From assembly GCA_012727535.1 (NCBI GenBank), contig JAAYGU010000037.1, forward strand, positions 1 through 54,360: 54,360 nt of DNA. The letters run 5' to 3'. The notes below the pieces were generated by a model. That model was given only the letters and a program-made list of their open reading frames with translations. It did not search any database and was not told the origin of the DNA. The first letter of the stretch is position 1, and every line of letters begins with the position of its first letter. The position numbers were made by a program, and so were the translations under genes. Below are positions 1 through 54,360 of the stretch, in pieces. Source of the DNA: Bacillota bacterium (GTDB lineage: Bacteria; Bacillota; UBA4882; UBA10575).

Positions 1-405
1 ACCCGGCACCTGCTCTAGGACCTGTCGAATTCCTTGGGCCGCTTGGGAAATGGCAGTGGCTAGGCTTTGTTCTCCGGCTTTTCCGGGGTGAACAACGAGA
101 AAATCGGCGCCGAGCTCTACTGCGCGCCGGTATTCTTCCACCAACGATCTGATTGATTTTTCGTATAATTCACCCTCTGGTGCCGCCGGATTAGGAAGGT
201 AGGAAAGATGCACCACAATTGGGCCCAAACCAGCCGTCTTCACCCGAGCTTTGAAGGCCGCGACCGCTTTTGGGTCCAGGGGCTTTTTGGCCCAACCCCG
301 TGGGTTGCCGGCAAAAATTTGCAACGCTTCACAGCCTAATTCCTCCGCTTCCGTTACGACATGTGTTAAACCTTTACTGATCGACAGATGTAAACCGATC
401 CGCAT
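1..405 (-). CDS. nfo: Deoxyribonuclease IV (endonuclease IV), N-terminal part
   Basis: AP endonuclease of base-excision repair. Translating the minus strand from the ATG at 405 gives 135 residues that run off the left edge of the window. The start reads MRIGLHLSISKGL, then a segment ending in QIFAGNPRGW, and later FLVVHPGK; these match the N-terminal half of the TIM-barrel Nfo family, including the zinc-ligand His of the V-H-P segment. The start ATG overlaps the stop of the upstream GT4 gene (TAATG), so the two are translationally coupled. The C-terminal half and its remaining zinc ligands lie outside the window. Family assignment is confident; nothing suggests that the gene is broken. Confidence 0.88.
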   Translation of the reverse strand, partial: MRIGLHLSISKGLTHVVTEAEELGCEALQIFAGNPRGWAKKPLDPKAVAAFKARVKTAGLGPIVVHLSYLPNPAAPEGELYEKSIRSLVEEYRRAVELGADFLVVHPGKAGEQSLATAISQAAQGIRQVLEQVPG

Positions 406-1265
406 TATTCTCGCCCCAAATCATCAATGAATTTTAGAACTGCGTTTTTCTCTATCAATTTCGTAAAAGAAATTTTTTCCGCAATTAATTGTAGTGTAAT
501 AAAAATTAAGAGAAGAAGCAAGAGCACGATGGTGTTCCGCTCTAAGATGACGAGCCCAGCTAAGACTGCTCCTAGATAATTGGCACCGGTGTCTCCCAAC
601 ATCCCGCGGGCTTGAAGATCATAGGGGAAATAAGCCACCACCGAACCCAGTAACAGAAAGATCAGATAAAGGGTTGAGGTATCTTTTTTGGTGAGCAAGA
701 ACACCGGCAAGAAGATGATTAATCCGCCAAGAAAGACTTTGAGAGCACGCCCAGGTCTTAAATCAAAGAGATTTAAAATATTGGGCGCTAAAGCCCCTAG
801 TAGGATTCGGGGGAACAGCAACCACCACTCTTCCCGCTGTGTAAAGCCAATCCCCACCGCAAAAATTATGCTGAAGAAGAGACCAAAAAGGGCTTTTAGA
901 CCGCCTGAGGTTAATTCCCCGTGCCGGAGCAGACTGAGATGCCCCTGTAAGCCCTTTTCGTCGTCATTCTTCAGCAGGTCGTCGGCCAATCCCAAGAGAC
1001 CGAAACCAGTCGTATAAAAAAGAAAGGCAAAAAATTCCCCTGGAGTAAAACCGACCGTTAGCCCCAGGAGTTTTAAGAACTGAGGGAGCATCGCCAGGAG
1101 CGGAAAGACCAAGGGAAAAACTAAACCCAAAGCCGCCGGAACTGTTTCCGCCCGGTAATTCTGCTTGACCATCCCGGCTTTGCGCAGCAACTTTTCGATG
1201 AACTTGACTACCAGTTTCGTCAGGAGAAAACCAAGGAAGAAAAATCCTAAAGCCAAAGCCTTCAC
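405..1265 (-). CDS. MraY/WecA-like glycosyltransferase family 4 membrane protein
   Basis: Polytopic membrane protein of 286 residues, related to the polyprenyl-phosphate sugar-1-phosphate transferases. It has the paired Asp motif (LADDLLK, about residue 94) and a second conserved segment NLFDLRPGRALK, which corresponds to the family N-x-x-N-x-x-D region but with Arg-Pro in place of the usual Asp-Gly, so the substrate may differ from MraY. About eight to ten hydrophobic segments are visible. The GTG start immediately follows the stop of the GT2 gene, and the stop overlaps the nfo start. The run of steA, mctB-like, GT2 and GT4 genes suggests a linked envelope-polymer or lipid-carrier function. 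Substrate unknown. Confidence 0.75.
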   Translation of the reverse strand: MKALALGFFFLGFLLTKLVVKFIEKLLRKAGMVKQNYRAETVPAALGLVFPLVFPLLAMLPQFLKLLGLTVGFTPGEFFAFLFYTTGFGLLGLADDLLKNDDEKGLQGHLSLLRHGELTSGGLKALFGLFFSIIFAVGIGFTQREEWWLLFPRILLGALAPNILNLFDLRPGRALKVFLGGLIIFLPVFLLTKKDTSTLYLIFLLLGSVVAYFPYDLQARGMLGDTGANYLGAVLAGLVILERNTIVLLLLLLIFITLQLIAEKISFTKLIEKNAVLKFIDDLGRE

Positions 1266-1940
1266 CTACAGCAAGCGTTTTATAATTACGCCGAGAATAT
1301 CAACCAACTGCTTTCCGCGGTGGATAAACCCGGGTAGATCTTTTCTGGTTTGCCGGTGGTCCATCTCCACCGGAATTTCTCTGATAATCAAACCTTGTCG
1401 CGCCAGATCAATAATCATCGCGACCTCTACACCGAACCCTTCAGCAAATTTACCGTTTAAAGCAGCGATTGCTTTTTTGTTTAAGGCTCTTTGTCCGGAG
1501 AGGGGTGCCGACAGGCGCAAACCGGTATAACTTCGGATCAGCCGACGCGCTAACCACAAGACCAGGCCAAATCCACTTTTTCGTTTCTTCTCCGGGAACC
1601 GGCCGATTACTAAATCAGCTTGTCCTTTCACCACTGATTCCAGGAGTTTCCTCCCTTCGCGAGCAGTCTGGCCTAGATCGGCATCGAGCAACAGTAAAAA
1701 ATCGCCGACTACCTCAGTCAGGCCAAGATTTAAAGCGCCTCCTTTCCCTAAATTCTTGGGTGTTTTGAGTACAATAGCCCCGGCTTCTTCCGCCCGCTGC
1801 GCGGTCTGGTCGTGGGAACCGTCATCAATGACTACAATCCGGACGACACCGGGAATCTTTTGCACGGCTTGTACCGTTTCTGCAATCGTTTTTTCCTCAT
1901 TAAAAGCCGGAATCAGTACGGTTGCTGCTCCTTCTAACAA
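1266..1940 (-). CDS. Glycosyltransferase family 2 protein
   Basis: GT-A fold glycosyltransferase, 224 residues. The nucleotide-binding N-terminus reads VLIPAFNEEKTI, followed by VVIDDGSHDQT and the metal-binding DADLG motif; a GKGGALN segment sits between them. No signal peptide and no clear C-terminal membrane anchor, so it is probably cytoplasmic or peripheral, unlike the DPM1/GtrB proteins that carry C-terminal membrane helices. It starts at a TTG preceded by GGAGG with an 8-nt spacer. It directly abuts the GT4 gene and follows the MctB-like gene by about 20 nt, so these are probably one transcript. The acceptor is unknown; transfer of a sugar to polyprenyl phosphate is a reasonable guess. 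Confidence 0.85.
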   Translation of the reverse strand: MLEGAATVLIPAFNEEKTIAETVQAVQKIPGVVRIVVIDDGSHDQTAQRAEEAGAIVLKTPKNLGKGGALNLGLTEVVGDFLLLLDADLGQTAREGRKLLESVVKGQADLVIGRFPEKKRKSGFGLVLWLARRLIRSYTGLRLSAPLSGQRALNKKAIAALNGKFAEGFGVEVAMIIDLARQGLIIREIPVEMDHRQTRKDLPGFIHRGKQLVDILGVIIKRLL

Positions 1941-1958
1941 GCTTGCGCCCTCCTCAAC

Positions 1959-2858
1959 TTACTGTACGGTCCTCAGTGACGGTTTGAGCGGAAATTTAGG
2001 AAGTAAAGCATGGGCTGATTCTTTCACCCCATAATCGCCTTTTTCTCCAGAGGCTAAGGCCAAGATCAGGGCAACTTGTCCGGGAAGGGTATCAATATTA
2101 TCAACCGTGACCAAGTTGAGGTTTTTGTATTTTTTGACGTATGAACAAGTGACGGAGAGGGGTTCGACCCCAACAATGTTCAATCCTTGCTCTTTGGCAG
2201 CTTTAACGAGGTGGGTGTCAAACTCATCCACCCTAACCTGGCGTTCTTCATAGCTGCCGCCTAGCAAGATGATGGTGTCGATTGCTGCTCCCGCCCGGCC
2301 GTTAATCTGCGCTAAATTATTGGTTTGTAAAGCAGAGATCAGTGCCGTTTCTCCACGGACAAGCTCGCTGACCAGAGTGGTGAAGAGTTGTGCCAACCAG
2401 GTATTATTAACTTCCAATCCGAACAGGGAGGCTAAGGCCGGGCCCTGTAAAGAAAGATCCGGCCATTCACCGAAATTAATTGTAAACGGCACCTGAGCAC
2501 CAGCCTGGGTCAGTACTTTGACCACTTCAGCTGTTAATTCGGGTTCAATCGTATGGTTGGTCTTGATGATACCGATCTTCCGTTCGGTCAGCAAATCTTG
2601 GATGACCAACGGCAGGATTTCTCGGTTAAACTGGCGCAAAACTTCTAATTCGACCGCACTTGCCTTTAGGCCATCCTGCAATAACTTCTTCTCGGCGCGT
2701 AATTGGTCAAATTCCTGTTCTAAACTTAAAATTAGCTTCTCCTGGCCCTTGACGATCTCCTCATTCCCCATTAAGGCACCGCCAATCACAATCCCAATCC
2801 CCAAGGCCAAAAAAACAGCAGCCAGGGAAGATATATAATAGCGAAAATCAATCATCAT
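1959..2858 (-). CDS. MctB-like (copper transporter family) envelope protein
   Basis: Protein of 299 residues with one N-terminal membrane helix (residues about 6-28, YISSLAAVFLALGIG), then a coiled-coil stretch (about 32-65, rich in E/K/Q/L) and an extracytoplasmic alpha/beta domain with a LLGGSYEE turn. This is the architecture of the family annotated as copper transporter/MctB, and in Bacillota and Actinobacteria it is encoded directly after steA. I place the start at ATG 2858 because an AGGAG lies 8 nt upstream; the frame stays open 22 codons further upstream inside steA, but no ribosome binding site supports that. The copper role is known only from mycobacteria; the neighbours here point rather to division or envelope assembly. 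Confidence 0.75.
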   Translation of the reverse strand: MMIDFRYYISSLAAVFLALGIGIVIGGALMGNEEIVKGQEKLILSLEQEFDQLRAEKKLLQDGLKASAVELEVLRQFNREILPLVIQDLLTERKIGIIKTNHTIEPELTAEVVKVLTQAGAQVPFTINFGEWPDLSLQGPALASLFGLEVNNTWLAQLFTTLVSELVRGETALISALQTNNLAQINGRAGAAIDTIILLGGSYEERQVRVDEFDTHLVKAAKEQGLNIVGVEPLSVTCSYVKKYKNLNLVTVDNIDTLPGQVALILALASGEKGDYGVKESAHALLPKFPLKPSLRTVQ

Positions 2859-2869
2859 CTTTGTCGCTC

Positions 2870-3991
2870 CTACAGCTTGATCAAGAGACGCAAGCGTAAC
2901 CAGAGAAGACGGAGCCAATCCCAAGTCACCCGGTTGAGGGATAAGACCAAAATTAGGGGGATAAAAGCAGCTAAACAGATCAAGATGATCTGCCCGGTCT
3001 GAACTTTACTACGGTATAGTCTACTCACACCTCTGGCATCGACTAGAATCGAACCTACTTTTAGCCTAACCAAAAAGGTGCTACCCATACCTTTCCGTCC
3101 TTTTTCCAGAAAATCAATCATGTTGGAATGGGTACCCACCGCCACGATTAAATAGGCCCCTTGTTCGTAAGCCAAGATTAAGGCAATATCCTCACTGGTG
3201 CCGGGGGCCGGGAAGACCACTGCCGGCAAATTAAGCTCATTAAGGCGCTTAAGTCCGGGAGCACGACCATCCTGATAGGCATGGACGACCAATTCCGCGC
3301 CGGATAACAGGGCCCGATCAGAGACACTATCCATATCTCCAATAATTAGATCAGGCTTCAGTCCAAACTCCAGCAGCGCATCTGCTCCCCCATCCACCCC
3401 GATCAGCACCGGCTTGACCTCGCGGATATAGGAATAAATGATTTTTAAATCTTCCCGATAGTTCTGACCTCTGACGACCACTAAGACGTGGCGCTTTTTG
3501 AGCTTGGTTTTAATTTGGGGAATCGGCAATTCTCCGATGATTAAATCTTTCTCGCGCCGGACATATTCGAGCGTATTTTGGATAAAACGATCAAGCTCAA
3601 GATGTAAATTCTCTTTAGCCTGGTCGGAGAGGAGTTGAATGGCTTGAGGCGTTAAGAGGGTGCCGGTTCCCAATATTGCCTCGTCATAAAGGATCTGATT
3701 CTCCTTTACTACGATAACTGCACCTTCCGGCAAGGCGTCAAAACACTCTTTGCCAACCTGATCTAAAATTGGGATACCGGCATTGGTCAGTAAGTCCGGG
3801 CCGAGGTTGGGATAACGCCCGGAGATGGAGGGACTTGCATTGATCACCAGCCGGACTTTAGCTTGGATGAGCGATTCAGCCGCTATCTGGTCGAGATCAG
3901 GATGATCGATCACGGCAATCTCCCCCGGCTGTAACCGCTTTACTAAATTCTTCGTTTTTACGTCCTTTCTTGCTGTCCCGCGAATAACCAA
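2870..3991 (-). CDS. steA: Putative cytokinetic ring protein SteA
   Basis: Protein of 373 residues with a cytoplasmic domain related to thiamine pyrophosphokinase (the segments VDGGADALLEFGLKPDLIIG and DMDSVSD are characteristic) and C-terminal hydrophobic helices at about 325-345. SteA proteins recruit the partner membrane protein SteB to the division site in Corynebacterium; the Bacillota homologs are conserved but little studied. The TTG start has GAGGG 6 nt upstream. It lies 43 nt after spo0A and 11 nt before the MctB-like start, so it probably shares the spo0A transcript. The kinase active site is not expected to be functional in this family. Name by homology, function in spore formers inferred. 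Confidence 0.78.
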   Translation of the reverse strand: MVIRGTARKDVKTKNLVKRLQPGEIAVIDHPDLDQIAAESLIQAKVRLVINASPSISGRYPNLGPDLLTNAGIPILDQVGKECFDALPEGAVIVVKENQILYDEAILGTGTLLTPQAIQLLSDQAKENLHLELDRFIQNTLEYVRREKDLIIGELPIPQIKTKLKKRHVLVVVRGQNYREDLKIIYSYIREVKPVLIGVDGGADALLEFGLKPDLIIGDMDSVSDRALLSGAELVVHAYQDGRAPGLKRLNELNLPAVVFPAPGTSEDIALILAYEQGAYLIVAVGTHSNMIDFLEKGRKGMGSTFLVRLKVGSILVDARGVSRLYRSKVQTGQIILICLAAFIPLILVLSLNRVTWDWLRLLWLRLRLLIKL

Positions 3992-4034
3992 TTTGTTCCC
4001 TCTTACATCCCTGAACTTACTTTCTTCATATTCT

Positions 4035-4820
4035 TCAATTCCTCAATTTAAAGTTCAAACGGATTTTATCGGAAATTTTAGCAATAAAACAGACATTGGT
4101 TGGTTTGCCTTTTTTTTCATCAACCAGATAACCCATTAGCTCATGGAGATAATCGATTTCCCCCCGATTCCAGGCTGTTTCGATCGCAAAGCGCATTGAA
4201 CGTTCCACACGGTTTGGCGTCGAGTTAAACTCGGCGGCGATCCGCGGATAAAGCTTCTTGGTTACTTCATTGACTAAAGACGGTTCTTTAATGCACATTA
4301 AAATCGCCCGACGCAAATAGTTAAATCCTTTAAAATGCGGGGGAATTTTCAATCTTTGAAGAATATCAGTAATCTCCTTTTCGAGCTCAATCTCTTGCCT
4401 GGAAGAATCTGAGGTGAAAACACTAACCGACTGAGGTGCTCTTGCTCCGCAGATTTCGCGGATCCGTTGGGCTAAAACTTGGAAATCAAATGGTTTGATG
4501 ATGAAGTAATCAGCGCCTAAATCAACAGCCATTCTCGTCAATTCTTCATGGCCAAAGGCTGATAAAATGATGACCTTAGGTTTATTATTCATCTTTTTGA
4601 TCTGTTCTAGCACAGCAATTCCATCTAATTTTGGCATAATCATATCTAAAAGCAGTACATCGATACTGGTTGTTCTCACCATTTCTAAAGTCTGAAGCCC
4701 GTCGTTGGCTACCGCGACAACTTGAAGATCATGATTCGAGTCTAGAAAATTTTTGAGAATTTGAGAAAACTCCAGATTGTCTTCTCCGATCCCAATCCTA
4801 ATCTTCCTTGATAACGTCAA
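4035..4820 (-). CDS. spo0A: Sporulation transcription factor Spo0A
   Basis: Master regulator of sporulation entry, 261 residues. The N-terminal receiver domain shows the acidic pair E13-D14, the phospho-acceptor D59 in LLLDMIMPKLDG and the conserved Lys of IIKPFD. The C-terminal Spo0A DNA-binding domain (about 150-255) contains IPPHFKGFNYLR and the recognition-helix region TPNRVERSMRFAIETAW. The TTG start is chosen because GGAGG lies 8 nt upstream and no other start fits. A sigma-H-like promoter lies about 40-65 nt upstream of the start. spoIVB is immediately upstream, the usual Bacillota order. Very confident. Confidence 0.97.
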   Translation of the reverse strand: MTLSRKIRIGIGEDNLEFSQILKNFLDSNHDLQVVAVANDGLQTLEMVRTTSIDVLLLDMIMPKLDGIAVLEQIKKMNNKPKVIILSAFGHEELTRMAVDLGADYFIIKPFDFQVLAQRIREICGARAPQSVSVFTSDSSRQEIELEKEITDILQRLKIPPHFKGFNYLRRAILMCIKEPSLVNEVTKKLYPRIAAEFNSTPNRVERSMRFAIETAWNRGEIDYLHELMGYLVDEKKGKPTNVCFIAKISDKIRLNFKLRN

Positions 4821-4857
4821 CCAGTCCGCCTCCGTTCGTCCTTCATTAATGTTTAAA

Positions 4858-4884
4858 ATTCGTTAAATTATGAAAAAACCCTCT
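4858..4884 (-). promoter_or_regulatory. Sigma-H-like promoter of spo0A
   Basis: On the minus strand, AGAGGGTTT (4876-4884) is followed after 11 nt by AACGAAT (4858-4864). The sigma-H consensus is RnAGGAWWW, an 11-12 nt spacer and RnnGAAT; only one base of the -35 deviates. Transcription would start about 30 nt before the TTG start. In B. subtilis the induced spo0A promoter is also read by sigma-H, so the biology fits. Assigned by eye. Confidence 0.6.
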
Positions 4885-4901
4885 TCGTCACCGCTATTTC
4901 T

Positions 4902-6242
4902 TCAAGATGCATCTCTTTCACTCCGCTTTTGCAGATTCTTTTCCATTTGGAGCATCCATTCGGCAAAGACCCCATACCCGCGGGTTGGATCATTGACAAA
5001 CACATGGGTCACCGCGCCAACCAGTTTTCCATTTTGAATAATGGGACTCCCGCTCATTCCTTGAATAATACCCCCGGTTTTAAGCAACAGTTCTGGATCG
5101 GTTACTTTAATCACCATTCCTTTATCCCGTAAATTACTCTGGTGATATACCTTTTGAATTTCAATCGAAAAGCGACGAATCACGTCCCCGGAGAGAACAG
5201 TCAGAATCTCTGCCGGTCCTGATTTTACTTCACTAATCGTGGAGACGGGAATCGGTTGTGGGTAATAGAGGTTGTTGAGATCGGTGTACAAGGTCCCAAA
5301 AATGCCGATTTCAGTATTGGCAAAGATATCCCCAATAATGTCCGAATGACCGGAGAAGATCCCAATTTTCTCTCCTGGTTCGCCACGGTTACCATGGGTA
5401 ATCCCGGTAATGCGGGCCGCGACAATTTTCCCATTAACGAGAGAAACTTCACTATGACCAAAGCCCAAGATTTTATGGCCCAAAGCTCCATATTGACGTG
5501 ATTGAGGGTTATAGTAAGTAAGTGTACCAACGCCAGCCGCCGGATCTTCAACATACAAGCCCAAGAGATAACTGATGATTCCTCGTTCTCGATCCACTTT
5601 TTTTACCGGCGTTATTTCCAAGTCCAGAGTTTTTCCCCCGCGGACCACTCTCAACATCAAGGTCGAACTCTTTTCTGCTTCGCTTTTAATCAGTGAGTCA
5701 AGCTCACTTAGGCGCCGGATCGTCTGACCATTAATAGCAATGATTAAATCCCCTACTTTAATTCCGGCCTCTTTGGCCGGATAAAATTCACGACCTTGGT
5801 CATCCCGGACCGGAAGATGCCCCGAAACGATTACGCCTTTGGCCGCCACCAAGACCCCAATTGCGTGTCCCCCGGGGATAATCTCCGGCATCTTGACGAT
5901 TTCAAAATTCACCCGGCGAATGGGCAAACCTAAAAACCGGATTTCGATATATCCGTTGCCTTCCCTTTCCGACGTGACCATTACTTCCGAACAATGGCCG
6001 CTCTGGCCTTTTTCGATTTTTGTTCGGCCGTTGATGCCGGTAATCCCGTCGGGCCGGTCGGCGGCTAGATAAATACTGAAGGGTTTTTTCAGCGAAAATT
6101 GAAGCTGTTGTCCGGGGACCAGTCGTAAATTAGTGGGATAAAGTTGTACCTTAATCATTTGGGGAAGGATAAACAGCATAAACAGCCCGAGTAAGAGCAG
6201 AAGAAACCAGGAAAAAAGTTTTTTATAACGGGGTGGCATCAT
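4902..6242 (-). CDS. spoIVB: SpoIVB signalling serine protease
   Basis: Intercompartmental signalling protease that activates processing of pro-sigma-K across the forespore membranes. The 446-residue product has an N-terminal membrane anchor (about residues 9-30), a PDZ domain (about 120-215, with GVLVAAKGV and GDLIIAINGQ) and a C-terminal SpoIVB peptidase domain. The catalytic triad can be read: His in YGALGHKI, Asp of VTDPELL and Ser of QGMSGSPI, with the Asp 15 residues before the Ser as in B. subtilis. The start is ATG 6242 or ATG 6239; GGAGG lies 5 and 8 nt upstream respectively, while an earlier in-frame ATG at 6254 lacks a binding site. The targets SpoIVFA/FB are encoded at 21270-22870. 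Confidence 0.95.
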   Translation of the reverse strand: MMPPRYKKLFSWFLLLLLGLFMLFILPQMIKVQLYPTNLRLVPGQQLQFSLKKPFSIYLAADRPDGITGINGRTKIEKGQSGHCSEVMVTSEREGNGYIEIRFLGLPIRRVNFEIVKMPEIIPGGHAIGVLVAAKGVIVSGHLPVRDDQGREFYPAKEAGIKVGDLIIAINGQTIRRLSELDSLIKSEAEKSSTLMLRVVRGGKTLDLEITPVKKVDRERGIISYLLGLYVEDPAAGVGTLTYYNPQSRQYGALGHKILGFGHSEVSLVNGKIVAARITGITHGNRGEPGEKIGIFSGHSDIIGDIFANTEIGIFGTLYTDLNNLYYPQPIPVSTISEVKSGPAEILTVLSGDVIRRFSIEIQKVYHQSNLRDKGMVIKVTDPELLLKTGGIIQGMSGSPIIQNGKLVGAVTHVFVNDPTRGYGVFAEWMLQMEKNLQKRSERDAS

Positions 6243-6283
6243 ATCTTCCTCCATTAAAACCGCAGCTAAATTGCTTTTAATGA

Positions 6284-6313
6284 TAAATTCCCCGTTAAAA
6301 TAGGCGTTTATAC
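6284..6313 (-). promoter_or_regulatory. Candidate sigma-F-type promoter of spoIVB
   Basis: On the minus strand GTATA (6309-6313) and GGGGAATTTA (6284-6293) are separated by 15 nt, against a sigma-F consensus of GYWTA, 15-16 nt, GGnRAnAnTW (one mismatch). spoIVB of B. subtilis is expressed in the forespore from sigma-F and sigma-G, so the site is plausible, but the pattern is loose. Confidence 0.4.
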
Positions 6314-6340
6314 GATGAAAAATAAAGGGACTTTGGAAAG

Positions 6341-6369
6341 AAAATAGCCGCGTACAGCGCGGCTATTTT
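6341..6369 (-). terminator. Rho-independent terminator after leuS
   Basis: A perfect 12-bp stem (6341-6352 with 6358-6369) with a 5-nt loop; the GC core is flanked by A and T runs on both sides. It lies about 55 nt after the leuS stop and separates leuS from spoIVB. Confidence 0.85.
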
Positions 6370-6424
6370 CGATACTTTAATCATTTCCACCAAAACCGGG
6401 CGGTCTACTCCCCTTGCCTCATGA

Positions 6425-8875
6425 TTAAAGGACGATATTCAATAACCGACCCTTAACGTAAATCATTTTACGCGGGGTTTTACCCGCGAGCACCGCTTGA
6501 ATCCCGGGTAGCGCCAGCGCTTTTTCCTGAATCAACTCTTCTTCCGCCTCGACTGGAATGACGAGACGATCTTTAATTTTGCCGTTGATCTGTACTACAA
6601 TCTCCACACTCTCTTCGGTCACCAGGTTCTCATCCCATTGGGGCCAACGTTGATTATGGACCGAATACTCTTCGCCCAATCTTGTCCAGAGCTCTTCCGA
6701 GAGATGCGGGCAAGCCGGAGCCAGGAGTAAGGTGAAGATCTTACTGCTTTCAATCCACTCTTTACTCCCCCAGAGATCCGGTTTTAACTTCGCCAGTAAA
6801 TTAGAGAGTTCCATCAGAGAAGCAATATAGGTGTTAAAGGAAAAATTCTGTAATTCGGCAGTTGCTTTTTTAATAGTTTGATGGACTTTCCGCTCTAAAG
6901 TCTTGATTTTTTCCGCTGCCGGCTGCGGCTTAGCTTCCACCGGAGTGAGGAGCAACTCCCAAACACGGTTGAGAAAACGGTAACAACCTTCAATGCCATG
7001 GCTGTCCCAGGGACCGCCGAGTTCCCAACGCCAGCCGAACATGAGGTAAACCCGAACAGCGTCGGTGCCATAGGCGCCGACCAGATCATCCGGAGCAATC
7101 ACGTTGCCCCGTGACTTACTCATCTTTTCACTATCTTCCCCAAGGATAATTCCTTGGTTACGTAAAGAGAGCATTGGTTCGTCAAAATTCACCAGGCCCA
7201 AATCTCTCATTACTTTAGTGAAAAAGCGGGTGTAAATCAGATGCATACAAGCATGTTCGATCCCTCCGGTATACTGATCGACCGGTAGCCAATATGCTCC
7301 TTCTTCCGGGTCAAAGGGAGTCGAACCTTGGTAATATGGGCTTAGATAAGCATATTGATACCAGGAAGAGCAGATAAAGGTATCCATGGTATCGGTCTCC
7401 CGCTGCGCGGCTCCGCCGCACTGGGGACAGGTTGTATGCAAGAACTTTTCATGGTGCTTAAGCGGCGATTCACCGGTCGGCAAGAACTCGGCATCTTCCG
7501 GTAAAAGCACCGGCAGCTCCTCTTCGGGTACGGGGACGACACCACATTGGTCACAGTAAATAATGGGAATCGGCGCCCCCCAGTAACGTTGCCGACTAAT
7601 CAACCAATCCCGCAACCGGTAATTCACTGCTTTTTTCCCCTGACCGCGTTCTTCAAGCCATGCGATCACCTTTTGCTGACCTTCCCGCGCTGGCGTATTG
7701 GTAAAAGGCCCTGAGTTAACCATGATTCCGTCATCAATTTCAGTATAAGCGGCAGTCAGTTCCCCTAAATCTTTCCCGGCCGGACTGATCACGACTTTAA
7801 TGGGGAGATTATATTTTTGGGCAAAGGCAAAGTCACGTTCATCATGGGCCGGAACCGCCATGACCGCGCCGGTACCATAACTCATCATCACATAATCGGC
7901 AATCCAAACCGGAATGCGCTCCCCGTTCACTGGATTGATCGCGTAACTTCCGGTAAAAACGCCGGTTTTTTCTTTATCGACAGCCAGCCGTTCGATCTCG
8001 CTCTGCCGGGAAGCCTGGTATTGGTAGGCTTGAACCTCGGCGCGCTGTTCGGGAGTTGTTAAAGATTCTACCAATGGATGTTCGGGGGCCAGCACCATAA
8101 AGGTAACACCCCATAAAGTATCTGGACGGGTGGTAAAGACCTTCAATTCCTGGCCTTCTTCAAGTTTGAAGGTAACTTCCGCTCCTTCACTCTTCCCGAT
8201 CCAGTTTTGCTGCATGGTGATCACTTTCTCCGGCCAATCAATCTGGGAGAAATCCAACAGTTCTTCAGCGTACTCCGTGATCTTTAGGAACCACTGCTCC
8301 AGTTCTTTTTTGATGACCGGTGTCTCACAGCGTTCACAATGACGGTCTTCTCCCCAGACTTGCTCCCGGGCTAAAGTGGTATTACATTTCGGGCAATAAT
8401 CAACAGGGGATAATTTTTTGTAGGCCAACCCCTTTTTATAAAATTGTAGGAACAACCACTGGCTCCATTTATAGTAATCAGGTAGACAGGAGATAATCTC
8501 CCGCTCCCAATCAAACATTGCCCCCATCGTTTTTAATTGCTCACGCATTCTTTCAATATTCGACATGGTCCAGTTATGGGGGTGGATTTTCCGCTGGAGC
8601 GCAGCATTCTCTGCCGGCAGGCCAAAAGCATCGAAACCCATTGGGAATAAGACATTGTAACCCTGCATCCGCATAAAACGGGCGCGGGCATCAGACGGAG
8701 CCATGGCATACCAATGGCCAATATGCAGATCACCGCTGGGATAAGGAAGCATGGTCAAAGCATAATGCTTTGGTTTACTGTGGTCGATCACCGCACGGTA
8801 AAGAGCACTTTCCTCCCATTTTTGGCGCCAGAAGGGCTCAATTTTATGTGGTTGATATCGTTCATATTTGGTCAA
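6425..8875 (-). CDS. leuS: Leucyl-tRNA synthetase
   Basis: Class Ia aminoacyl-tRNA synthetase of 816 residues, charging tRNA-Leu. It has the HIGH signature as PYPSGDLHIGHWYAM near the N-terminus, an editing (CP1) domain with a TRPDTLWG segment, zinc-binding Cys pairs (CPKC, CERC; CDQC, CPQC), and the KMSKS loop as KMSKSRGNV. Length and domain order are those of bacterial LeuRS. The TTG start is placed at 8875: GGAGG lies 8 nt upstream and the nearby ATG is out of frame; the frame remains open into the leader, but that part belongs to the T-box. Expression should be controlled by the Leu T-box riboswitch directly upstream. Confidence 0.96.
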   Translation of the reverse strand: MTKYERYQPHKIEPFWRQKWEESALYRAVIDHSKPKHYALTMLPYPSGDLHIGHWYAMAPSDARARFMRMQGYNVLFPMGFDAFGLPAENAALQRKIHPHNWTMSNIERMREQLKTMGAMFDWEREIISCLPDYYKWSQWLFLQFYKKGLAYKKLSPVDYCPKCNTTLAREQVWGEDRHCERCETPVIKKELEQWFLKITEYAEELLDFSQIDWPEKVITMQQNWIGKSEGAEVTFKLEEGQELKVFTTRPDTLWGVTFMVLAPEHPLVESLTTPEQRAEVQAYQYQASRQSEIERLAVDKEKTGVFTGSYAINPVNGERIPVWIADYVMMSYGTGAVMAVPAHDERDFAFAQKYNLPIKVVISPAGKDLGELTAAYTEIDDGIMVNSGPFTNTPAREGQQKVIAWLEERGQGKKAVNYRLRDWLISRQRYWGAPIPIIYCDQCGVVPVPEEELPVLLPEDAEFLPTGESPLKHHEKFLHTTCPQCGGAAQRETDTMDTFICSSWYQYAYLSPYYQGSTPFDPEEGAYWLPVDQYTGGIEHACMHLIYTRFFTKVMRDLGLVNFDEPMLSLRNQGIILGEDSEKMSKSRGNVIAPDDLVGAYGTDAVRVYLMFGWRWELGGPWDSHGIEGCYRFLNRVWELLLTPVEAKPQPAAEKIKTLERKVHQTIKKATAELQNFSFNTYIASLMELSNLLAKLKPDLWGSKEWIESSKIFTLLLAPACPHLSEELWTRLGEEYSVHNQRWPQWDENLVTEESVEIVVQINGKIKDRLVIPVEAEEELIQEKALALPGIQAVLAGKTPRKMIYVKGRLLNIVL

Positions 8876-8888
8876 TAAAGATCCCTCC

Positions 8889-9160
8889 TTCAATATGATA
8901 CCCCTGGTCAACGAATGACCAGGGGCGATTAACGGTCGCGGTACCACCCTGTTCGGTTTTCACGCGGAAAACCCTCTTTTCCTTTATAACCCAAGGGGGG
9001 TTAGGGACTACGCAGAATAAATCATCCCTAAACCTCAGGGGTGAGTTCAACCGCCTTCCGGGTCCGGTTCGCACCAACTACCGGCTCTCTTCATCCCGAG
9101 AACAATCTACTACTCCCCATCATCAGTTGTTAGGTAAATTAAATTTTAAAATAATTCCTT
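8889..9160 (-). ncRNA. T-box leader (leucine) of leuS
   Basis: The conserved T-box antiterminator sequence AACAGGGTGGTACCGCG is present at 8937-8953 on the minus strand. It is followed by a terminator hairpin (8901-8925, 10-bp stem, 5-nt loop) just ahead of the leuS binding site. In the upstream stem I region the segment GAACTCACC (about 9040-9048) presents a CUC codon, a leucine specifier. Uncharged tRNA-Leu should stabilise the antiterminator and allow leuS transcription. This leader fills the gap between leuS and rsfS. Confidence 0.93.
8901..8925 (-). terminator. Regulated T-box terminator hairpin
   Basis: Ten-bp stem CCCCTGGTCA / TGACCAGGGG with a 5-nt loop, located between the antiterminator motif and the leuS ribosome binding site. 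It competes with the antiterminator. Confidence 0.85.
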
Positions 9161-9166
9161 CTAATG

Positions 9167-9195
9167 AGTATAAACTAGGGGTTAAAAAATGTCAA
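9167..9195 (-). promoter_or_regulatory. Sigma-A promoter of the leuS leader
   Basis: Minus-strand TTGACA (9190-9195), 17-nt spacer and TATACT (9167-9172): near-perfect consensus. The TGA stop of rsfS lies within the -35 hexamer. Transcription would start near 9160. Confidence 0.85.
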
Positions 9196-9539
9196 GCTAG
9201 GGTTAGTGTGGTGATTTTTGCCCCATGCCATAATTGCTCTAAACGATAAAATTCTCTCTCCTCTGGTGTCATCAGGTGAACAACCATAAAACCATAGTCC
9301 AAGAGAATCCACCGCGCTTCACGGTAGCCTTCAATCCGCTTGGGCGTCAACTCTTGTTCTTCCAGTTTATCGAGGACGGCATCGGCTAAAGCTTGTAGAT
9401 GAACCGCATTCCGGGCACTAGCAATCAAAAAATAATCTGTAATGACGGTCAATTCCCGCAGATCCAGAAGCAGGGGGTTTTCTCCTTTTGTTTCGTTGAC
9501 TGCGGCCCAAGCAGCTAACAACACCTGAGTCTCATCCAT
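9192..9539 (-). CDS. rsfS: Ribosomal silencing factor RsfS
   Basis: RsfS/Iojap family protein, 115 residues, which binds ribosomal protein L14 and blocks subunit joining during starvation. The family core is visible: LLLDLRELTVITDYFLI, then HLQALADAV, and YGFMVVHLMTPEEREFYRLE. The ATG start has GGAGG 8 nt upstream. The gene sits in the conserved order nadD-yqeK-rsfS-leuS, 81 nt after yqeK. Its TGA stop is part of the -35 hexamer of the following leuS promoter. Full length, no anomalies. Confidence 0.93.
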   Translation of the reverse strand: MDETQVLLAAWAAVNETKGENPLLLDLRELTVITDYFLIASARNAVHLQALADAVLDKLEEQELTPKRIEGYREARWILLDYGFMVVHLMTPEEREFYRLEQLWHGAKITTLTLA

Positions 9540-9620
9540 TAATCAAACCTCCGTACATTGGCATCACTTTCTTCGCTGAACTTGCCGTATTAAAGTAGTT
9601 TACAATACAGGCCAAACCAT

Positions 9621-10187
9621 TTAAGTCTCTTCCAGTAAAAACCAGTTGCGTGCTTCAATCGTTAAAGGATGGAGTAAAAACCCGGAGTCAATAATATACT
9701 TTATTTTTTGGTCAAAAATATACCGGACAGCGGTTAAACGATCGACCAAGGCCAGTTCCCGGGCAATCCGAGAAGTAAAATGTCCTCTTCCCGGTTCGGC
9801 AAAGTCAGCAATCATAATAATCTGACTTATCTTATTCATTTCGGGAGCACCGGTGACATGAAGAGCGACCGCTTCCAGAATCTCCGCATGTTCGATCCCC
9901 CATTCCTTTTTAAGCTGGAGCGCCCCGACCCGTCCATGGAGCATTACGGGAACCCGTCGTTCCACTTCCGACAATGGCAACCGATAGCGATCAGCTAGTT
10001 TTAGTAGTTCCGGATGAGGAATCTCTCTGGCCACATCATGCAAAAGCCCGGCAACGGCCACCGGTGTAACCGGGATTTGGTAGAGGGTCGCTAGCTTCCT
10101 TGCTAACTCCATTACTCTAAGCGAATGTTGAAAACGATCCGGGGATAGCTTTGCTTTTAATCTTTTCTTGATCTGTTCAAGGTCCAT
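9621..10187 (-). CDS. yqeK: HD-domain protein YqeK (Ap4A hydrolase family)
   Basis: Protein of 188 residues with the HD metal-binding motifs: RFQHSLRVMELA, LLHDVAREI and later ALHVTGAPEM and IADFAEPGR. YqeK proteins hydrolyse diadenosine tetraphosphate to two ADP. It is encoded between the RRM protein gene and rsfS, the normal position in Bacillota next to nadD, although here an RRM gene is inserted between nadD and yqeK. Start ATG at 10187 overlaps a GGAG-containing upstream segment. Confident on family; the substrate is taken from characterised homologs. Confidence 0.9.
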   Translation of the reverse strand: MDLEQIKKRLKAKLSPDRFQHSLRVMELARKLATLYQIPVTPVAVAGLLHDVAREIPHPELLKLADRYRLPLSEVERRVPVMLHGRVGALQLKKEWGIEHAEILEAVALHVTGAPEMNKISQIIMIADFAEPGRGHFTSRIARELALVDRLTAVRYIFDQKIKYIIDSGFLLHPLTIEARNWFLLEET

Positions 10188-10296
10188 CTCCTACCCCCAA
10201 GCTTGATTCTTCTTTTTATTCTTTTTCCATATTTACGCCCCTTTTCCTGCCTCAACCTTTGAAAGATTAGAAAAACAAGCAGTTGCCTTTATAATA

Positions 10297-10326
10297 AAAC
10301 AGGGTGCAGGCCTGCACCCTGTTTTT
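10297..10326 (-). terminator. Rho-independent terminator after the RRM gene
   Basis: A perfectly palindromic 30-nt segment: the core ACAGGGTGCAGG / CCTGCACCCTGT is flanked by A and T runs, giving a strong hairpin followed by a U-rich tract. It overlaps the stop codon of the RRM gene and would work in either direction. Confidence 0.88.
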
Positions 10327-10582
10327 AACTTGTAGTATTAAGCGGCTTGGCCTCATTGACAATGATTTCTCTACCACCCAGCTCCTTCCCGTTCATATCC
10401 GCGATCACTTGTTCCGCGCTTTCTTCAGGAACTTCAACAAACCCAAAACCCTTTGAGCGTCCGGTTGCCCGGTCTATGATTACCCTACTCGCTAGTACTT
10501 CCGTCGCACTGGAGAAAAATTCAGCCAGGTCTTTATCAGTAGTAGCCCAGGGTAGATTGCCAACATAAAGGGTTTTACTCAC
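10325..10582 (-). CDS. Small RNA-binding protein with one RRM domain
   Basis: A single RNA recognition motif makes up the whole 85-residue protein: RNP2 is LYVGNL near the N-terminus and RNP1 is KGFGFVEV in the middle, both with the aromatic residues that stack on RNA bases. The GTG start is preceded by GAGGTG with an 8-nt spacer. It is closed by its own terminator and preceded by a 110-nt gap, so it is probably monocistronic. Such stand-alone RRM proteins are abundant in cyanobacteria and occur sporadically in Bacillota and other phyla, often with cold-shock or mRNA-stability roles; the RNA target here is unknown. Confidence 0.9.
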   Translation of the reverse strand: MSKTLYVGNLPWATTDKDLAEFFSSATEVLASRVIIDRATGRSKGFGFVEVPEESAEQVIADMNGKELGGREIIVNEAKPLNTTS

Positions 10583-10692
10583 TATCGCATCACCTCGTTT
10601 CCGGCCATGAATCTGAGCATCTTTGTCGGCCCCTTTCTGTAGTTTGCCCGCAGATTGAAAATATTATCGAAACGAGATGAAGAAGAGAATCT

Positions 10693-11307
10693 CTAACTAT
10701 GGGTCTGATAGAGTTTTTTTTCGGTAATGTAAGCCAAAACCAGTGAAGGAAGCTGGTAACGTACAGATCTACCTTCACGGAGCCGCGCCCGGATTTGTCG
10801 GGAAGAGATCTCAATCAACGGGTTAGTGAAAAAAACAATTCCCCGGCTGTGCGCGGAGGGACGTTCATATTGACGGAGCGCTGGCGGCAGCTCCGGTGGA
10901 AAGCCCGGCCGTGCCCCCACTGCGAGTCTAGCCAGTTGAAAAAGGTCACGGAAACGATGCCACCGCTCAAGGTCGCATAGAGCATCTTGCCCCAGTAACA
11001 TGTACAATTCCCGGTCCGGATAGCGAGCGCGGAAATACTGAAGGGTATCAACTGTATAGGAGGGTGGTTTCCGCTTTAACTCAACATCGGACCAGGTGAA
11101 AAAGGGGTGATCCCCGATCGCCAGCTTAATCAGCTTCAACCGCTGTTCGCCCGTTACCAAGGGTGAATGGGTTTTAAGCGGTGATTGGCCGGCCGGAACA
11201 AAAATCACCTGCTCAAGACCGAGTTCCTCCCGGGCTGCTTCGGCCAGTAAAAGATGGCCGAGATGAATAGGGTCGAAGCTTCCTCCATAAATGCCGAGTG
11301 CTTTCAT
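10693..11307 (-). CDS. nadD: Nicotinate-nucleotide adenylyltransferase
   Basis: NadD catalyses formation of deamido-NAD from nicotinate mononucleotide and ATP. The 204-residue product starts with the nucleotidyltransferase signature GGSFDPIHLGHLLL and ends with ISSRQIRARLREGRSV, the second ATP-binding signature of the family. The ATG overlaps the stop of proA by four bases (ATGA), so the genes are coupled. Order proB-proA-nadD is normal for Bacillota. Full length. Confidence 0.94.
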   Translation of the reverse strand: MKALGIYGGSFDPIHLGHLLLAEAAREELGLEQVIFVPAGQSPLKTHSPLVTGEQRLKLIKLAIGDHPFFTWSDVELKRKPPSYTVDTLQYFRARYPDRELYMLLGQDALCDLERWHRFRDLFQLARLAVGARPGFPPELPPALRQYERPSAHSRGIVFFTNPLIEISSRQIRARLREGRSVRYQLPSLVLAYITEKKLYQTHS

Positions 11308-12578
11308 GTTCGCAGCTGCCCATTGCCGAAAATAATGTATTTTAAGGTCGTGAGCGCCTCCAGGCCCATTGGTCCGCGCGCGTGGAGTTTTTGCGTGGAA
11401 ATCCCCAATTCGGCGCCGAATCCGAACTCAAAACCGTCGGTGAAGCGGGTAGAAGCATTCACATACACAGCGGCGGCATCAACTGATTGTAAAAAATCCC
11501 GTGCTTGCTGGTAATCGGAGGTGACAATCCCCTCTGAATGTCGCGTTCCATACCTTCGAATGTGGGCTAAGGCCTCCTCCGTGTCAGAGACAACCTTAAC
11601 TGCTAAGATTAAGTCTAGATATTCAGTAACCCAATCTTCAGCCGTTGCTGCTTTCGCCCAGGGAAGATATTTCCGTGTGACCTCGCAACCACGAATCTCC
11701 ACCCCGGCCGTTTTGAGCTCCGCTCCACACAGCGGAAGAAACTCCGGGGCCACTTCCTGGTGCACCAGTAGGGTTTCAACGGCATTACAGACGGAGGGAC
11801 GTTGCGTTTTCGCGTTGAAAACGATCCGGCGGGCCATCTCGATCTCCGCAGAAGCATCGACAAAGATATGGCAGTTGCCGACTCCAGTTTCGATCACCGG
11901 TACGGTAGCATTCTCCACCACCGTTTTGATTAAACCCGCGCCGCCGCGGGGAATGAGGACATCCACATAGTCATTCATCCGCATAAGGGAGAGAACAGCC
12001 TCCCGCTTTGGAGTAGAGACCAACTGGACAGCATCAGCGGGTACGCCCGCGCGCGTTAGCCCCGCTCTGATCAGCTCGACTAGAATCTGATTGGTCCGGA
12101 GTGCTTCCGCTCCGCCCCGGAGAATCACGGCGTTTCCCGTTTTCAAGCATAAAGCGGCCGCATCGACGGTGACATTGGGTCTTGATTCATAAATCATCGC
12201 GACTACCCCTAAGGGGACACGCATCTGCCCAATCTCTAAGCCGTTAGGACGCCGCCACATTTTTTCCACGTTCCCAATTGGATCTGGCAAGTTGACCAGT
12301 TCCCGCAGGCTAATCACCATATTTTCAATCCGCTGCTCATTCAGGGTCAACCGTTCTAAAAAGTGGGCCGAGAGGCCTTGCTCTTGACCGGCGGCCACAT
12401 CTTCTTGGTTGGCCGCCAACAGCATTGCGGAATTAGCTGTTAGTTCTTCAGCAATCGCAAGTAATGCCTGATTTTTGCTAGCACTATTCAGCCCAGCCAG
12501 GGTGTTCTTCACCACACTGGCTCTTTTTCCTAACTCCTGAACATACGCTGCGCTCGACAATCCGCACACCCCTTTCAT
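11304..12578 (-). CDS. proA: Glutamate-5-semialdehyde dehydrogenase
   Basis: Second enzyme of proline biosynthesis, NADPH-dependent reduction of gamma-glutamyl phosphate. The 424-residue product is an aldehyde-dehydrogenase superfamily member; the catalytic Cys is in the segment QRPSVCNAVETLLV, and MIYESRPNVTVDA is typical for ProA. The start shown overlaps the proB stop by four bases (ATGA); a TTG six codons further in (12560) has a GGGG element at a better distance and is a reasonable alternative. Coupled to proB and nadD. Confidence 0.95.
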   Translation of the reverse strand: MKGVCGLSSAAYVQELGKRASVVKNTLAGLNSASKNQALLAIAEELTANSAMLLAANQEDVAAGQEQGLSAHFLERLTLNEQRIENMVISLRELVNLPDPIGNVEKMWRRPNGLEIGQMRVPLGVVAMIYESRPNVTVDAAALCLKTGNAVILRGGAEALRTNQILVELIRAGLTRAGVPADAVQLVSTPKREAVLSLMRMNDYVDVLIPRGGAGLIKTVVENATVPVIETGVGNCHIFVDASAEIEMARRIVFNAKTQRPSVCNAVETLLVHQEVAPEFLPLCGAELKTAGVEIRGCEVTRKYLPWAKAATAEDWVTEYLDLILAVKVVSDTEEALAHIRRYGTRHSEGIVTSDYQQARDFLQSVDAAAVYVNASTRFTDGFEFGFGAELGISTQKLHARGPMGLEALTTLKYIIFGNGQLRT

Positions 12579-13720
12579 TCCTGGCAGACCAGATTATTCC
12601 GGTGGATTACTTCCTCATAAGTCTTATACCCTAAAACTTCTGGTAAACGGGCTGTATTAACACCCTTGATCTTTTCGATCTCCTCGGAACTGAAATTACT
12701 TAGCCCACGGGCAATCTCCGTTCCAGTCTGATCAAGGACTCGAATAATATCGCCAACTTCGAATCTACCCTGTACCCCACTCACGCCGGAGGGCAGTAAG
12801 CTTTTCTTCCCTTGTAGTAAAGCAGTCACTGCTCCCGGATCGATCACCACGGCCCCTTGGGGCTGCCCGGCAAAGGCAATCCAGCGCTCCCGTTGGACTA
12901 AAGCCTCCTGATTAGGAAGAAAAACGGTGCCGATCGCTTCTCCTTCCATAATCCTGGTGATGCAGTTCGGTTCTTCTCCGGAGGCTAAGACCATCATGAT
13001 CCCGGAACGAGTGGCAATGCGGGCGGCTTCAAGCTTGGTAATCATGCCACCTGTCCCGCGGTCCGTACCGGCTTCGCCGGCGACTGCCCAGATCGACGGG
13101 GAGATCTCTTTAACTTCCGGAATTAAAGTAGCCTGGGTGTCTTTATGGGGATCACCGGTAAATAAACCATCAATATCGGAGAGTAAGAGCAAAAGATCGG
13201 CGCCAACCAGTCCCGCCACCAGAGCCGCTAAAGTATCATTATCACCGAAACGTAGCTGCAGTTCTTCGGTGGCGACGGTATCATTTTCGTTAATCACCGG
13301 CACGACACGGTATTCATCAACCAACATCAAAAGGGTATTTCGCGCGTTTAAATAGCGCCGACGGTCGCTCATATCCTCCCGTGTTAATAAGATCTGCGCC
13401 GTGTTAATACCATATTCAGAGAACAACTTGGTGTAGACCTGCATCAGCAGACCCTGCCCAACGGCAGCCACGGCTTGCCGTTCAGGGATCGTACGCGGCT
13501 TGGCTTTCAGTCCTAAGCGCCCGACCCCGGCACCGACCGCGCCGGAAGTAACCAAGATTACTTCTAATCCGGCATTATAAAGATCGGCCAATTGGCGGAC
13601 GAGTTTCTCCAACTGCTTGAGGTTTAGTCGTCCCGAGGCATAAGTTAAAGTACTAGTCCCTACTTTCACTACTATTCGCTTGGCTTCTTTCAGCTTGGCC
13701 CGATTATCTAACAACCCCAT
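12575..13720 (-). CDS. proB: Glutamate 5-kinase
   Basis: First enzyme of proline biosynthesis, normally feedback-inhibited by proline. The 381-residue product has the amino-acid kinase domain (VVKVGTSTL, VTSGAVGAG, NENDTVA, RGTGGMITK) and a C-terminal PUA domain (about 285-370). First gene of the proB-proA-nadD unit; the ATG is preceded by GGGAGG 5 nt upstream. A TATAAT -10 element with extended TG lies 13782-13790 and an inverted repeat covers its -35 region. The repeat may bind a regulator but nothing identifies which. Confidence 0.95.
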   Translation of the reverse strand: MGLLDNRAKLKEAKRIVVKVGTSTLTYASGRLNLKQLEKLVRQLADLYNAGLEVILVTSGAVGAGVGRLGLKAKPRTIPERQAVAAVGQGLLMQVYTKLFSEYGINTAQILLTREDMSDRRRYLNARNTLLMLVDEYRVVPVINENDTVATEELQLRFGDNDTLAALVAGLVGADLLLLLSDIDGLFTGDPHKDTQATLIPEVKEISPSIWAVAGEAGTDRGTGGMITKLEAARIATRSGIMMVLASGEEPNCITRIMEGEAIGTVFLPNQEALVQRERWIAFAGQPQGAVVIDPGAVTALLQGKKSLLPSGVSGVQGRFEVGDIIRVLDQTGTEIARGLSNFSSEEIEKIKGVNTARLPEVLGYKTYEEVIHRNNLVCQE

Positions 13721-13781
13721 ACCTCCCGGTCAATCTCTGTGTTTCCACAAAACAATTATTACCCGTTCCATTCGCGATCCT

Positions 13782-13820
13782 ATTATACCATAACGACCCA
13801 TCATTGCTAGCACTTAGCAA
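13782..13820 (-). promoter_or_regulatory. Promoter of proB with inverted repeat at -35
   Basis: Minus-strand TGGTATAAT (extended -10, TATAAT at 13782-13787). Sixteen nt upstream, TAGCAA (13804-13809) is one arm of a perfect inverted repeat TTGCTA-5 nt-TAGCAA (13804-13820). An operator overlapping the -35 would be a natural explanation. Confidence 0.5.
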
Positions 13821-14050
13821 CAATTGGCGTTCATTTCTCGCAGCTCGTCGCTGGTCACTGGTGATTAAAGCGGTTACCCGCTTTTAAGCGGAGCTGAGCT
13901 TTAGAATACTCACAGAAATTTACCGGAACAAGGAACATCATTCGGCACCGGCGGAGATTCTAACTCGACTCGATGTCAGCAAGCAACGGAGCGATGCGAA
14001 GCCTTCCACCTGCCACTCCTTGCTGTAGTGGGCGACTACCCGGTAATAAG
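13821..14050. other. Intergenic stretch with one copy of a dispersed repeat
   Basis: The gap between proB and the small Cys-rich gene (13721-14083) has no convincing gene; the short overlapping frames on both strands here have no ribosome binding site and no family features. Apart from the proB promoter it holds a repeat copy (13844-13935) shared with 44175-44239 and a hairpin at 14051-14076. Confidence 0.5.
13844..13935 (+). repeat. Dispersed intergenic repeat, copy A
   Basis: The core AGAAATTTACCGGAACAAGG (from 13914, continuing to 13935) matches 44218-44239 at 21 of 22 positions. A second block, 13844-13868 (CTCGTCGCTGGTCACTGGTG then ATTAA), resembles 44175-44204. Copy A has about 30 additional bases between the two blocks. 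Confidence 0.6.
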
Positions 14051-14076
14051 AATGACACTGTAGGAACAGTGTCATT
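14051..14076 (-). terminator. Hairpin downstream of the small Cys-rich gene
   Basis: A 10-bp perfect stem (14051-14060 with 14067-14076) and a 6-nt loop just after the gene ending at 14084. The U-tract on the minus strand is poor (CTTATTA), so termination efficiency is uncertain. Confidence 0.5.
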
Positions 14077-14083
14077 GATGTTG

Positions 14084-14275
14084 TTAGCTAATTTTCTGTT
14101 CTTCCCGGTCTTTCCGCTGTTGACGGCGGTGGAATTCATAATGAGGATCTCCTTTTTTCCAACGCGTGGCGCGCTCCCGAACCACTGTTTTTTCACGAAT
14201 GATAAATTCGTTTTTGGCTGGGCAGAAATAAAGGTCGGCATCCCCTTTGCAATTCCCGCAATCTAAGCAGGACAT
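14084..14275 (-). CDS. Small Cys-rich protein, probable zinc-binding
   Basis: A 63-residue protein with the N-terminal cluster CLDCGNC and a fourth Cys in YFCPAKNEF, i.e. C3, C6, C9 and C18, a spacing compatible with one metal site. The remainder is highly charged and basic (RERATRWKKGD, then HRRQQRKDREEQ), as in nucleic-acid-binding or ribosome-associated proteins. The start is well supported: AGGAGG lies 9 nt before the ATG. It follows obgE by 130 nt on the same strand. I do not recognise the family; the assignment as a real gene rests on the ribosome binding site, the Cys pattern and the lack of anything better in this stretch. Confidence 0.65.
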   Translation of the reverse strand: MSCLDCGNCKGDADLYFCPAKNEFIIREKTVVRERATRWKKGDPHYEFHRRQQRKDREEQKIS

Positions 14276-14405
14276 CCCTTTAAACCTCCTAAACGAAAAT
14301 AAAATACGACTAGTCCTTCAGGGGAATGAGCTCATTACCAAAACCGCTCTTTGACCAACTCCTCATCCGGTTATTACAGTTCGAGCTAGAAAAATTAAGT
14401 ATTAA

Positions 14406-15659
14406 TTAAAGTCGATAGATAAATTCGTAATGACCGATCCGGATCAAATCACCCTCCTTTACCCCCTCCTTCTCCAGGGCTGCCAATACACCAAGGCGCT
14501 TCAGTAGTTGATCCAAACGCAACAACGCCTCATCCTGATCTGGGTTGAAGCGTGAGACCCTTTTCAGTAATTGCTCGCCGGTAATCCGGAAAGCACCATC
14601 TTCTTCGCGCTGTATGGAAAAGTCGGGTTCTACGTCTAGAAGTGAACTCTCGTTACTGATTCCTATTTTCGTGACACGGGGTAATTTCTCCAGCTGTGCA
14701 GAGATTAAATAGAGTAATTGCTTAATATTTTCCCCGGTCACCGCGGAGATGCAGATAACTTCATAACCTTGACTCGTAATTTTCTCCATGAATTCCTTTT
14801 GTTTCGCCGCCGCCTCCGGCAGATCAATTTTCGTGCCCACCACAATCTGAGGCTTTCCGATCAGTTCTTGACTATAACTGGAAAGTTCATTATTGATAGC
14901 GGTAAATTCTTCCCAAGGATGATCCGCCGATAAATCGACCAGATGAACAAGGAGACGCGTCCTTTCCACATGCTTCAGAAAGGCGAAACCTAAACCCGCA
15001 CCCTGGTGCGCACCGGCGATCAAACCCGGTAGATCAGCAACGACAAAACCCCGCTCTTCAAGCTCCACCACGCCAAGGACCGGACTTAAAGTGGTAAAGG
15101 GGTAATCAGCCACTTTAGGCCGGGCTGCGGAAATTCTCGAGAGTAGAGTAGATTTGCCGGCATTCGGAAAACCAATTAAACCTACATCCGCTAAGACTTT
15201 TAATTCCAACTCCAAAAGCGCTTCCTCGCCGCTCTCGCCCCGTTCGGCAAAGCGTGGGGTTTGATTTCGAGGCCCAGCAAACTTGGCGTTGCCCCGTCCA
15301 CCCCGTCCGCCTTTCGCTACCAAGCATCTTTCCTGATGAGAAGTGAGATCTCCGATAATTAAACCGTTCTTACGAACGATGGTCCCGACCGGCACTTTAA
15401 TAATGAGATCTTGTCCAGTTTTTCCATAACATTTACTCCCCCGGCCCGGCTCACCGGAGGGAGCCTTGTGCAGTTTTTTATAGCGTAGGTGGCTGAGCGT
15501 GTTATATCCTTCATCCGCTTCTAAATAGATATTTCCGCCGTCGCCGCCGTCGCCGCCATCGGGGCCACCCATCGGCACAAATTTCTCTCGACGGAAACTC
15601 ACCGCCCCGTCCCCGCCCTTACCGGCGATCACCTTAATCGTTACTTCATCAATAAACAT
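14406..15659 (-). CDS. obgE: GTPase Obg
   Basis: Essential GTPase acting in 50S assembly and stress signalling. The 417-residue product has the Gly-rich N-terminal OBG domain (residues 1-158, with GGDGGDGGNIYLEAD), a G domain (GFPNAGKST, DLPGL, TKID, SAVTG) and a C-terminal OCT domain (about 335-417), the three-domain layout of Gram-positive Obg. Start ATG with an AGGTGAA element upstream. It is separated from rpmA by a terminator and has its own sigma-H-like promoter (15751-15778). In B. subtilis Obg is needed for Spo0A activation, so this promoter is meaningful. Confidence 0.96.
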   Translation of the reverse strand: MFIDEVTIKVIAGKGGDGAVSFRREKFVPMGGPDGGDGGDGGNIYLEADEGYNTLSHLRYKKLHKAPSGEPGRGSKCYGKTGQDLIIKVPVGTIVRKNGLIIGDLTSHQERCLVAKGGRGGRGNAKFAGPRNQTPRFAERGESGEEALLELELKVLADVGLIGFPNAGKSTLLSRISAARPKVADYPFTTLSPVLGVVELEERGFVVADLPGLIAGAHQGAGLGFAFLKHVERTRLLVHLVDLSADHPWEEFTAINNELSSYSQELIGKPQIVVGTKIDLPEAAAKQKEFMEKITSQGYEVICISAVTGENIKQLLYLISAQLEKLPRVTKIGISNESSLLDVEPDFSIQREEDGAFRITGEQLLKRVSRFNPDQDEALLRLDQLLKRLGVLAALEKEGVKEGDLIRIGHYEFIYRL

Positions 15660-15750
15660 CTCTGTTCACCTTTGACCTTTTCCCCTTATCACTACGGACA
15701 AAGCTTGGACAGCAGTTCCGTTGCCGCTCTTTACATCTAGTCATATTATT

Positions 15751-15778
15751 ATTCTACTGGGATCAGAAAATATCCTCT
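15751..15778 (-). promoter_or_regulatory. Sigma-H-like promoter of obgE
   Basis: Minus-strand AGAGGATAT (15770-15778), a 12-nt spacer and GTAGAAT (15751-15757). This matches the sigma-H consensus RnAGGAWWW, 11-12 nt, RnnGAAT at every defined position. It lies about 90 nt before the obgE ATG and downstream of the rpmA terminator. Confidence 0.65.
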
Positions 15779-15831
15779 CTTCCCTCAACACAAGATCCCT
15801 AAAGATTATTGGGTAAAATGGGTTTTAAAAA

Positions 15832-15851
15832 AAACCGCCCCGCGGCGGTTT
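15832..15851 (-). terminator. Rho-independent terminator after rpmA
   Basis: Stem AAACCGCC / GGCGGTTT with a 4-nt loop, followed on the minus strand by a run of U. It begins at the rpmA stop codon and isolates obgE from the rplU-prp-rpmA unit. Confidence 0.9.
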
Positions 15852-16143
15852 AACGAGCAATGGATACCGGTTCGGAATAAACGCTAACCTTTTTATCTCT
15901 CTTTCCTTTGCGTTCAAAAACAACATAACCATCGATTAATGCAAAGAGAGTATCGTCTTTACCGATTCCAACATTATTTCCTGGATGGAACTTTGTACCC
16001 CGCTGACGGACCAAGATACTGCCGGCCCGCACCTGTTGTCCGGCAAACCGCTTCACCCCTAGGCGTTGCGCCCGGCTGTCACGGCCGTTCCGAGTACTGC
16101 CCATTCCCTTTTTCTGCGCAAAATATTGTAAATCAAACCTCAC
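15850..16143 (-). CDS. rpmA: 50S ribosomal protein L27 with Prp-cleaved N-terminus
   Basis: Ribosomal protein L27, 97 residues. The N-terminus [13 protein letters not shown] carries the Firmicute extension recognised by the protease Prp; by analogy with S. aureus (LQFFA then SKKG), cleavage would follow Ala9, exposing the segment that reaches the peptidyl-transferase centre. The GTG start at 16143 is chosen because AAGGAGG lies 9 nt upstream; the longer open frame upstream lies inside prp. The gene overlaps prp by 11 nt, so protease and substrate are co-translated. Confidence 0.96.
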
Positions 16144-16483
16144 TCTTCTCCACCTCCTTGATGGATATACCCACATATTTTTGGTATCCCGATGCTATTT
16201 GTTGTAACCCCAGATACATGAGGTTTAAAAGGAGATCTGCCTGTGCAAGTTGCTCCTGATCTAAGGCGGAGGGCAAATAGCAGGCAAGATAACCGCTCTT
16301 TCGCTCCTTCTCGAGGTGGAGTTTGAGCCCCACAAGTTTCTCAAAGCCCAGAACGGGAGTCTGCACCAGAGTCGAGACCCCGGCACACACAATATCCTTT
16401 CCGGCTGCTGCATACCCGGTATGCCCCTTGGCCTTAAAACCAATAAAGCGACCGTTCGCCCTGATCATCTGCACTTTAGTCAT
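16133..16483 (-). CDS. prp: Ribosomal-processing cysteine protease Prp
   Basis: Small cysteine protease (116 residues) that removes the N-terminal extension of L27. The catalytic His21 and Cys33 are in the signature [18 protein letters not shown]. Encoded between rplU (2 nt gap) and rpmA (11 nt overlap), the invariant order in Bacillota that have the L27 extension. The extension and the protease are both present here, so the processing system is complete. Confidence 0.95.
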
Positions 16484-16485
16484 AC

Positions 16486-16794
16486 TTAGCTCTCAATGGC
16501 CAGCACACGGAGTCGTGTATACGGTTGGCGATGCCCTTTTCGCTTACGGATATTCTTCTTCGGTTTATAATGGAAGACTAAGATTTTACGGGCTTTATCT
16601 TGTTTGATAATTTCCGCTTTCACCTTGGCGCCTTCCACCAGAGGGTTACCGATTTTGATCTCTTCTCCACCGATCAGGAGGACCCGATCGAGTTCAACTT
16701 GGGTGCCTACCTCACCGGGGATCTTCTCCACATTAAACTGATCACCAACGGCAACTCGGTATTGCTTTCCGCCAGTTTCCACGATGGCATACAT
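16486..16794 (-). CDS. rplU: 50S ribosomal protein L21
   Basis: Ribosomal protein L21, 102 residues, binding 23S rRNA. Starts MYAIVETGGKQYRV and has the conserved KPKKNIRKRKGHRQPYT segment near the C-terminus. The ATG at 16794 is preferred because GGAGG lies 8 nt upstream; a GTG three codons upstream overlaps that binding site. First gene of rplU-prp-rpmA, with a strong sigma-A promoter and a structured leader. Confidence 0.96.
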   Translation of the reverse strand: MYAIVETGGKQYRVAVGDQFNVEKIPGEVGTQVELDRVLLIGGEEIKIGNPLVEGAKVKAEIIKQDKARKILVFHYKPKKNIRKRKGHRQPYTRLRVLAIES

Positions 16795-16889
16795 TCTTTC
16801 CACCTCCCCCGCCTAGACTCGCCGGTGTTGGTACCAGAACGGATTTTAAAAACCAAAACCGCGCGGTTGAAACAGGTCCAAAAACCACA
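16795..16889 (-). ncRNA. Probable L21 leader (autoregulatory)
   Basis: About 95 nt between the predicted transcription start and the rplU start. It contains self-complementary elements (AACCGCGCGGTT; TGGTACCA) and ends with ACCGGCGAGTCTAGGCGGGG next to the ribosome binding site, which resembles the conserved 3' part of the L21 leader of low-GC Gram-positives. Assigned from memory of the motif; a covariance-model search would decide. Confidence 0.5.
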
Positions 16890-16895
16890 TTTTAT

Positions 16896-16924
16896 ATATT
16901 AACACCCAATAGGTTTAATGTCAA
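16896..16924 (-). promoter_or_regulatory. Sigma-A promoter of rplU
   Basis: Minus-strand TTGACA (16919-16924), 17-nt spacer, TAATAT (16896-16901). The TGA stop of the preceding RNase gene lies inside the -35 hexamer. Confidence 0.82.
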
Positions 16925-18603
16925 TCACATAAGACAGCTTTGGCATAAGTCTTAAACATTTTTTCGATTCTAACCTTAACTTGCTGCCCAACCAGTTGTC
17001 CAGCGCCTTCAATATCGATAATATATCCTTCAATGCGGGCAATCCCGTCGGCCGGATTGTTCGCATGCGTTTCCACCACTTCGATCTGCAGTTCATCTCC
17101 CTCCTTCACTGGAAGAGCCGCCATTTTTACCTTTTCTTTGTCGCCCGCCGCCAGTACTCTGACTTCAGGCAGGGGAATATCTTCTTTCCCGCGGATAAAA
17201 AGCATCTTTTTACAGGCTTTCTCCAGCAAAGTCAGGCGATTGCCGCCGGGACCGATGAGGAGCGCGGCTAGGGCCGGGTTCACTCCCAAGAGGAGCGCTT
17301 GCTCCCTGGCGTTTTCCTCTCCCAGCTCGATGATGCGCCGTTCGGCACGGGCGGCTTGGGTTTTTAAGGAGTATTTATAACCTGTCCCGTTACAACACGA
17401 ACAGGCCTGTTGTAATTGCTCCCGCAGGCTGGGCCGGGTTTTTTTGCGGGTTAGCTCTAAAAGTCCCAACGCGGTAAAGCCAAGGATATTAGTTTTAACC
17501 TTATCTTTCTGCAACTCGGCCGCGAAGCACTCTAGAACCTGTTTTCTACTATCTTCATCTGCCATATCAATAAAATCAATAATAATAATGCCACCGATAT
17601 TTCTCAACCTTAATTGCCGGGCAATCTCTTTGGCCGCCGTTAAATTAGTGTTGAGTACCGTATCTTCCAGACAAGTTGATCCAGTAAATTTACCGGTGTT
17701 AACATCAACGACCGTCAGGGCTTCAGTTTGGTCAAAAACCAGATAAGCACCTGTTTCCAACCAGATCTTACGTTGCAAAGCTTCTTCTATTTGCTGTTCA
17801 ACCCCGTAAACAGTAAAAAGTGAGTTGCCGGTGAATAACTTTACCCGTCTCCGTAGATGAGCACCGAAAATATTTAGTAATTCCAAGGCTTTTTCATAAG
17901 TCGCCAGGTCGTCAATTATCAACCCGTCAATCTCCTCGGTGAAAAGATCACGAAGGATACGATAGAGCAGATCATGATCATGAAAGAGTAAAGAAGGAAC
18001 CGGACCTTTCCTCGCCTTCTTTAAGATTTTCTGCCAAAGGTTAAGCACAAACTCCCGGTCGGCCAGTAACTCATCTTCTTCAATGCCCTCGGCGGCTGTG
18101 CGGATAATCAATCCCATCCCTTTTGGCTTTAAACCAGCGGCCAGCTTTTTTAATCTTTCCCGCTCTTTTTCATCCTCGATCCGCCGTGAAATTCCAATAT
18201 AATCAACGGTCGGCATCAAGACCAAATAACGTCCGGGAATGGTCAGATTGGTAACCACCCGCGCGCCTTTATTACCCATCGGCTCTTTAACCATTTGGAC
18301 GATAATCTCTTGCCCCTCGCGGAGCAGTTCGCTGATCGAGGCCGGGTTCTTTACTCCCTCTCCCTCTCCGCCCCGATCGGTTTGGAGATCATCAATATAC
18401 AAAAAGGCGTTCTTTTCCATACCGATATCGATAAAAGCCGCTTGCATCCCGGGAAGAACATTTTCCACTTTCCCCCGGTAAATATTGCCGATCTGCCGGT
18501 GTATGGAAAAACTCTCAATGGACAACTCCACTAATTTTCCTTCCTCTAAGACCGCCATCCGGGTCTCAGTAGGACTAACATTAATTAAAAATTTTTTTCC
18601 CAT
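16921..18603 (-). CDS. rng: Ribonuclease E/G family protein
   Basis: Endoribonuclease of 560 residues. Domain order: S1-like RNA-binding segment (about 38-130, with IYRGKVENVLPGMQAAFIDI), 5'-sensor/RNase H-like region, catalytic DNase-I-like domain with VVDVNTGKFTG and IIIDFIDM supplying the metal-binding Asp residues, then the Zn-link-type segment CSCCNGTG and a C-terminal TRAM/KH-like tail (EGDELQIEVVETHANNP). It lacks the long degradosome scaffold of E. coli RNase E, so it is closer to RNase G. ATG start. It lies 14 nt after the TIGR03936-family gene; its stop overlaps the rplU promoter. Confidence 0.93.
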   Translation of the reverse strand: MGKKFLINVSPTETRMAVLEEGKLVELSIESFSIHRQIGNIYRGKVENVLPGMQAAFIDIGMEKNAFLYIDDLQTDRGGEGEGVKNPASISELLREGQEIIVQMVKEPMGNKGARVVTNLTIPGRYLVLMPTVDYIGISRRIEDEKERERLKKLAAGLKPKGMGLIIRTAAEGIEEDELLADREFVLNLWQKILKKARKGPVPSLLFHDHDLLYRILRDLFTEEIDGLIIDDLATYEKALELLNIFGAHLRRRVKLFTGNSLFTVYGVEQQIEEALQRKIWLETGAYLVFDQTEALTVVDVNTGKFTGSTCLEDTVLNTNLTAAKEIARQLRLRNIGGIIIIDFIDMADEDSRKQVLECFAAELQKDKVKTNILGFTALGLLELTRKKTRPSLREQLQQACSCCNGTGYKYSLKTQAARAERRIIELGEENAREQALLLGVNPALAALLIGPGGNRLTLLEKACKKMLFIRGKEDIPLPEVRVLAAGDKEKVKMAALPVKEGDELQIEVVETHANNPADGIARIEGYIIDIEGAGQLVGQQVKVRIEKMFKTYAKAVLCD

Positions 18604-18617
18604 CCCAACAACACTTC

Positions 18618-19274
18618 CTAAATAACCTTCTCTTCAAAGAAGGCCGCCTTCCTGATCACCCGCCTAATCTGAAAATCTTGGGCTAGAAACGTACAAAAAT
18701 CATCCGGGCGAATGGTCCCCCGCGGACCAAATTCCACCTTGATCGTTAGAAAAACCAAGCCTTCTGGCTCGAAATCCAAGCGGTAGTCCAGCCACAACGG
18801 TCGGATATTAACAACTTGCTCCCCACTTTTTGTCCTTTTCATGACTGGTAATTCGCTTTTTGTCCATAATTGTTCAAGTAACGATTTAACCTGTAGCTGG
18901 CCGAGTTCCGCGTGGGGCTGGAGCAGAAACTGATAGGAAAGCGCCTTGATCCCGGCCATCAGGGAGCTGGTCTTACCGATCAACCTTTGGACTTTAATCA
19001 CCTTCAGCCCAGGAGGCAAAGTCTCCTTTAATGCTTGAAAAACCGCCTCTGCCGCTAAGTCAGCGGTTAACTCCAGATCAAAAAACTCGGCTTCACTTTC
19101 AAGCCCCAAAGGAAGGGGTGGACCAAAGGAAAGGCGTGGTGCCGGGTTAAACCCTAAAGAAAAAGCCACCGGCAAGCCTGCCCGCCGCAGGGTTCGGCTG
19201 ATTGCTCTTGCCACATCCAAATGGGAAGTAAAGCGGGCGGCGTCGGTCTTACTATATTGAATACGGTATTTAAT
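18618..19274 (-). CDS. TIGR03936 (DUF2344) radical-SAM-associated protein
   Basis: Protein of about 218 residues with the family N-terminus KYRIQYSKTDAARFTSHLDV and the segment SLGFNPAPRLSFGPPLPLGL. It is nearly always encoded directly after a TIGR03960 radical SAM protein, as here, and sometimes fused to it; the pair is thought to act on RNA or a ribosomal component but is uncharacterised. Start choice is unusual: GTG at 19283 has its only possible ribosome binding site directly adjacent, whereas an in-frame ATT at 19274 has GGAGG at the ideal 8-nt distance and aligns with the usual N-terminus. I list the ATT start with reservation. Confidence 0.85.
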   Translation of the reverse strand: MKYRIQYSKTDAARFTSHLDVARAISRTLRRAGLPVAFSLGFNPAPRLSFGPPLPLGLESEAEFFDLELTADLAAEAVFQALKETLPPGLKVIKVQRLIGKTSSLMAGIKALSYQFLLQPHAELGQLQVKSLLEQLWTKSELPVMKRTKSGEQVVNIRPLWLDYRLDFEPEGLVFLTIKVEFGPRGTIRPDDFCTFLAQDFQIRRVIRKAAFFEEKVI

Positions 19275-21120
19275 CTTTTTCACCTCCAGCCATAATGGGC
19301 CTAGCTCTAAGGGTCGGACATACTCCGCAGGTCTTGCAGTCTATGCGCCCACGACAATCCGGCGTGGGCTTCCCCTCTTCCGCGCGCTGGTCTTCGGTGA
19401 TTAGGTACTCCTTACTCACCCCGGCACTCAGGTGTTCCCAGGGAAGAATCTCTTCATAAGAACGCGCCCTGGTATAATCCTCCGGTTTTAAGCCGGCAAA
19501 GCTTAGAGCTTCTTGCCATAAGTCCCAGCGAAAAGTTTCCGACCAGGCATCAAATTTACAACCAAGTTCTACTGCCTTTTCTAAGCTGAGTGCTAAGCGG
19601 CGGTCTCCCCGGGCCAAGATTCCCTCCAGTTGACTTAAAGTGACCTGGTGCCAAGATAACTTCAAACCTTTACCCCTTAGTTCCTCTTGTAAGAAGCGCT
19701 GCTTACGGAGGGTCTCTTCACTGGAAATCTGCGCTCGCCACTGAAAAGGGGTGTGTGGCTTCGGAATAAAAGTAGAAACACTAACGCTAACCTGCACCCG
19801 GTTCGCGGCACGCGCATGGATCCGCCGCCCCATCTTTAGGGCTTCTTTCGCCAAACGAACAATTCCGGCTAAATCTTCGTCGGTCTCCGTCGGCAGGCCA
19901 AGCATAAAGTACAATTTAATCCGCTGCCACCCTCCCGCAAAGGCTGCTTCCAGAGTTTCGAAAATCTGCTGATCGGAAAGGTTTTTGTTGATTACGCGGC
20001 GGAGACGTTCGGTCCCAGCTTCCGGGGCAAAAGTTAAACTGCCCTTTCGACCGCTTACAAACTTGGCCGCCAGTTCCGGCGAGAAAGAATCGATCCGCAA
20101 AGAAGGTAAGGAGATCCTCACCCCTTGGGGAGCAAAACAATCAGTCAGCGCACCGGTCAATTCTTCAATTTTGGTATAATCGGCACTACTGAGCGAAGTA
20201 AGGGAGATCTCTTCATAGCCGGTCTTTTTGATCAAGTCGGTTAGTCGTTCTTTAATGAAAGCCGGTGAGCGTTCCCGGACCGGTCGGTAAACCATCCCGG
20301 CTTGACAAAAACGGCAGCCGCGCGTACAGCCGCGGAACAGCTCAACCATCAACCGATCATGAACTGGTTCCATCCACGGGACCAATTCCTGCGAGGGAAG
20401 ATACTGATCAAGGTCGTGAATGATCCGTTTCTGCACGACCGAAGGTGCCGGCGGGTGCGGATGGACAGCGGCAATCCTTCCCTCCGGAGTATAGTCAACC
20501 TGATAATACTCGGGGAGATACACCCCAGGAATCTGCAGCAGCGCACGCTTGATCGCCGCTCGGTCGTCCCCACGCTCCTTCCCATCAGCGATGCGGTCCA
20601 AAATTTCAAGGAACGCCTCTTCGCCCTCTCCCAAGAGGAACAGATCAAAAAAATCGGCTAAGGGTTCGGGGTTAAAACTACCCGGCCCTCCCCCGATGAT
20701 CAAAGGATGCGCCTCGCCCCTCTGCTCCCTTCTTAAAGGTATTCCCGCTAAACGCATCATATTCAAGATATTCGTATAACTTAATTCATACTGAAGCGTA
20801 AAGCCGACGAGGTCAAATTCTCCCAAACCATGCCTGGTTTCCAGTGAAAAAAGGGGCAAGTTTGCTTTCTGTAATTCCTCTTCCATGTCCAACGCCGGGG
20901 CATAAACCCGTTCGGCCAGATAACCCTGGACTTCATTAATTCGGTGATATAAGAGGCGTAACCCCAAATGCGAAAGGCCAATCTCGTATAAATCGGGGAA
21001 GGCGAGGGCAACCCGGAGACGTGCTTGTGCCCAAGGTTTAACCGTAGTGTTTAACTCACCCCCCGCATAACGAGCCGGCTTCTCCACCTTTTCCAACAGT
21101 AGTTCGTATTGATCTTTCAT
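19270..21120 (-). CDS. TIGR03960 family B12-binding radical SAM protein
   Basis: Radical SAM enzyme of 616 residues. An N-terminal B12-binding-like domain (about 30-210) precedes the radical SAM core with the iron-sulfur motif CTRGCRFCQAG (C-x3-C-x2-C), followed by FAPEAGTERLRRVINK, typical of the family. A C-terminal Cys cluster (CRGRIDCKTCGVC) may bind another metal centre. The reaction is not known. Its stop overlaps the start region of its TIGR03936 partner, and it follows spoIVFB by 150 nt. Full length. Confidence 0.92.
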   Translation of the reverse strand: MKDQYELLLEKVEKPARYAGGELNTTVKPWAQARLRVALAFPDLYEIGLSHLGLRLLYHRINEVQGYLAERVYAPALDMEEELQKANLPLFSLETRHGLGEFDLVGFTLQYELSYTNILNMMRLAGIPLRREQRGEAHPLIIGGGPGSFNPEPLADFFDLFLLGEGEEAFLEILDRIADGKERGDDRAAIKRALLQIPGVYLPEYYQVDYTPEGRIAAVHPHPPAPSVVQKRIIHDLDQYLPSQELVPWMEPVHDRLMVELFRGCTRGCRFCQAGMVYRPVRERSPAFIKERLTDLIKKTGYEEISLTSLSSADYTKIEELTGALTDCFAPQGVRISLPSLRIDSFSPELAAKFVSGRKGSLTFAPEAGTERLRRVINKNLSDQQIFETLEAAFAGGWQRIKLYFMLGLPTETDEDLAGIVRLAKEALKMGRRIHARAANRVQVSVSVSTFIPKPHTPFQWRAQISSEETLRKQRFLQEELRGKGLKLSWHQVTLSQLEGILARGDRRLALSLEKAVELGCKFDAWSETFRWDLWQEALSFAGLKPEDYTRARSYEEILPWEHLSAGVSKEYLITEDQRAEEGKPTPDCRGRIDCKTCGVCPTLRARPIMAGGEKD

Positions 21121-21269
21121 CTTCTCAACCTACCTCTTTTTCACGTTAAATTCAGATCTTTTCGGCTTTCTCTTTTTCCGATGACACTCCGGCTTTACTA
21201 TTATTAATTTAGAACTGAGACCTGATTCTGAATAAAAGCGCCCAACAGATAGCAATTCTTTTATTGTCC

Positions 21270-22145
21270 TTACCTCGGAAGGAGTTGGCCCTTTTTCTGC
21301 TGGCTTCCCACCTGAGCAAACCTAATATGGAAGGCATTTTCTTCCTTCATGAGCATAAATAATTGTTCTTCGGTTACTTCCCCCACAATCTTACCATTTT
21401 TGTCGGTCAAAATGAAGAGGTGATAGTTTTTCCCGGATAAGAAAGGGATGATCTCCCCGACTTTGCGTCCCGGTTCCACGACCCAAACCTTGGAGGCGAG
21501 TAATCCTTTTTCCTCCAGCAACCGGGTTTTATAATCTTTTTGGGTGAGATAAGCATAGAAGAAATTATCCTGGCGGGCAGCCACAAAAAGAAAGAAAAGT
21601 AAAAACGGGAAGTGGGGCGGGACCACTCCCCGTAAAGTCAGAATAATTAAGGGGAATCCGGAAACAATTATTACCCGGCGTGTTAAGGTGGTCACAAGAA
21701 CAGTGGCTTTCTTATACCCCAATTTGCTGGCTAAGAAGGCCCGGAGCATTCTCCCCCCATCAAGGGGGAAAAGCGGAAGGAGATTAAAAAGCGCTAAGCC
21801 ACAATTAATCGTAATCAATGCCTCGGAAATCTCCGGGATTTGTAAATAGGGAGCAAAGGCCTTACCGAGCAGGGCCAGGAGTATACTTTCTACCGGTCCG
21901 GCTAAAGCGGTAATCCCCTCTGCAACCGGATCGTTGAACAAAGCATAGTCCATTTTCGCTACGCCGCCGAAGGGAAAAAGTTCAATCGCTAGGGAATGAT
22001 AACCAAAACCCAAAGCAGTCAACAGGTGAGCGGTTTCATGGAGTAAAACCGAGAGGAACCCCACAACCAGACTGAGGATTTTACCGGTCACTCCAGAGAT
22101 AAATAGTAAGAAAAAAAACCAGGGATTAAGCTTTATCTTGAGCAT
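21270..22145 (-). CDS. spoIVFB: Site-2 metalloprotease SpoIVFB-like (M50)
   Basis: Intramembrane zinc protease of 291 residues, expected to cleave pro-sigma-K in the mother cell. The zinc motif HETAH (H36, E37, H40 counted from the ATG) sits in the second hydrophobic segment, the third ligand D129 in LFPLDGG, and a cytoplasmic CBS domain at the C-terminus (FILTDKNGKIVG) as in SpoIVFB, which senses ATP. The ATG at 22145 overlaps the spoIVFA stop (TGATG); a GTG three codons upstream is possible. Context next to the SpoIVFA-like gene supports the name over a generic M50 protease. Confidence 0.85.
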   Translation of the reverse strand: MLKIKLNPWFFFLLFISGVTGKILSLVVGFLSVLLHETAHLLTALGFGYHSLAIELFPFGGVAKMDYALFNDPVAEGITALAGPVESILLALLGKAFAPYLQIPEISEALITINCGLALFNLLPLFPLDGGRMLRAFLASKLGYKKATVLVTTLTRRVIIVSGFPLIILTLRGVVPPHFPFLLFFLFVAARQDNFFYAYLTQKDYKTRLLEEKGLLASKVWVVEPGRKVGEIIPFLSGKNYHLFILTDKNGKIVGEVTEEQLFMLMKEENAFHIRFAQVGSQQKKGQLLPR

Positions 22146-22870
22146 CAGCGCCACAAACCTTGATGATATTCGAGAAGCGGACGGGGATTAACCGGTTGGG
22201 AATAATGAGTGACCTCCCAAAAAAACACCCGACCGGAGCTCCCCAGTTCTTGATAGGCATTAACCCATTCTCCTCTGGTCACAAGAACCTCCGGACAGGG
22301 GTAATAGATGCTGTCCCACCCCGTCCCGTGCTCAATCTTGAGCCGCCAGCCTTCCGTCCCAGGATTGATCTCGACCACGGTACCCGGAGCGGAAGCGTAA
22401 ACCCGCGAATTTACCGGAAGGACAAAACGTACACGCTCAGGGAGAAAGTCCCGGCGTTCAAAGTAATAGATGGGAGAGACAAACCGAACGGTACCACTCG
22501 GGGGAGCAATTGCTTCTTGCACCTCGATCGCAAACCAGGAAGATACTTCGTCTTTCACCTTTTCCCATTGTTTTTGGGCAAACGAATAAAGTTTTTGTTG
22601 CGAATGATGCGCCTCGCCATAGGTTAAGACATACCGAAACCGTTCGACCATCCCAGAACCGATCTTGGGGATTCTTTCCACCAGTCCCAAAAGAATGATG
22701 ATAAAGATACAGATGAGAATTTGTCGAAGGATCACTAAATCCCAACGGAGCGCCGGATCCTCTTCCTTGAGTGTTGGAGCCGGTTGTTCGCCAAAGTTTT
22801 CCCGCGCCTCGACGGAGCCTTCCGTTTCCACAGTAATCGGATTTAATTCTTTTTCTGCACTGTGCACCAT
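22145..22870 (-). CDS. spoIVFA: SpoIVFA-like protein with degenerate M23 domain
   Basis: Protein of 241 residues: a charged cytoplasmic N-terminus (1-45), one membrane helix (about 50-66, ILICIFIIILLGLV) and an extracytoplasmic LytM/M23-like domain (about 120-240) with ASAPGTVVEI and LKIEHGTGWDSIYYPC. The His and Asp zinc ligands of active M23 peptidases are not intact, as in SpoIVFA, which is the regulatory partner of SpoIVFB and the substrate of SpoIVB. SpoIVB is encoded in this window too. First gene of a unit reading through spoIVFB to the radical-SAM pair. The -10-like CATATAAC upstream (around 22910) resembles a sigma-E element, but no good -35 is seen. Confidence 0.8.
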   Translation of the reverse strand: MVHSAEKELNPITVETEGSVEARENFGEQPAPTLKEEDPALRWDLVILRQILICIFIIILLGLVERIPKIGSGMVERFRYVLTYGEAHHSQQKLYSFAQKQWEKVKDEVSSWFAIEVQEAIAPPSGTVRFVSPIYYFERRDFLPERVRFVLPVNSRVYASAPGTVVEINPGTEGWRLKIEHGTGWDSIYYPCPEVLVTRGEWVNAYQELGSSGRVFFWEVTHYSQPVNPRPLLEYHQGLWR

Positions 22871-23130
22871 GGCTCTCCCCTTATTTTCCCTCTATCAAAG
22901 TTATATGGGAGTTTTTAGATTTCTAGAACAAGCCATGTTACTAAGAATTATCTAAAGTGAGCAAGCAAAGCAAAAATCCGCCTTCTTAATTTCGACCAAA
23001 AGCAGAGATGGTACTTTACATTTTCCTTAATTATTAATGTTTTCGCTAAAAAGTACTAATTAAAGAGGAAAAAAAAGTTTAGAAGAGAAATAGATTTTAA
23101 CCCAAACTTTAAGTTTGAGAGGTGCACATC
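22871..23130. promoter_or_regulatory. Divergent AT-rich intergenic region
   Basis: The 260 bases between the divergent spoIVFA and glycoside-hydrolase-like genes are AT-rich and hold no gene. A perfect 7-bp inverted repeat with a 1-nt centre (CAAACTTTAAGTTTG, 23103-23117) lies right before the ribosome binding site of the plus-strand gene and could be an operator or mRNA hairpin. I cannot assign promoters confidently. Confidence 0.4.
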
Positions 23131-26100
23131 TTGGCGATTAGAATTGCAATTCTTAATCCTAACGGTTTAGAACTAAGCACCCAACGCGCGATGGATTATC
23201 TGAGGGAAAGTTTTTCCCAACAAAATATCCCTGTGATCTGCTGCCTTTATACGGATCAAATTCCGGCGGCCGATCTGATGATTGGCACTTACGAAAAGAG
23301 CAGAGTACTTCAAGAACTGGTCGAAAGTGGCCAACTAGAGCTACCTTAAGAGCCTGAGGCCACTATGATTACAGAAATAACGATCAAAGATAAAACAACC
23401 CTCTTGGCCTGCGCCTATGATACCAGAGGATTGAATTATGCCCTTTATGAGTTGGCAGAGAGAATCAACGCGCAATCCCTCCCGGCACTTTATCAACCCA
23501 GCCAAGAAAGACCATTGCTGAAACGACGGGGTGTTGTTCACTTTTTATCGGTTGAAGAATTAAAAAAAGGATGGAACTTTTCTCCAACATACTGGCAGGG
23601 TTATTTTGATCTGTTGATTCGGAAGCGCTTTAATTCCATTACGTTAGCTTTAGAAGCGCCCTCTTTCATCTCCACCCTTCTTTACCTGGTTGACCTCCCA
23701 GAACATCCGGAGGTTCAGCCCCCGCCCTTCTCCTCCCCTTCTCGACAGAAAAATCTAGAAGCTCTCCAGCATTTTGTCGAACTGGCTACGGAAGCCGGGT
23801 TAGACCTTTATCTCGGTTGCTGGAACTACCCTGGAAATACAAATCTTGCGGAGATATACTACGGATTAAACCAGGAAAATATCGAATCTTATCTCTTCTT
23901 GGCCCTCAAACAACTGCTTTTTTCTTGTCCTGAACTCAAGGGTTTGGAAGTTAAATTTACCGAGGGACCTCTCTCGGCGGATTTTTGTAGCAACACGATC
24001 GGGCGGGCGATCTCTGAAACTGGCAATAATCTTACCCTGAAACTTGATTCCGCACAAACCACACCGGAACTTTTCAACCTGTTAGAGGAGATGGAAATAA
24101 AGATCATTCTTATCAATAATTGCTGGGGAAAACAGTTCGGGTTACCTTACTTACGCACGCTCCCGAATTATTTCCCTCCCGCCACAGCCACCAATTATCA
24201 ATTATACTCCGCCACCAGTTTGCGCTGGGGAGATCCTGATTATGTCCGGCAATTGCTTCATGCTTTAAACGCCTCATTGATCAGCGGCCTAGACCTGATT
24301 CCTCCCGGGTTAGATAGGAGCGGGCAAGAATGGTGCGTTCAAGACGCTTCTCCGGAAAACTATGAACGTCACTGGTTTTTTTACCATTTATTTGGCCGTC
24401 TCGCTTATAACCTTAGGACAGCGGGAGATGTACTTGTTCGCGAATTTCACCGCCGTTTTGGGGAGAAGGGGAATGCTCTGGTTGAGCTCTACCAGTTAAT
24501 CAGCAAAGTGGTACCACTCTTCAATATCATTCACCAGCACCAAGAACCAACCCCGGAACAATATACCGGCGGGTTACTCGATTATTATTTGAGGATTCCG
24601 GTGAGTGACCCCGTTTTTTTCGCGACGATTCCGGAGTATACCCGGACGGTGACAGCAGGTGTCACCACAGATAAAATTTCTCCGGCGACTATTGCTGCCT
24701 CCCTCCGGCAATTAGGTGAAGAAATTAGTCATCAAGTTGCCACTCTGCGGGATGATTCACCCCAAAGAGATGGGGTTTTTCTGCAAGAATGGCAAGAGAC
24801 CCTAGCAGAAGCGGAACATTTGGCTAACTTTGCGTTTTATCATAGCCGAAAGTTAGAAGCCGCCATTGAGCTCTCCTTCATTACAGAGACCTCTGACCTT
24901 ACCTCTTTAAATAAGGCGCTCAACCTACTATCCTCAGCTAACCGGTTTTGGGAAAAAAACATCAGGAGCGCTGAGCAGATTGACGAAACCAAGACGGACT
25001 ACCGCTTACCAGCCGCTGCTGCCCAGAAACGCCTCCTTTTATTGGAGGATGTTAAAAGGGTAAAAGCCTTAAGGGATGAGTATCAGCTCCGCGGTCATTT
25101 TATCATCGGCTTTGACTTCGGAGGTTTGCCATGTCTATCCGCGGAAGACACTCAATTGACCGCAGTTTTTCCTGATTTTCATATCGAACAAGGATTTACC
25201 GCAGTGGATAACAGAATCGTTTATGATCCAGAAAAGGGTTACGGTTGGCTAGACCCGAGCGCGCTTCAAGTTGTCTCTTCCCCCCGTGCTCGGTTGCTGG
25301 AAGAGCATTTCCAGTTCCCCGCCAAAAACACTTCTACAGCCTATGAAAACCAACTCGTAGCAGATTTCGTTTGGTCCAGAAAACCGGCTACTTTCCGGGT
25401 CGATTTAAACCCCGGGACTTACCGGTTGCAACTTACCTTGAGCGATCGGTCCGCCGAGATGCGGCGGCACGGTCCGATGAAATTTGTGGCCAATGAGACC
25501 GTGCTAGCTGAGGAACTGATCATTACGGCCGGGCAAAGAGTCGATCTACAGCACGAACTAACGGTTGAGGACGGAAGTTTACTGGTCAATTTTGATTGCT
25601 TACCACATCAAGACTGGTTCATCTCCGCGCTCAGTATTAGTCCGGTTGGTCCCTTGATCGCCCATACCCCACTCACCGCAGCGGTCCGCGAAGAGCCGCT
25701 GGTAATCAGTGCTTCGGTCTCCGGCAGCCATCCGTTGCGCCAAGTGATCCTTAATTTCCAAACAGAAAGTGAAGAAGGGTACCATATGCTCTCGATGGCA
25801 CCCCAAACCAAAAACCTTTATTTTGCTACCATCCCGGCACCGTACCTAAAAGAAAGCCGGTATGTAAAGTATTATATCACCGCCTATGATAAACAAGGTC
25901 ACGAAGCGGCCATGGGTAGTAAACAACTACCGTTTACCATTACCATGAATACAAAGGATCTTACTCCATCCTTATTCCAATTTCCGCCAGCAGTGGCACC
26001 GGCCGAACAGGACTTAACACTGAAAATCTCCCCTCGGCCTCTGGAAGAGGTAGATAAAGTTATTCTTGTCTATACCGGTGCGAATGAAAAAGAGCAGCAG

Positions 26101-26277
26101 CTTACCATGGAAAGAGACCCAGAGACAGAAGAGTATCTAGGACTGATCCCTGGCTCTTTCCTCCATGCTGAGCAACTATTAAGATACCGGTTTATCATTT
26201 TATTCAAAGATGCGGATGTTCAACTCTACCCTAACCCGTTACAGGCTGATCCCTACTTTTTGGTACCTCTTACTTAG
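23131..26277 (+). CDS. Large glycoside-hydrolase-like protein, interrupted by an in-frame TAA
   Basis: One reading frame of about 1,050 codons broken once by TAA at 23347-23349. Before the stop lie about 72 codons from a TTG start with GAGAGGTG upstream; after it, the nearest ATG (23365) has only a weak GAGG. Across the stop the N-terminal domain reads continuously (LIGT-type beta strand, then YDTRGLNYALYELAERI), as in the N-terminal domain of GH20/GH67-type enzymes. A central alpha/beta barrel-like region follows (about 23510-25070, GYFDLLIRKRFNSITLALEAP), then a malectin-like carbohydrate-binding domain (about 25100-25650: GFDFGG, YDPEKGYGW) and two Ig-like modules. No signal peptide. Catalytic residues and substrate cannot be named. 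Confidence 0.6.
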
Positions 26278-26286
26278 CTAAAAAAG

Positions 26287-26475
26287 CTATTCGGTGATAA
26301 TCGCTTCGGTCGGACAGGCGTCGGTTGCTTCCTGAGCACATTCTTCTTGCTCTTGCGGTACCTCTTCCTGTAAGGCAACGGCTTTTCCATCATCCCCCCA
26401 GTCATAGACATCCGGGCAGGTACTTATACATAAACCACAAGCGATACAGAGGTCGGGTTCTACTTTTGTTTTCAT
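26287..26475 (-). CDS. Mono-cluster [4Fe-4S] ferredoxin
   Basis: Sixty-two-residue electron carrier. The motif CIACGLCISTCP supplies C10, C13 and C16, and C54 in ACPTEAI is the fourth ligand of one [4Fe-4S] cluster; C20 and C46 probably form the disulfide seen in Thermotoga- and Desulfovibrio-type ferredoxins. Acidic overall. ATG with AGAGGTG upstream. It converges with the glycoside-hydrolase-like gene with a 9-nt gap. No redox partner is encoded nearby, so the electron-transfer role cannot be narrowed. Confidence 0.92.
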   Translation of the reverse strand: MKTKVEPDLCIACGLCISTCPDVYDWGDDGKAVALQEEVPQEQEECAQEATDACPTEAIITE

Positions 26476-26593
26476 AACTTTTCACCTCTAACTGTTTATT
26501 GTCAAATTTTACCGTAGTCTCCTGTTAAAGTTTTATCATACCTAACCGAATAAAATTATGAGGGAAGAAAAGCGCCGATCGAGGAGGGATACC

Positions 26594-27034
26594 GTGGGCT
26601 CCGTCATCTCATTTAAAAATCAAGGAAAACGGTCTGGAGTATTAATCGTCGATGACCTGTTAATTATGCGTCTGATTTTATCTTCGATTCTTAAGGATGC
26701 TGGTATTCCTATCGTCGGTCAAGCGACCAACGGCCGCGAAGCATTAGATTTATATGTACAATTAAACCCGGCAGTCGTACTGCTTGACCTCTTAATGCCC
26801 GAAATGGATGGTTTTACTACTTTGGAACGGTTGCTGAAGATTGATCCAAAAGCCAAGGTCGTGGTCTGCTCTACACTGCAACAGAAATTTTATATAACGA
26901 AAGCTTTAAAATGCGGAGCGACAGATTTTTTAACAAAACCGTACCGTCCTGATCTCGTCCGAAACCTGCTCCGCAAGCTCCTCGCTGAACAACAGGTTGT
27001 TCACCAATACCCACGTTACTTAATGATTGATTAG
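26594..27034 (+). CDS. Stand-alone response regulator receiver protein
   Basis: CheY-like protein of 146 residues with no output domain. The receiver domain begins around residue 15 (VLIVDDLLIMRLIL) and has the phospho-acceptor Asp in VVLLDLLMPEMDG, the conserved Ser/Thr in VVCSTLQQ and Lys in FLTKPYRPD. A short tail (about 20 residues) follows. GTG at 26594 is chosen because GAGGAGG lies 6 nt upstream. Plus strand, divergent from the ferredoxin gene. No histidine kinase is nearby. It could act in chemotaxis or a phosphorelay (Spo0F-like), but the sequence alone does not tell. Confidence 0.88.
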   Translation: MGSVISFKNQGKRSGVLIVDDLLIMRLILSSILKDAGIPIVGQATNGREALDLYVQLNPAVVLLDLLMPEMDGFTTLERLLKIDPKAKVVVCSTLQQKFYITKALKCGATDFLTKPYRPDLVRNLLRKLLAEQQVVHQYPRYLMID

Positions 27035-27050
27035 TTTTATTGGTCCGAAA

Positions 27051-27071
27051 AAAGGCCGCAGTCGCGGCTTT
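27051..27071 (-). terminator. Terminator between the receiver gene and ytfJ
   Basis: GC-rich stem GCCGC / GCGGC (27055-27059, 27064-27068) with a 4-nt loop, extended by A/T pairs with one bulged G. On the minus strand it is followed by a run of six U, so it fits the end of ytfJ; it also lies after the convergent receiver gene. Confidence 0.75.
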
Positions 27072-27086
27072 GGGTCAGACTAATCT

Positions 27087-27527
27087 TTATTGTGTTACTT
27101 GTGTTACTACTTCTTTACGCTCCTTTTTACCAACACTCCCCACAAAGTCTTGTACTTTATCAATAATTTGTGGAGCAGCATCCACAATCCGGTCAACTAA
27201 GACATTACTATCAACCGGTAACAAGCGGGTCTGTTCTTTTCCGACCACTAAAAATGCTACCGGGTTTAAAGTTATCCCCGCTCCACTTCCTCCACCAAAG
27301 GGTAGCTCCGTTTTCTCCCCATTTTCATATCCTTTTTTCTCTTTTTTGTGCTCATGGGCAAATTCACTACCCCCGGCCGCAAACCCGAATGAGACTCTGG
27401 AGACGGGAATAATCACGCTTCCATCCGGTGTTTCTACGGGATCACCTAAGATCGTATTCACATCGACCATATCTTTTATACTTTCCATCGCTGTCTTCAT
27501 TAGCCCCTCAATCGGGTGACCCTGCAT
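27087..27527 (-). CDS. ytfJ: Sporulation protein YtfJ (GerW family)
   Basis: Spore protein of 146 residues required in B. subtilis for normal germination. The family N-terminus HPIEGLMKTAMESIKDMV is followed by TILGDPVETPDGSVIIPVSRVSFGFAAGG and a charged loop (residues about 60-75), then GGGSGAGITLNPVAFLVV. AGGAGG lies 8 nt before the ATG. It overlaps the end of the DUF2953 gene by 20 nt, as ytfI-ytfJ do in Bacillus. Expected to be forespore-expressed; no promoter is visible between the two genes. Confidence 0.94.
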   Translation of the reverse strand: MQGHPIEGLMKTAMESIKDMVDVNTILGDPVETPDGSVIIPVSRVSFGFAAGGSEFAHEHKKEKKGYENGEKTELPFGGGSGAGITLNPVAFLVVGKEQTRLLPVDSNVLVDRIVDAAPQIIDKVQDFVGSVGKKERKEVVTQVTQ

Positions 27528-28197
27528 CTTTTCTTCCTCCTACTGCTTCAATGATATATTCCTTCATACCGGCAAAGATAATATGTCCTAACTTGATCTC
27601 AAATATACTATCAAGCTGTGTTTCCCATGTTGTTCCGGAGAAACTGGGAACTACCATAATCCGCGGTTGTTCGGTAAAAGGGTAGGTCTTTTGTAAAAAA
27701 CCGGCGACCACTCCTTTGCCGCTCCATAAGATACCAGTCTGGATACTGGTGGCAGCTGCATCTTTTTTCCCAAGGACCGACCGCCACACCAGACGGGTAA
27801 ACCGACCTTTACCTTCCATTCTTTCGGCCACTCTTACCCAGCGTTGATACTTTTTGGGCAAAAATAAGTAAAACAGCGTCCCCCCTAGTCCATATTTCTG
27901 TAAAGCTTGCCCGACATCCATAATCCGGGTCAGTATATGATCAACATCCATCGCCATCTTTTGCCGGCTTTTTTCCTTCAGACCTGGTCCTTGTGCCGTT
28001 TTAGCCGCCACCATCGTTCCCGTCGGCAGCACTTCCTGTGATTGCTCAGGTAGTTGGTATCGCCAGATATAGATACCGAGTAACTTCATTTCCAACAGGA
28101 AATATCGCTCTTGATTGACCTGGTGGTAATGAAGATGAAATCTTACCGGAAAAAATAGGCCTAAGGGTAAAAGCAGGATATAGATAAGGGAGGGCAA
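27508..28197 (-). CDS. DUF2953 protein (YtfI-like)
   Basis: Protein of about 229 residues with an N-terminal hydrophobic segment (IYILLLPLGLFFPVRFHL) and a soluble region with basic patches and the typical DUF2953 end (IMVVPSFSGTTWETQLDSIFEIKLGHII). Function unknown; it is commonly encoded just before ytfJ, as here. TTG at 28197 is favoured by GAGGTG 8 nt upstream; an upstream ATG at 28239 is possible and would add 14 residues. Predicted membrane-associated. Confidence 0.82.
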   Translation of the reverse strand: MPSLIYILLLPLGLFFPVRFHLHYHQVNQERYFLLEMKLLGIYIWRYQLPEQSQEVLPTGTMVAAKTAQGPGLKEKSRQKMAMDVDHILTRIMDVGQALQKYGLGGTLFYLFLPKKYQRWVRVAERMEGKGRFTRLVWRSVLGKKDAAATSIQTGILWSGKGVVAGFLQKTYPFTEQPRIMVVPSFSGTTWETQLDSIFEIKLGHIIFAGMKEYIIEAVGGRKDAGSPD

Positions 28198-28259
28198 AAC
28201 TATTCCACCTCTTTGTAACCTGGAAATAGTTTGCCACATTTAACAAGTAAACTATGTGC

Positions 28260-30965
28260 TTAAGATAACTTTCTTTTCACCGTGCGGCCAATGAAGGAGA
28301 CGGTCTCCGCCCCCAAAACTGAGCAGAAGGCACCGAGCAACACGATGCCCCAGGCCTGCGGAGTTAAGCGTGCTGTATGAAAAAGCCTCATCGCGAACGG
28401 ATGAGAAACCACTATATACTGCATCAAGCCAGAGACCGCAACCGCCCCCAACAGGTAGGGGTTACCCCAAAGCTTCATTTTAATTAATGGGAGTGTTTCG
28501 GAGCGGCAAGCAAAAACATAGCTTAATTGTGAAAAAACGAGAGTACAAAATGCCATCGTCCGGGCAACCAGCAGTCCGCTCCCCATCCGTAAGGCCAGGA
28601 TAAAAACTAAAATAGTGATAGCGCCAATCGTTAGGCCCTGGATCAGGATGCGATACCCCAAACCCCGGCTAAAAATACCCTCCTGCGGCGGCCGTGGTTT
28701 CTCCCGCATCAGCTCCTGTTCGGCTGGTTCAACACCCAGCGCTACGGCGGGCAGACCGTCGGTTACTAAATTAATCCAGAGAATTTGGATTGGAAGCAAA
28801 GGTAAAGGAATCTTCCCCAAAATCGCGATGAACATCGTTAGAATCTCACCGATGTTACAACCCAGTAAATAGCGGATAAATTTTCTAATATTACTATAAA
28901 TTCCTCTACCTTCCTCAATAGCCGCGACAATACTGGCAAAATTATCATCCGTAATCACCATGGCAGAAGCCTCTTTGGTCACATCCGTCCCGCTCATGCC
29001 CATCGCCACACCGATATCGGCCTCCTTCACCGCTGGCGCATCATTCACACCGTCTCCAGTCATAGCGACTACCTCTCCCCGTTGCTTAAGAGCTTTGACA
29101 ATAAGTAATTTGTGGTAAGGGTTGACGCGGGCAAAGATGTCGACTTGGCCTATCACCCGTGTTAATTCTTCCGGCGACAGGCGATCAAGCTCTGTCCCGG
29201 TGAGTACGAGTCCGCCGGGGCGCAGTAAACCCAACTCGCGCCCGATCGCGCGGGCGGTTCCCGGAAAATCACCAGTAATCATGACTGTTCTAATCCCAGC
29301 CCGACGGCAACTGGCAATCGCGTCTTTGGCTTCTGGGCGCGGTGGGTCTGTCATCCCCACTAACCCGAGGAAGATCAAATCTTGTTCATCCTGATCTGTT
29401 AGTTGCCGTGGGGCCGATAGCGGTCGGTAAGCCAGCGCCAGTACCCGTAAGGAACGATTGGCCATCCTCTCTACGTGCTTTAGGATCGTTTGTTTTTCCC
29501 GGGAATCAAGGGGCACTTCACGCCCGGCCCGGCGCAGTTTGGTGGAGAGCTCTAAAACCAAATCGGCCGCGCCTTTCAGATAGAGTAGATACTGCCCGTC
29601 TTCTTCGACCAAGACACTCATCCGTTTACGTTCGGGCGAAAATTCATTCTCAGCAAGGCGTTTTACTCCTTCTTTCTTCATTCCGGCTTTTAAGCCCAAA
29701 GTGAATAAGGCGCCTTCGGTAGGATCTCCGCTCAACCTCCATTGGGCGGATTCTTCATCTTTAACCACTTCGGAATTGTTACAATAGAAACCAGAGGCCA
29801 ATAGCAGCCTCATCCCTTCCGGATCGCCCAGTCCCTCCGCTAGCGACAGAGGATTGACCGCTTTCCCGCGGTGGATGAATTGGCCGGTGGGGTCGAAACC
29901 ATTACCGGTAACGGTTATCTCCTCACCGTTAAAATAACAAGCGGTCGCGGTCATTTGGTTCTGGGTTAGAGTTCCAGTTTTATCCGAACAGATCACGGTC
30001 GCGCACCCTAAGGTCTCTACCGCCGGTAGGCGCCGGATGATCACCGAACGTTTAATCATCCGTTGCACCCCCAGGGCTAGCGCGATGGTGACAATCGCAG
30101 GCAATCCCTCCGGAATTGCGGCCACGGCCAGACTGACCGCCGATAAAAACATCAGCCGGAAGTTCTCCCCGCGCCAGAGACCGATCATCCCCACCAGGAT
30201 ACAGACAACAAGGCAAATATAGACAAGAATCTTTCCCAACTGGTCTAAACGCTGTTGGAGGGGGGTGAGTCCTGCTTCACTCTCGGCTAAGAGGCCAGCA
30301 ATCTTTCCCAATTCGGTCTTCATCCCAGTAGCCACGACCAGGCCGGTACCCCGTCCTCTCGTCACCGTCGTCCCGGCATGAAGCATATTTTTTCGATCGC
30401 CCAATTCCAAATGCTCCTCTTTAGCCGGTTCTTTGTTCTTTGTAACCGGAATTGATTCCCCGGTCAGTGTTGACTCATCGGCCTCCAATCCGCTCACTTC
30501 GAGCAGGCGGAGGTCGGCAGCGACTCGATCTCCAGCTTCCAAGTGGAGTAAATCACCCGGTACCACCTGCCAGGCTGGAATGTTGATTAAAGCCCCTGCC
30601 CTAACCACCCTGGCTTGGGGAGCGGACAATTCGCGCAGGGCTTCTAAAGAACGTTCAGCCCGGTACTCTTGGATGAAACCAAGAAGGGCATTCAAGAAAA
30701 TAATGGCCAGAATCGTAAAGGCGTCAACCCATTCACCTAAAGCCACTGAGATCACAACTGCGCCTAAAAGAACCATAACCATAAAATCGGCAAACTCTGA
30801 AAAAAACAATTTCCAGGGAGAGAGCTCTCCTTTAGTTGCCAACCGGTTTTCCCCAAACTTCTCTAGTCTTTTTTGCGCTTCCCTCGGTTGGAGTCCTGAT
30901 GAAAGGGAGGTCTTAAAGTGTGTCGATAGTTCCTCCGGCGTCATCTGCCACCATGGTTTAGCCAA
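28260..30965 (-). CDS. Calcium-translocating P-type ATPase
   Basis: P2A-type cation pump of about 901 residues exporting Ca2+ at the expense of ATP. Motifs in order: cation-ATPase N-domain, actuator TGES (DESTLTGESIPV), phosphorylation site DKTGTLT, MTGDGVNDAPA, and ten membrane helices with the M4 segment AIPEGLP and the M6 Asn/Asp residues of ILWINLVTDGLPA. This is the PMR1/SERCA-like type, and in B. subtilis a relative (YloB) is made during sporulation. Start uncertain: TTG at 30965 has GGGG 8 nt upstream, GTG at 30974 and an ATG at 31046 are alternatives. It is divergent from rqcH. Confidence 0.93.
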   Translation of the reverse strand: MAKPWWQMTPEELSTHFKTSLSSGLQPREAQKRLEKFGENRLATKGELSPWKLFFSEFADFMVMVLLGAVVISVALGEWVDAFTILAIIFLNALLGFIQEYRAERSLEALRELSAPQARVVRAGALINIPAWQVVPGDLLHLEAGDRVAADLRLLEVSGLEADESTLTGESIPVTKNKEPAKEEHLELGDRKNMLHAGTTVTRGRGTGLVVATGMKTELGKIAGLLAESEAGLTPLQQRLDQLGKILVYICLVVCILVGMIGLWRGENFRLMFLSAVSLAVAAIPEGLPAIVTIALALGVQRMIKRSVIIRRLPAVETLGCATVICSDKTGTLTQNQMTATACYFNGEEITVTGNGFDPTGQFIHRGKAVNPLSLAEGLGDPEGMRLLLASGFYCNNSEVVKDEESAQWRLSGDPTEGALFTLGLKAGMKKEGVKRLAENEFSPERKRMSVLVEEDGQYLLYLKGAADLVLELSTKLRRAGREVPLDSREKQTILKHVERMANRSLRVLALAYRPLSAPRQLTDQDEQDLIFLGLVGMTDPPRPEAKDAIASCRRAGIRTVMITGDFPGTARAIGRELGLLRPGGLVLTGTELDRLSPEELTRVIGQVDIFARVNPYHKLLIVKALKQRGEVVAMTGDGVNDAPAVKEADIGVAMGMSGTDVTKEASAMVITDDNFASIVAAIEEGRGIYSNIRKFIRYLLGCNIGEILTMFIAILGKIPLPLLPIQILWINLVTDGLPAVALGVEPAEQELMREKPRPPQEGIFSRGLGYRILIQGLTIGAITILVFILALRMGSGLLVARTMAFCTLVFSQLSYVFACRSETLPLIKMKLWGNPYLLGAVAVSGLMQYIVVSHPFAMRLFHTARLTPQAWGIVLLGAFCSVLGAETVSFIGRTVKRKLS

Positions 30966-31039
30966 GATCTTCACCCCACCTGCAGTTGATCTCTTTAATC
31001 CTATGCCAGGGCGGAGGAGAAATATGTCCGTCTTACACA

Positions 31040-31069
31040 TTGCCAACCACGAGCAGCCAATGCTATACT
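31040..31069 (+). promoter_or_regulatory. Sigma-A promoter of rqcH
   Basis: TTGCCA (31040-31045), 18-nt spacer, TATACT (31064-31069), then 26 nt to the ATG with GGAGG in between. Confidence 0.65.
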
Positions 31070-31095
31070 AAAGAACGGGAAGAGGAGGAATTTTC

Positions 31096-32862
31096 ATGCC
31101 GTTTGATGCTTTAGCCATCCATTATCTGACCGAGGAAATGAAGAATCATTTAGTCAATAGTCGAATTGGAAAGATTTTTCAGCCGGAGAAAGAAAGAGTA
31201 ATCATCGAAGCTTTTCATCCTTTCCCCCGGAGAGAGCTTAAACTTTTACTCTCGGTGCATCCCCGTTTTTACCGTACCCATTTGCTCACGGCAAAAACCG
31301 TTAATCCTGCACAGCCGCCAGCTTTCTGTATGTTACTCCGTAAATACCTGCAAGGGGGAAGGATCATTGACCTGGAGCAACCAGAGTGGGAAAGAATCAT
31401 CATTTTCCGGGTTGAAGTATACCAACCGGAGATCGGATTGACCACTTTTTCTTTAGTCTTTGAAGCCATGGGGCCAAGCAGTAACCTCATTCTCCTTGAT
31501 CAACAGGAGACCATCATCGACGCCCTGAAACGGCTACCCGAGCGCCCTGGCCGCCAGCGTGTTCTGATGCCTGGGAACGCTTATCTACCTCCACCCGCCC
31601 CCGCCCGTTATCATCCGGGCAACCTTACCTTAGCGGCCTGGGAAAGAATGATACAGTTCTCTCCGCCCGCCACCAAGATTGCAACCGTTCTATCCCGAGA
31701 ACTGTTCGGACTCTCCCCTTCTCTTATACAAGAAATTCTGCTCCAGGCGGATGTAGCCCCGTCCACCACCGTCAATACGATTGGGGCAGAAGCGGTTCAG
31801 CGCCTCTATACAACTCTAACTGCTTTGGAAGAAATAAAGCGGGAAGAGATTCCTCCGGCTTGTTTATACCTGAATGACGCTGGAGACCCAGTGGATTTCT
31901 TCCCTTACCAGCCTGTACACTTACCAGCCGATCAATTACAGCCTGTTGCTGACCTCAGCTCGGCAATCGAGGCCAGCCTTCATCGTTTAGAGGAAGAAGC
32001 GCAGTTTCAACAACAAGCTGGCCGGTTAATTAAGGTCCTGAACAAAGCGAAAACTAGAGCCCGCAAGAAATTGACCAAACAACAGCGGGAGCTAGAACAG
32101 GCGGAAGATGCCGATACCTTCCGTCTCTTCGGGGAGTTAATAACAGTTCATCTGGGCGGCATCAAACGTGGGCAAAAGGAGTTATGGGCCGAGAACTATT
32201 ATCGTGACGGTGAACAAGTCCTGATCCCACTTAATCCGGCTTTAGATCCGGTGGAAAACTCCCAATTTTACTATAAAAAATACAGCAAAGCAAAGAAAGG
32301 ACAGGCCAAAATCCGTAAACATTTACAAGAAACGGAAATGGAACTGGCCTACTACGAATCTTTAGAAACCTCTCTCCAACAGGCTACTTCCTCCGCTGAA
32401 TTGGCTGGGATCGAATTGGAAATGTTCGAAGCCGGATTGATAAGTGGAAAAAAACGACCCCAACGCGGCACCCGCAAACCATCGCCTGAGCGACCTACCG
32501 TTTTTAAGGCTGAGGGCTGGGAGATCCTCGTTGGTCGGAACAATAAACAAAATGACCAGCTGACCATGAAACTAGCCTCCCCCGGCGATCTTTGGCTCCA
32601 CACACAAAAAATCCCCGGGAGCCATGTACTGATCCGCTCCCAGGGCCGAACAGTTCCACCGGAAGTGTTATTGGCCGCTGCCAATCTGGCTGTTTATTTT
32701 AGTAAAGCCCGCGGTTCCAGTAAGGTGCCAGTGGACTATACGGAAAAACGCCATGTCCGTAAACCAGCGGGCGCACCACCCGGATATGTGCTTTACGAAC
32801 GCTTTGAGACGGTGATTATTGATCCGGATGAGCTTTTACTCCGGAAATTAGGAATAAAATAA
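31096..32862 (+). CDS. rqcH: Ribosome quality control protein RqcH (NFACT family)
   Basis: Rqc2 homolog of 588 residues that binds obstructed 50S subunits and directs Ala-tailing of nascent chains; also known as fibronectin-binding protein FbpA. Domains in order: NFACT-N (1-about 190), HhH, a long coiled coil (about 285-440, charged and E/K/Q-rich) and NFACT-R (about 470-588: GWEILVGRNNKQNDQLT, PGDLWLHTQKIPGSHVLI). Start ATG with GGAGG 7 nt upstream and its own promoter. Convergent with the TRAP-type gene; the two share one hairpin. Full length. Confidence 0.95.
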   Translation: MPFDALAIHYLTEEMKNHLVNSRIGKIFQPEKERVIIEAFHPFPRRELKLLLSVHPRFYRTHLLTAKTVNPAQPPAFCMLLRKYLQGGRIIDLEQPEWERIIIFRVEVYQPEIGLTTFSLVFEAMGPSSNLILLDQQETIIDALKRLPERPGRQRVLMPGNAYLPPPAPARYHPGNLTLAAWERMIQFSPPATKIATVLSRELFGLSPSLIQEILLQADVAPSTTVNTIGAEAVQRLYTTLTALEEIKREEIPPACLYLNDAGDPVDFFPYQPVHLPADQLQPVADLSSAIEASLHRLEEEAQFQQQAGRLIKVLNKAKTRARKKLTKQQRELEQAEDADTFRLFGELITVHLGGIKRGQKELWAENYYRDGEQVLIPLNPALDPVENSQFYYKKYSKAKKGQAKIRKHLQETEMELAYYESLETSLQQATSSAELAGIELEMFEAGLISGKKRPQRGTRKPSPERPTVFKAEGWEILVGRNNKQNDQLTMKLASPGDLWLHTQKIPGSHVLIRSQGRTVPPEVLLAAANLAVYFSKARGSSKVPVDYTEKRHVRKPAGAPPGYVLYERFETVIIDPDELLLRKLGIK

Positions 32863-32886
32863 AACGGCGTCTGCTCAGACGCCGTT
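32863..32886 (-). terminator. Shared terminator of the TRAP-binding-protein gene and rqcH
   Basis: Ten-bp stem AACGGCGTCT / AGACGCCGTT with a 4-nt loop. On the minus strand it is followed by UUUUAUU, so it terminates the convergent gene; its stop codon (TGA) falls at the hairpin loop. The rqcH stop is directly before the stem. Confidence 0.85.
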
Positions 32887-33918
32887 ATCCTCCTCCTCTT
32901 CCGGAACCGGTTCATACTGGTCAAAGGTGCTGGTAATCTCCGCCCAGACCGCTTCGTGACCAAAGCCGAAAAAGATCCTCTTTTGTTCTTCCGCAACTTT
33001 CAAACGGCAAGCTTGCTTATCCGCAAAGCTAAACTCAGAGATCCGTACCCAGTATCTACCGGTCAATTCGCGCGCCACTTCACTATTGGTTAGAATTGCA
33101 TAGTCCGTCCCAACATCAATTGCTTCCCGTGCACAATCGCGGAGGAGTGCGCGGTGAGACCGGGGTATTTTATCCCACGCCAATTTGCTTAAGAATAATG
33201 GGCTTACCGGAAAATAATGCTCCGTTTGGAGAATAAATTTTGCTGTTTCATAGAGTCTCATCTGCTTAAACTCGCTGAAACTCGTTTCGGCCAGGTCGAC
33301 CAAGCCGACCTGCAACCCGATTCTCAATTCGGAATAAGCCAGGGTCACGAGGAGCATGCCTAATCTTTCCCAGATTTGCCAGTGAGTGGGCAGGAGCATC
33401 ATCCGAAACCGCAGACTCTGCACCCGGGATAAATTAGGAATTGCTTTACTGCTGATTACATTAACTGGATTGCCCACAACATAGCCCAAAACAGTATCTC
33501 CCCTAAGCTGTAAGGCCTGATCGGCTAAGACCTCACCCAGTGTTCCGCCTAAAATCTGCCGGAGATGGTCGGTTGAAAAGAAGAGAAAAGGCACCTCCAG
33601 CATCATAAACTCTGGAACATAGTCGGCATATTTAAAAGAGGCGCAGGTCGCCAGATCAACTGTCCCTCTTTGCAATCCTTTAATGAGCTGCTCATCATCT
33701 CCCAAAGCTCCGTCTGTATAAACCTCGATTTTAATCTGACCCCGCGTTCGTTTTTCCACCAAATCTTTGAAAGTGTTCAGGACGACGGCCTCAGTCGAGG
33801 CCACCGGTCTCGGTGTTGCTGCTTTTAACAAAATGGTATTTTTTTCAGAGAAACCAGGCTGGGAAAGCGCAAGTACAGTTGTGATCATCAAACAAAGGAC
33901 AAAGATCTTACGGGGCAT
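32875..33918 (-). CDS. TRAP transporter substrate-binding protein (DctP family)
   Basis: Secreted solute-binding protein of 347 residues. An N-terminal signal peptide (about 1-24) precedes a DctP domain: AATPRPVASTEAVVLNTFKD, YTDGALGDDEQLIKGLQRGTVDLA, and RFRMMLLPTHWQIWERLG, where the conserved Arg that binds the carboxylate of the substrate would lie. The tail is acidic (PVPEEEEDN). No DctQ or DctM permease gene is adjacent, although TRAP systems need both; so this is an orphan, possibly serving a distant transporter or a sensor. ATG start, good GGAGG upstream. Substrate unknown, probably an organic acid. Confidence 0.88.
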   Translation of the reverse strand: MPRKIFVLCLMITTVLALSQPGFSEKNTILLKAATPRPVASTEAVVLNTFKDLVEKRTRGQIKIEVYTDGALGDDEQLIKGLQRGTVDLATCASFKYADYVPEFMMLEVPFLFFSTDHLRQILGGTLGEVLADQALQLRGDTVLGYVVGNPVNVISSKAIPNLSRVQSLRFRMMLLPTHWQIWERLGMLLVTLAYSELRIGLQVGLVDLAETSFSEFKQMRLYETAKFILQTEHYFPVSPLFLSKLAWDKIPRSHRALLRDCAREAIDVGTDYAILTNSEVARELTGRYWVRISEFSFADKQACRLKVAEEQKRIFFGFGHEAVWAEITSTFDQYEPVPEEEEDNGV

Positions 33919-34020
33919 CTTTTCGCCTCCTCTAAAAACACTTCCTTCATCTTAATTTTACATTTTTTCTTAATCTCCTGCTTAAAAGGATGTTCTTCAT
34001 AAAATAATGCCGGATCTGGT

Positions 34021-34920
34021 TCATTTCTCCACGACTCCGGCAATAAAAGCCAGTTTCTTGTCCCGCAAGAGATTACTGGTTTGCAAATCATCGATTAAAA
34101 CCGTCCCATCGAGGACAAAACTAATTTTATAATTGTAATACCCATTTAGAAAATAATAGACAAAAGCCTCGGCAAAATCCTCATTCATCCCCATACTGCT
34201 GCTTAAACTAAGGAAAGAAGATTCATGTTTAAACCAGTGAAAAAAAGTGACCAGCCCTTCCACAGAGTGGATACCTTGTACCTTTCCGGAAAACCCTTCA
34301 CGATCCTTCCAATTATTCGACTGGTCCCAGGAAATATTGACAAAGTCTTTATTCAATTCATTCTCAATAAATTTCCCTTTCCAATTGAACTTTAATTGAT
34401 CGTATTCGACCAGATGACCAACCTCATGAAGGATAATCCGGAGTAAATTTGGTAGTTCGGGAGTACCTTTAAAGGCAAATTGGTTACTTTTCTCCATTAG
34501 ACTTAGATTGGAATTTAACAGCTTATTCTTCCAATCATCACTAATGGAAAAATCCAAAGTAACTTTCTCTTTGTCTAGGTAGACGACCATTTGCGGTTTA
34601 TCGGCAAAAGAATAGGCCGAATTAACGATCACAAAACGATCAGCATACTCTAATAGATGCATTAAGTTTTTTTGTTTCAAAAGATCCACACACCGGCGGA
34701 GACTTTTGATCTCCCGTGAAGAAAGCACCACCTTTTCCGGGCGAATAAATCTGCGAAACTCTTCTGAAGGTTGATGCTTCAAGGGGTCAAAACCTTCAAA
34801 CACAATACCTTGGTATGAAAAGACCTCCTGCGCTTGCCGGCAACCGGAAAAAAGGATTGTAAAAATAACAACCAATATAACAATCCATATAAATTCCTTC
34901 ATTGTACCACAACCTTCCAC
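34021..34920 (-). CDS. Putative lipoprotein with zinc-metallopeptidase motif
   Basis: Protein of 299 residues with a lipoprotein signal: a hydrophobic stretch then LFSGC, lipid-modified Cys27. A zincin motif HEVGH (H165, E166, H169) in LRIILHEVGHLVEYD and a downstream NEDFAEAF (E247 or E251) could supply the third zinc ligand, as in peptidases with an extended third-ligand motif. The GTG start is used because GGAGG lies 9 nt upstream. Located between a TRAP binding protein and argS, without obvious partners. I do not recognise a named family; catalytic activity is inferred from the motif. Confidence 0.7.
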   Translation of the reverse strand: MEGCGTMKEFIWIVILVVIFTILFSGCRQAQEVFSYQGIVFEGFDPLKHQPSEEFRRFIRPEKVVLSSREIKSLRRCVDLLKQKNLMHLLEYADRFVIVNSAYSFADKPQMVVYLDKEKVTLDFSISDDWKNKLLNSNLSLMEKSNQFAFKGTPELPNLLRIILHEVGHLVEYDQLKFNWKGKFIENELNKDFVNISWDQSNNWKDREGFSGKVQGIHSVEGLVTFFHWFKHESSFLSLSSSMGMNEDFAEAFVYYFLNGYYNYKISFVLDGTVLIDDLQTSNLLRDKKLAFIAGVVEK

Positions 34921-34957
34921 CTGATTGAACCTCCGGAAGGTCCCATCCTACAAATAC

Positions 34958-36685
34958 CTACATGCGTTCGGGGGCCTTAATTCCTAGTAAGCCTAAACCA
35001 ACCGCCAAGGTGGTTTTCACGGCATATACCAAAACCAGTCTTGCTTCTTGTAGTGTTTGCTCTTCCACCAGTACCGGGCAGTCATGGTAAAACCGGTTAA
35101 ACTGTTGTGCTAAATCGATCAGGTAACGACTGATGAGCGAAGGCTCATATTCTGCGGCGGCGGCCATAATCTTTTCCGGAAAGAGATATAAAGTTTTAAT
35201 CACGTTTAAAGCGGCCTTGTCGGTCAAGACTTTGGGTTCGAACTCTAGATGCTCTTCTGGCTTAAAACCTACCTTGCGCAGAATACTACAAGCACGCGCA
35301 TGGGTATATTGAAGATAGGGGCCTGTTTCTCCGTCAAAGTTCAAGGCCTCCTCCCAGGAAAAAGTGACATCTTTGATCCGGTTAACACTCAAAGCGCCGA
35401 ACACTACAGCGCCGACCCCCACCTCTCGGGCAACCTCTTCTTTATGCTCAAGGTTGGGGTTTTTTTCATTAATAATTTCCAGTGTTTTTTGGATCGCGGT
35501 CTGCAATAACTCCTCCAATAAAACAACTTTCCCTTTGCGGGTAGACAACTTTTCCCCCGCTAAGTTGACCCAACCAAAGGGAACATGGATCAAATCCTTC
35601 GCCCAGTCATAACCCATCAGTTCAATAACTTTAAACCATTGTCGAAAATGGAGACTTTGCGCGATGCCGGTCACATAAAGCGCCTTCACAAAGTCGTAGG
35701 TCCGTTTACGGTAAAGTGCCGCCGCAATATCACGGGTAGCATATAAAGAGCTACCGTCCTTCTTAAGAATTAAACACGGAGGCATCTCGAACTGCTCTAG
35801 GTCAACAATGAGCGCGCCCTCACTCTCTTCCAACAGATTTTTATCTTTTAATTCACTAACCACCGCTGGTAATTGGTCATTATAAAAACTTTCCCCGGCC
35901 ATCGAATCGAACGTAATCTCCAAAAGATCATAGACTCTTTGAAACTCTTCGAGACTAATCTCTTTAAACCATTTCCATAAGGCCAGGGCTTCCTGATCAC
36001 CATTTTCAATCCGATTAAACCACTCACGTGCTTCTTCATCTAACGTCGGATCCTTCTCCGCTTCTTCATGAAATTTAACATATAAACGCATCAGTTCCTT
36101 GATTAAGCCCTTTTCCACCGCCGCCTGTGAACCCCATTTTTTATACGCCGTGATTAACTTACCGAATTGCGTTCCCCAGTCCCCGAGGTGGTTGATGCCA
36201 ACACAGTTATAACCCAAAAAATTAAAGATTTTGTAAAGGGAATTCCCGATCACCGTACTGCTCAGGTGACCGACATGAAAAGGTTTGGCGATATTGGGCG
36301 CGGAAAAATCAATCACAATATTCTGGCCTTGGCCGAGGGAACGAGCGCCATAACGTTCACGGGTCCCGAGAATCGTCTGTAATACCTTCTTGCCTAACTG
36401 CTCCGGCACAAAACGGAAATTCAAATAGGGCCCAGTTGCCACCGGGGCCTCGAGATAAGGAGAGGCAGGCAGGCTTTCCTGCAGTTCTTGGGCAATCACA
36501 TGCGGATCTTTCCTCAAAATTTTACTCAGTTTAAAACAGGGAAAAGCCAGGTCACCAAGTTTTTGATCCGGTGGATATTCCAGTAAATTGTAAATTTCTT
36601 CCCTATCCAATTTATTTAAGTCCGGTTGGGTACAGAGTAAATCAGTAACGATTTCCCGATAATCAAGGTATTGTATGTTTCTCAT
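34958..36685 (-). CDS. argS: Arginyl-tRNA synthetase
   Basis: Class Ia synthetase of 575 residues charging tRNA-Arg. N-terminal Add-1 domain, HIGH signature as SAPNIAKPFHVGHL, KMSKS-like LSTRKGKVV, and an anticodon-binding DALR domain ending with GLGLLGIKAPERM, the family's C-terminus. AAGGAG lies 6 nt before the ATG and a sigma-A-like promoter is close upstream. Terminates ahead of the lipoprotein gene on the same strand with a 37-nt gap. Length and motif order normal. Confidence 0.96.
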   Translation of the reverse strand: MRNIQYLDYREIVTDLLCTQPDLNKLDREEIYNLLEYPPDQKLGDLAFPCFKLSKILRKDPHVIAQELQESLPASPYLEAPVATGPYLNFRFVPEQLGKKVLQTILGTRERYGARSLGQGQNIVIDFSAPNIAKPFHVGHLSSTVIGNSLYKIFNFLGYNCVGINHLGDWGTQFGKLITAYKKWGSQAAVEKGLIKELMRLYVKFHEEAEKDPTLDEEAREWFNRIENGDQEALALWKWFKEISLEEFQRVYDLLEITFDSMAGESFYNDQLPAVVSELKDKNLLEESEGALIVDLEQFEMPPCLILKKDGSSLYATRDIAAALYRKRTYDFVKALYVTGIAQSLHFRQWFKVIELMGYDWAKDLIHVPFGWVNLAGEKLSTRKGKVVLLEELLQTAIQKTLEIINEKNPNLEHKEEVAREVGVGAVVFGALSVNRIKDVTFSWEEALNFDGETGPYLQYTHARACSILRKVGFKPEEHLEFEPKVLTDKAALNVIKTLYLFPEKIMAAAAEYEPSLISRYLIDLAQQFNRFYHDCPVLVEEQTLQEARLVLVYAVKTTLAVGLGLLGIKAPERM

Positions 36686-36721
36686 CTGGATCTCCTTCTA
36701 CTTGCTTCTGAATCTTATTAT

Positions 36722-36750
36722 ATATTACCCAAATAACCTTTTATTTGCAA
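36722..36750 (-). promoter_or_regulatory. Sigma-A-like promoter of argS
   Basis: Minus-strand TTGCAA (36745-36750), 17-nt spacer, TAATAT (36722-36727), about 37 nt before the argS ATG. Confidence 0.6.
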
Positions 36751-36771
36751 CTAAAAAGATTATCCCTTTTT

Positions 36772-38304
36772 TCAGCGCCACTGGCGATAAAAATCACTCT
36801 CCAGGCCGCGGTACTGAAGTGCTTCGGCAAGATGGGATGGGGCAATCTTCGCCTTACCCTCCAAGTCGGCAATGGTCCGGGCGACCCGCAGTAGCCGTTC
36901 ATAACCCCGGGCCGAGAGCCGGAAACTCTGAACCGCCCTCGCCATTAGTCTCTTCCCTGCTGGATCCAGAGCGCAATAGTACTTGCTCTCCTTCGGCCGC
37001 ATATGTGCATTACAATAGATTCCGCGACCTTGATATCTTTCTTCCTGAATCCGACGAGCGCACACGACCCGCTGGCGGATGACCGTTGAAGATTCCCCCT
37101 GACCAGCGGTGGCCATCTCCTCATACTTCAAACGCGGCACCTCGACCATTAAATCAATGCGGTCGAGCAGCGGCCCAGAAATCCGGGAAGTGTATCTTTT
37201 TATTTCTAACGGTGTACAGCGGCAAGGCTGTACCGGATCGCGATAATATCCGCATAAACAAGGATTCATCGCTGCAATCAACATAAAACGGCTGGGATAC
37301 ACCACGGTAAGGGCAGCCCGTGAAAGCGTGACCATCCCGTCCTCGAGTGGTTGACGCAAGACCACCAAGACTTCGCGGTGAAATTCTGGAAACTCATCGA
37401 GAAAAAGGACACCATGATGGGCCAAAGTGACCTCACCCGGTCGTGGATAGGTTCCTCCCCCGATTAACCCCACTCGCGTAGTGGTATGATGCGGACTCCT
37501 AAACGGCCGGTCCTTCAAGAGCGATGTTCCGGCAGGGAGCAACCCGGCAATACTATAAATCTTCGTCAGTTCCAGGGCTTCCTCCCAGTTTAATTCGGGT
37601 AAGATCGAAGGTAATCTCCGGGCCAACATGGTTTTTCCCGAACCTGGGGGACCGACCAGTAGGATATTATGCCCCCCGGCCGCCGCAATCTCCAAAGCCC
37701 GTTTGGCCGCTTCTTGGCCACGTACATCGGCATAATCTTCGCTGTAGACAGCAGCCGCAATCTCCTCCACCGGGGGAGGATTTTCCGGTTCGCGGCCGGT
37801 TTGGAGAAAGGTGACCGCCTCCTTTAGATCTTGAACCGGAATAATCTTGATCCCTTTTACCACACAAGCCTCCGCATAATTACCGCTGGGAATCAACATA
37901 TATTCTTTACCCTGCTTTGCCGCCGCAAGCGCCATCGATAAAACGCCGCGCACGGTCCGGATTGTCCCATCCAAGGCTAATTCGCCGCTTGCCATCCCGC
38001 GGTTAAGAACTTGTTGGTCGAGCAACCCCTGGGCACAGAGAATCCCGAGCGCAATCGGTAGATCAAACCCGCCTCCTTCTTTTTTAAGCGCGGCCGGAGC
38101 CAAATTAATCACAATCCGGTGGGCGGGAAACTCAAAACCGGAGTTTTTAATTGCTGCTCTTACTCTTTCTTTTGCTTCTTTGACTGCCGTATCTCCCAGA
38201 CCGACCAGATCAAAGGAGGGTAGTCCCCTGGAGAGATCAACTTCTACTTCAACGGGAAACCCGTCAATCCCGAGTACCGTCGCAGTGGCTACTTTGGCCA
38301 GCAT
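36772..38304 (-). CDS. comM: YifB/ComM family Mg-chelatase-like AAA ATPase
   Basis: AAA+ protein of 510 residues. An N-terminal Lon-protease-like fold (1-about 170) precedes the AAA module with Walker A GPPGSGKT and Walker B LFLDEFPEF, and a C-terminal Mg-chelatase-type helical domain with a Cys-rich insert (CLCGYYRDPVQPCRC). ComM is a hexameric helicase promoting branch migration in natural transformation in Vibrio; the Bacillota role is less clear. The start overlaps the yraN stop (TAATG). In Bacillota it is often found with yraN or rnhB, as here. Confidence 0.9.
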   Translation of the reverse strand: MLAKVATATVLGIDGFPVEVEVDLSRGLPSFDLVGLGDTAVKEAKERVRAAIKNSGFEFPAHRIVINLAPAALKKEGGGFDLPIALGILCAQGLLDQQVLNRGMASGELALDGTIRTVRGVLSMALAAAKQGKEYMLIPSGNYAEACVVKGIKIIPVQDLKEAVTFLQTGREPENPPPVEEIAAAVYSEDYADVRGQEAAKRALEIAAAGGHNILLVGPPGSGKTMLARRLPSILPELNWEEALELTKIYSIAGLLPAGTSLLKDRPFRSPHHTTTRVGLIGGGTYPRPGEVTLAHHGVLFLDEFPEFHREVLVVLRQPLEDGMVTLSRAALTVVYPSRFMLIAAMNPCLCGYYRDPVQPCRCTPLEIKRYTSRISGPLLDRIDLMVEVPRLKYEEMATAGQGESSTVIRQRVVCARRIQEERYQGRGIYCNAHMRPKESKYYCALDPAGKRLMARAVQSFRLSARGYERLLRVARTIADLEGKAKIAPSHLAEALQYRGLESDFYRQWR

Positions 38305-38684
38305 TAATAGTAATTACCCCCCTCCACACCGAAAGCATTGGTAATTAATTCATGGCGGAGGTGTTCCCCTTGCTGATTTAAGGTCAGAGCCAGAATATCA
38401 AAGCGACAGGGATAGTCGCGATAATTTTTGCTCTGGAGATAACAGAGTGCCGTCCGGATCAGACTTCTTTTTTTCCGTCGTGTAATCGCCTCCAGCCCGG
38501 AGCCGAAGGTCGTTACAACTCGGGTTTTCACTTCGATAAAGACCAGTTCACCCTGGTGCTCTGCGATCAAGTCTATCTCACCATAGCGGGTCTGGAAGTG
38601 GGTCTCAATGATTTGGTAACCTTGCTCTTCAAGGATGTTCCTGGCAAGTAGCTCACCATAATTGCCCAACGTTTTCCGGAACAT
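38304..38684 (-). CDS. YraN family (UPF0102) endonuclease-like protein
   Basis: Protein of 126 residues with the PD-(D/E)XK-like core: GEIDLIAEHQGELVFIEVKTR, including the Asp, Glu and Lys expected for a nuclease fold of Holliday-junction-resolvase type. Biochemical activity of the family has not been settled. It overlaps the start of the ComM-like gene by one base. ATG start; GGGTGG lies 6 nt upstream. Full length. Confidence 0.92.
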   Translation of the reverse strand: MFRKTLGNYGELLARNILEEQGYQIIETHFQTRYGEIDLIAEHQGELVFIEVKTRVVTTFGSGLEAITRRKKRSLIRTALCYLQSKNYRDYPCRFDILALTLNQQGEHLRHELITNAFGVEGGNYY

Positions 38685-38815
38685 AGGAAACCACCCTCAA
38701 CCCAATTTCTCCATTTGTTTATTTCGCTTCCTCTCCACTATTTCCTTTATTTTCTAGAACGGTAACAAAAAACTAAAGATCGATCAGATCAAAATGAACC
38801 AGGATGATATCTGGC

Positions 38816-39094
38816 TCACTCTTTTTCCCGCTTCAGATCTTCTTCCAATTGCCAGAGAAAAGCCAGGATCTCCGCGGTTAACAGGTAGGCTTCAGGGGGA
38901 ATATACTCCCCTACCTCTACCCCTTCCAGGAGTTTTACCAACTCCGGGGCAGTAACCGTCGGAACCTCGGCTTGTCTGGCCAACTGTAAAATTGCTTCCG
39001 CCAGAGTACCCTGGCCTTTGGCCAAGACGACAGGGGCTACATCCTTATTCTCCTCATAACGCAGGGCAATTGCTTTGCTGATCTTCTCTTGCAT
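38816..39094 (-). CDS. FlhB C-terminal-like protein (YlqH type)
   Basis: A 92-residue protein resembling only the cytoplasmic tail of the flagellar export protein FlhB: KAIALRYEENKDVAPVVLAKGQG and a later VGEYIPPEAYLLTAEILAFLW. The NPTH autocleavage site is absent, as in the YlqH/FhlB group, which are soluble and can partly replace the FlhB C-domain in B. subtilis. ATG 39094 is preferred (GGTGG 7 nt upstream) over the ATG five codons earlier. It immediately follows a YlqG-like gene, the same order as in Bacillus. No other flagellar genes are nearby. Confidence 0.8.
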   Translation of the reverse strand: MQEKISKAIALRYEENKDVAPVVLAKGQGTLAEAILQLARQAEVPTVTAPELVKLLEGVEVGEYIPPEAYLLTAEILAFLWQLEEDLKREKE

Positions 39095-39095
39095 C

Positions 39096-40205
39096 TTACA
39101 ACCACCCATCTACCTGTAAGGGGATAAAACGCTCCCGATGATCGTCGGCCGGTCCGGACTCAAATTGAAAATTACTGATCAACCAGCCTTTATTCTCGAG
39201 GTAAGGTTGCAGCGCTGTCAACCGCTGTAAGGCAAGGGAACTCTCTGCCCGGACCTTCAACTGCAAACCTTCTGGGTTCTTCGCCCCGATGATTTCAACC
39301 GTACCAAGGGTCGGCGACTGGAAGATTAAACGGAAAGAAAAGCCGCCGGAGGGTTCGGCCTTTCCGGCCTGGTCCCCCCGCCCCTCCCATCTGACTTGCG
39401 GCTGGCCGTCGGCAGAAAAGAGGTAGAACAGGAAATGAGGCAGGCTTAAATCATGCCGCGCATGCATCTCCAAAAAGCTAACCGCCTGGCGCAATGTTGG
39501 CTCCTCCTCCCTTCCGGAAGAAGAAAGCGCAAATGGTTTCTTCACAGCCTTTCGGAGTCCGGTCAGGAATTCAACAATTCGCGCGGCCACCTCGTCAGTT
39601 AACGCTTCTGCTCTCGCCGCATCGCCTCGCGGGGGAACCGGGGTTTGCTTGCCCCGCCATACTTCCAGCCAACGCTGGGCCAGTTGTTGTCCCTCTTCCG
39701 TCATCCCCCATAACTCTTGCTGAACGAAGGGAAAAAGGGCATACAGAGCCCATAAGGCTGTTTGCGGGTTAATCGGGAGCTCCTTTGCCCTTAAAAAAGC
39801 GAAGACTTGGGGATGAACTTTTACCCCCCAAACTTTTTCGGCGGTTAGCATCCATCTTTTTATATCCGCAAAAATTTCTCGCGTTAAAGGCAAATTTTCA
39901 TTCGTCAGCGCTTGGAGCACTTCTAAAGCAGCCTGTTGGTTCTCACCAAACAAATCTTTTAAAAACGGGAGCTTTTCGGTGAGACTTTCCACGTGATACG
40001 GCGAGAGAACGATCTTTCCAGGTTCTTCCCGGATCACCTGAAAAATTATTTCTCGACCAAAAGGCACCGCCAAACCCTCGAGCTGAACAGGTACCGTACC
40101 CTGCTCCGTTTTTAAGACGACCTGCCCGTCATTGCCCTCGACTAACATTCCTTTGAGTAAACGGTGGGTTGAGAACATAGCCGGTAGATTCAGAGACGGG
40201 TTCAT
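39096..40205 (-). CDS. YlqG/FliK-like hook-length-control-type protein
   Basis: Protein of 369 residues with no signal peptide. The N-terminal 60 residues form a beta-rich segment (LLKGMLVEGNDGQVVLKTEQG), the middle is helical, and the C-terminal part (from about 250) has the pattern of FliK-type C-terminal domains (LPHFLFYLFSADGQPQVRWE, then GTVEIIGAKNPEGLQLKVRAE). I assign it chiefly from context: rnhB upstream and the FlhB-tail gene directly downstream reproduce the Bacillus rnhB-ylqG-ylqH order. Its partner relationship with the FlhB-tail protein is plausible, but function in the absence of flagellar genes is unknown. Confidence 0.6.
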   Translation of the reverse strand: MNPSLNLPAMFSTHRLLKGMLVEGNDGQVVLKTEQGTVPVQLEGLAVPFGREIIFQVIREEPGKIVLSPYHVESLTEKLPFLKDLFGENQQAALEVLQALTNENLPLTREIFADIKRWMLTAEKVWGVKVHPQVFAFLRAKELPINPQTALWALYALFPFVQQELWGMTEEGQQLAQRWLEVWRGKQTPVPPRGDAARAEALTDEVAARIVEFLTGLRKAVKKPFALSSSGREEEPTLRQAVSFLEMHARHDLSLPHFLFYLFSADGQPQVRWEGRGDQAGKAEPSGGFSFRLIFQSPTLGTVEIIGAKNPEGLQLKVRAESSLALQRLTALQPYLENKGWLISNFQFESGPADDHRERFIPLQVDGWL

Positions 40206-40228
40206 CAGGACTCTCTTCCTTCCATAGT

Positions 40229-40918
40229 TTACTGCCTTTCAAGCTCTTCCCGGCCAGGCAAAACCGGTGGGTAACGAAGATTAAAACTGCGCCGGTGGAC
40301 AACCGAAGGCCCTAAGCGTGCAATCGCCGCAAAATGTTCAGCTGTCGGATAGCCTTTATGTTTGGCAAATCCATAACCGGGATAGACCCGGTCTAACTCT
40401 TGCATGATGCGGTCTCTGGTAACCTTCGCTAAAATGGAGGCCGCTGCGATCGAAAGGCTCAAGGTATCACCGCCAACCACTCCCTGGTGCGCAAGGGAAA
40501 TACCCGGCCAGGCGTAACCATCGATTAAGAGATAATCCGGTTTAACCGGTAGGCTTTCAACGGCGCGCATCATAGCCAGCTGAGAGGCTTTAAGAATATT
40601 ATAGCGATCAATCTCCTCGACCGAAGCCTCCCCCAGTCCATAAGGGATCTTTAAAGCTAACATTTGTTCGTAGATGAGCTCACGCCTTTTAGCACTCAGC
40701 TTCTTCGAATCATTCAGTCCGTCTATAAATATTCCCGGCGGAATAATAGCGGCTGCCGCTAAGACCGGTCCGGCCAGCGGACCTCTTCCCGCTTCATCCA
40801 CTCCGGCAATGCATTTGTAGCCTTTGGACAATAACCGATTTTCTAGTTTGTACATCATCATTTGTCGCTTTATCTCTTCGTTACTACCGGTCGTCTTCTT
40901 TTTTGACGCAAGTGACAT
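40229..40918 (-). CDS. rnhB: Ribonuclease HII
   Basis: Type 2 RNase H of about 229 residues, removing ribonucleotides from DNA. It has the hallmark DEAGRGPLAGPV segment (catalytic D-E) and further Asp residues in DGLNDSKKLSAKRR and YLLIDG. An N-terminal extension of about 30 residues precedes the core. ATG at 40918 has GGAAGG 9 nt upstream and is preferred to an ATG three codons earlier. First gene of the rnhB to comM cluster, separated from the DAP dehydrogenase gene by a hairpin. Confidence 0.95.
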   Translation of the reverse strand: MSLASKKKTTGSNEEIKRQMMMYKLENRLLSKGYKCIAGVDEAGRGPLAGPVLAAAAIIPPGIFIDGLNDSKKLSAKRRELIYEQMLALKIPYGLGEASVEEIDRYNILKASQLAMMRAVESLPVKPDYLLIDGYAWPGISLAHQGVVGGDTLSLSIAAASILAKVTRDRIMQELDRVYPGYGFAKHKGYPTAEHFAAIARLGPSVVHRRSFNLRYPPVLPGREELERQ

Positions 40919-40943
40919 TTTCCGCATCCTTCCGGTATGAACA

Positions 40944-40965
40944 AACCTGCCAGCGGCAGGTTGTT
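40944..40965 (-). terminator. Terminator after DAP dehydrogenase
   Basis: An 8-bp stem AACCTGCC / GGCAGGTT with a 3-nt loop, with a U-containing tract (UUUGUUC) on the minus strand. It lies in the gap between the DAP dehydrogenase and rnhB genes. Confidence 0.65.
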
Positions 40966-41085
40966 CTTTTTTAGGCTTTACGTAATATGTTTATCGGTAG
41001 GAAAAGGGCTTTTCTAGAGGAAAACTTCTTTAACCATAGGCGAAGCAGCACAAGAAGGAACACCCCGCCCGAGCAAAGTTTTCTT

Positions 41086-41988
41086 CTAAACCAGGTTTTT
41101 AATGATTGCTTCCCGGTCACCTTCTAGGTAATCGATGATCGGAATTTCGATCATGGTATAACAACCCGGTACTTGTTTCATGCTGGCCCGTCCTGCCGCC
41201 ACCATCACTTGCGCAGTGAGGGCGGGGTTGTTGATACGCATCTTGAACTCAAAGAGCTGGTTCTGGGTCAATCCGGAGACCCCTTTTCTTTCCAGGTGCA
41301 CACCATGACCCCGGTCGAGCAAAGCATCCACTTCAGGAACTTGATTGACCACGGTTTCATCGTGGCAAAAGTAAGGGTCTTGTTTAATCGCTGTTTCCAC
41401 CTGCCCAAAGTCTACGCCTTCTTCCAGTTCGACATAGACCATGCGCCGGTGTAAACCGGTGCCTTTTGGGATCGTAAGCGCGAGTGCATTCTTTACACCG
41501 GGGATATTTTTCACAGCGACCGTATGCCCCATGGACATCCCCGGGCCAAAATTGGTATAGGTAATCCCCTGCGGCGCCATAAACTGCAGGATGCAGCGGA
41601 TCATCGAGTCGGTACCAGGATCCCAACCGGCAGAAATGACTGCGGTGGCCTGGTGCGCCTTGGCTATCGGCTCCAATTGTCGACGATAATCAGCCAAGAC
41701 ACCATGGAGATCATAACTGTCGACCGTATTAATGCCCATGGCCAGAATTTCCTGCGCATACTGGGGAACCAGGCGGGACGGTAAACTTAAAAAGGCCACA
41801 TCAACCTGGCCCAGTTCGGAAAGGGAGCTCTTAACCGGAAGCTCTCTTAGCTCAAGAGGAAGCTGCTTGAGCGACTCCGGCCGACGCACCACCCCGGCCA
41901 AGCAAAAATCACCCGCTGCCTGGATCGCTTCGAGTAAATAACGTCCAATATTTCCATAGCCGACAATCGCCGCATTAATTTTACCCAT
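41086..41988 (-). CDS. ddh: Diaminopimelate dehydrogenase
   Basis: NADP-dependent enzyme of 300 residues that makes meso-diaminopimelate from tetrahydrodipicolinate in one step, bypassing the acyl pathways of lysine and peptidoglycan synthesis. A Rossmann motif [13 protein letters not shown] is at the N-terminus, and [13 protein letters not shown] is characteristic of the family. AGGAGG lies 6 nt before the ATG. Divergent from the PHP phosphatase gene with 165 bp between starts. The cell wall is therefore likely to contain meso-DAP; the dap-cluster genes are not seen here. Confidence 0.93.
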
Positions 41989-42153
41989 TTCCTACCTCCT
42001 AGTGTTCTTGTTCGTTATAAAGAAAAGATCTGCTTGCCGAATGAGCAATTGGCGGTGGTCAAGAGCCAACCGGGGACCATCGGGAGGAAAAGAGGCCCCG
42101 GAGCAAGAAGAGAAATAAGGAATTAAACTTACCAGATAAACGGAGGTTAAGCA

Positions 42154-42960
42154 ATGCTTAAAGATTATCACACTCATACCTTCCGCTGCCAACACGCCGT
42201 CGGCGATGTAAGCGCCTATGCGACCGTCGCCGTCCAACGCGGACTTAAAGTATTAGGAGTCACCGACCATAATCCTTTCCCCGATAACCGGTGGAATAAA
42301 ATCCGGATGCAATTCGAAGAGCTTGATGACTATGAGCAAGCGATTGCCTTAGCCCGTCAAACTTATCCCCAACTGACCATCCTAAAAGGAATGGAGTGCG
42401 ACTATGACAAAGACCTCCTACCCTTTTACCGGGATGAGCTCCTGGGAAAAAGAGATTATAATTATTTAATCGCCGGCGTCCATTTTTTTCCTTTACACGG
42501 GAAGTGGATCGGCGCCCACTCCTACATCAAAACTCCGGAAGAACTCGTCGCCTATACTGATTATTTAATCGAAGCCATGGACAGCGGAGTTTTTACTTTC
42601 ATTGCCCATCCCGATCTCTTTGGAAGCGCTTACCCGTCTTGGGATGAACATACCATCGCCTGTTCCCGCCGGATTATCGAAGCCGCCGTCCAGTTGCAGA
42701 TTCCCCTGGAGATTAATGCCTGCGGGTTTAGGAAAAAACCCAAAGAATTCCCCCAGGGAACCCGTCCTCCTTACCCGTTATTACCTTTTTGGGAACTGGC
42801 CGCTGATTACAAAGGCCTAACCGTCGTCGTCAACTCTGATGCCCACCAACCAGAGGATGTCGGTGCTACCGCCCAAGCCATGGCTCTGGTGGAAAAATAC
42901 GGATTAAACCTAGCCGACCTTTCCTACTTAGAAGATACATCACTTTCGTCTCTCGCCTGA
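42154..42960 (+). CDS. PHP-domain histidinol-phosphatase-type protein
   Basis: Protein of 268 residues with the PHP metal-dependent phosphoesterase motifs: DYHTHTFRCQHAVG near the N-terminus, GVTDHNPF, IAHPDLFG and NSDAHQPE. These supply the His, Asp and Glu ligands of a three-metal centre. The closest characterised relatives are HisJ/HisK-type histidinol phosphatases, but the context offers no histidine biosynthesis genes, so substrate is open. The ATG has GGAGG 7 nt upstream. Plus strand, opposite the surrounding genes. Confidence 0.88.
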   Translation: MLKDYHTHTFRCQHAVGDVSAYATVAVQRGLKVLGVTDHNPFPDNRWNKIRMQFEELDDYEQAIALARQTYPQLTILKGMECDYDKDLLPFYRDELLGKRDYNYLIAGVHFFPLHGKWIGAHSYIKTPEELVAYTDYLIEAMDSGVFTFIAHPDLFGSAYPSWDEHTIACSRRIIEAAVQLQIPLEINACGFRKKPKEFPQGTRPPYPLLPFWELAADYKGLTVVVNSDAHQPEDVGATAQAMALVEKYGLNLADLSYLEDTSLSSLA

Positions 42961-43189
42961 ATGATTGCCTTTGTAGCTTTGTTACGCTCCGCCTATTCTA
43001 CAATTCTACGCTTTTATCCCAACGCGCCGGGAAGCATGCATCATTGCCGGATTGTTGGCAGCCGGGCTTCATTTAGCCCACTCGCGGCTTCGGCAGCAAG
43101 TATTCATTCATGCTGGCTAGCTACAGAAACACGATGGTGTTATAATTTAAGGCCTGATCCATGAAAAAAGTGGGAAACCTCCGGAGGCG

Positions 43190-44134
43190 CTATTTCGCTC
43201 TCCACACTGCCATCAGCTCCTCCCCCCGCTTTTTATCTCTCAACATTTGCACCTGTAGTGCCTGGGGCGAGGTAAATTTTTGTTCAATGCGGAGAAACTC
43301 CAAAAATTCAACTGTCAAAAATCGATCATATATTTCAGCGGAAAAATCAAAGATATAAACCTCGAGCAGTGGACGACTATGGTTAAACGTTGGCTTGCAA
43401 CCAACATTAGCCAATCCGTAATAATCCTTTCCTTCCAATAAAACCCGGACAAAATACACCCCATATTTTGGTAATAAACGGTACTCGGGAACACTGATGT
43501 TCGCGGTCGGAAACCCCAAACGTTTTCCCCGTCCTTCTCCGTGTTGTACTTGCCCGTATATACTAAAGGGGCGATTCAACATACCGTTTGCTTCCGCCAA
43601 CCGACCGGCAGTCAATAAGCTTCTAATCTTTGAGCTAGAAACTATTTTGCCTTGATACTTGACCGGCGGAACTACCTCGCCATAAAGATTGTTCTTTTGG
43701 GCGTAAGCCAACAGAAAACGGGTATCGCCGACCCCGCCGGCACCAAAAGTAAAATCGTGGCCAACAATCAATGCTTTGGTACCGACCCTAACCAACTGCT
43801 CTAAAAACTGCTCGGCCGTCAGCTGTGCTATTTCTGGGGTAAAGTCTAGAGCTAAACAACCATCAAGCCCTAGCCTTTTAAGGTATTTACATTTTTCCTC
43901 TAAAGACATCAACAACGGAGTTGATTGGTGGCTCAGGGTAAGCGAGGTATGTTCCTGAAAAGTAACAATCAGTGAAAACCAGCCATATTCGTTACCAATT
44001 GCTTTGACCCGCTGGATAATTTGTTGGTGACCGCGGTGCACCCCGTCAAAATTTCCGACTGTAACAACCAACCCGCTTGTAACTTTATCGGCAAAATCTT
44101 CTTTGAGCGTGGAAAAAGAAGACCAAAATTGCAT
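43190..44134 (-). CDS. ribF: Bifunctional riboflavin kinase / FAD synthetase
   Basis: Makes FMN and FAD from riboflavin. The N-terminal FAD-synthetase domain has GNFDGVHRGHQ and SSSKIRSLL, the C-terminal riboflavin kinase domain GKRLGFPTANI and a segment ending YDRFLTVEFLEFLR. The 314-residue length is normal. Last gene of the truB-ribF end of the translation cluster, with a 180-nt gap after truB that holds a dispersed repeat. Weak ribosome binding site (GGGATGTGAG) before the ATG. Confidence 0.95.
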   Translation of the reverse strand: MQFWSSFSTLKEDFADKVTSGLVVTVGNFDGVHRGHQQIIQRVKAIGNEYGWFSLIVTFQEHTSLTLSHQSTPLLMSLEEKCKYLKRLGLDGCLALDFTPEIAQLTAEQFLEQLVRVGTKALIVGHDFTFGAGGVGDTRFLLAYAQKNNLYGEVVPPVKYQGKIVSSSKIRSLLTAGRLAEANGMLNRPFSIYGQVQHGEGRGKRLGFPTANISVPEYRLLPKYGVYFVRVLLEGKDYYGLANVGCKPTFNHSRPLLEVYIFDFSAEIYDRFLTVEFLEFLRIEQKFTSPQALQVQMLRDKKRGEELMAVWRAK

Positions 44135-44174
44135 TGTAAGCTCACATCCCTGCTACTCCTACGACGACACGGCA

Positions 44175-44239
44175 CTCGCCGCTCGTCACTCGCTGAATGA
44201 CTAACCTTATTACTCCAAGAAATTCACCGGAACAAGGAA
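44175..44239 (+). repeat. Dispersed intergenic repeat, copy B
   Basis: Block CTCGCCGCTCGTCACTCGCT (44175-44194, similar through 44204) followed by the 22-base core at 44218-44239, matching copy A (13914-13935) at 21 of 22 positions. It sits between truB and ribF, interrupting an otherwise conserved gene pair. Confidence 0.6.
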
Positions 44240-44315
44240 ATCCGGCAAATACATCTCGTTACTTAAATTGTTACTTTCTTATTCCATTAGCACGGACCAC
44301 AGCCACGGTGGGTAA

Positions 44316-45233
44316 CTACTGGTCTAAAACACGGACCGGTTGCCAGTATGGCTTCTCTCCACCGACATATTTTAAGATGGCCAGTAAACGCCCGTCCGTG
44401 GTCATTCCTCTAGCCAGTTCCGACTCTTGAAGTGCGTCTTTTGACTGAAGGTATACTCTTCCCCCGTGCCTCACCAGCTTGGCACTTTGCTGATCAAGGG
44501 TGACCAACGGAAGATGTGCCAATGCTTCAGCCGGGGAAAGAAGAAGACTGGCCACTTCGGCCTGTTCCATTGCCTTCTGCAACTCATCAAGACTGACGGC
44601 TTTTCCCAGGCGAAAAGGGCCGGAAGCAAGCCGCACCAAGTCGCCCATACAGCCCCCACACCCTAGATAAGCACCGAGCTCATGGCATAATGTCCGGATA
44701 TAAGTCCCGCGCGAACATTCGATCCGTAAATACGGGCCCTCTTGAAAACCGTAAACCGGCCGTAAATTGTCGACAACTTCTAAACGAAAAATGGTTATTT
44801 TCCGCTTTTTGCGGGGAATCTCCTTCCCGGCACGGGCTAATTTATATAAGGGTTCGCCTTGAACTTTAACCGCCGAGTACATCGGAGGCGTTTGCTCCAG
44901 TTCCCCGGTGAAATTAGACAAGGCGGCCCGCATCATCTCCTGGGTAACCGCGGTCTCGGGTTGGGCTGACACAACCCGTCCGCTTAGATCTTGCGTATCC
45001 GTAGTCAATCCTATAACTAATTTAGCCTGGTAAACCTTTTTTTGTTCATCAAGAAACGGGATCAACTTTGTACAAAAACCGACGGCCACAACCAGCACTC
45101 CGGTGGCCATCGGGTCTAAAGTTCCGGTATGTCCGACCCGGCGTTCATTTAAAATTTTTCTTACTTTGGCTACTACTTGATGTGAAGAATAACCCGCCGG
45201 TTTATCGATGACTAAAAAACCGTTGAAACTCAT
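44316..45233 (-). CDS. truB: tRNA pseudouridine(55) synthase
   Basis: Forms pseudouridine-55 in the T-arm of tRNAs. The 305-residue product starts MSFNGFLVIDKPAGYSSH and has the catalytic Asp in GHTGTLDPMATGVLVV; a C-terminal PUA-like domain follows. The ATG at 45233 is chosen because it overlaps the nrnA stop (ATGA) and has AAGGATG 7 nt upstream; the frame is open 34 codons further upstream within nrnA, without support. Conserved order nrnA-truB-ribF. Confidence 0.95.
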   Translation of the reverse strand: MSFNGFLVIDKPAGYSSHQVVAKVRKILNERRVGHTGTLDPMATGVLVVAVGFCTKLIPFLDEQKKVYQAKLVIGLTTDTQDLSGRVVSAQPETAVTQEMMRAALSNFTGELEQTPPMYSAVKVQGEPLYKLARAGKEIPRKKRKITIFRLEVVDNLRPVYGFQEGPYLRIECSRGTYIRTLCHELGAYLGCGGCMGDLVRLASGPFRLGKAVSLDELQKAMEQAEVASLLLSPAEALAHLPLVTLDQQSAKLVRHGGRVYLQSKDALQESELARGMTTDGRLLAILKYVGGEKPYWQPVRVLDQ

Positions 45234-46228
45234 ACAAAAACATCCTTCTCCGCATTGGCCTTTTCTTGAAAATACTGTTGGACGAAGGAGAGTACTTCTT
45301 CCGTTACTGCTTCCATGGAACCGTTGAGCGAACAACCGGCGGCCCGAGCGTGACCGCCTCCGCCAAAATGAGCAGCCAGACGGCTTACATCAACCGTCGC
45401 TTTGGAACGCCAACTCACCTTGATATCTTGTGGTTTAACTTCCTTAAAAAATAAGCCGATTTCTACTCCACGGATCGAGCTGGCATAATTAACAAAATTC
45501 TCGGTCTCTTCCAGATCAACCGGGTAACGTTGGAGCATCTCCTGGCTTAAGATCATCCAGGAAAAACGTTGATCTTCAGAAAGTTGGAGGGTAGAAAGTA
45601 CTTCCGTCAGCAACCGCAGGGATTCAAAGCTTTTTTCTTCATAAACCCGTTCGGCGATTTGGGACGGCGAGATACCGTATGTTTCCACCAGCTGTGCCGC
45701 CAAGGAAAGGGTCTCCGCCGTAGTATTGGAAAACCGGAAAAACCCAGTATCGGTCGCCACCGCCGTGTAAATTGCCATGGCGATCCGGTCATCGAGCGGG
45801 AAACCTCCGGCACAAAGAAGCTGGTAAACAATCTCACCGGTCGCCGCTGCCTCCGGCAAGACTATGTTCAAATCGCCAAAATATGTATTGGAGATATGAT
45901 GATCAATGTTGACCAATATGGGTTCTGTCACAAATACTTCAGGTGGTAGAAGGAGGCGGGCACGTTCGGCGCAATCGACACTGATCACCACTTCTGGCTC
46001 GAAAGTGGGTGTACTTCGGATCTGCTCAAATCCGGGTAAGAAATTAAAGGTCTGCGGTTCACCTTCCGGTAAAACCATCTCGACCTGCTTACCAATGCGC
46101 TCCAGGGATAACCCCATGGCTAATAACGAGCCGATCGCATCGCCATCCGGGCGGAGATGACAACCTACCGTAAAGCGCCGATGCTTTTTTAAGATGGAAA
46201 TAACCTTTTGCCGAGAAGAAGAATTCAC
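45230..46228 (-). CDS. nrnA: Bifunctional oligoribonuclease / pAp phosphatase NrnA
   Basis: DHH/DHHA1 phosphoesterase of 332 residues that degrades nano-RNA and 3'-phosphoadenosine-5'-phosphate. Motifs: HLRPDGDAIGS, VDCAE, NIDHHISN (the DHH triad) and GGGGHARAAG of DHHA1. The GTG start lies 2 nt after the rbfA stop and has AGGGAAG upstream. In the canonical rbfA-nrnA-truB order of Bacillota. Confidence 0.93.
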   Translation of the reverse strand: MNSSSRQKVISILKKHRRFTVGCHLRPDGDAIGSLLAMGLSLERIGKQVEMVLPEGEPQTFNFLPGFEQIRSTPTFEPEVVISVDCAERARLLLPPEVFVTEPILVNIDHHISNTYFGDLNIVLPEAAATGEIVYQLLCAGGFPLDDRIAMAIYTAVATDTGFFRFSNTTAETLSLAAQLVETYGISPSQIAERVYEEKSFESLRLLTEVLSTLQLSEDQRFSWMILSQEMLQRYPVDLEETENFVNYASSIRGVEIGLFFKEVKPQDIKVSWRSKATVDVSRLAAHFGGGGHARAAGCSLNGSMEAVTEEVLSFVQQYFQEKANAEKDVFV

Positions 46229-46230
46229 AG

Positions 46231-46587
46231 TTAGTCTTCCCTTCCTTCCTTCTGAATCTGATTGAGCAGGGATAAAACCTTAGAGCCTTCTTCTAAAGAT
46301 GTGTCAGCGGTAAAATGGAGTTCCGGTACTGAGCGTAACCTAATTCTCTTCCCAAGCTCAGAACGGATAAAACCCTTAGCGCTCTCAAGACCTTCCATCG
46401 TAGCCTGTTGTTGTGCTTTATCCCCAAAGACACTGACATAAATCTTCGCATGACTAATATCTCTAGAAACCCGGACATTCGTGATCGAGGCAAATCCGAT
46501 TCTGGGGTCTTTCAGTTCTCTCTGTAGAATTTTCCCCAGTTCCTCCTTGATCAGGACGGCAAGACGTTCCGCCCGAAATTCCGACAT
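46231..46587 (-). CDS. rbfA: Ribosome-binding factor A
   Basis: KH-fold 30S maturation factor, 118 residues. The N-terminus RAERLAVLIKEELGKILQRELKDPRIGFASIT is characteristic (the first part of that stretch), followed by a KH-like segment with AKIYVSVFGD. GGGAGG lies 7 nt before the ATG. It is separated from infB by 176 nt, larger than usual in this operon; a weak promoter may exist there. Full length. Confidence 0.94.
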   Translation of the reverse strand: MSEFRAERLAVLIKEELGKILQRELKDPRIGFASITNVRVSRDISHAKIYVSVFGDKAQQQATMEGLESAKGFIRSELGKRIRLRSVPELHFTADTSLEEGSKVLSLLNQIQKEGRED

Positions 46588-46763
46588 CCCGGCACCTCCC
46601 TAATTACTAACATAATCACCGATCTTTCCAGTTTAACCTGTGGCTTTTGTGACGGGCCTGAACGAGCAGGCGGGTTTTTTATACGAAATACTCTCCCCGC
46701 CGACTCGGTTAGTGCAGGCAGGTGGCACATCAATCAATTAATAGCAGTTTATGGTTTCCGCTA
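46588..46763. other. Enlarged infB-rbfA spacer with two hairpins
   Basis: No gene is seen here. A hairpin (46738-46767, 8-bp stem TTAATAGC / GCTATTAA) begins at the infB stop codon. A second, GCCTG / CAGGC (46656-46671), is followed by GGGTTTTTT on the plus strand, where there is nothing to terminate. A weak -10-like TATGTT lies shortly before the rbfA binding site. Confidence 0.5.
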
Positions 46764-49316
46764 TTAAGCATTCGCCTCAGTAGTAATGGTCTTTTTAATC
46801 TCTTCAGTAGTAAAGGCTTCAATGACATCCCCCTCTTTGATATCATTAAACCTTTCGATACCAATCCCACATTCGAAACCACTCAACACTTCCCGCACAT
46901 CATCTTTGAACCGTTTAAGGCTGGCGATTTTTCCTTCAAAAATAACGACATGATCCCGGAGTACCCTTACTTCACTATTTCTCGTTATTTTACCCTCAAT
47001 CACCTGACAGCCGGCGACCGTTCCTACTTTCGGTACTCTAAAGGTAGCACGGACTTCGGCCCGGCCAAGAACCACCTCTTGGTACTCGGGTTCAAGCATT
47101 CCTTCCATCGCTTTTTTAACATCATTAATTATATTATAGATGATGCGGTACATGCGCAGATCGACCTCTTCCCTTTCGGCTACCCGTTTGGCGATCGGAT
47201 CTGGACGCACATTGAAACCAAAAATGATGGCATTCGAAGCCGAAGCTAACATCACATCGCTCTCACTGATTGCACCGACGGCCCCATGAATCACTCGCAC
47301 GCGAACTTCGTCATTGGAGAGCTGTTCTAATGATTGCTGAATCGCCTCGACCGAACCATGGACATCGGCTTTCAAGACGATATTTAACTCCTTCATCTCG
47401 CCTTCTTTAATCCGTGAAAAGAGATCCTCCAATTTTACCCGCTGGTACTTTTTCAACTCCTGCTCGCGCCGGAATTGTTGTCTTTTATCGGCTAATTGCC
47501 GGGCATACTTCTCATCGGTAACATAGAAAGTATCTCCGGCTTCCGGTACGTCATCAAGGCCTACTACTTCTACCGGTTGTGAAGGCCCTGCTTTCTTAAC
47601 ATTTTTCCCTTTATCAATAACCAATACCCTTATTTAACCAGAAACATCCCCGATAATAATCGTATCGCCTACATTCAATGTGCCATTTTGCACTAGAACC
47701 GTAGCGACCGGCCCCCGCCCCTTATCGAGCTTAGCTTCAATCACTGTTCCTTTCGCCGGCCGGTCAGGGTTGGCTTTTAGCTCCCGCAGCTCCGCGACGA
47801 GTAAAATCATCTCCAATAGCTCATCAATGCCGCTCCTTTTTTTGGCGGAAACCTCTACACAGATGGTGTCGCCTCCCCAGTCTTCGGGGACTAATCCATA
47901 CTGCGTTAATTCTTGTTTAACCCGATCCGGGTTAGCGGTCGGCTTATCGATTTTATTAATTGCCTCAATAATAGGAACATTAGCGGCTTTTCCATGGTTA
48001 ATCGCTTCCACTGTTTGTGGCATTACACCGTCGTCCGCCGCGACCACTAATATCGCAATATCCGTTACTTGAGCACCCCGGGCCCGCATGGCGGTGAAAG
48101 CTTCGTGGCCAGGAGTATCTAAAAAGGTAATCTTTTTACCGTCAACCTCCACTTGATAGGCCCCAATATGCTGAGTAATCCCTCCCGCCTCAGAGGCAAT
48201 CACATTTGTTTCCCTTATGGCGTCCAGTAAAGAAGTTTTTCCATGGTCAACATGGCCCATGATGGTCACCACCGGCCACCGCGGTTTTAAAGATTCGGGT
48301 TTGTCAACAATCTCCTCAACCTGCAGCGCCTCTTCCTCTGTCGGAGCAGTCAAGACCGTGACACCAAATTCCTCTCCGACCAGGGTAGCAGTATCGGCAT
48401 CAATCTCATTATTAATGGAGGCCATTACCCCTAAGGCCATCAACCTTTTAATTACTTCAGCGGCCGAAACCTCAATCGCCTGAGCAAACTCTTTGACGGT
48501 TATACTCTCTGGAATCTGAACCGATTTAACATTCGTAGTCGGGGTTGTCGGTTTTTTCATGGACCGCCTTTGCCTTGTTTGACGCTGAGGTCTCTTGCCG
48601 AATTTCTCCTTTTTTGTCCCTGGCGCCGCTTTCGCACTGGCTCGTCTGGCCTGATCCCCGCCGGATGGCCTTGTCTGTTTTCCCCGACCGGCCGTACCAG
48701 GGGTGGGTTTTTGCCCCACCTGCGGTGTCTTTGCTGCCGGTGGCGCCTGCTTTCCTGTTCTGGTCGGCCCCCCCGTCGCTAGACCGGCTGGTCGCGTTGT
48801 ACCGGCCTGGGGAGAGGTTGCTCCGCTCTGCGGTTGGCTAGAGGGACGGACAGACTGAGAGCTGGAAGGTTGTTTACGGGCAGCCGCCTGCCGCTCTTTT
48901 TGGTCCGCCAGCGGTCTTCCGGAACCGGAAGGCCGAGCCGCAGAAGTTTTGGGTTTTTCGGTGGAGCGCGGCGCTGCCGCTCCAGCTCCGGTCACCCGCT
49001 CTGCCCCTTTCGTCTGTTCCCTCTTAGCCTCCGTTGTTTTTTGCGGTGACGGAGAAGACGACTTGGCAGGTGTCTGCGTTTCTTCAACCGGTTTTTGCTT
49101 TGCAGCAAGTTTCTTACTTTCTGGAGCGGGAGCTTTTTGCTTCTGTGGTGTTGCTCCAGCCGTGCTAAAAGAGCTACGCACTTGGGTTATATATTCCTCA
49201 TCCACTGTGCTCATATGGTTTTTAACCCCGGCACCCATCTGATTAAGAATAATGATTAAATCTTTACTTTGAATCCCTAATTCTTTACTTAGTTCATAAA
49301 CACGCATTTTAGCCAT
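46764..49316 (-). CDS. infB: Translation initiation factor IF-2, interrupted by an in-frame TAA
   Basis: IF-2, the GTPase that places initiator tRNA on the 30S subunit. The frame of about 850 codons is complete from the ATG (GGAGG 7 nt upstream) to the C2 domain end, except for one TAA at 47634-47636. Before it: the N-terminal IF2-N, a long disordered Ala/Pro/Gln/Thr/Lys-rich linker (about 50-260), then the G domain ([22 protein letters not shown]) and the start of domain II. After it, in the same frame with no gap, [23 protein letters not shown] and the C1/C2 domains. Homologs read G-K-V-R at this place, so TAA stands for the Lys codon. Downstream TTG 47624 has no proper ribosome binding site. 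Confidence 0.93.
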
Positions 49317-49330
49317 TGAACCACCTCCGA

Positions 49331-49648
49331 TTATTCCATCCGGGCGGAAAGAATCTGCTTTTTGAAGGCAGATGCCAATTCTTTTGACATCACCCCAACC
49401 ACATTCTGCGTACTTTTACCTAAAGCCCGCCCTAATTCGCCGTGATCGACCAGATAATATATGTCAACTCGATATTTATGGCAAAGCCGTTCCATTTTTT
49501 CTCGGGTGTTCGGTGCTGTATCCGACGCCATCAACACCAAAGGAACTAGCCCTTTTTTAATCGCCAAGGTGGTGGCGGTATAACCTAAGGCCAATTTCCC
49601 GGCTTTACGCGTGAGACCGAGTAAATTAAGAATATTCTGCATGAGCAA
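49331..49648 (-). CDS. rplGA: L7Ae-family ribosomal protein (YlxQ)
   Basis: Small RNA-binding protein of the L7Ae/L30e/S12e/Gadd45 family, 105 residues, encoded between ylxR and infB as in all Bacillota. Fold markers: [19 protein letters not shown] and [18 protein letters not shown]. It probably binds kink-turn RNA; deletion in B. subtilis is mild. The TTG start at 49648 has GGAG 6 nt upstream and gives a 23-nt overlap with ylxR; ATG two codons later is also possible. Confidence 0.9.
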
Positions 49649-49919
49649 TCTTCGCTCCCAAATCTGCTTTCAATTGCTCCTTTACCTCTGGAGTAATAGT
49701 AATTCCTAATTTATTTTCTAAATAATTCCCCTTAAAAGCTTTTTCCAGACAACTTGCCTGCGGGCAGATATAACAACCCCGCCCCGATTTTTTACCAGTA
49801 GCATCGACCAGGACCTCATGCTCCGGGGTGCGGACGATCCTGATTAACTCCTTTTTATTCTTAACCGTCTGACAACCGATACAGGTCCGTTGGGGAATTT
49901 TTCGTACACGGGCCGCCAT
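49626..49919 (-). CDS. rnpM: YlxR/RnpM family RNase P modulator
   Basis: Protein of 97 residues with the YlxR fold: RTCIGCQTVKNKKELIRIVR, then GRGCYICPQASCLEKAF with conserved Gly-Arg-Gly. In Bacillus relatives the protein (RnpM) binds RNase P RNA and modulates its activity. It follows nusA with TAATG overlap and precedes ylxQ with 23 nt overlap: the cluster nusA-ylxR-ylxQ-infB is strictly conserved. Full length. Confidence 0.92.
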   Translation of the reverse strand: MAARVRKIPQRTCIGCQTVKNKKELIRIVRTPEHEVLVDATGKKSGRGCYICPQASCLEKAFKGNYLENKLGITITPEVKEQLKADLGAKIAHAEYS

Positions 49920-51484
49920 TAACTTTTCCTCCTTTGTTTCTGACCTTCTTTCCCTTCGTTCTTCTCTTGCTCACTTAAGGCAAATTTCTTTTTTAACTCG
50001 TCAGAGAGCAGTTGCCCAATCGTGAACCCGGAAGTATCCTCTTCTGTAAATATGATCTCCGGCTCTTTGGGCAGAACTTCTTGCTCTTCCGGCGTGGTTT
50101 CTTCACTTTCGTCCAGGAAAAGATCAAAGCCCTCTTCCAGTTCATCAATCAGTTCTTGTGCCCGCTTTTTACTGCGTTTTCTCGTCTTTTTCTTCTTCGG
50201 CTCTTCTTCTAGAAACTCTTCCTCTTCTAACAACTCTTCTTCAAGTTCTTCAGAGAAATGAGGATCATCAATCTCCTCCACATCCTCGGCCGGAGAGGAA
50301 ATGAACTCATCCTCATCTACCGGTTCTTCCAAGAACGGCTCGTCGACAAACTCTTCCCCATCCTCTGTTGAAATGAGCTCTTCCCAATCCATCGTCGGGG
50401 GGGTAATGCTTTCTTCTTCGGCTAGCAACGCCTCAATTTCGGCGCTCGCCTCTTCCGCCTGCGTTTCACTCTTTATATCAATACGCCAGCCGGTAAGACG
50501 GGCGGCCAGCCGCGCGTTTTGTCCTTCTTTCCCGATGGCCAAGGATAACTGGTTATCCGGAACAATCACAATGGAACTTTTCTTACTAGGAAGCAGCTTT
50601 ACTTCCGTCACCTTCGCCGGGCTAAGTGCCCTGGTGATAAATTTCTCCGGTTCCTCATCCCATAAGATGACATCGATCTTTTCTCCTTTTAGTTCACGAA
50701 CGATCATTTGTATCCGCGAGCCTTTCGCACCAACACACGCTCCGACCGGATCAACATTGTCAAAGCGGCTATAGACGGCAACCTTGGAACGGGCTCCCGG
50801 CTCTCGGGCCACACTCATAATCTCGACGATTCCTTCCTGAATTTCAGGGACTTCCAATTCGAGCAGTCTTTTCAGCAATCCATTATTCGCCCGTGACAGA
50901 ATAATGAGCGGACTTTTCGTCCCTCGCTTGACATCGACCAGATAAGTCTTGATTCTTCGGCCTGGCTCAAAATGTTCCCCGGGAATCTGCTCATGAGGGG
51001 GGATAAAGGCCTCTGTTCTTCCTAAATCGACATAGACAGTCTTCTGTTCGAACCGTCGCACGACTCCGGTAATAATCTCACCCCGGCGGGCGTAATATTC
51101 GTTATAAATCAGATCCCGCTCCGCTTCCCGGATCTTCTGGACAACAACCTGTTTTGCCGTTTGGGCGGCAATCCGGCCGAAATCTTTGGGAAATATCTCA
51201 AATGGGACTTTATCGCCAACATTATAACGCGGATCGATCACTTTGGCTTCTGCTAGATTAATCTCGGAATTTTCATCAGCCACTTCCATGACTACTTTTT
51301 TATAAGCGTAAATATGAAACTCCCCGGTCTCCTGATCCAATTCCACCTTGATATCGGAGCTCCCTCTTTGGTCCTTTTTATAGGCTGAGGATAAAGCCGT
51401 TTCAATCGCCGAAATTAAAGTTTGCTTGGAAACTCCTTTCTCCTTTTCCAGAAGGTTTAACGCCTCTACAAACTCACGGTTCAT
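49919..51484 (-). CDS. nusA: Transcription termination/antitermination protein NusA with acidic tail
   Basis: NusA of about 521 residues. The usual domains are present: N-terminal RNA-polymerase-binding domain (1-about 130), S1 (about 135-200, RRGEIITGVVRRFEQKTVYV), KH1 (VGACVGAKGSRIQ) and KH2 (LAIGKEGQNARLAARL). From about residue 360 an additional C-terminal extension of about 160 residues follows, very rich in Glu/Asp, interrupted by one basic patch KKKKTRKRSKKR, and absent from typical Bacillota NusA of about 350-400 residues. ATG at 51484 has GGGAGG 8 nt upstream; the first ATG at 51490 is too close. Confidence 0.94.
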   Translation of the reverse strand: MNREFVEALNLLEKEKGVSKQTLISAIETALSSAYKKDQRGSSDIKVELDQETGEFHIYAYKKVVMEVADENSEINLAEAKVIDPRYNVGDKVPFEIFPKDFGRIAAQTAKQVVVQKIREAERDLIYNEYYARRGEIITGVVRRFEQKTVYVDLGRTEAFIPPHEQIPGEHFEPGRRIKTYLVDVKRGTKSPLIILSRANNGLLKRLLELEVPEIQEGIVEIMSVAREPGARSKVAVYSRFDNVDPVGACVGAKGSRIQMIVRELKGEKIDVILWDEEPEKFITRALSPAKVTEVKLLPSKKSSIVIVPDNQLSLAIGKEGQNARLAARLTGWRIDIKSETQAEEASAEIEALLAEEESITPPTMDWEELISTEDGEEFVDEPFLEEPVDEDEFISSPAEDVEEIDDPHFSEELEEELLEEEEFLEEEPKKKKTRKRSKKRAQELIDELEEGFDLFLDESEETTPEEQEVLPKEPEIIFTEEDTSGFTIGQLLSDELKKKFALSEQEKNEGKEGQKQRRKS

Positions 51485-51509
51485 CCGCATATCCTCCCTT
51501 AAACCATCC

Positions 51510-51977
51510 TTAATCTAAGTATGATAAACGAGCTTTTGCAATCAACGGCCACGGGATACTTACTTGTTCACCGTCCATCTCTAAGACGACCTCACCGTCT
51601 TCAGAGTCGGACCATCCCGCGATCCTTCCCTTAAACTTTCTTCGCCCCAAATATGGGGAATATAGTCTAAGCTCTACCCCTTCACCGTTAAACCTCTGAA
51701 AATGTTCCGGCTTAGTCAGTGGCCGCTCGATCCCGGGCGAGGAAACTTCCAGTAAGTAGGAGGTAGGGATCGGATCCTCTTCATCCAGGAGCGCACTGAA
51801 CCGTCGGCTAAAGTCCGTACAATCATCCACCCCTATACCCTCCGGATGGTCAATAAAGACCCGCAAAAGACGCTTCGACCCTTCTCTGGCCAAGCTAACC
51901 TCTACGACCTCATAACCAAGCTCACCGCCAACCTTCTCTGCCAGTTCCCAAAGGATGGTTTTTAAACTTTGGCCCAT
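51510..51977 (-). CDS. rimP: Ribosome maturation factor RimP
   Basis: 30S maturation factor, 155 residues. Two-domain protein with GYEVVEVSLAREGSKRLLRVFI, the central DFSRRFSALLDEEDPIP and YLLEVSSPGIERPL signatures. AAGGAG lies 8 nt before the ATG. First gene of the rimP-nusA-ylxR-ylxQ-infB cluster; a sigma-A promoter and a hairpin-containing leader are upstream, suggesting regulation of the whole operon at the leader. Confidence 0.95.
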   Translation of the reverse strand: MGQSLKTILWELAEKVGGELGYEVVEVSLAREGSKRLLRVFIDHPEGIGVDDCTDFSRRFSALLDEEDPIPTSYLLEVSSPGIERPLTKPEHFQRFNGEGVELRLYSPYLGRRKFKGRIAGWSDSEDGEVVLEMDGEQVSIPWPLIAKARLSYLD

Positions 51978-52075
51978 CAGTTATTCTCCTTCTTTTACCC
52001 ATTATGGTAGTAAATAGTGGTCAAGAGAAAGAGTGGGCTGCAAAGACCCACTCCTTTTGCCAAGACATTCTAATA
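51978..52075 (-). ncRNA. Probable rimP leader RNA
   Basis: The roughly 100-nt leader contains a hairpin GAGTGGG / CCCACTC (52031-52037 with 52047-52053, 9-nt loop) followed by UUUCUCUUGACCACUAUUUA. A GUGGG/CCCAC hairpin right after the promoter and before rimP is the recurrent feature of the rimP leader motif of Bacillota. Named from memory; confirmation needs a covariance-model search. Confidence 0.55.
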
Positions 52076-52080
52076 AGTTA

Positions 52081-52109
52081 AGTTTACCACAGTTTAGATC
52101 CCTTGACAA
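52081..52109 (-). promoter_or_regulatory. Sigma-A promoter of the rimP-nusA-infB operon
   Basis: Minus-strand TTGTCA (52104-52109), 17-nt spacer, TAAACT (52081-52086), about 100 nt before the rimP ATG. Confidence 0.65.
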
Positions 52110-52197
52110 GGTTACCGCCGAAAATACTTGCACCCCATACAGAAAAATGTCCTTCCCAAAATCAACGTATATCTTAGCTTCTCTCTCTGGCCATCTT

Positions 52198-53208
52198 TTA
52201 ATCCAGTAACATCTTCTCCACCGCCGGAGTCATGATGATCTGCTGCCCGGCATCGACCAACACCCCTTCGAGCCCCCGCTCCGCCAGATACTCCTCCCGC
52301 TCGCGGCCTTCGGCAGCAAAAACCGCTGTCGAATATAGATCCGCTTCGAAAGCGGTCTCGGCAATGACGATCGCGGCGAAAAGATCGGCGGGAGGATATC
52401 CGGTATAGGGGTTGAGTAGATGGGAATATCTGCGCCCATCGACTTCAAAATAGCGTTGGGTGTCGGCCGAGGTCCCAATCGCCTGTCCGGAGTTGAGTTT
52501 AATGATCCCAATCCAGTCGGCGTGACGCGGATGAGAGAGCGCCACCCGCCAGGGACCCCCACCCGGTCTTTCCCCCAAGACCCGGATGCTGCTTTCTCCG
52601 CCATTCAGTAACGCCCCACGAACCCCGGAGGCTCTTAAGATCTCCCAAGCCCGGTCCAGAGCATATCCTTTCGCTACGCCCCCTAGATCCAATTTCATCC
52701 CAGCCTGCGGTAAAAAGACGGTTTGCTTCTCCGGATCGAACTTGACGAGTGCGCTTTGGGTTAAAGGTAAGACCGACTGAATTTCCTGGACGGAGGGTAA
52801 TCTTCCTTTCCCCTGGTAACCAAAATCCCAGAGGTCAACCAAAGCCCCAATCACGGGATTGAAATAGCCCTCACTGGCTTGGGCTAATTGAAAAACCTCT
52901 TCTAAAAAAGTGAAAAGCTCCGCATTGACCGGAACCGGTGAGCGGCCAGCATTCTTGTTAATCTGAGCTAGTTCACCTACTTCCGCATCTACTAACTGAT
53001 GGATCCTACTCATTTCCCTAAAGGCCGCCTCCAGGGCGGAGGAGGTATTGGGACCATAAGCGGTAATCCGAATTAAGGTCCCAAAGAGAAAGCTACTTTT
53101 CTCTACGGGTTTTTTCTGCAAGCGGGTCCGTATTCCCCAAAGGAGGATGATTGCTAGCAACAAGATCAGCGCCGCCACCAGCACTTTCACCCACAATTTT
53201 TTGGACAA
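52198..53208 (-). CDS. apbE: FAD:protein FMN transferase (ApbE family)
   Basis: Attaches FMN covalently to Thr/Ser of exported flavoproteins, using FAD. The 336-residue product has an N-terminal membrane anchor (about 8-25, no lipobox Cys) and the ApbE core: LDLGGVAKGYALDRAWEIL, LLNGGESSIRVLG and the Mg-binding IGTSADTQRYFEVDGRRYSH region with DLYSTAVFA. TTG start with GGGGG 8 nt upstream. No Rnf, Nqr or other flavoprotein target is encoded nearby. It follows the HD-GYP gene after a terminator. Confidence 0.92.
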   Translation of the reverse strand: MSKKLWVKVLVAALILLLAIILLWGIRTRLQKKPVEKSSFLFGTLIRITAYGPNTSSALEAAFREMSRIHQLVDAEVGELAQINKNAGRSPVPVNAELFTFLEEVFQLAQASEGYFNPVIGALVDLWDFGYQGKGRLPSVQEIQSVLPLTQSALVKFDPEKQTVFLPQAGMKLDLGGVAKGYALDRAWEILRASGVRGALLNGGESSIRVLGERPGGGPWRVALSHPRHADWIGIIKLNSGQAIGTSADTQRYFEVDGRRYSHLLNPYTGYPPADLFAAIVIAETAFEADLYSTAVFAAEGREREEYLAERGLEGVLVDAGQQIIMTPAVEKMLLD

Positions 53209-53246
53209 ACCTTTTACCCCCGTTCCCCCCTGTACTACATAGAAAA

Positions 53247-53265
53247 ATTAAGACCCTCATGGGTC
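53247..53265 (-). terminator. Terminator after the HD-GYP gene
   Basis: A 5-bp stem GACCC / GGGTC (53252-53256, 53261-53265) with a 4-nt loop, followed by UUAAUUUUU on the minus strand. It overlaps the stop of the HD-GYP gene. Confidence 0.7.
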
Positions 53266-54142
53266 ATGGTATCGTCTCCAAACTTTTCTGTAAAACCGTC
53301 ACCTCTCCACTCCGCTGGAGACGAAGTTGAATCTGGCGTAGTTGCTCGACCCCGATCGCTGCTAAGGCTTGCGTACATTTTGGACAGAATTGTTTCCCAG
53401 TCAGACTTAAAATTTCATGAAAGGCCTCTTCCATCGTACGCGCTGGACGATAGGGACGATCGCTGGTCATGGCATCAAGAGCGTCGGCCACGGCAAAAAT
53501 ACGGGCGGTGAGGGGAATTCTCTCCCCCTTTAATCCTTGCGGATAACCATGGCCATCATAGCGTTCATGGTGGTATAAGATAATCCGCGCCGCGTTTTTT
53601 AAGAAATCAACCTGGTTGACAATCTCATAACCCAACTCGGGATGGCGCTTGATCGCTTCCCACTCCTCAGGCAATAGTTTGGCCTTTTTACGTAGGATTT
53701 CGTCAGGGATACCAATCTTGCCAATATCATGAAGAAACCCAGCCCATGTTAGTTTGCGTAAATCTGCTTCCTTAAGTCCCATCTGTTTGGCGAGCGCAGT
53801 CGCATAACCAGCTACCCGTACTGAATGCCCCCAGGTTTCATGTTCCCGATAGTCCAGAGCGTAAATAAGCGCCTTAAGGGTTCCCTCATAAGTTTTGTGC
53901 AATTCTTCCTGACCTTGTGGTGAAAGTTGATTGTTTCGTTCTTTAGGAGAAACAGACCGCTGAGCGCGGAAGATTAAATAAGTTAAGACTAAGACAGAGA
54001 AAGTTAATAATATTAACAAAACATAGACTAAGTAGGCATGGGCGTCCGGAGTTTGGCGAAGAATGATCTGACCCAAGTAAACGGCAGACAAGAAGATTAA
54101 ACTGAGCAAGATCAATTCGGCAATCAATAGTTTTTTATTCAT
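53264..54142 (-). CDS. HD-GYP domain membrane protein
   Basis: Protein of 292 residues: two N-terminal membrane helices (about 5-25 and 36-58, VYVLLILLTFSVLVLTYLIF) and a cytoplasmic HD-GYP domain (about 90-270). The domain motifs are complete: GHSVRVAGYA, FLHDIGKIGIPDEIL, YHHERYDGHGYP and FAVADALDAMTSDRPYR. HD-GYP proteins hydrolyse cyclic-di-GMP or related nucleotides; no sensory domain is attached, so the regulated signal is unknown. ATG start only 4 nt downstream of a preceding stop, indicating an operon with the gene at the right edge. Confidence 0.88.
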   Translation of the reverse strand: MNKKLLIAELILLSLIFLSAVYLGQIILRQTPDAHAYLVYVLLILLTFSVLVLTYLIFRAQRSVSPKERNNQLSPQGQEELHKTYEGTLKALIYALDYREHETWGHSVRVAGYATALAKQMGLKEADLRKLTWAGFLHDIGKIGIPDEILRKKAKLLPEEWEAIKRHPELGYEIVNQVDFLKNAARIILYHHERYDGHGYPQGLKGERIPLTARIFAVADALDAMTSDRPYRPARTMEEAFHEILSLTGKQFCPKCTQALAAIGVEQLRQIQLRLQRSGEVTVLQKSLETIP

Positions 54143-54146
54143 GTGC

Positions 54147-54360
54147 TCATCCCTGTCTATTTGTAGATTGGTATCCTTCCCTGGAAAACATCCTGGCTTG
54201 ATCTTTTAGAAACACCAAAAAACCTTCTGCACTAGGTGAGTATTTTATAAAAATAAGCAAAAAGAAAAGTTGCCGAATCCCGAGGGTAAGAAAGAAGAAA
54301 GGATTCAACAACTTCCATCCCTTGTTTATCCTAAAGCTCTCGGTTTTTCGATTGCTCTCT
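54147..54360 (-). CDS. C-terminal end of an unrecognised membrane protein
   Basis: An open minus-strand frame from the window edge to a TGA at 54147-54149, about 70 codons. It has a hydrophobic segment (NPFFFLTLGIRQLFFLLIFI) followed by a polar tail. The 4-nt distance to the HD-GYP start supports a real coupled gene. No family recognised; the rest lies outside. Confidence 0.5.
   Translation of the reverse strand, partial: ESNRKTESFRINKGWKLLNPFFFLTLGIRQLFFLLIFIKYSPSAEGFLVFLKDQARMFSREGYQSTNRQG

Follow-up and report, generated by a model that had tools for sequence, protein, structure and literature searches.

An in-frame TAA in a GH138/GH67-like gene of an uncultured Bacillota draft genome, probably a consensus base error of the class that also breaks infB

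An in-frame TAA interrupts a gene resembling glycoside hydrolases in a contig of an uncultured Bacillota bacterium, which raises the question of whether the gene is being lost, is translated through its stop, or is intact in the organism and misrepresented in the assembly. The window analyzed here is the complete contig of 54,360 bases, taken from a 2.23 Mb draft genome in 150 contigs, and its features are collected in the table together with interruptions found elsewhere in the genome. The stop shares its frame with 72 open codons upstream and with an open reading frame of 970 codons downstream (23365-26277), and it thus splits an otherwise intact gene, as the first-pass annotation had described. 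The gene is single-copy, as no second intact copy was found in the genome. We consider it likely that the metagenome-assembled contig has a wrong consensus base here, or has captured a read variant that is not representative, and that in the organism itself the gene is most likely intact.

Features of the GH138/GH67-like gene and infB in the window, and candidate interruptions on other contigs of the genome (contig:position)
Feature	Position	Strand	Remarks
Whole GH138/GH67-like reading frame	23131..26277	+	1,048 codons, TTG start, TAG stop, one interruption; start and frame kept in 15 relatives; fold match
In-frame TAA	23347..23349	+	Codon 73; relatives carry Leu (or Pro)
Shine-Dalgarno-like GAGAGGTG region	23116..23123	+	8-15 nt before TTG 23131; common to most relatives
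Next ATG, possible restart site	23365..23367	+	GAGG 5 nt upstream (23356-23359); start in no relative
infB	46764..49316	-	Genome's only copy, one interruption
In-frame TAA in infB	47634..47636	-	Relatives carry Lys (AAA/AAG) or Arg
Changed base, infB Asn-to-Ile	47617	-	Six codons past the infB stop; Asn invariant in relatives
dpaB	C60:1971		TAG
U32 peptidase	C142:5532		TAG
DUF1015-like gene	C29:10025		TAA
ABC transporter	C76:1642		TAA
Surface-protein-like gene	C42:1711		TAG
yqeH	C47:4339		TAA
Radical-SAM gene	C31:11274		TAG; no precursor codon inferable
GerC-like gene	C67:20036		TAA; no precursor codon inferable
cas1	C27:1358		TAA; no precursor codon inferable

The gene was searched in 60 related genomes, where it was present in every searched member of the window's own family and elsewhere gave one weak partial match only; 15 of the copies cover the N-terminus. 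All 15 are open across the stop and align there without a gap, which confirms the continuity that had been proposed for checking against homologs. The residue aligned to the stop is leucine in nine, proline in five and lysine in one, and the same-genus genome has TTG (Leu) at this site, so the CAA, GAA or AAA suggested earlier as the original codon finds no backing. In nearly all of these relatives the start codon (GTG, TTG or ATG) lies some 78 codons upstream of the residue that corresponds to ATG 23365, with a GAGAGGTG-like signal before that start in most. A naturally short gene beginning at this ATG was rejected, as every one of the 15 homologs has the upstream part. The ribosome binding site of the ATG, previously called weak, is better described as a modest Shine-Dalgarno-like GAGG. 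A scan of GTDB contigs with the family alignment recovered 14 loci, all of the same family and listed under uncultured Bacillota or Hydrogenispora sp., while a scan with a single protein as query gave no match; the named GTDB relatives match from residue 1, except for one contig-edge fragment. In these searches the protein was confined to one Hydrogenispora-like family of uncultured Bacillota.

Structural modeling places the interrupted protein as a predicted relative of GH138 and GH67, by an N-terminal alpha/beta domain followed by a barrel fold. The AlphaFold model of the same-genus ortholog (mean pLDDT 75.8), searched with Foldseek against the PDB, matched GH138 BPa0997 (E 8e-24) and GH67 alpha-glucuronidases (E 4e-15), as well as GH84, and the family profile matched GH138 with an E-value of 1.1e-10 over residues 90-633. 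The N-terminal domain, the barrel and a helical region are shared with GH138 (BPa0997) and the GH67 alpha-glucuronidases, whereas identity is only about 12-14%, and galactose-binding-like and Ig-like C-terminal parts, both below Pfam cut-offs, are additional. In the model, the first 126 or so residues form the alpha/beta domain preceding the barrel, and the stop at residue 73 splits this domain. No obvious signal peptide was seen by eye at the N-terminus. Whether these proteins are catalytic is uncertain, since the GEA-motif glutamate of GH138 falls, in a weak alignment, on a variable column. The protein family (alignment A1), seen only in a single family of uncultured Bacillota, may therefore comprise non-catalytic relatives.

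Two readings of the stop had been offered in the first-pass annotation, namely incipient decay through a first nonsense mutation and a cause shared with an interruption of infB; only the latter held up. Consensus base error, the likeliest such cause, went unnamed there, although the proposed look at read coverage hints at it. Compared with the same-genus genome, dN/dS was 0.16 for codons 1-72 and about 0.15 for the whole gene, normal in every segment, and no second stop or frameshift was found in the gene. Because constraint is normal and a second lesion is absent, decay is not supported. The locus resembles a pseudogene made by nonsense mutation in having one in-frame stop in a gene that is intact in relatives, but it differs in showing neither relaxed constraint nor further lesions, and in that the same class of lesion occurs in an essential gene.

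That gene is infB, which is essential in bacteria. It is open in all 20 of the other genomes searched and broken here in the single copy, with no second intact infB found in the genome. Contig C37 of the same-genus genome matches the window gene for gene, and internal stops occur in only two of the window's genes, the GH138/GH67-like gene and infB. Among 275 ortholog pairs of window genes in relatives, none has an internal stop, versus two in the 47 genes on the contig (Fisher P 0.021), and no frameshifts accompany the stops within the window. The Asn-to-Ile replacement in infB is likewise an A:T-to-T:A change, 19 bases from the change that made the stop. On the minus strand, infB differs by A:T-to-T:A change at three positions that are otherwise conserved: the stop (47636), Asn-to-Ile (47617) and Val-to-Glu (47965).

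A codon-signal scan covering about 1.35 Mb of the draft genome (about 60%) recovered both known breaks and nine further genes that look interrupted by TAA or TAG; their names, infB excepted, are our reading of the sequences and do not come from family models. Many same-frame pairs of open reading frames that at first resembled breaks were rejected as ordinary gene ends, and scanning 446 kb from relatives yielded no match judged to be a break. A precursor codon could be inferred for eight breaks, those in the GH138/GH67-like gene and infB among them, and in every case an A:T-to-T:A transversion had replaced Leu, Lys or Tyr. One such transversion explains each of them because the relatives' codons are mostly TTR for Leu, AAA or AAG for Lys and TAT for Tyr; for the GH138/GH67-like gene and yqeH the class assumes a TTA ancestor (the same-genus codon is TTG, others are TTA), and for the DUF1015-like gene it derives from relatives other than the same-genus genome. 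If all nonsense routes were equally probable, 36% of breaks would be expected to be A:T-to-T:A, and the probability of eight in eight is 3e-4; if the two breaks that have relatives and no inferable precursor are assigned to other classes, the value is still about 6e-3 by our own arithmetic. A related tendency was seen among radical missense changes that this genome alone shows at conserved columns: 8 of 15 were A:T-to-T:A, compared with 23 of 110 for relatives (P 0.011, with a cut chosen after seeing the data). The enrichment is confined to radical changes: the unrestricted spectrum of all singletons showed no A:T-to-T:A excess, nor was a general excess of unusual residues or substitutions found in this genome. 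No motif, palindrome or common sequence context was seen at the changed bases. Separately, a LarC-like reading frame at L182:17562-17844 seems split; larC uses frameshifting in some bacteria.

The data support a common cause with infB, since each of the two stops is an A:T-to-T:A change and at least six more genes in the assembly are broken in this way; a base error is the most likely source because this kind of single A/T swap breaks many other genes, including an essential one. We infer from the sequence pattern that the cause is a technical and not a mutational one. A single error process producing A:T-to-T:A substitutions would have made this TAA, the infB stop and the other stops across the assembly, at a rate of very roughly 1 in 10,000 bases, which is our own estimate assuming that about one in ten possible A:T-to-T:A changes in window genes makes a stop. 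As in other draft metagenome-assembled genomes with consensus errors, the single-base stops are scattered over unrelated, intact and constrained genes, among them the essential single-copy infB, and are absent from relatives. The present case is unlike them in comprising one class only, without indels in the window. To our knowledge, no common platform yields purely A:T-to-T:A consensus errors, and a literature search for a platform with such errors returned nothing useful.

The main alternative is a real mutational process. The TAA could be a genuine nonsense mutation in the strain, either a segregating variant or a very recent loss of a dispensable gene, perhaps with a restart at ATG 23365 giving a protein whose N-terminal domain lacks its first half; on this view the other breaks would be real too, through an A:T-to-T:A mutator or relaxed selection. 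We regard this as unlikely, even though the contig sequence around the stop is clean, the restriction of the gene to one family may mean that it is dispensable, and the GAGG together with the 15 nt between the stop and the ATG is a geometry that permits restart. Against it, no relative uses the short start, the gene bears no sign of decay, and a restart is predicted by the model to delete beta1-alpha1-beta2-beta3-alpha2 of the N-terminal domain. Independent decay is further disfavored because it cannot account for one transversion class in many genes; ordinary nonsense mutation would hardly give a single class in all eight inferable breaks, and infB, essential and single-copy, is broken in the same way. 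Still less probable is a sampled population with a strong A:T-to-T:A mutational bias that tolerates nonsense codons even in infB by way of split proteins or translational restart; it would be very surprising for a lineage to combine so pure a bias with a broken infB. Reading of a real stop, by codon reassignment, a suppressor tRNA or programmed readthrough, would yield the full-length protein and fits the otherwise functional appearance of the interrupted genes. It is nevertheless very unlikely because the replaced residues differ (Leu, Lys and Tyr), TAA and TAG both occur, which also led us to reject TAA-specific recoding, and no tRNA with anticodon TTA, CTA or TCA was present among those examined (most, not all, of 41). 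Moreover, long reading frames here routinely end in TAA (97 of 185) or TAG (48 of 185), the breaks have no sequence context in common, and readthrough leaves the nearby Asn-to-Ile change in infB unexplained.

A consensus base error therefore remains our preferred reading, and it carries a caution: the base changes of this draft genome, all of one class, make false-looking stops, essential genes included. Claims of gene loss, readthrough or recoding from this draft genome need the reads first. Elsewhere in the window, the region before leuS (8900-9110, minus strand) resembles, by eye, a T-box leader, with a AGGGTGGTACCGCG motif followed by a terminator-like hairpin.
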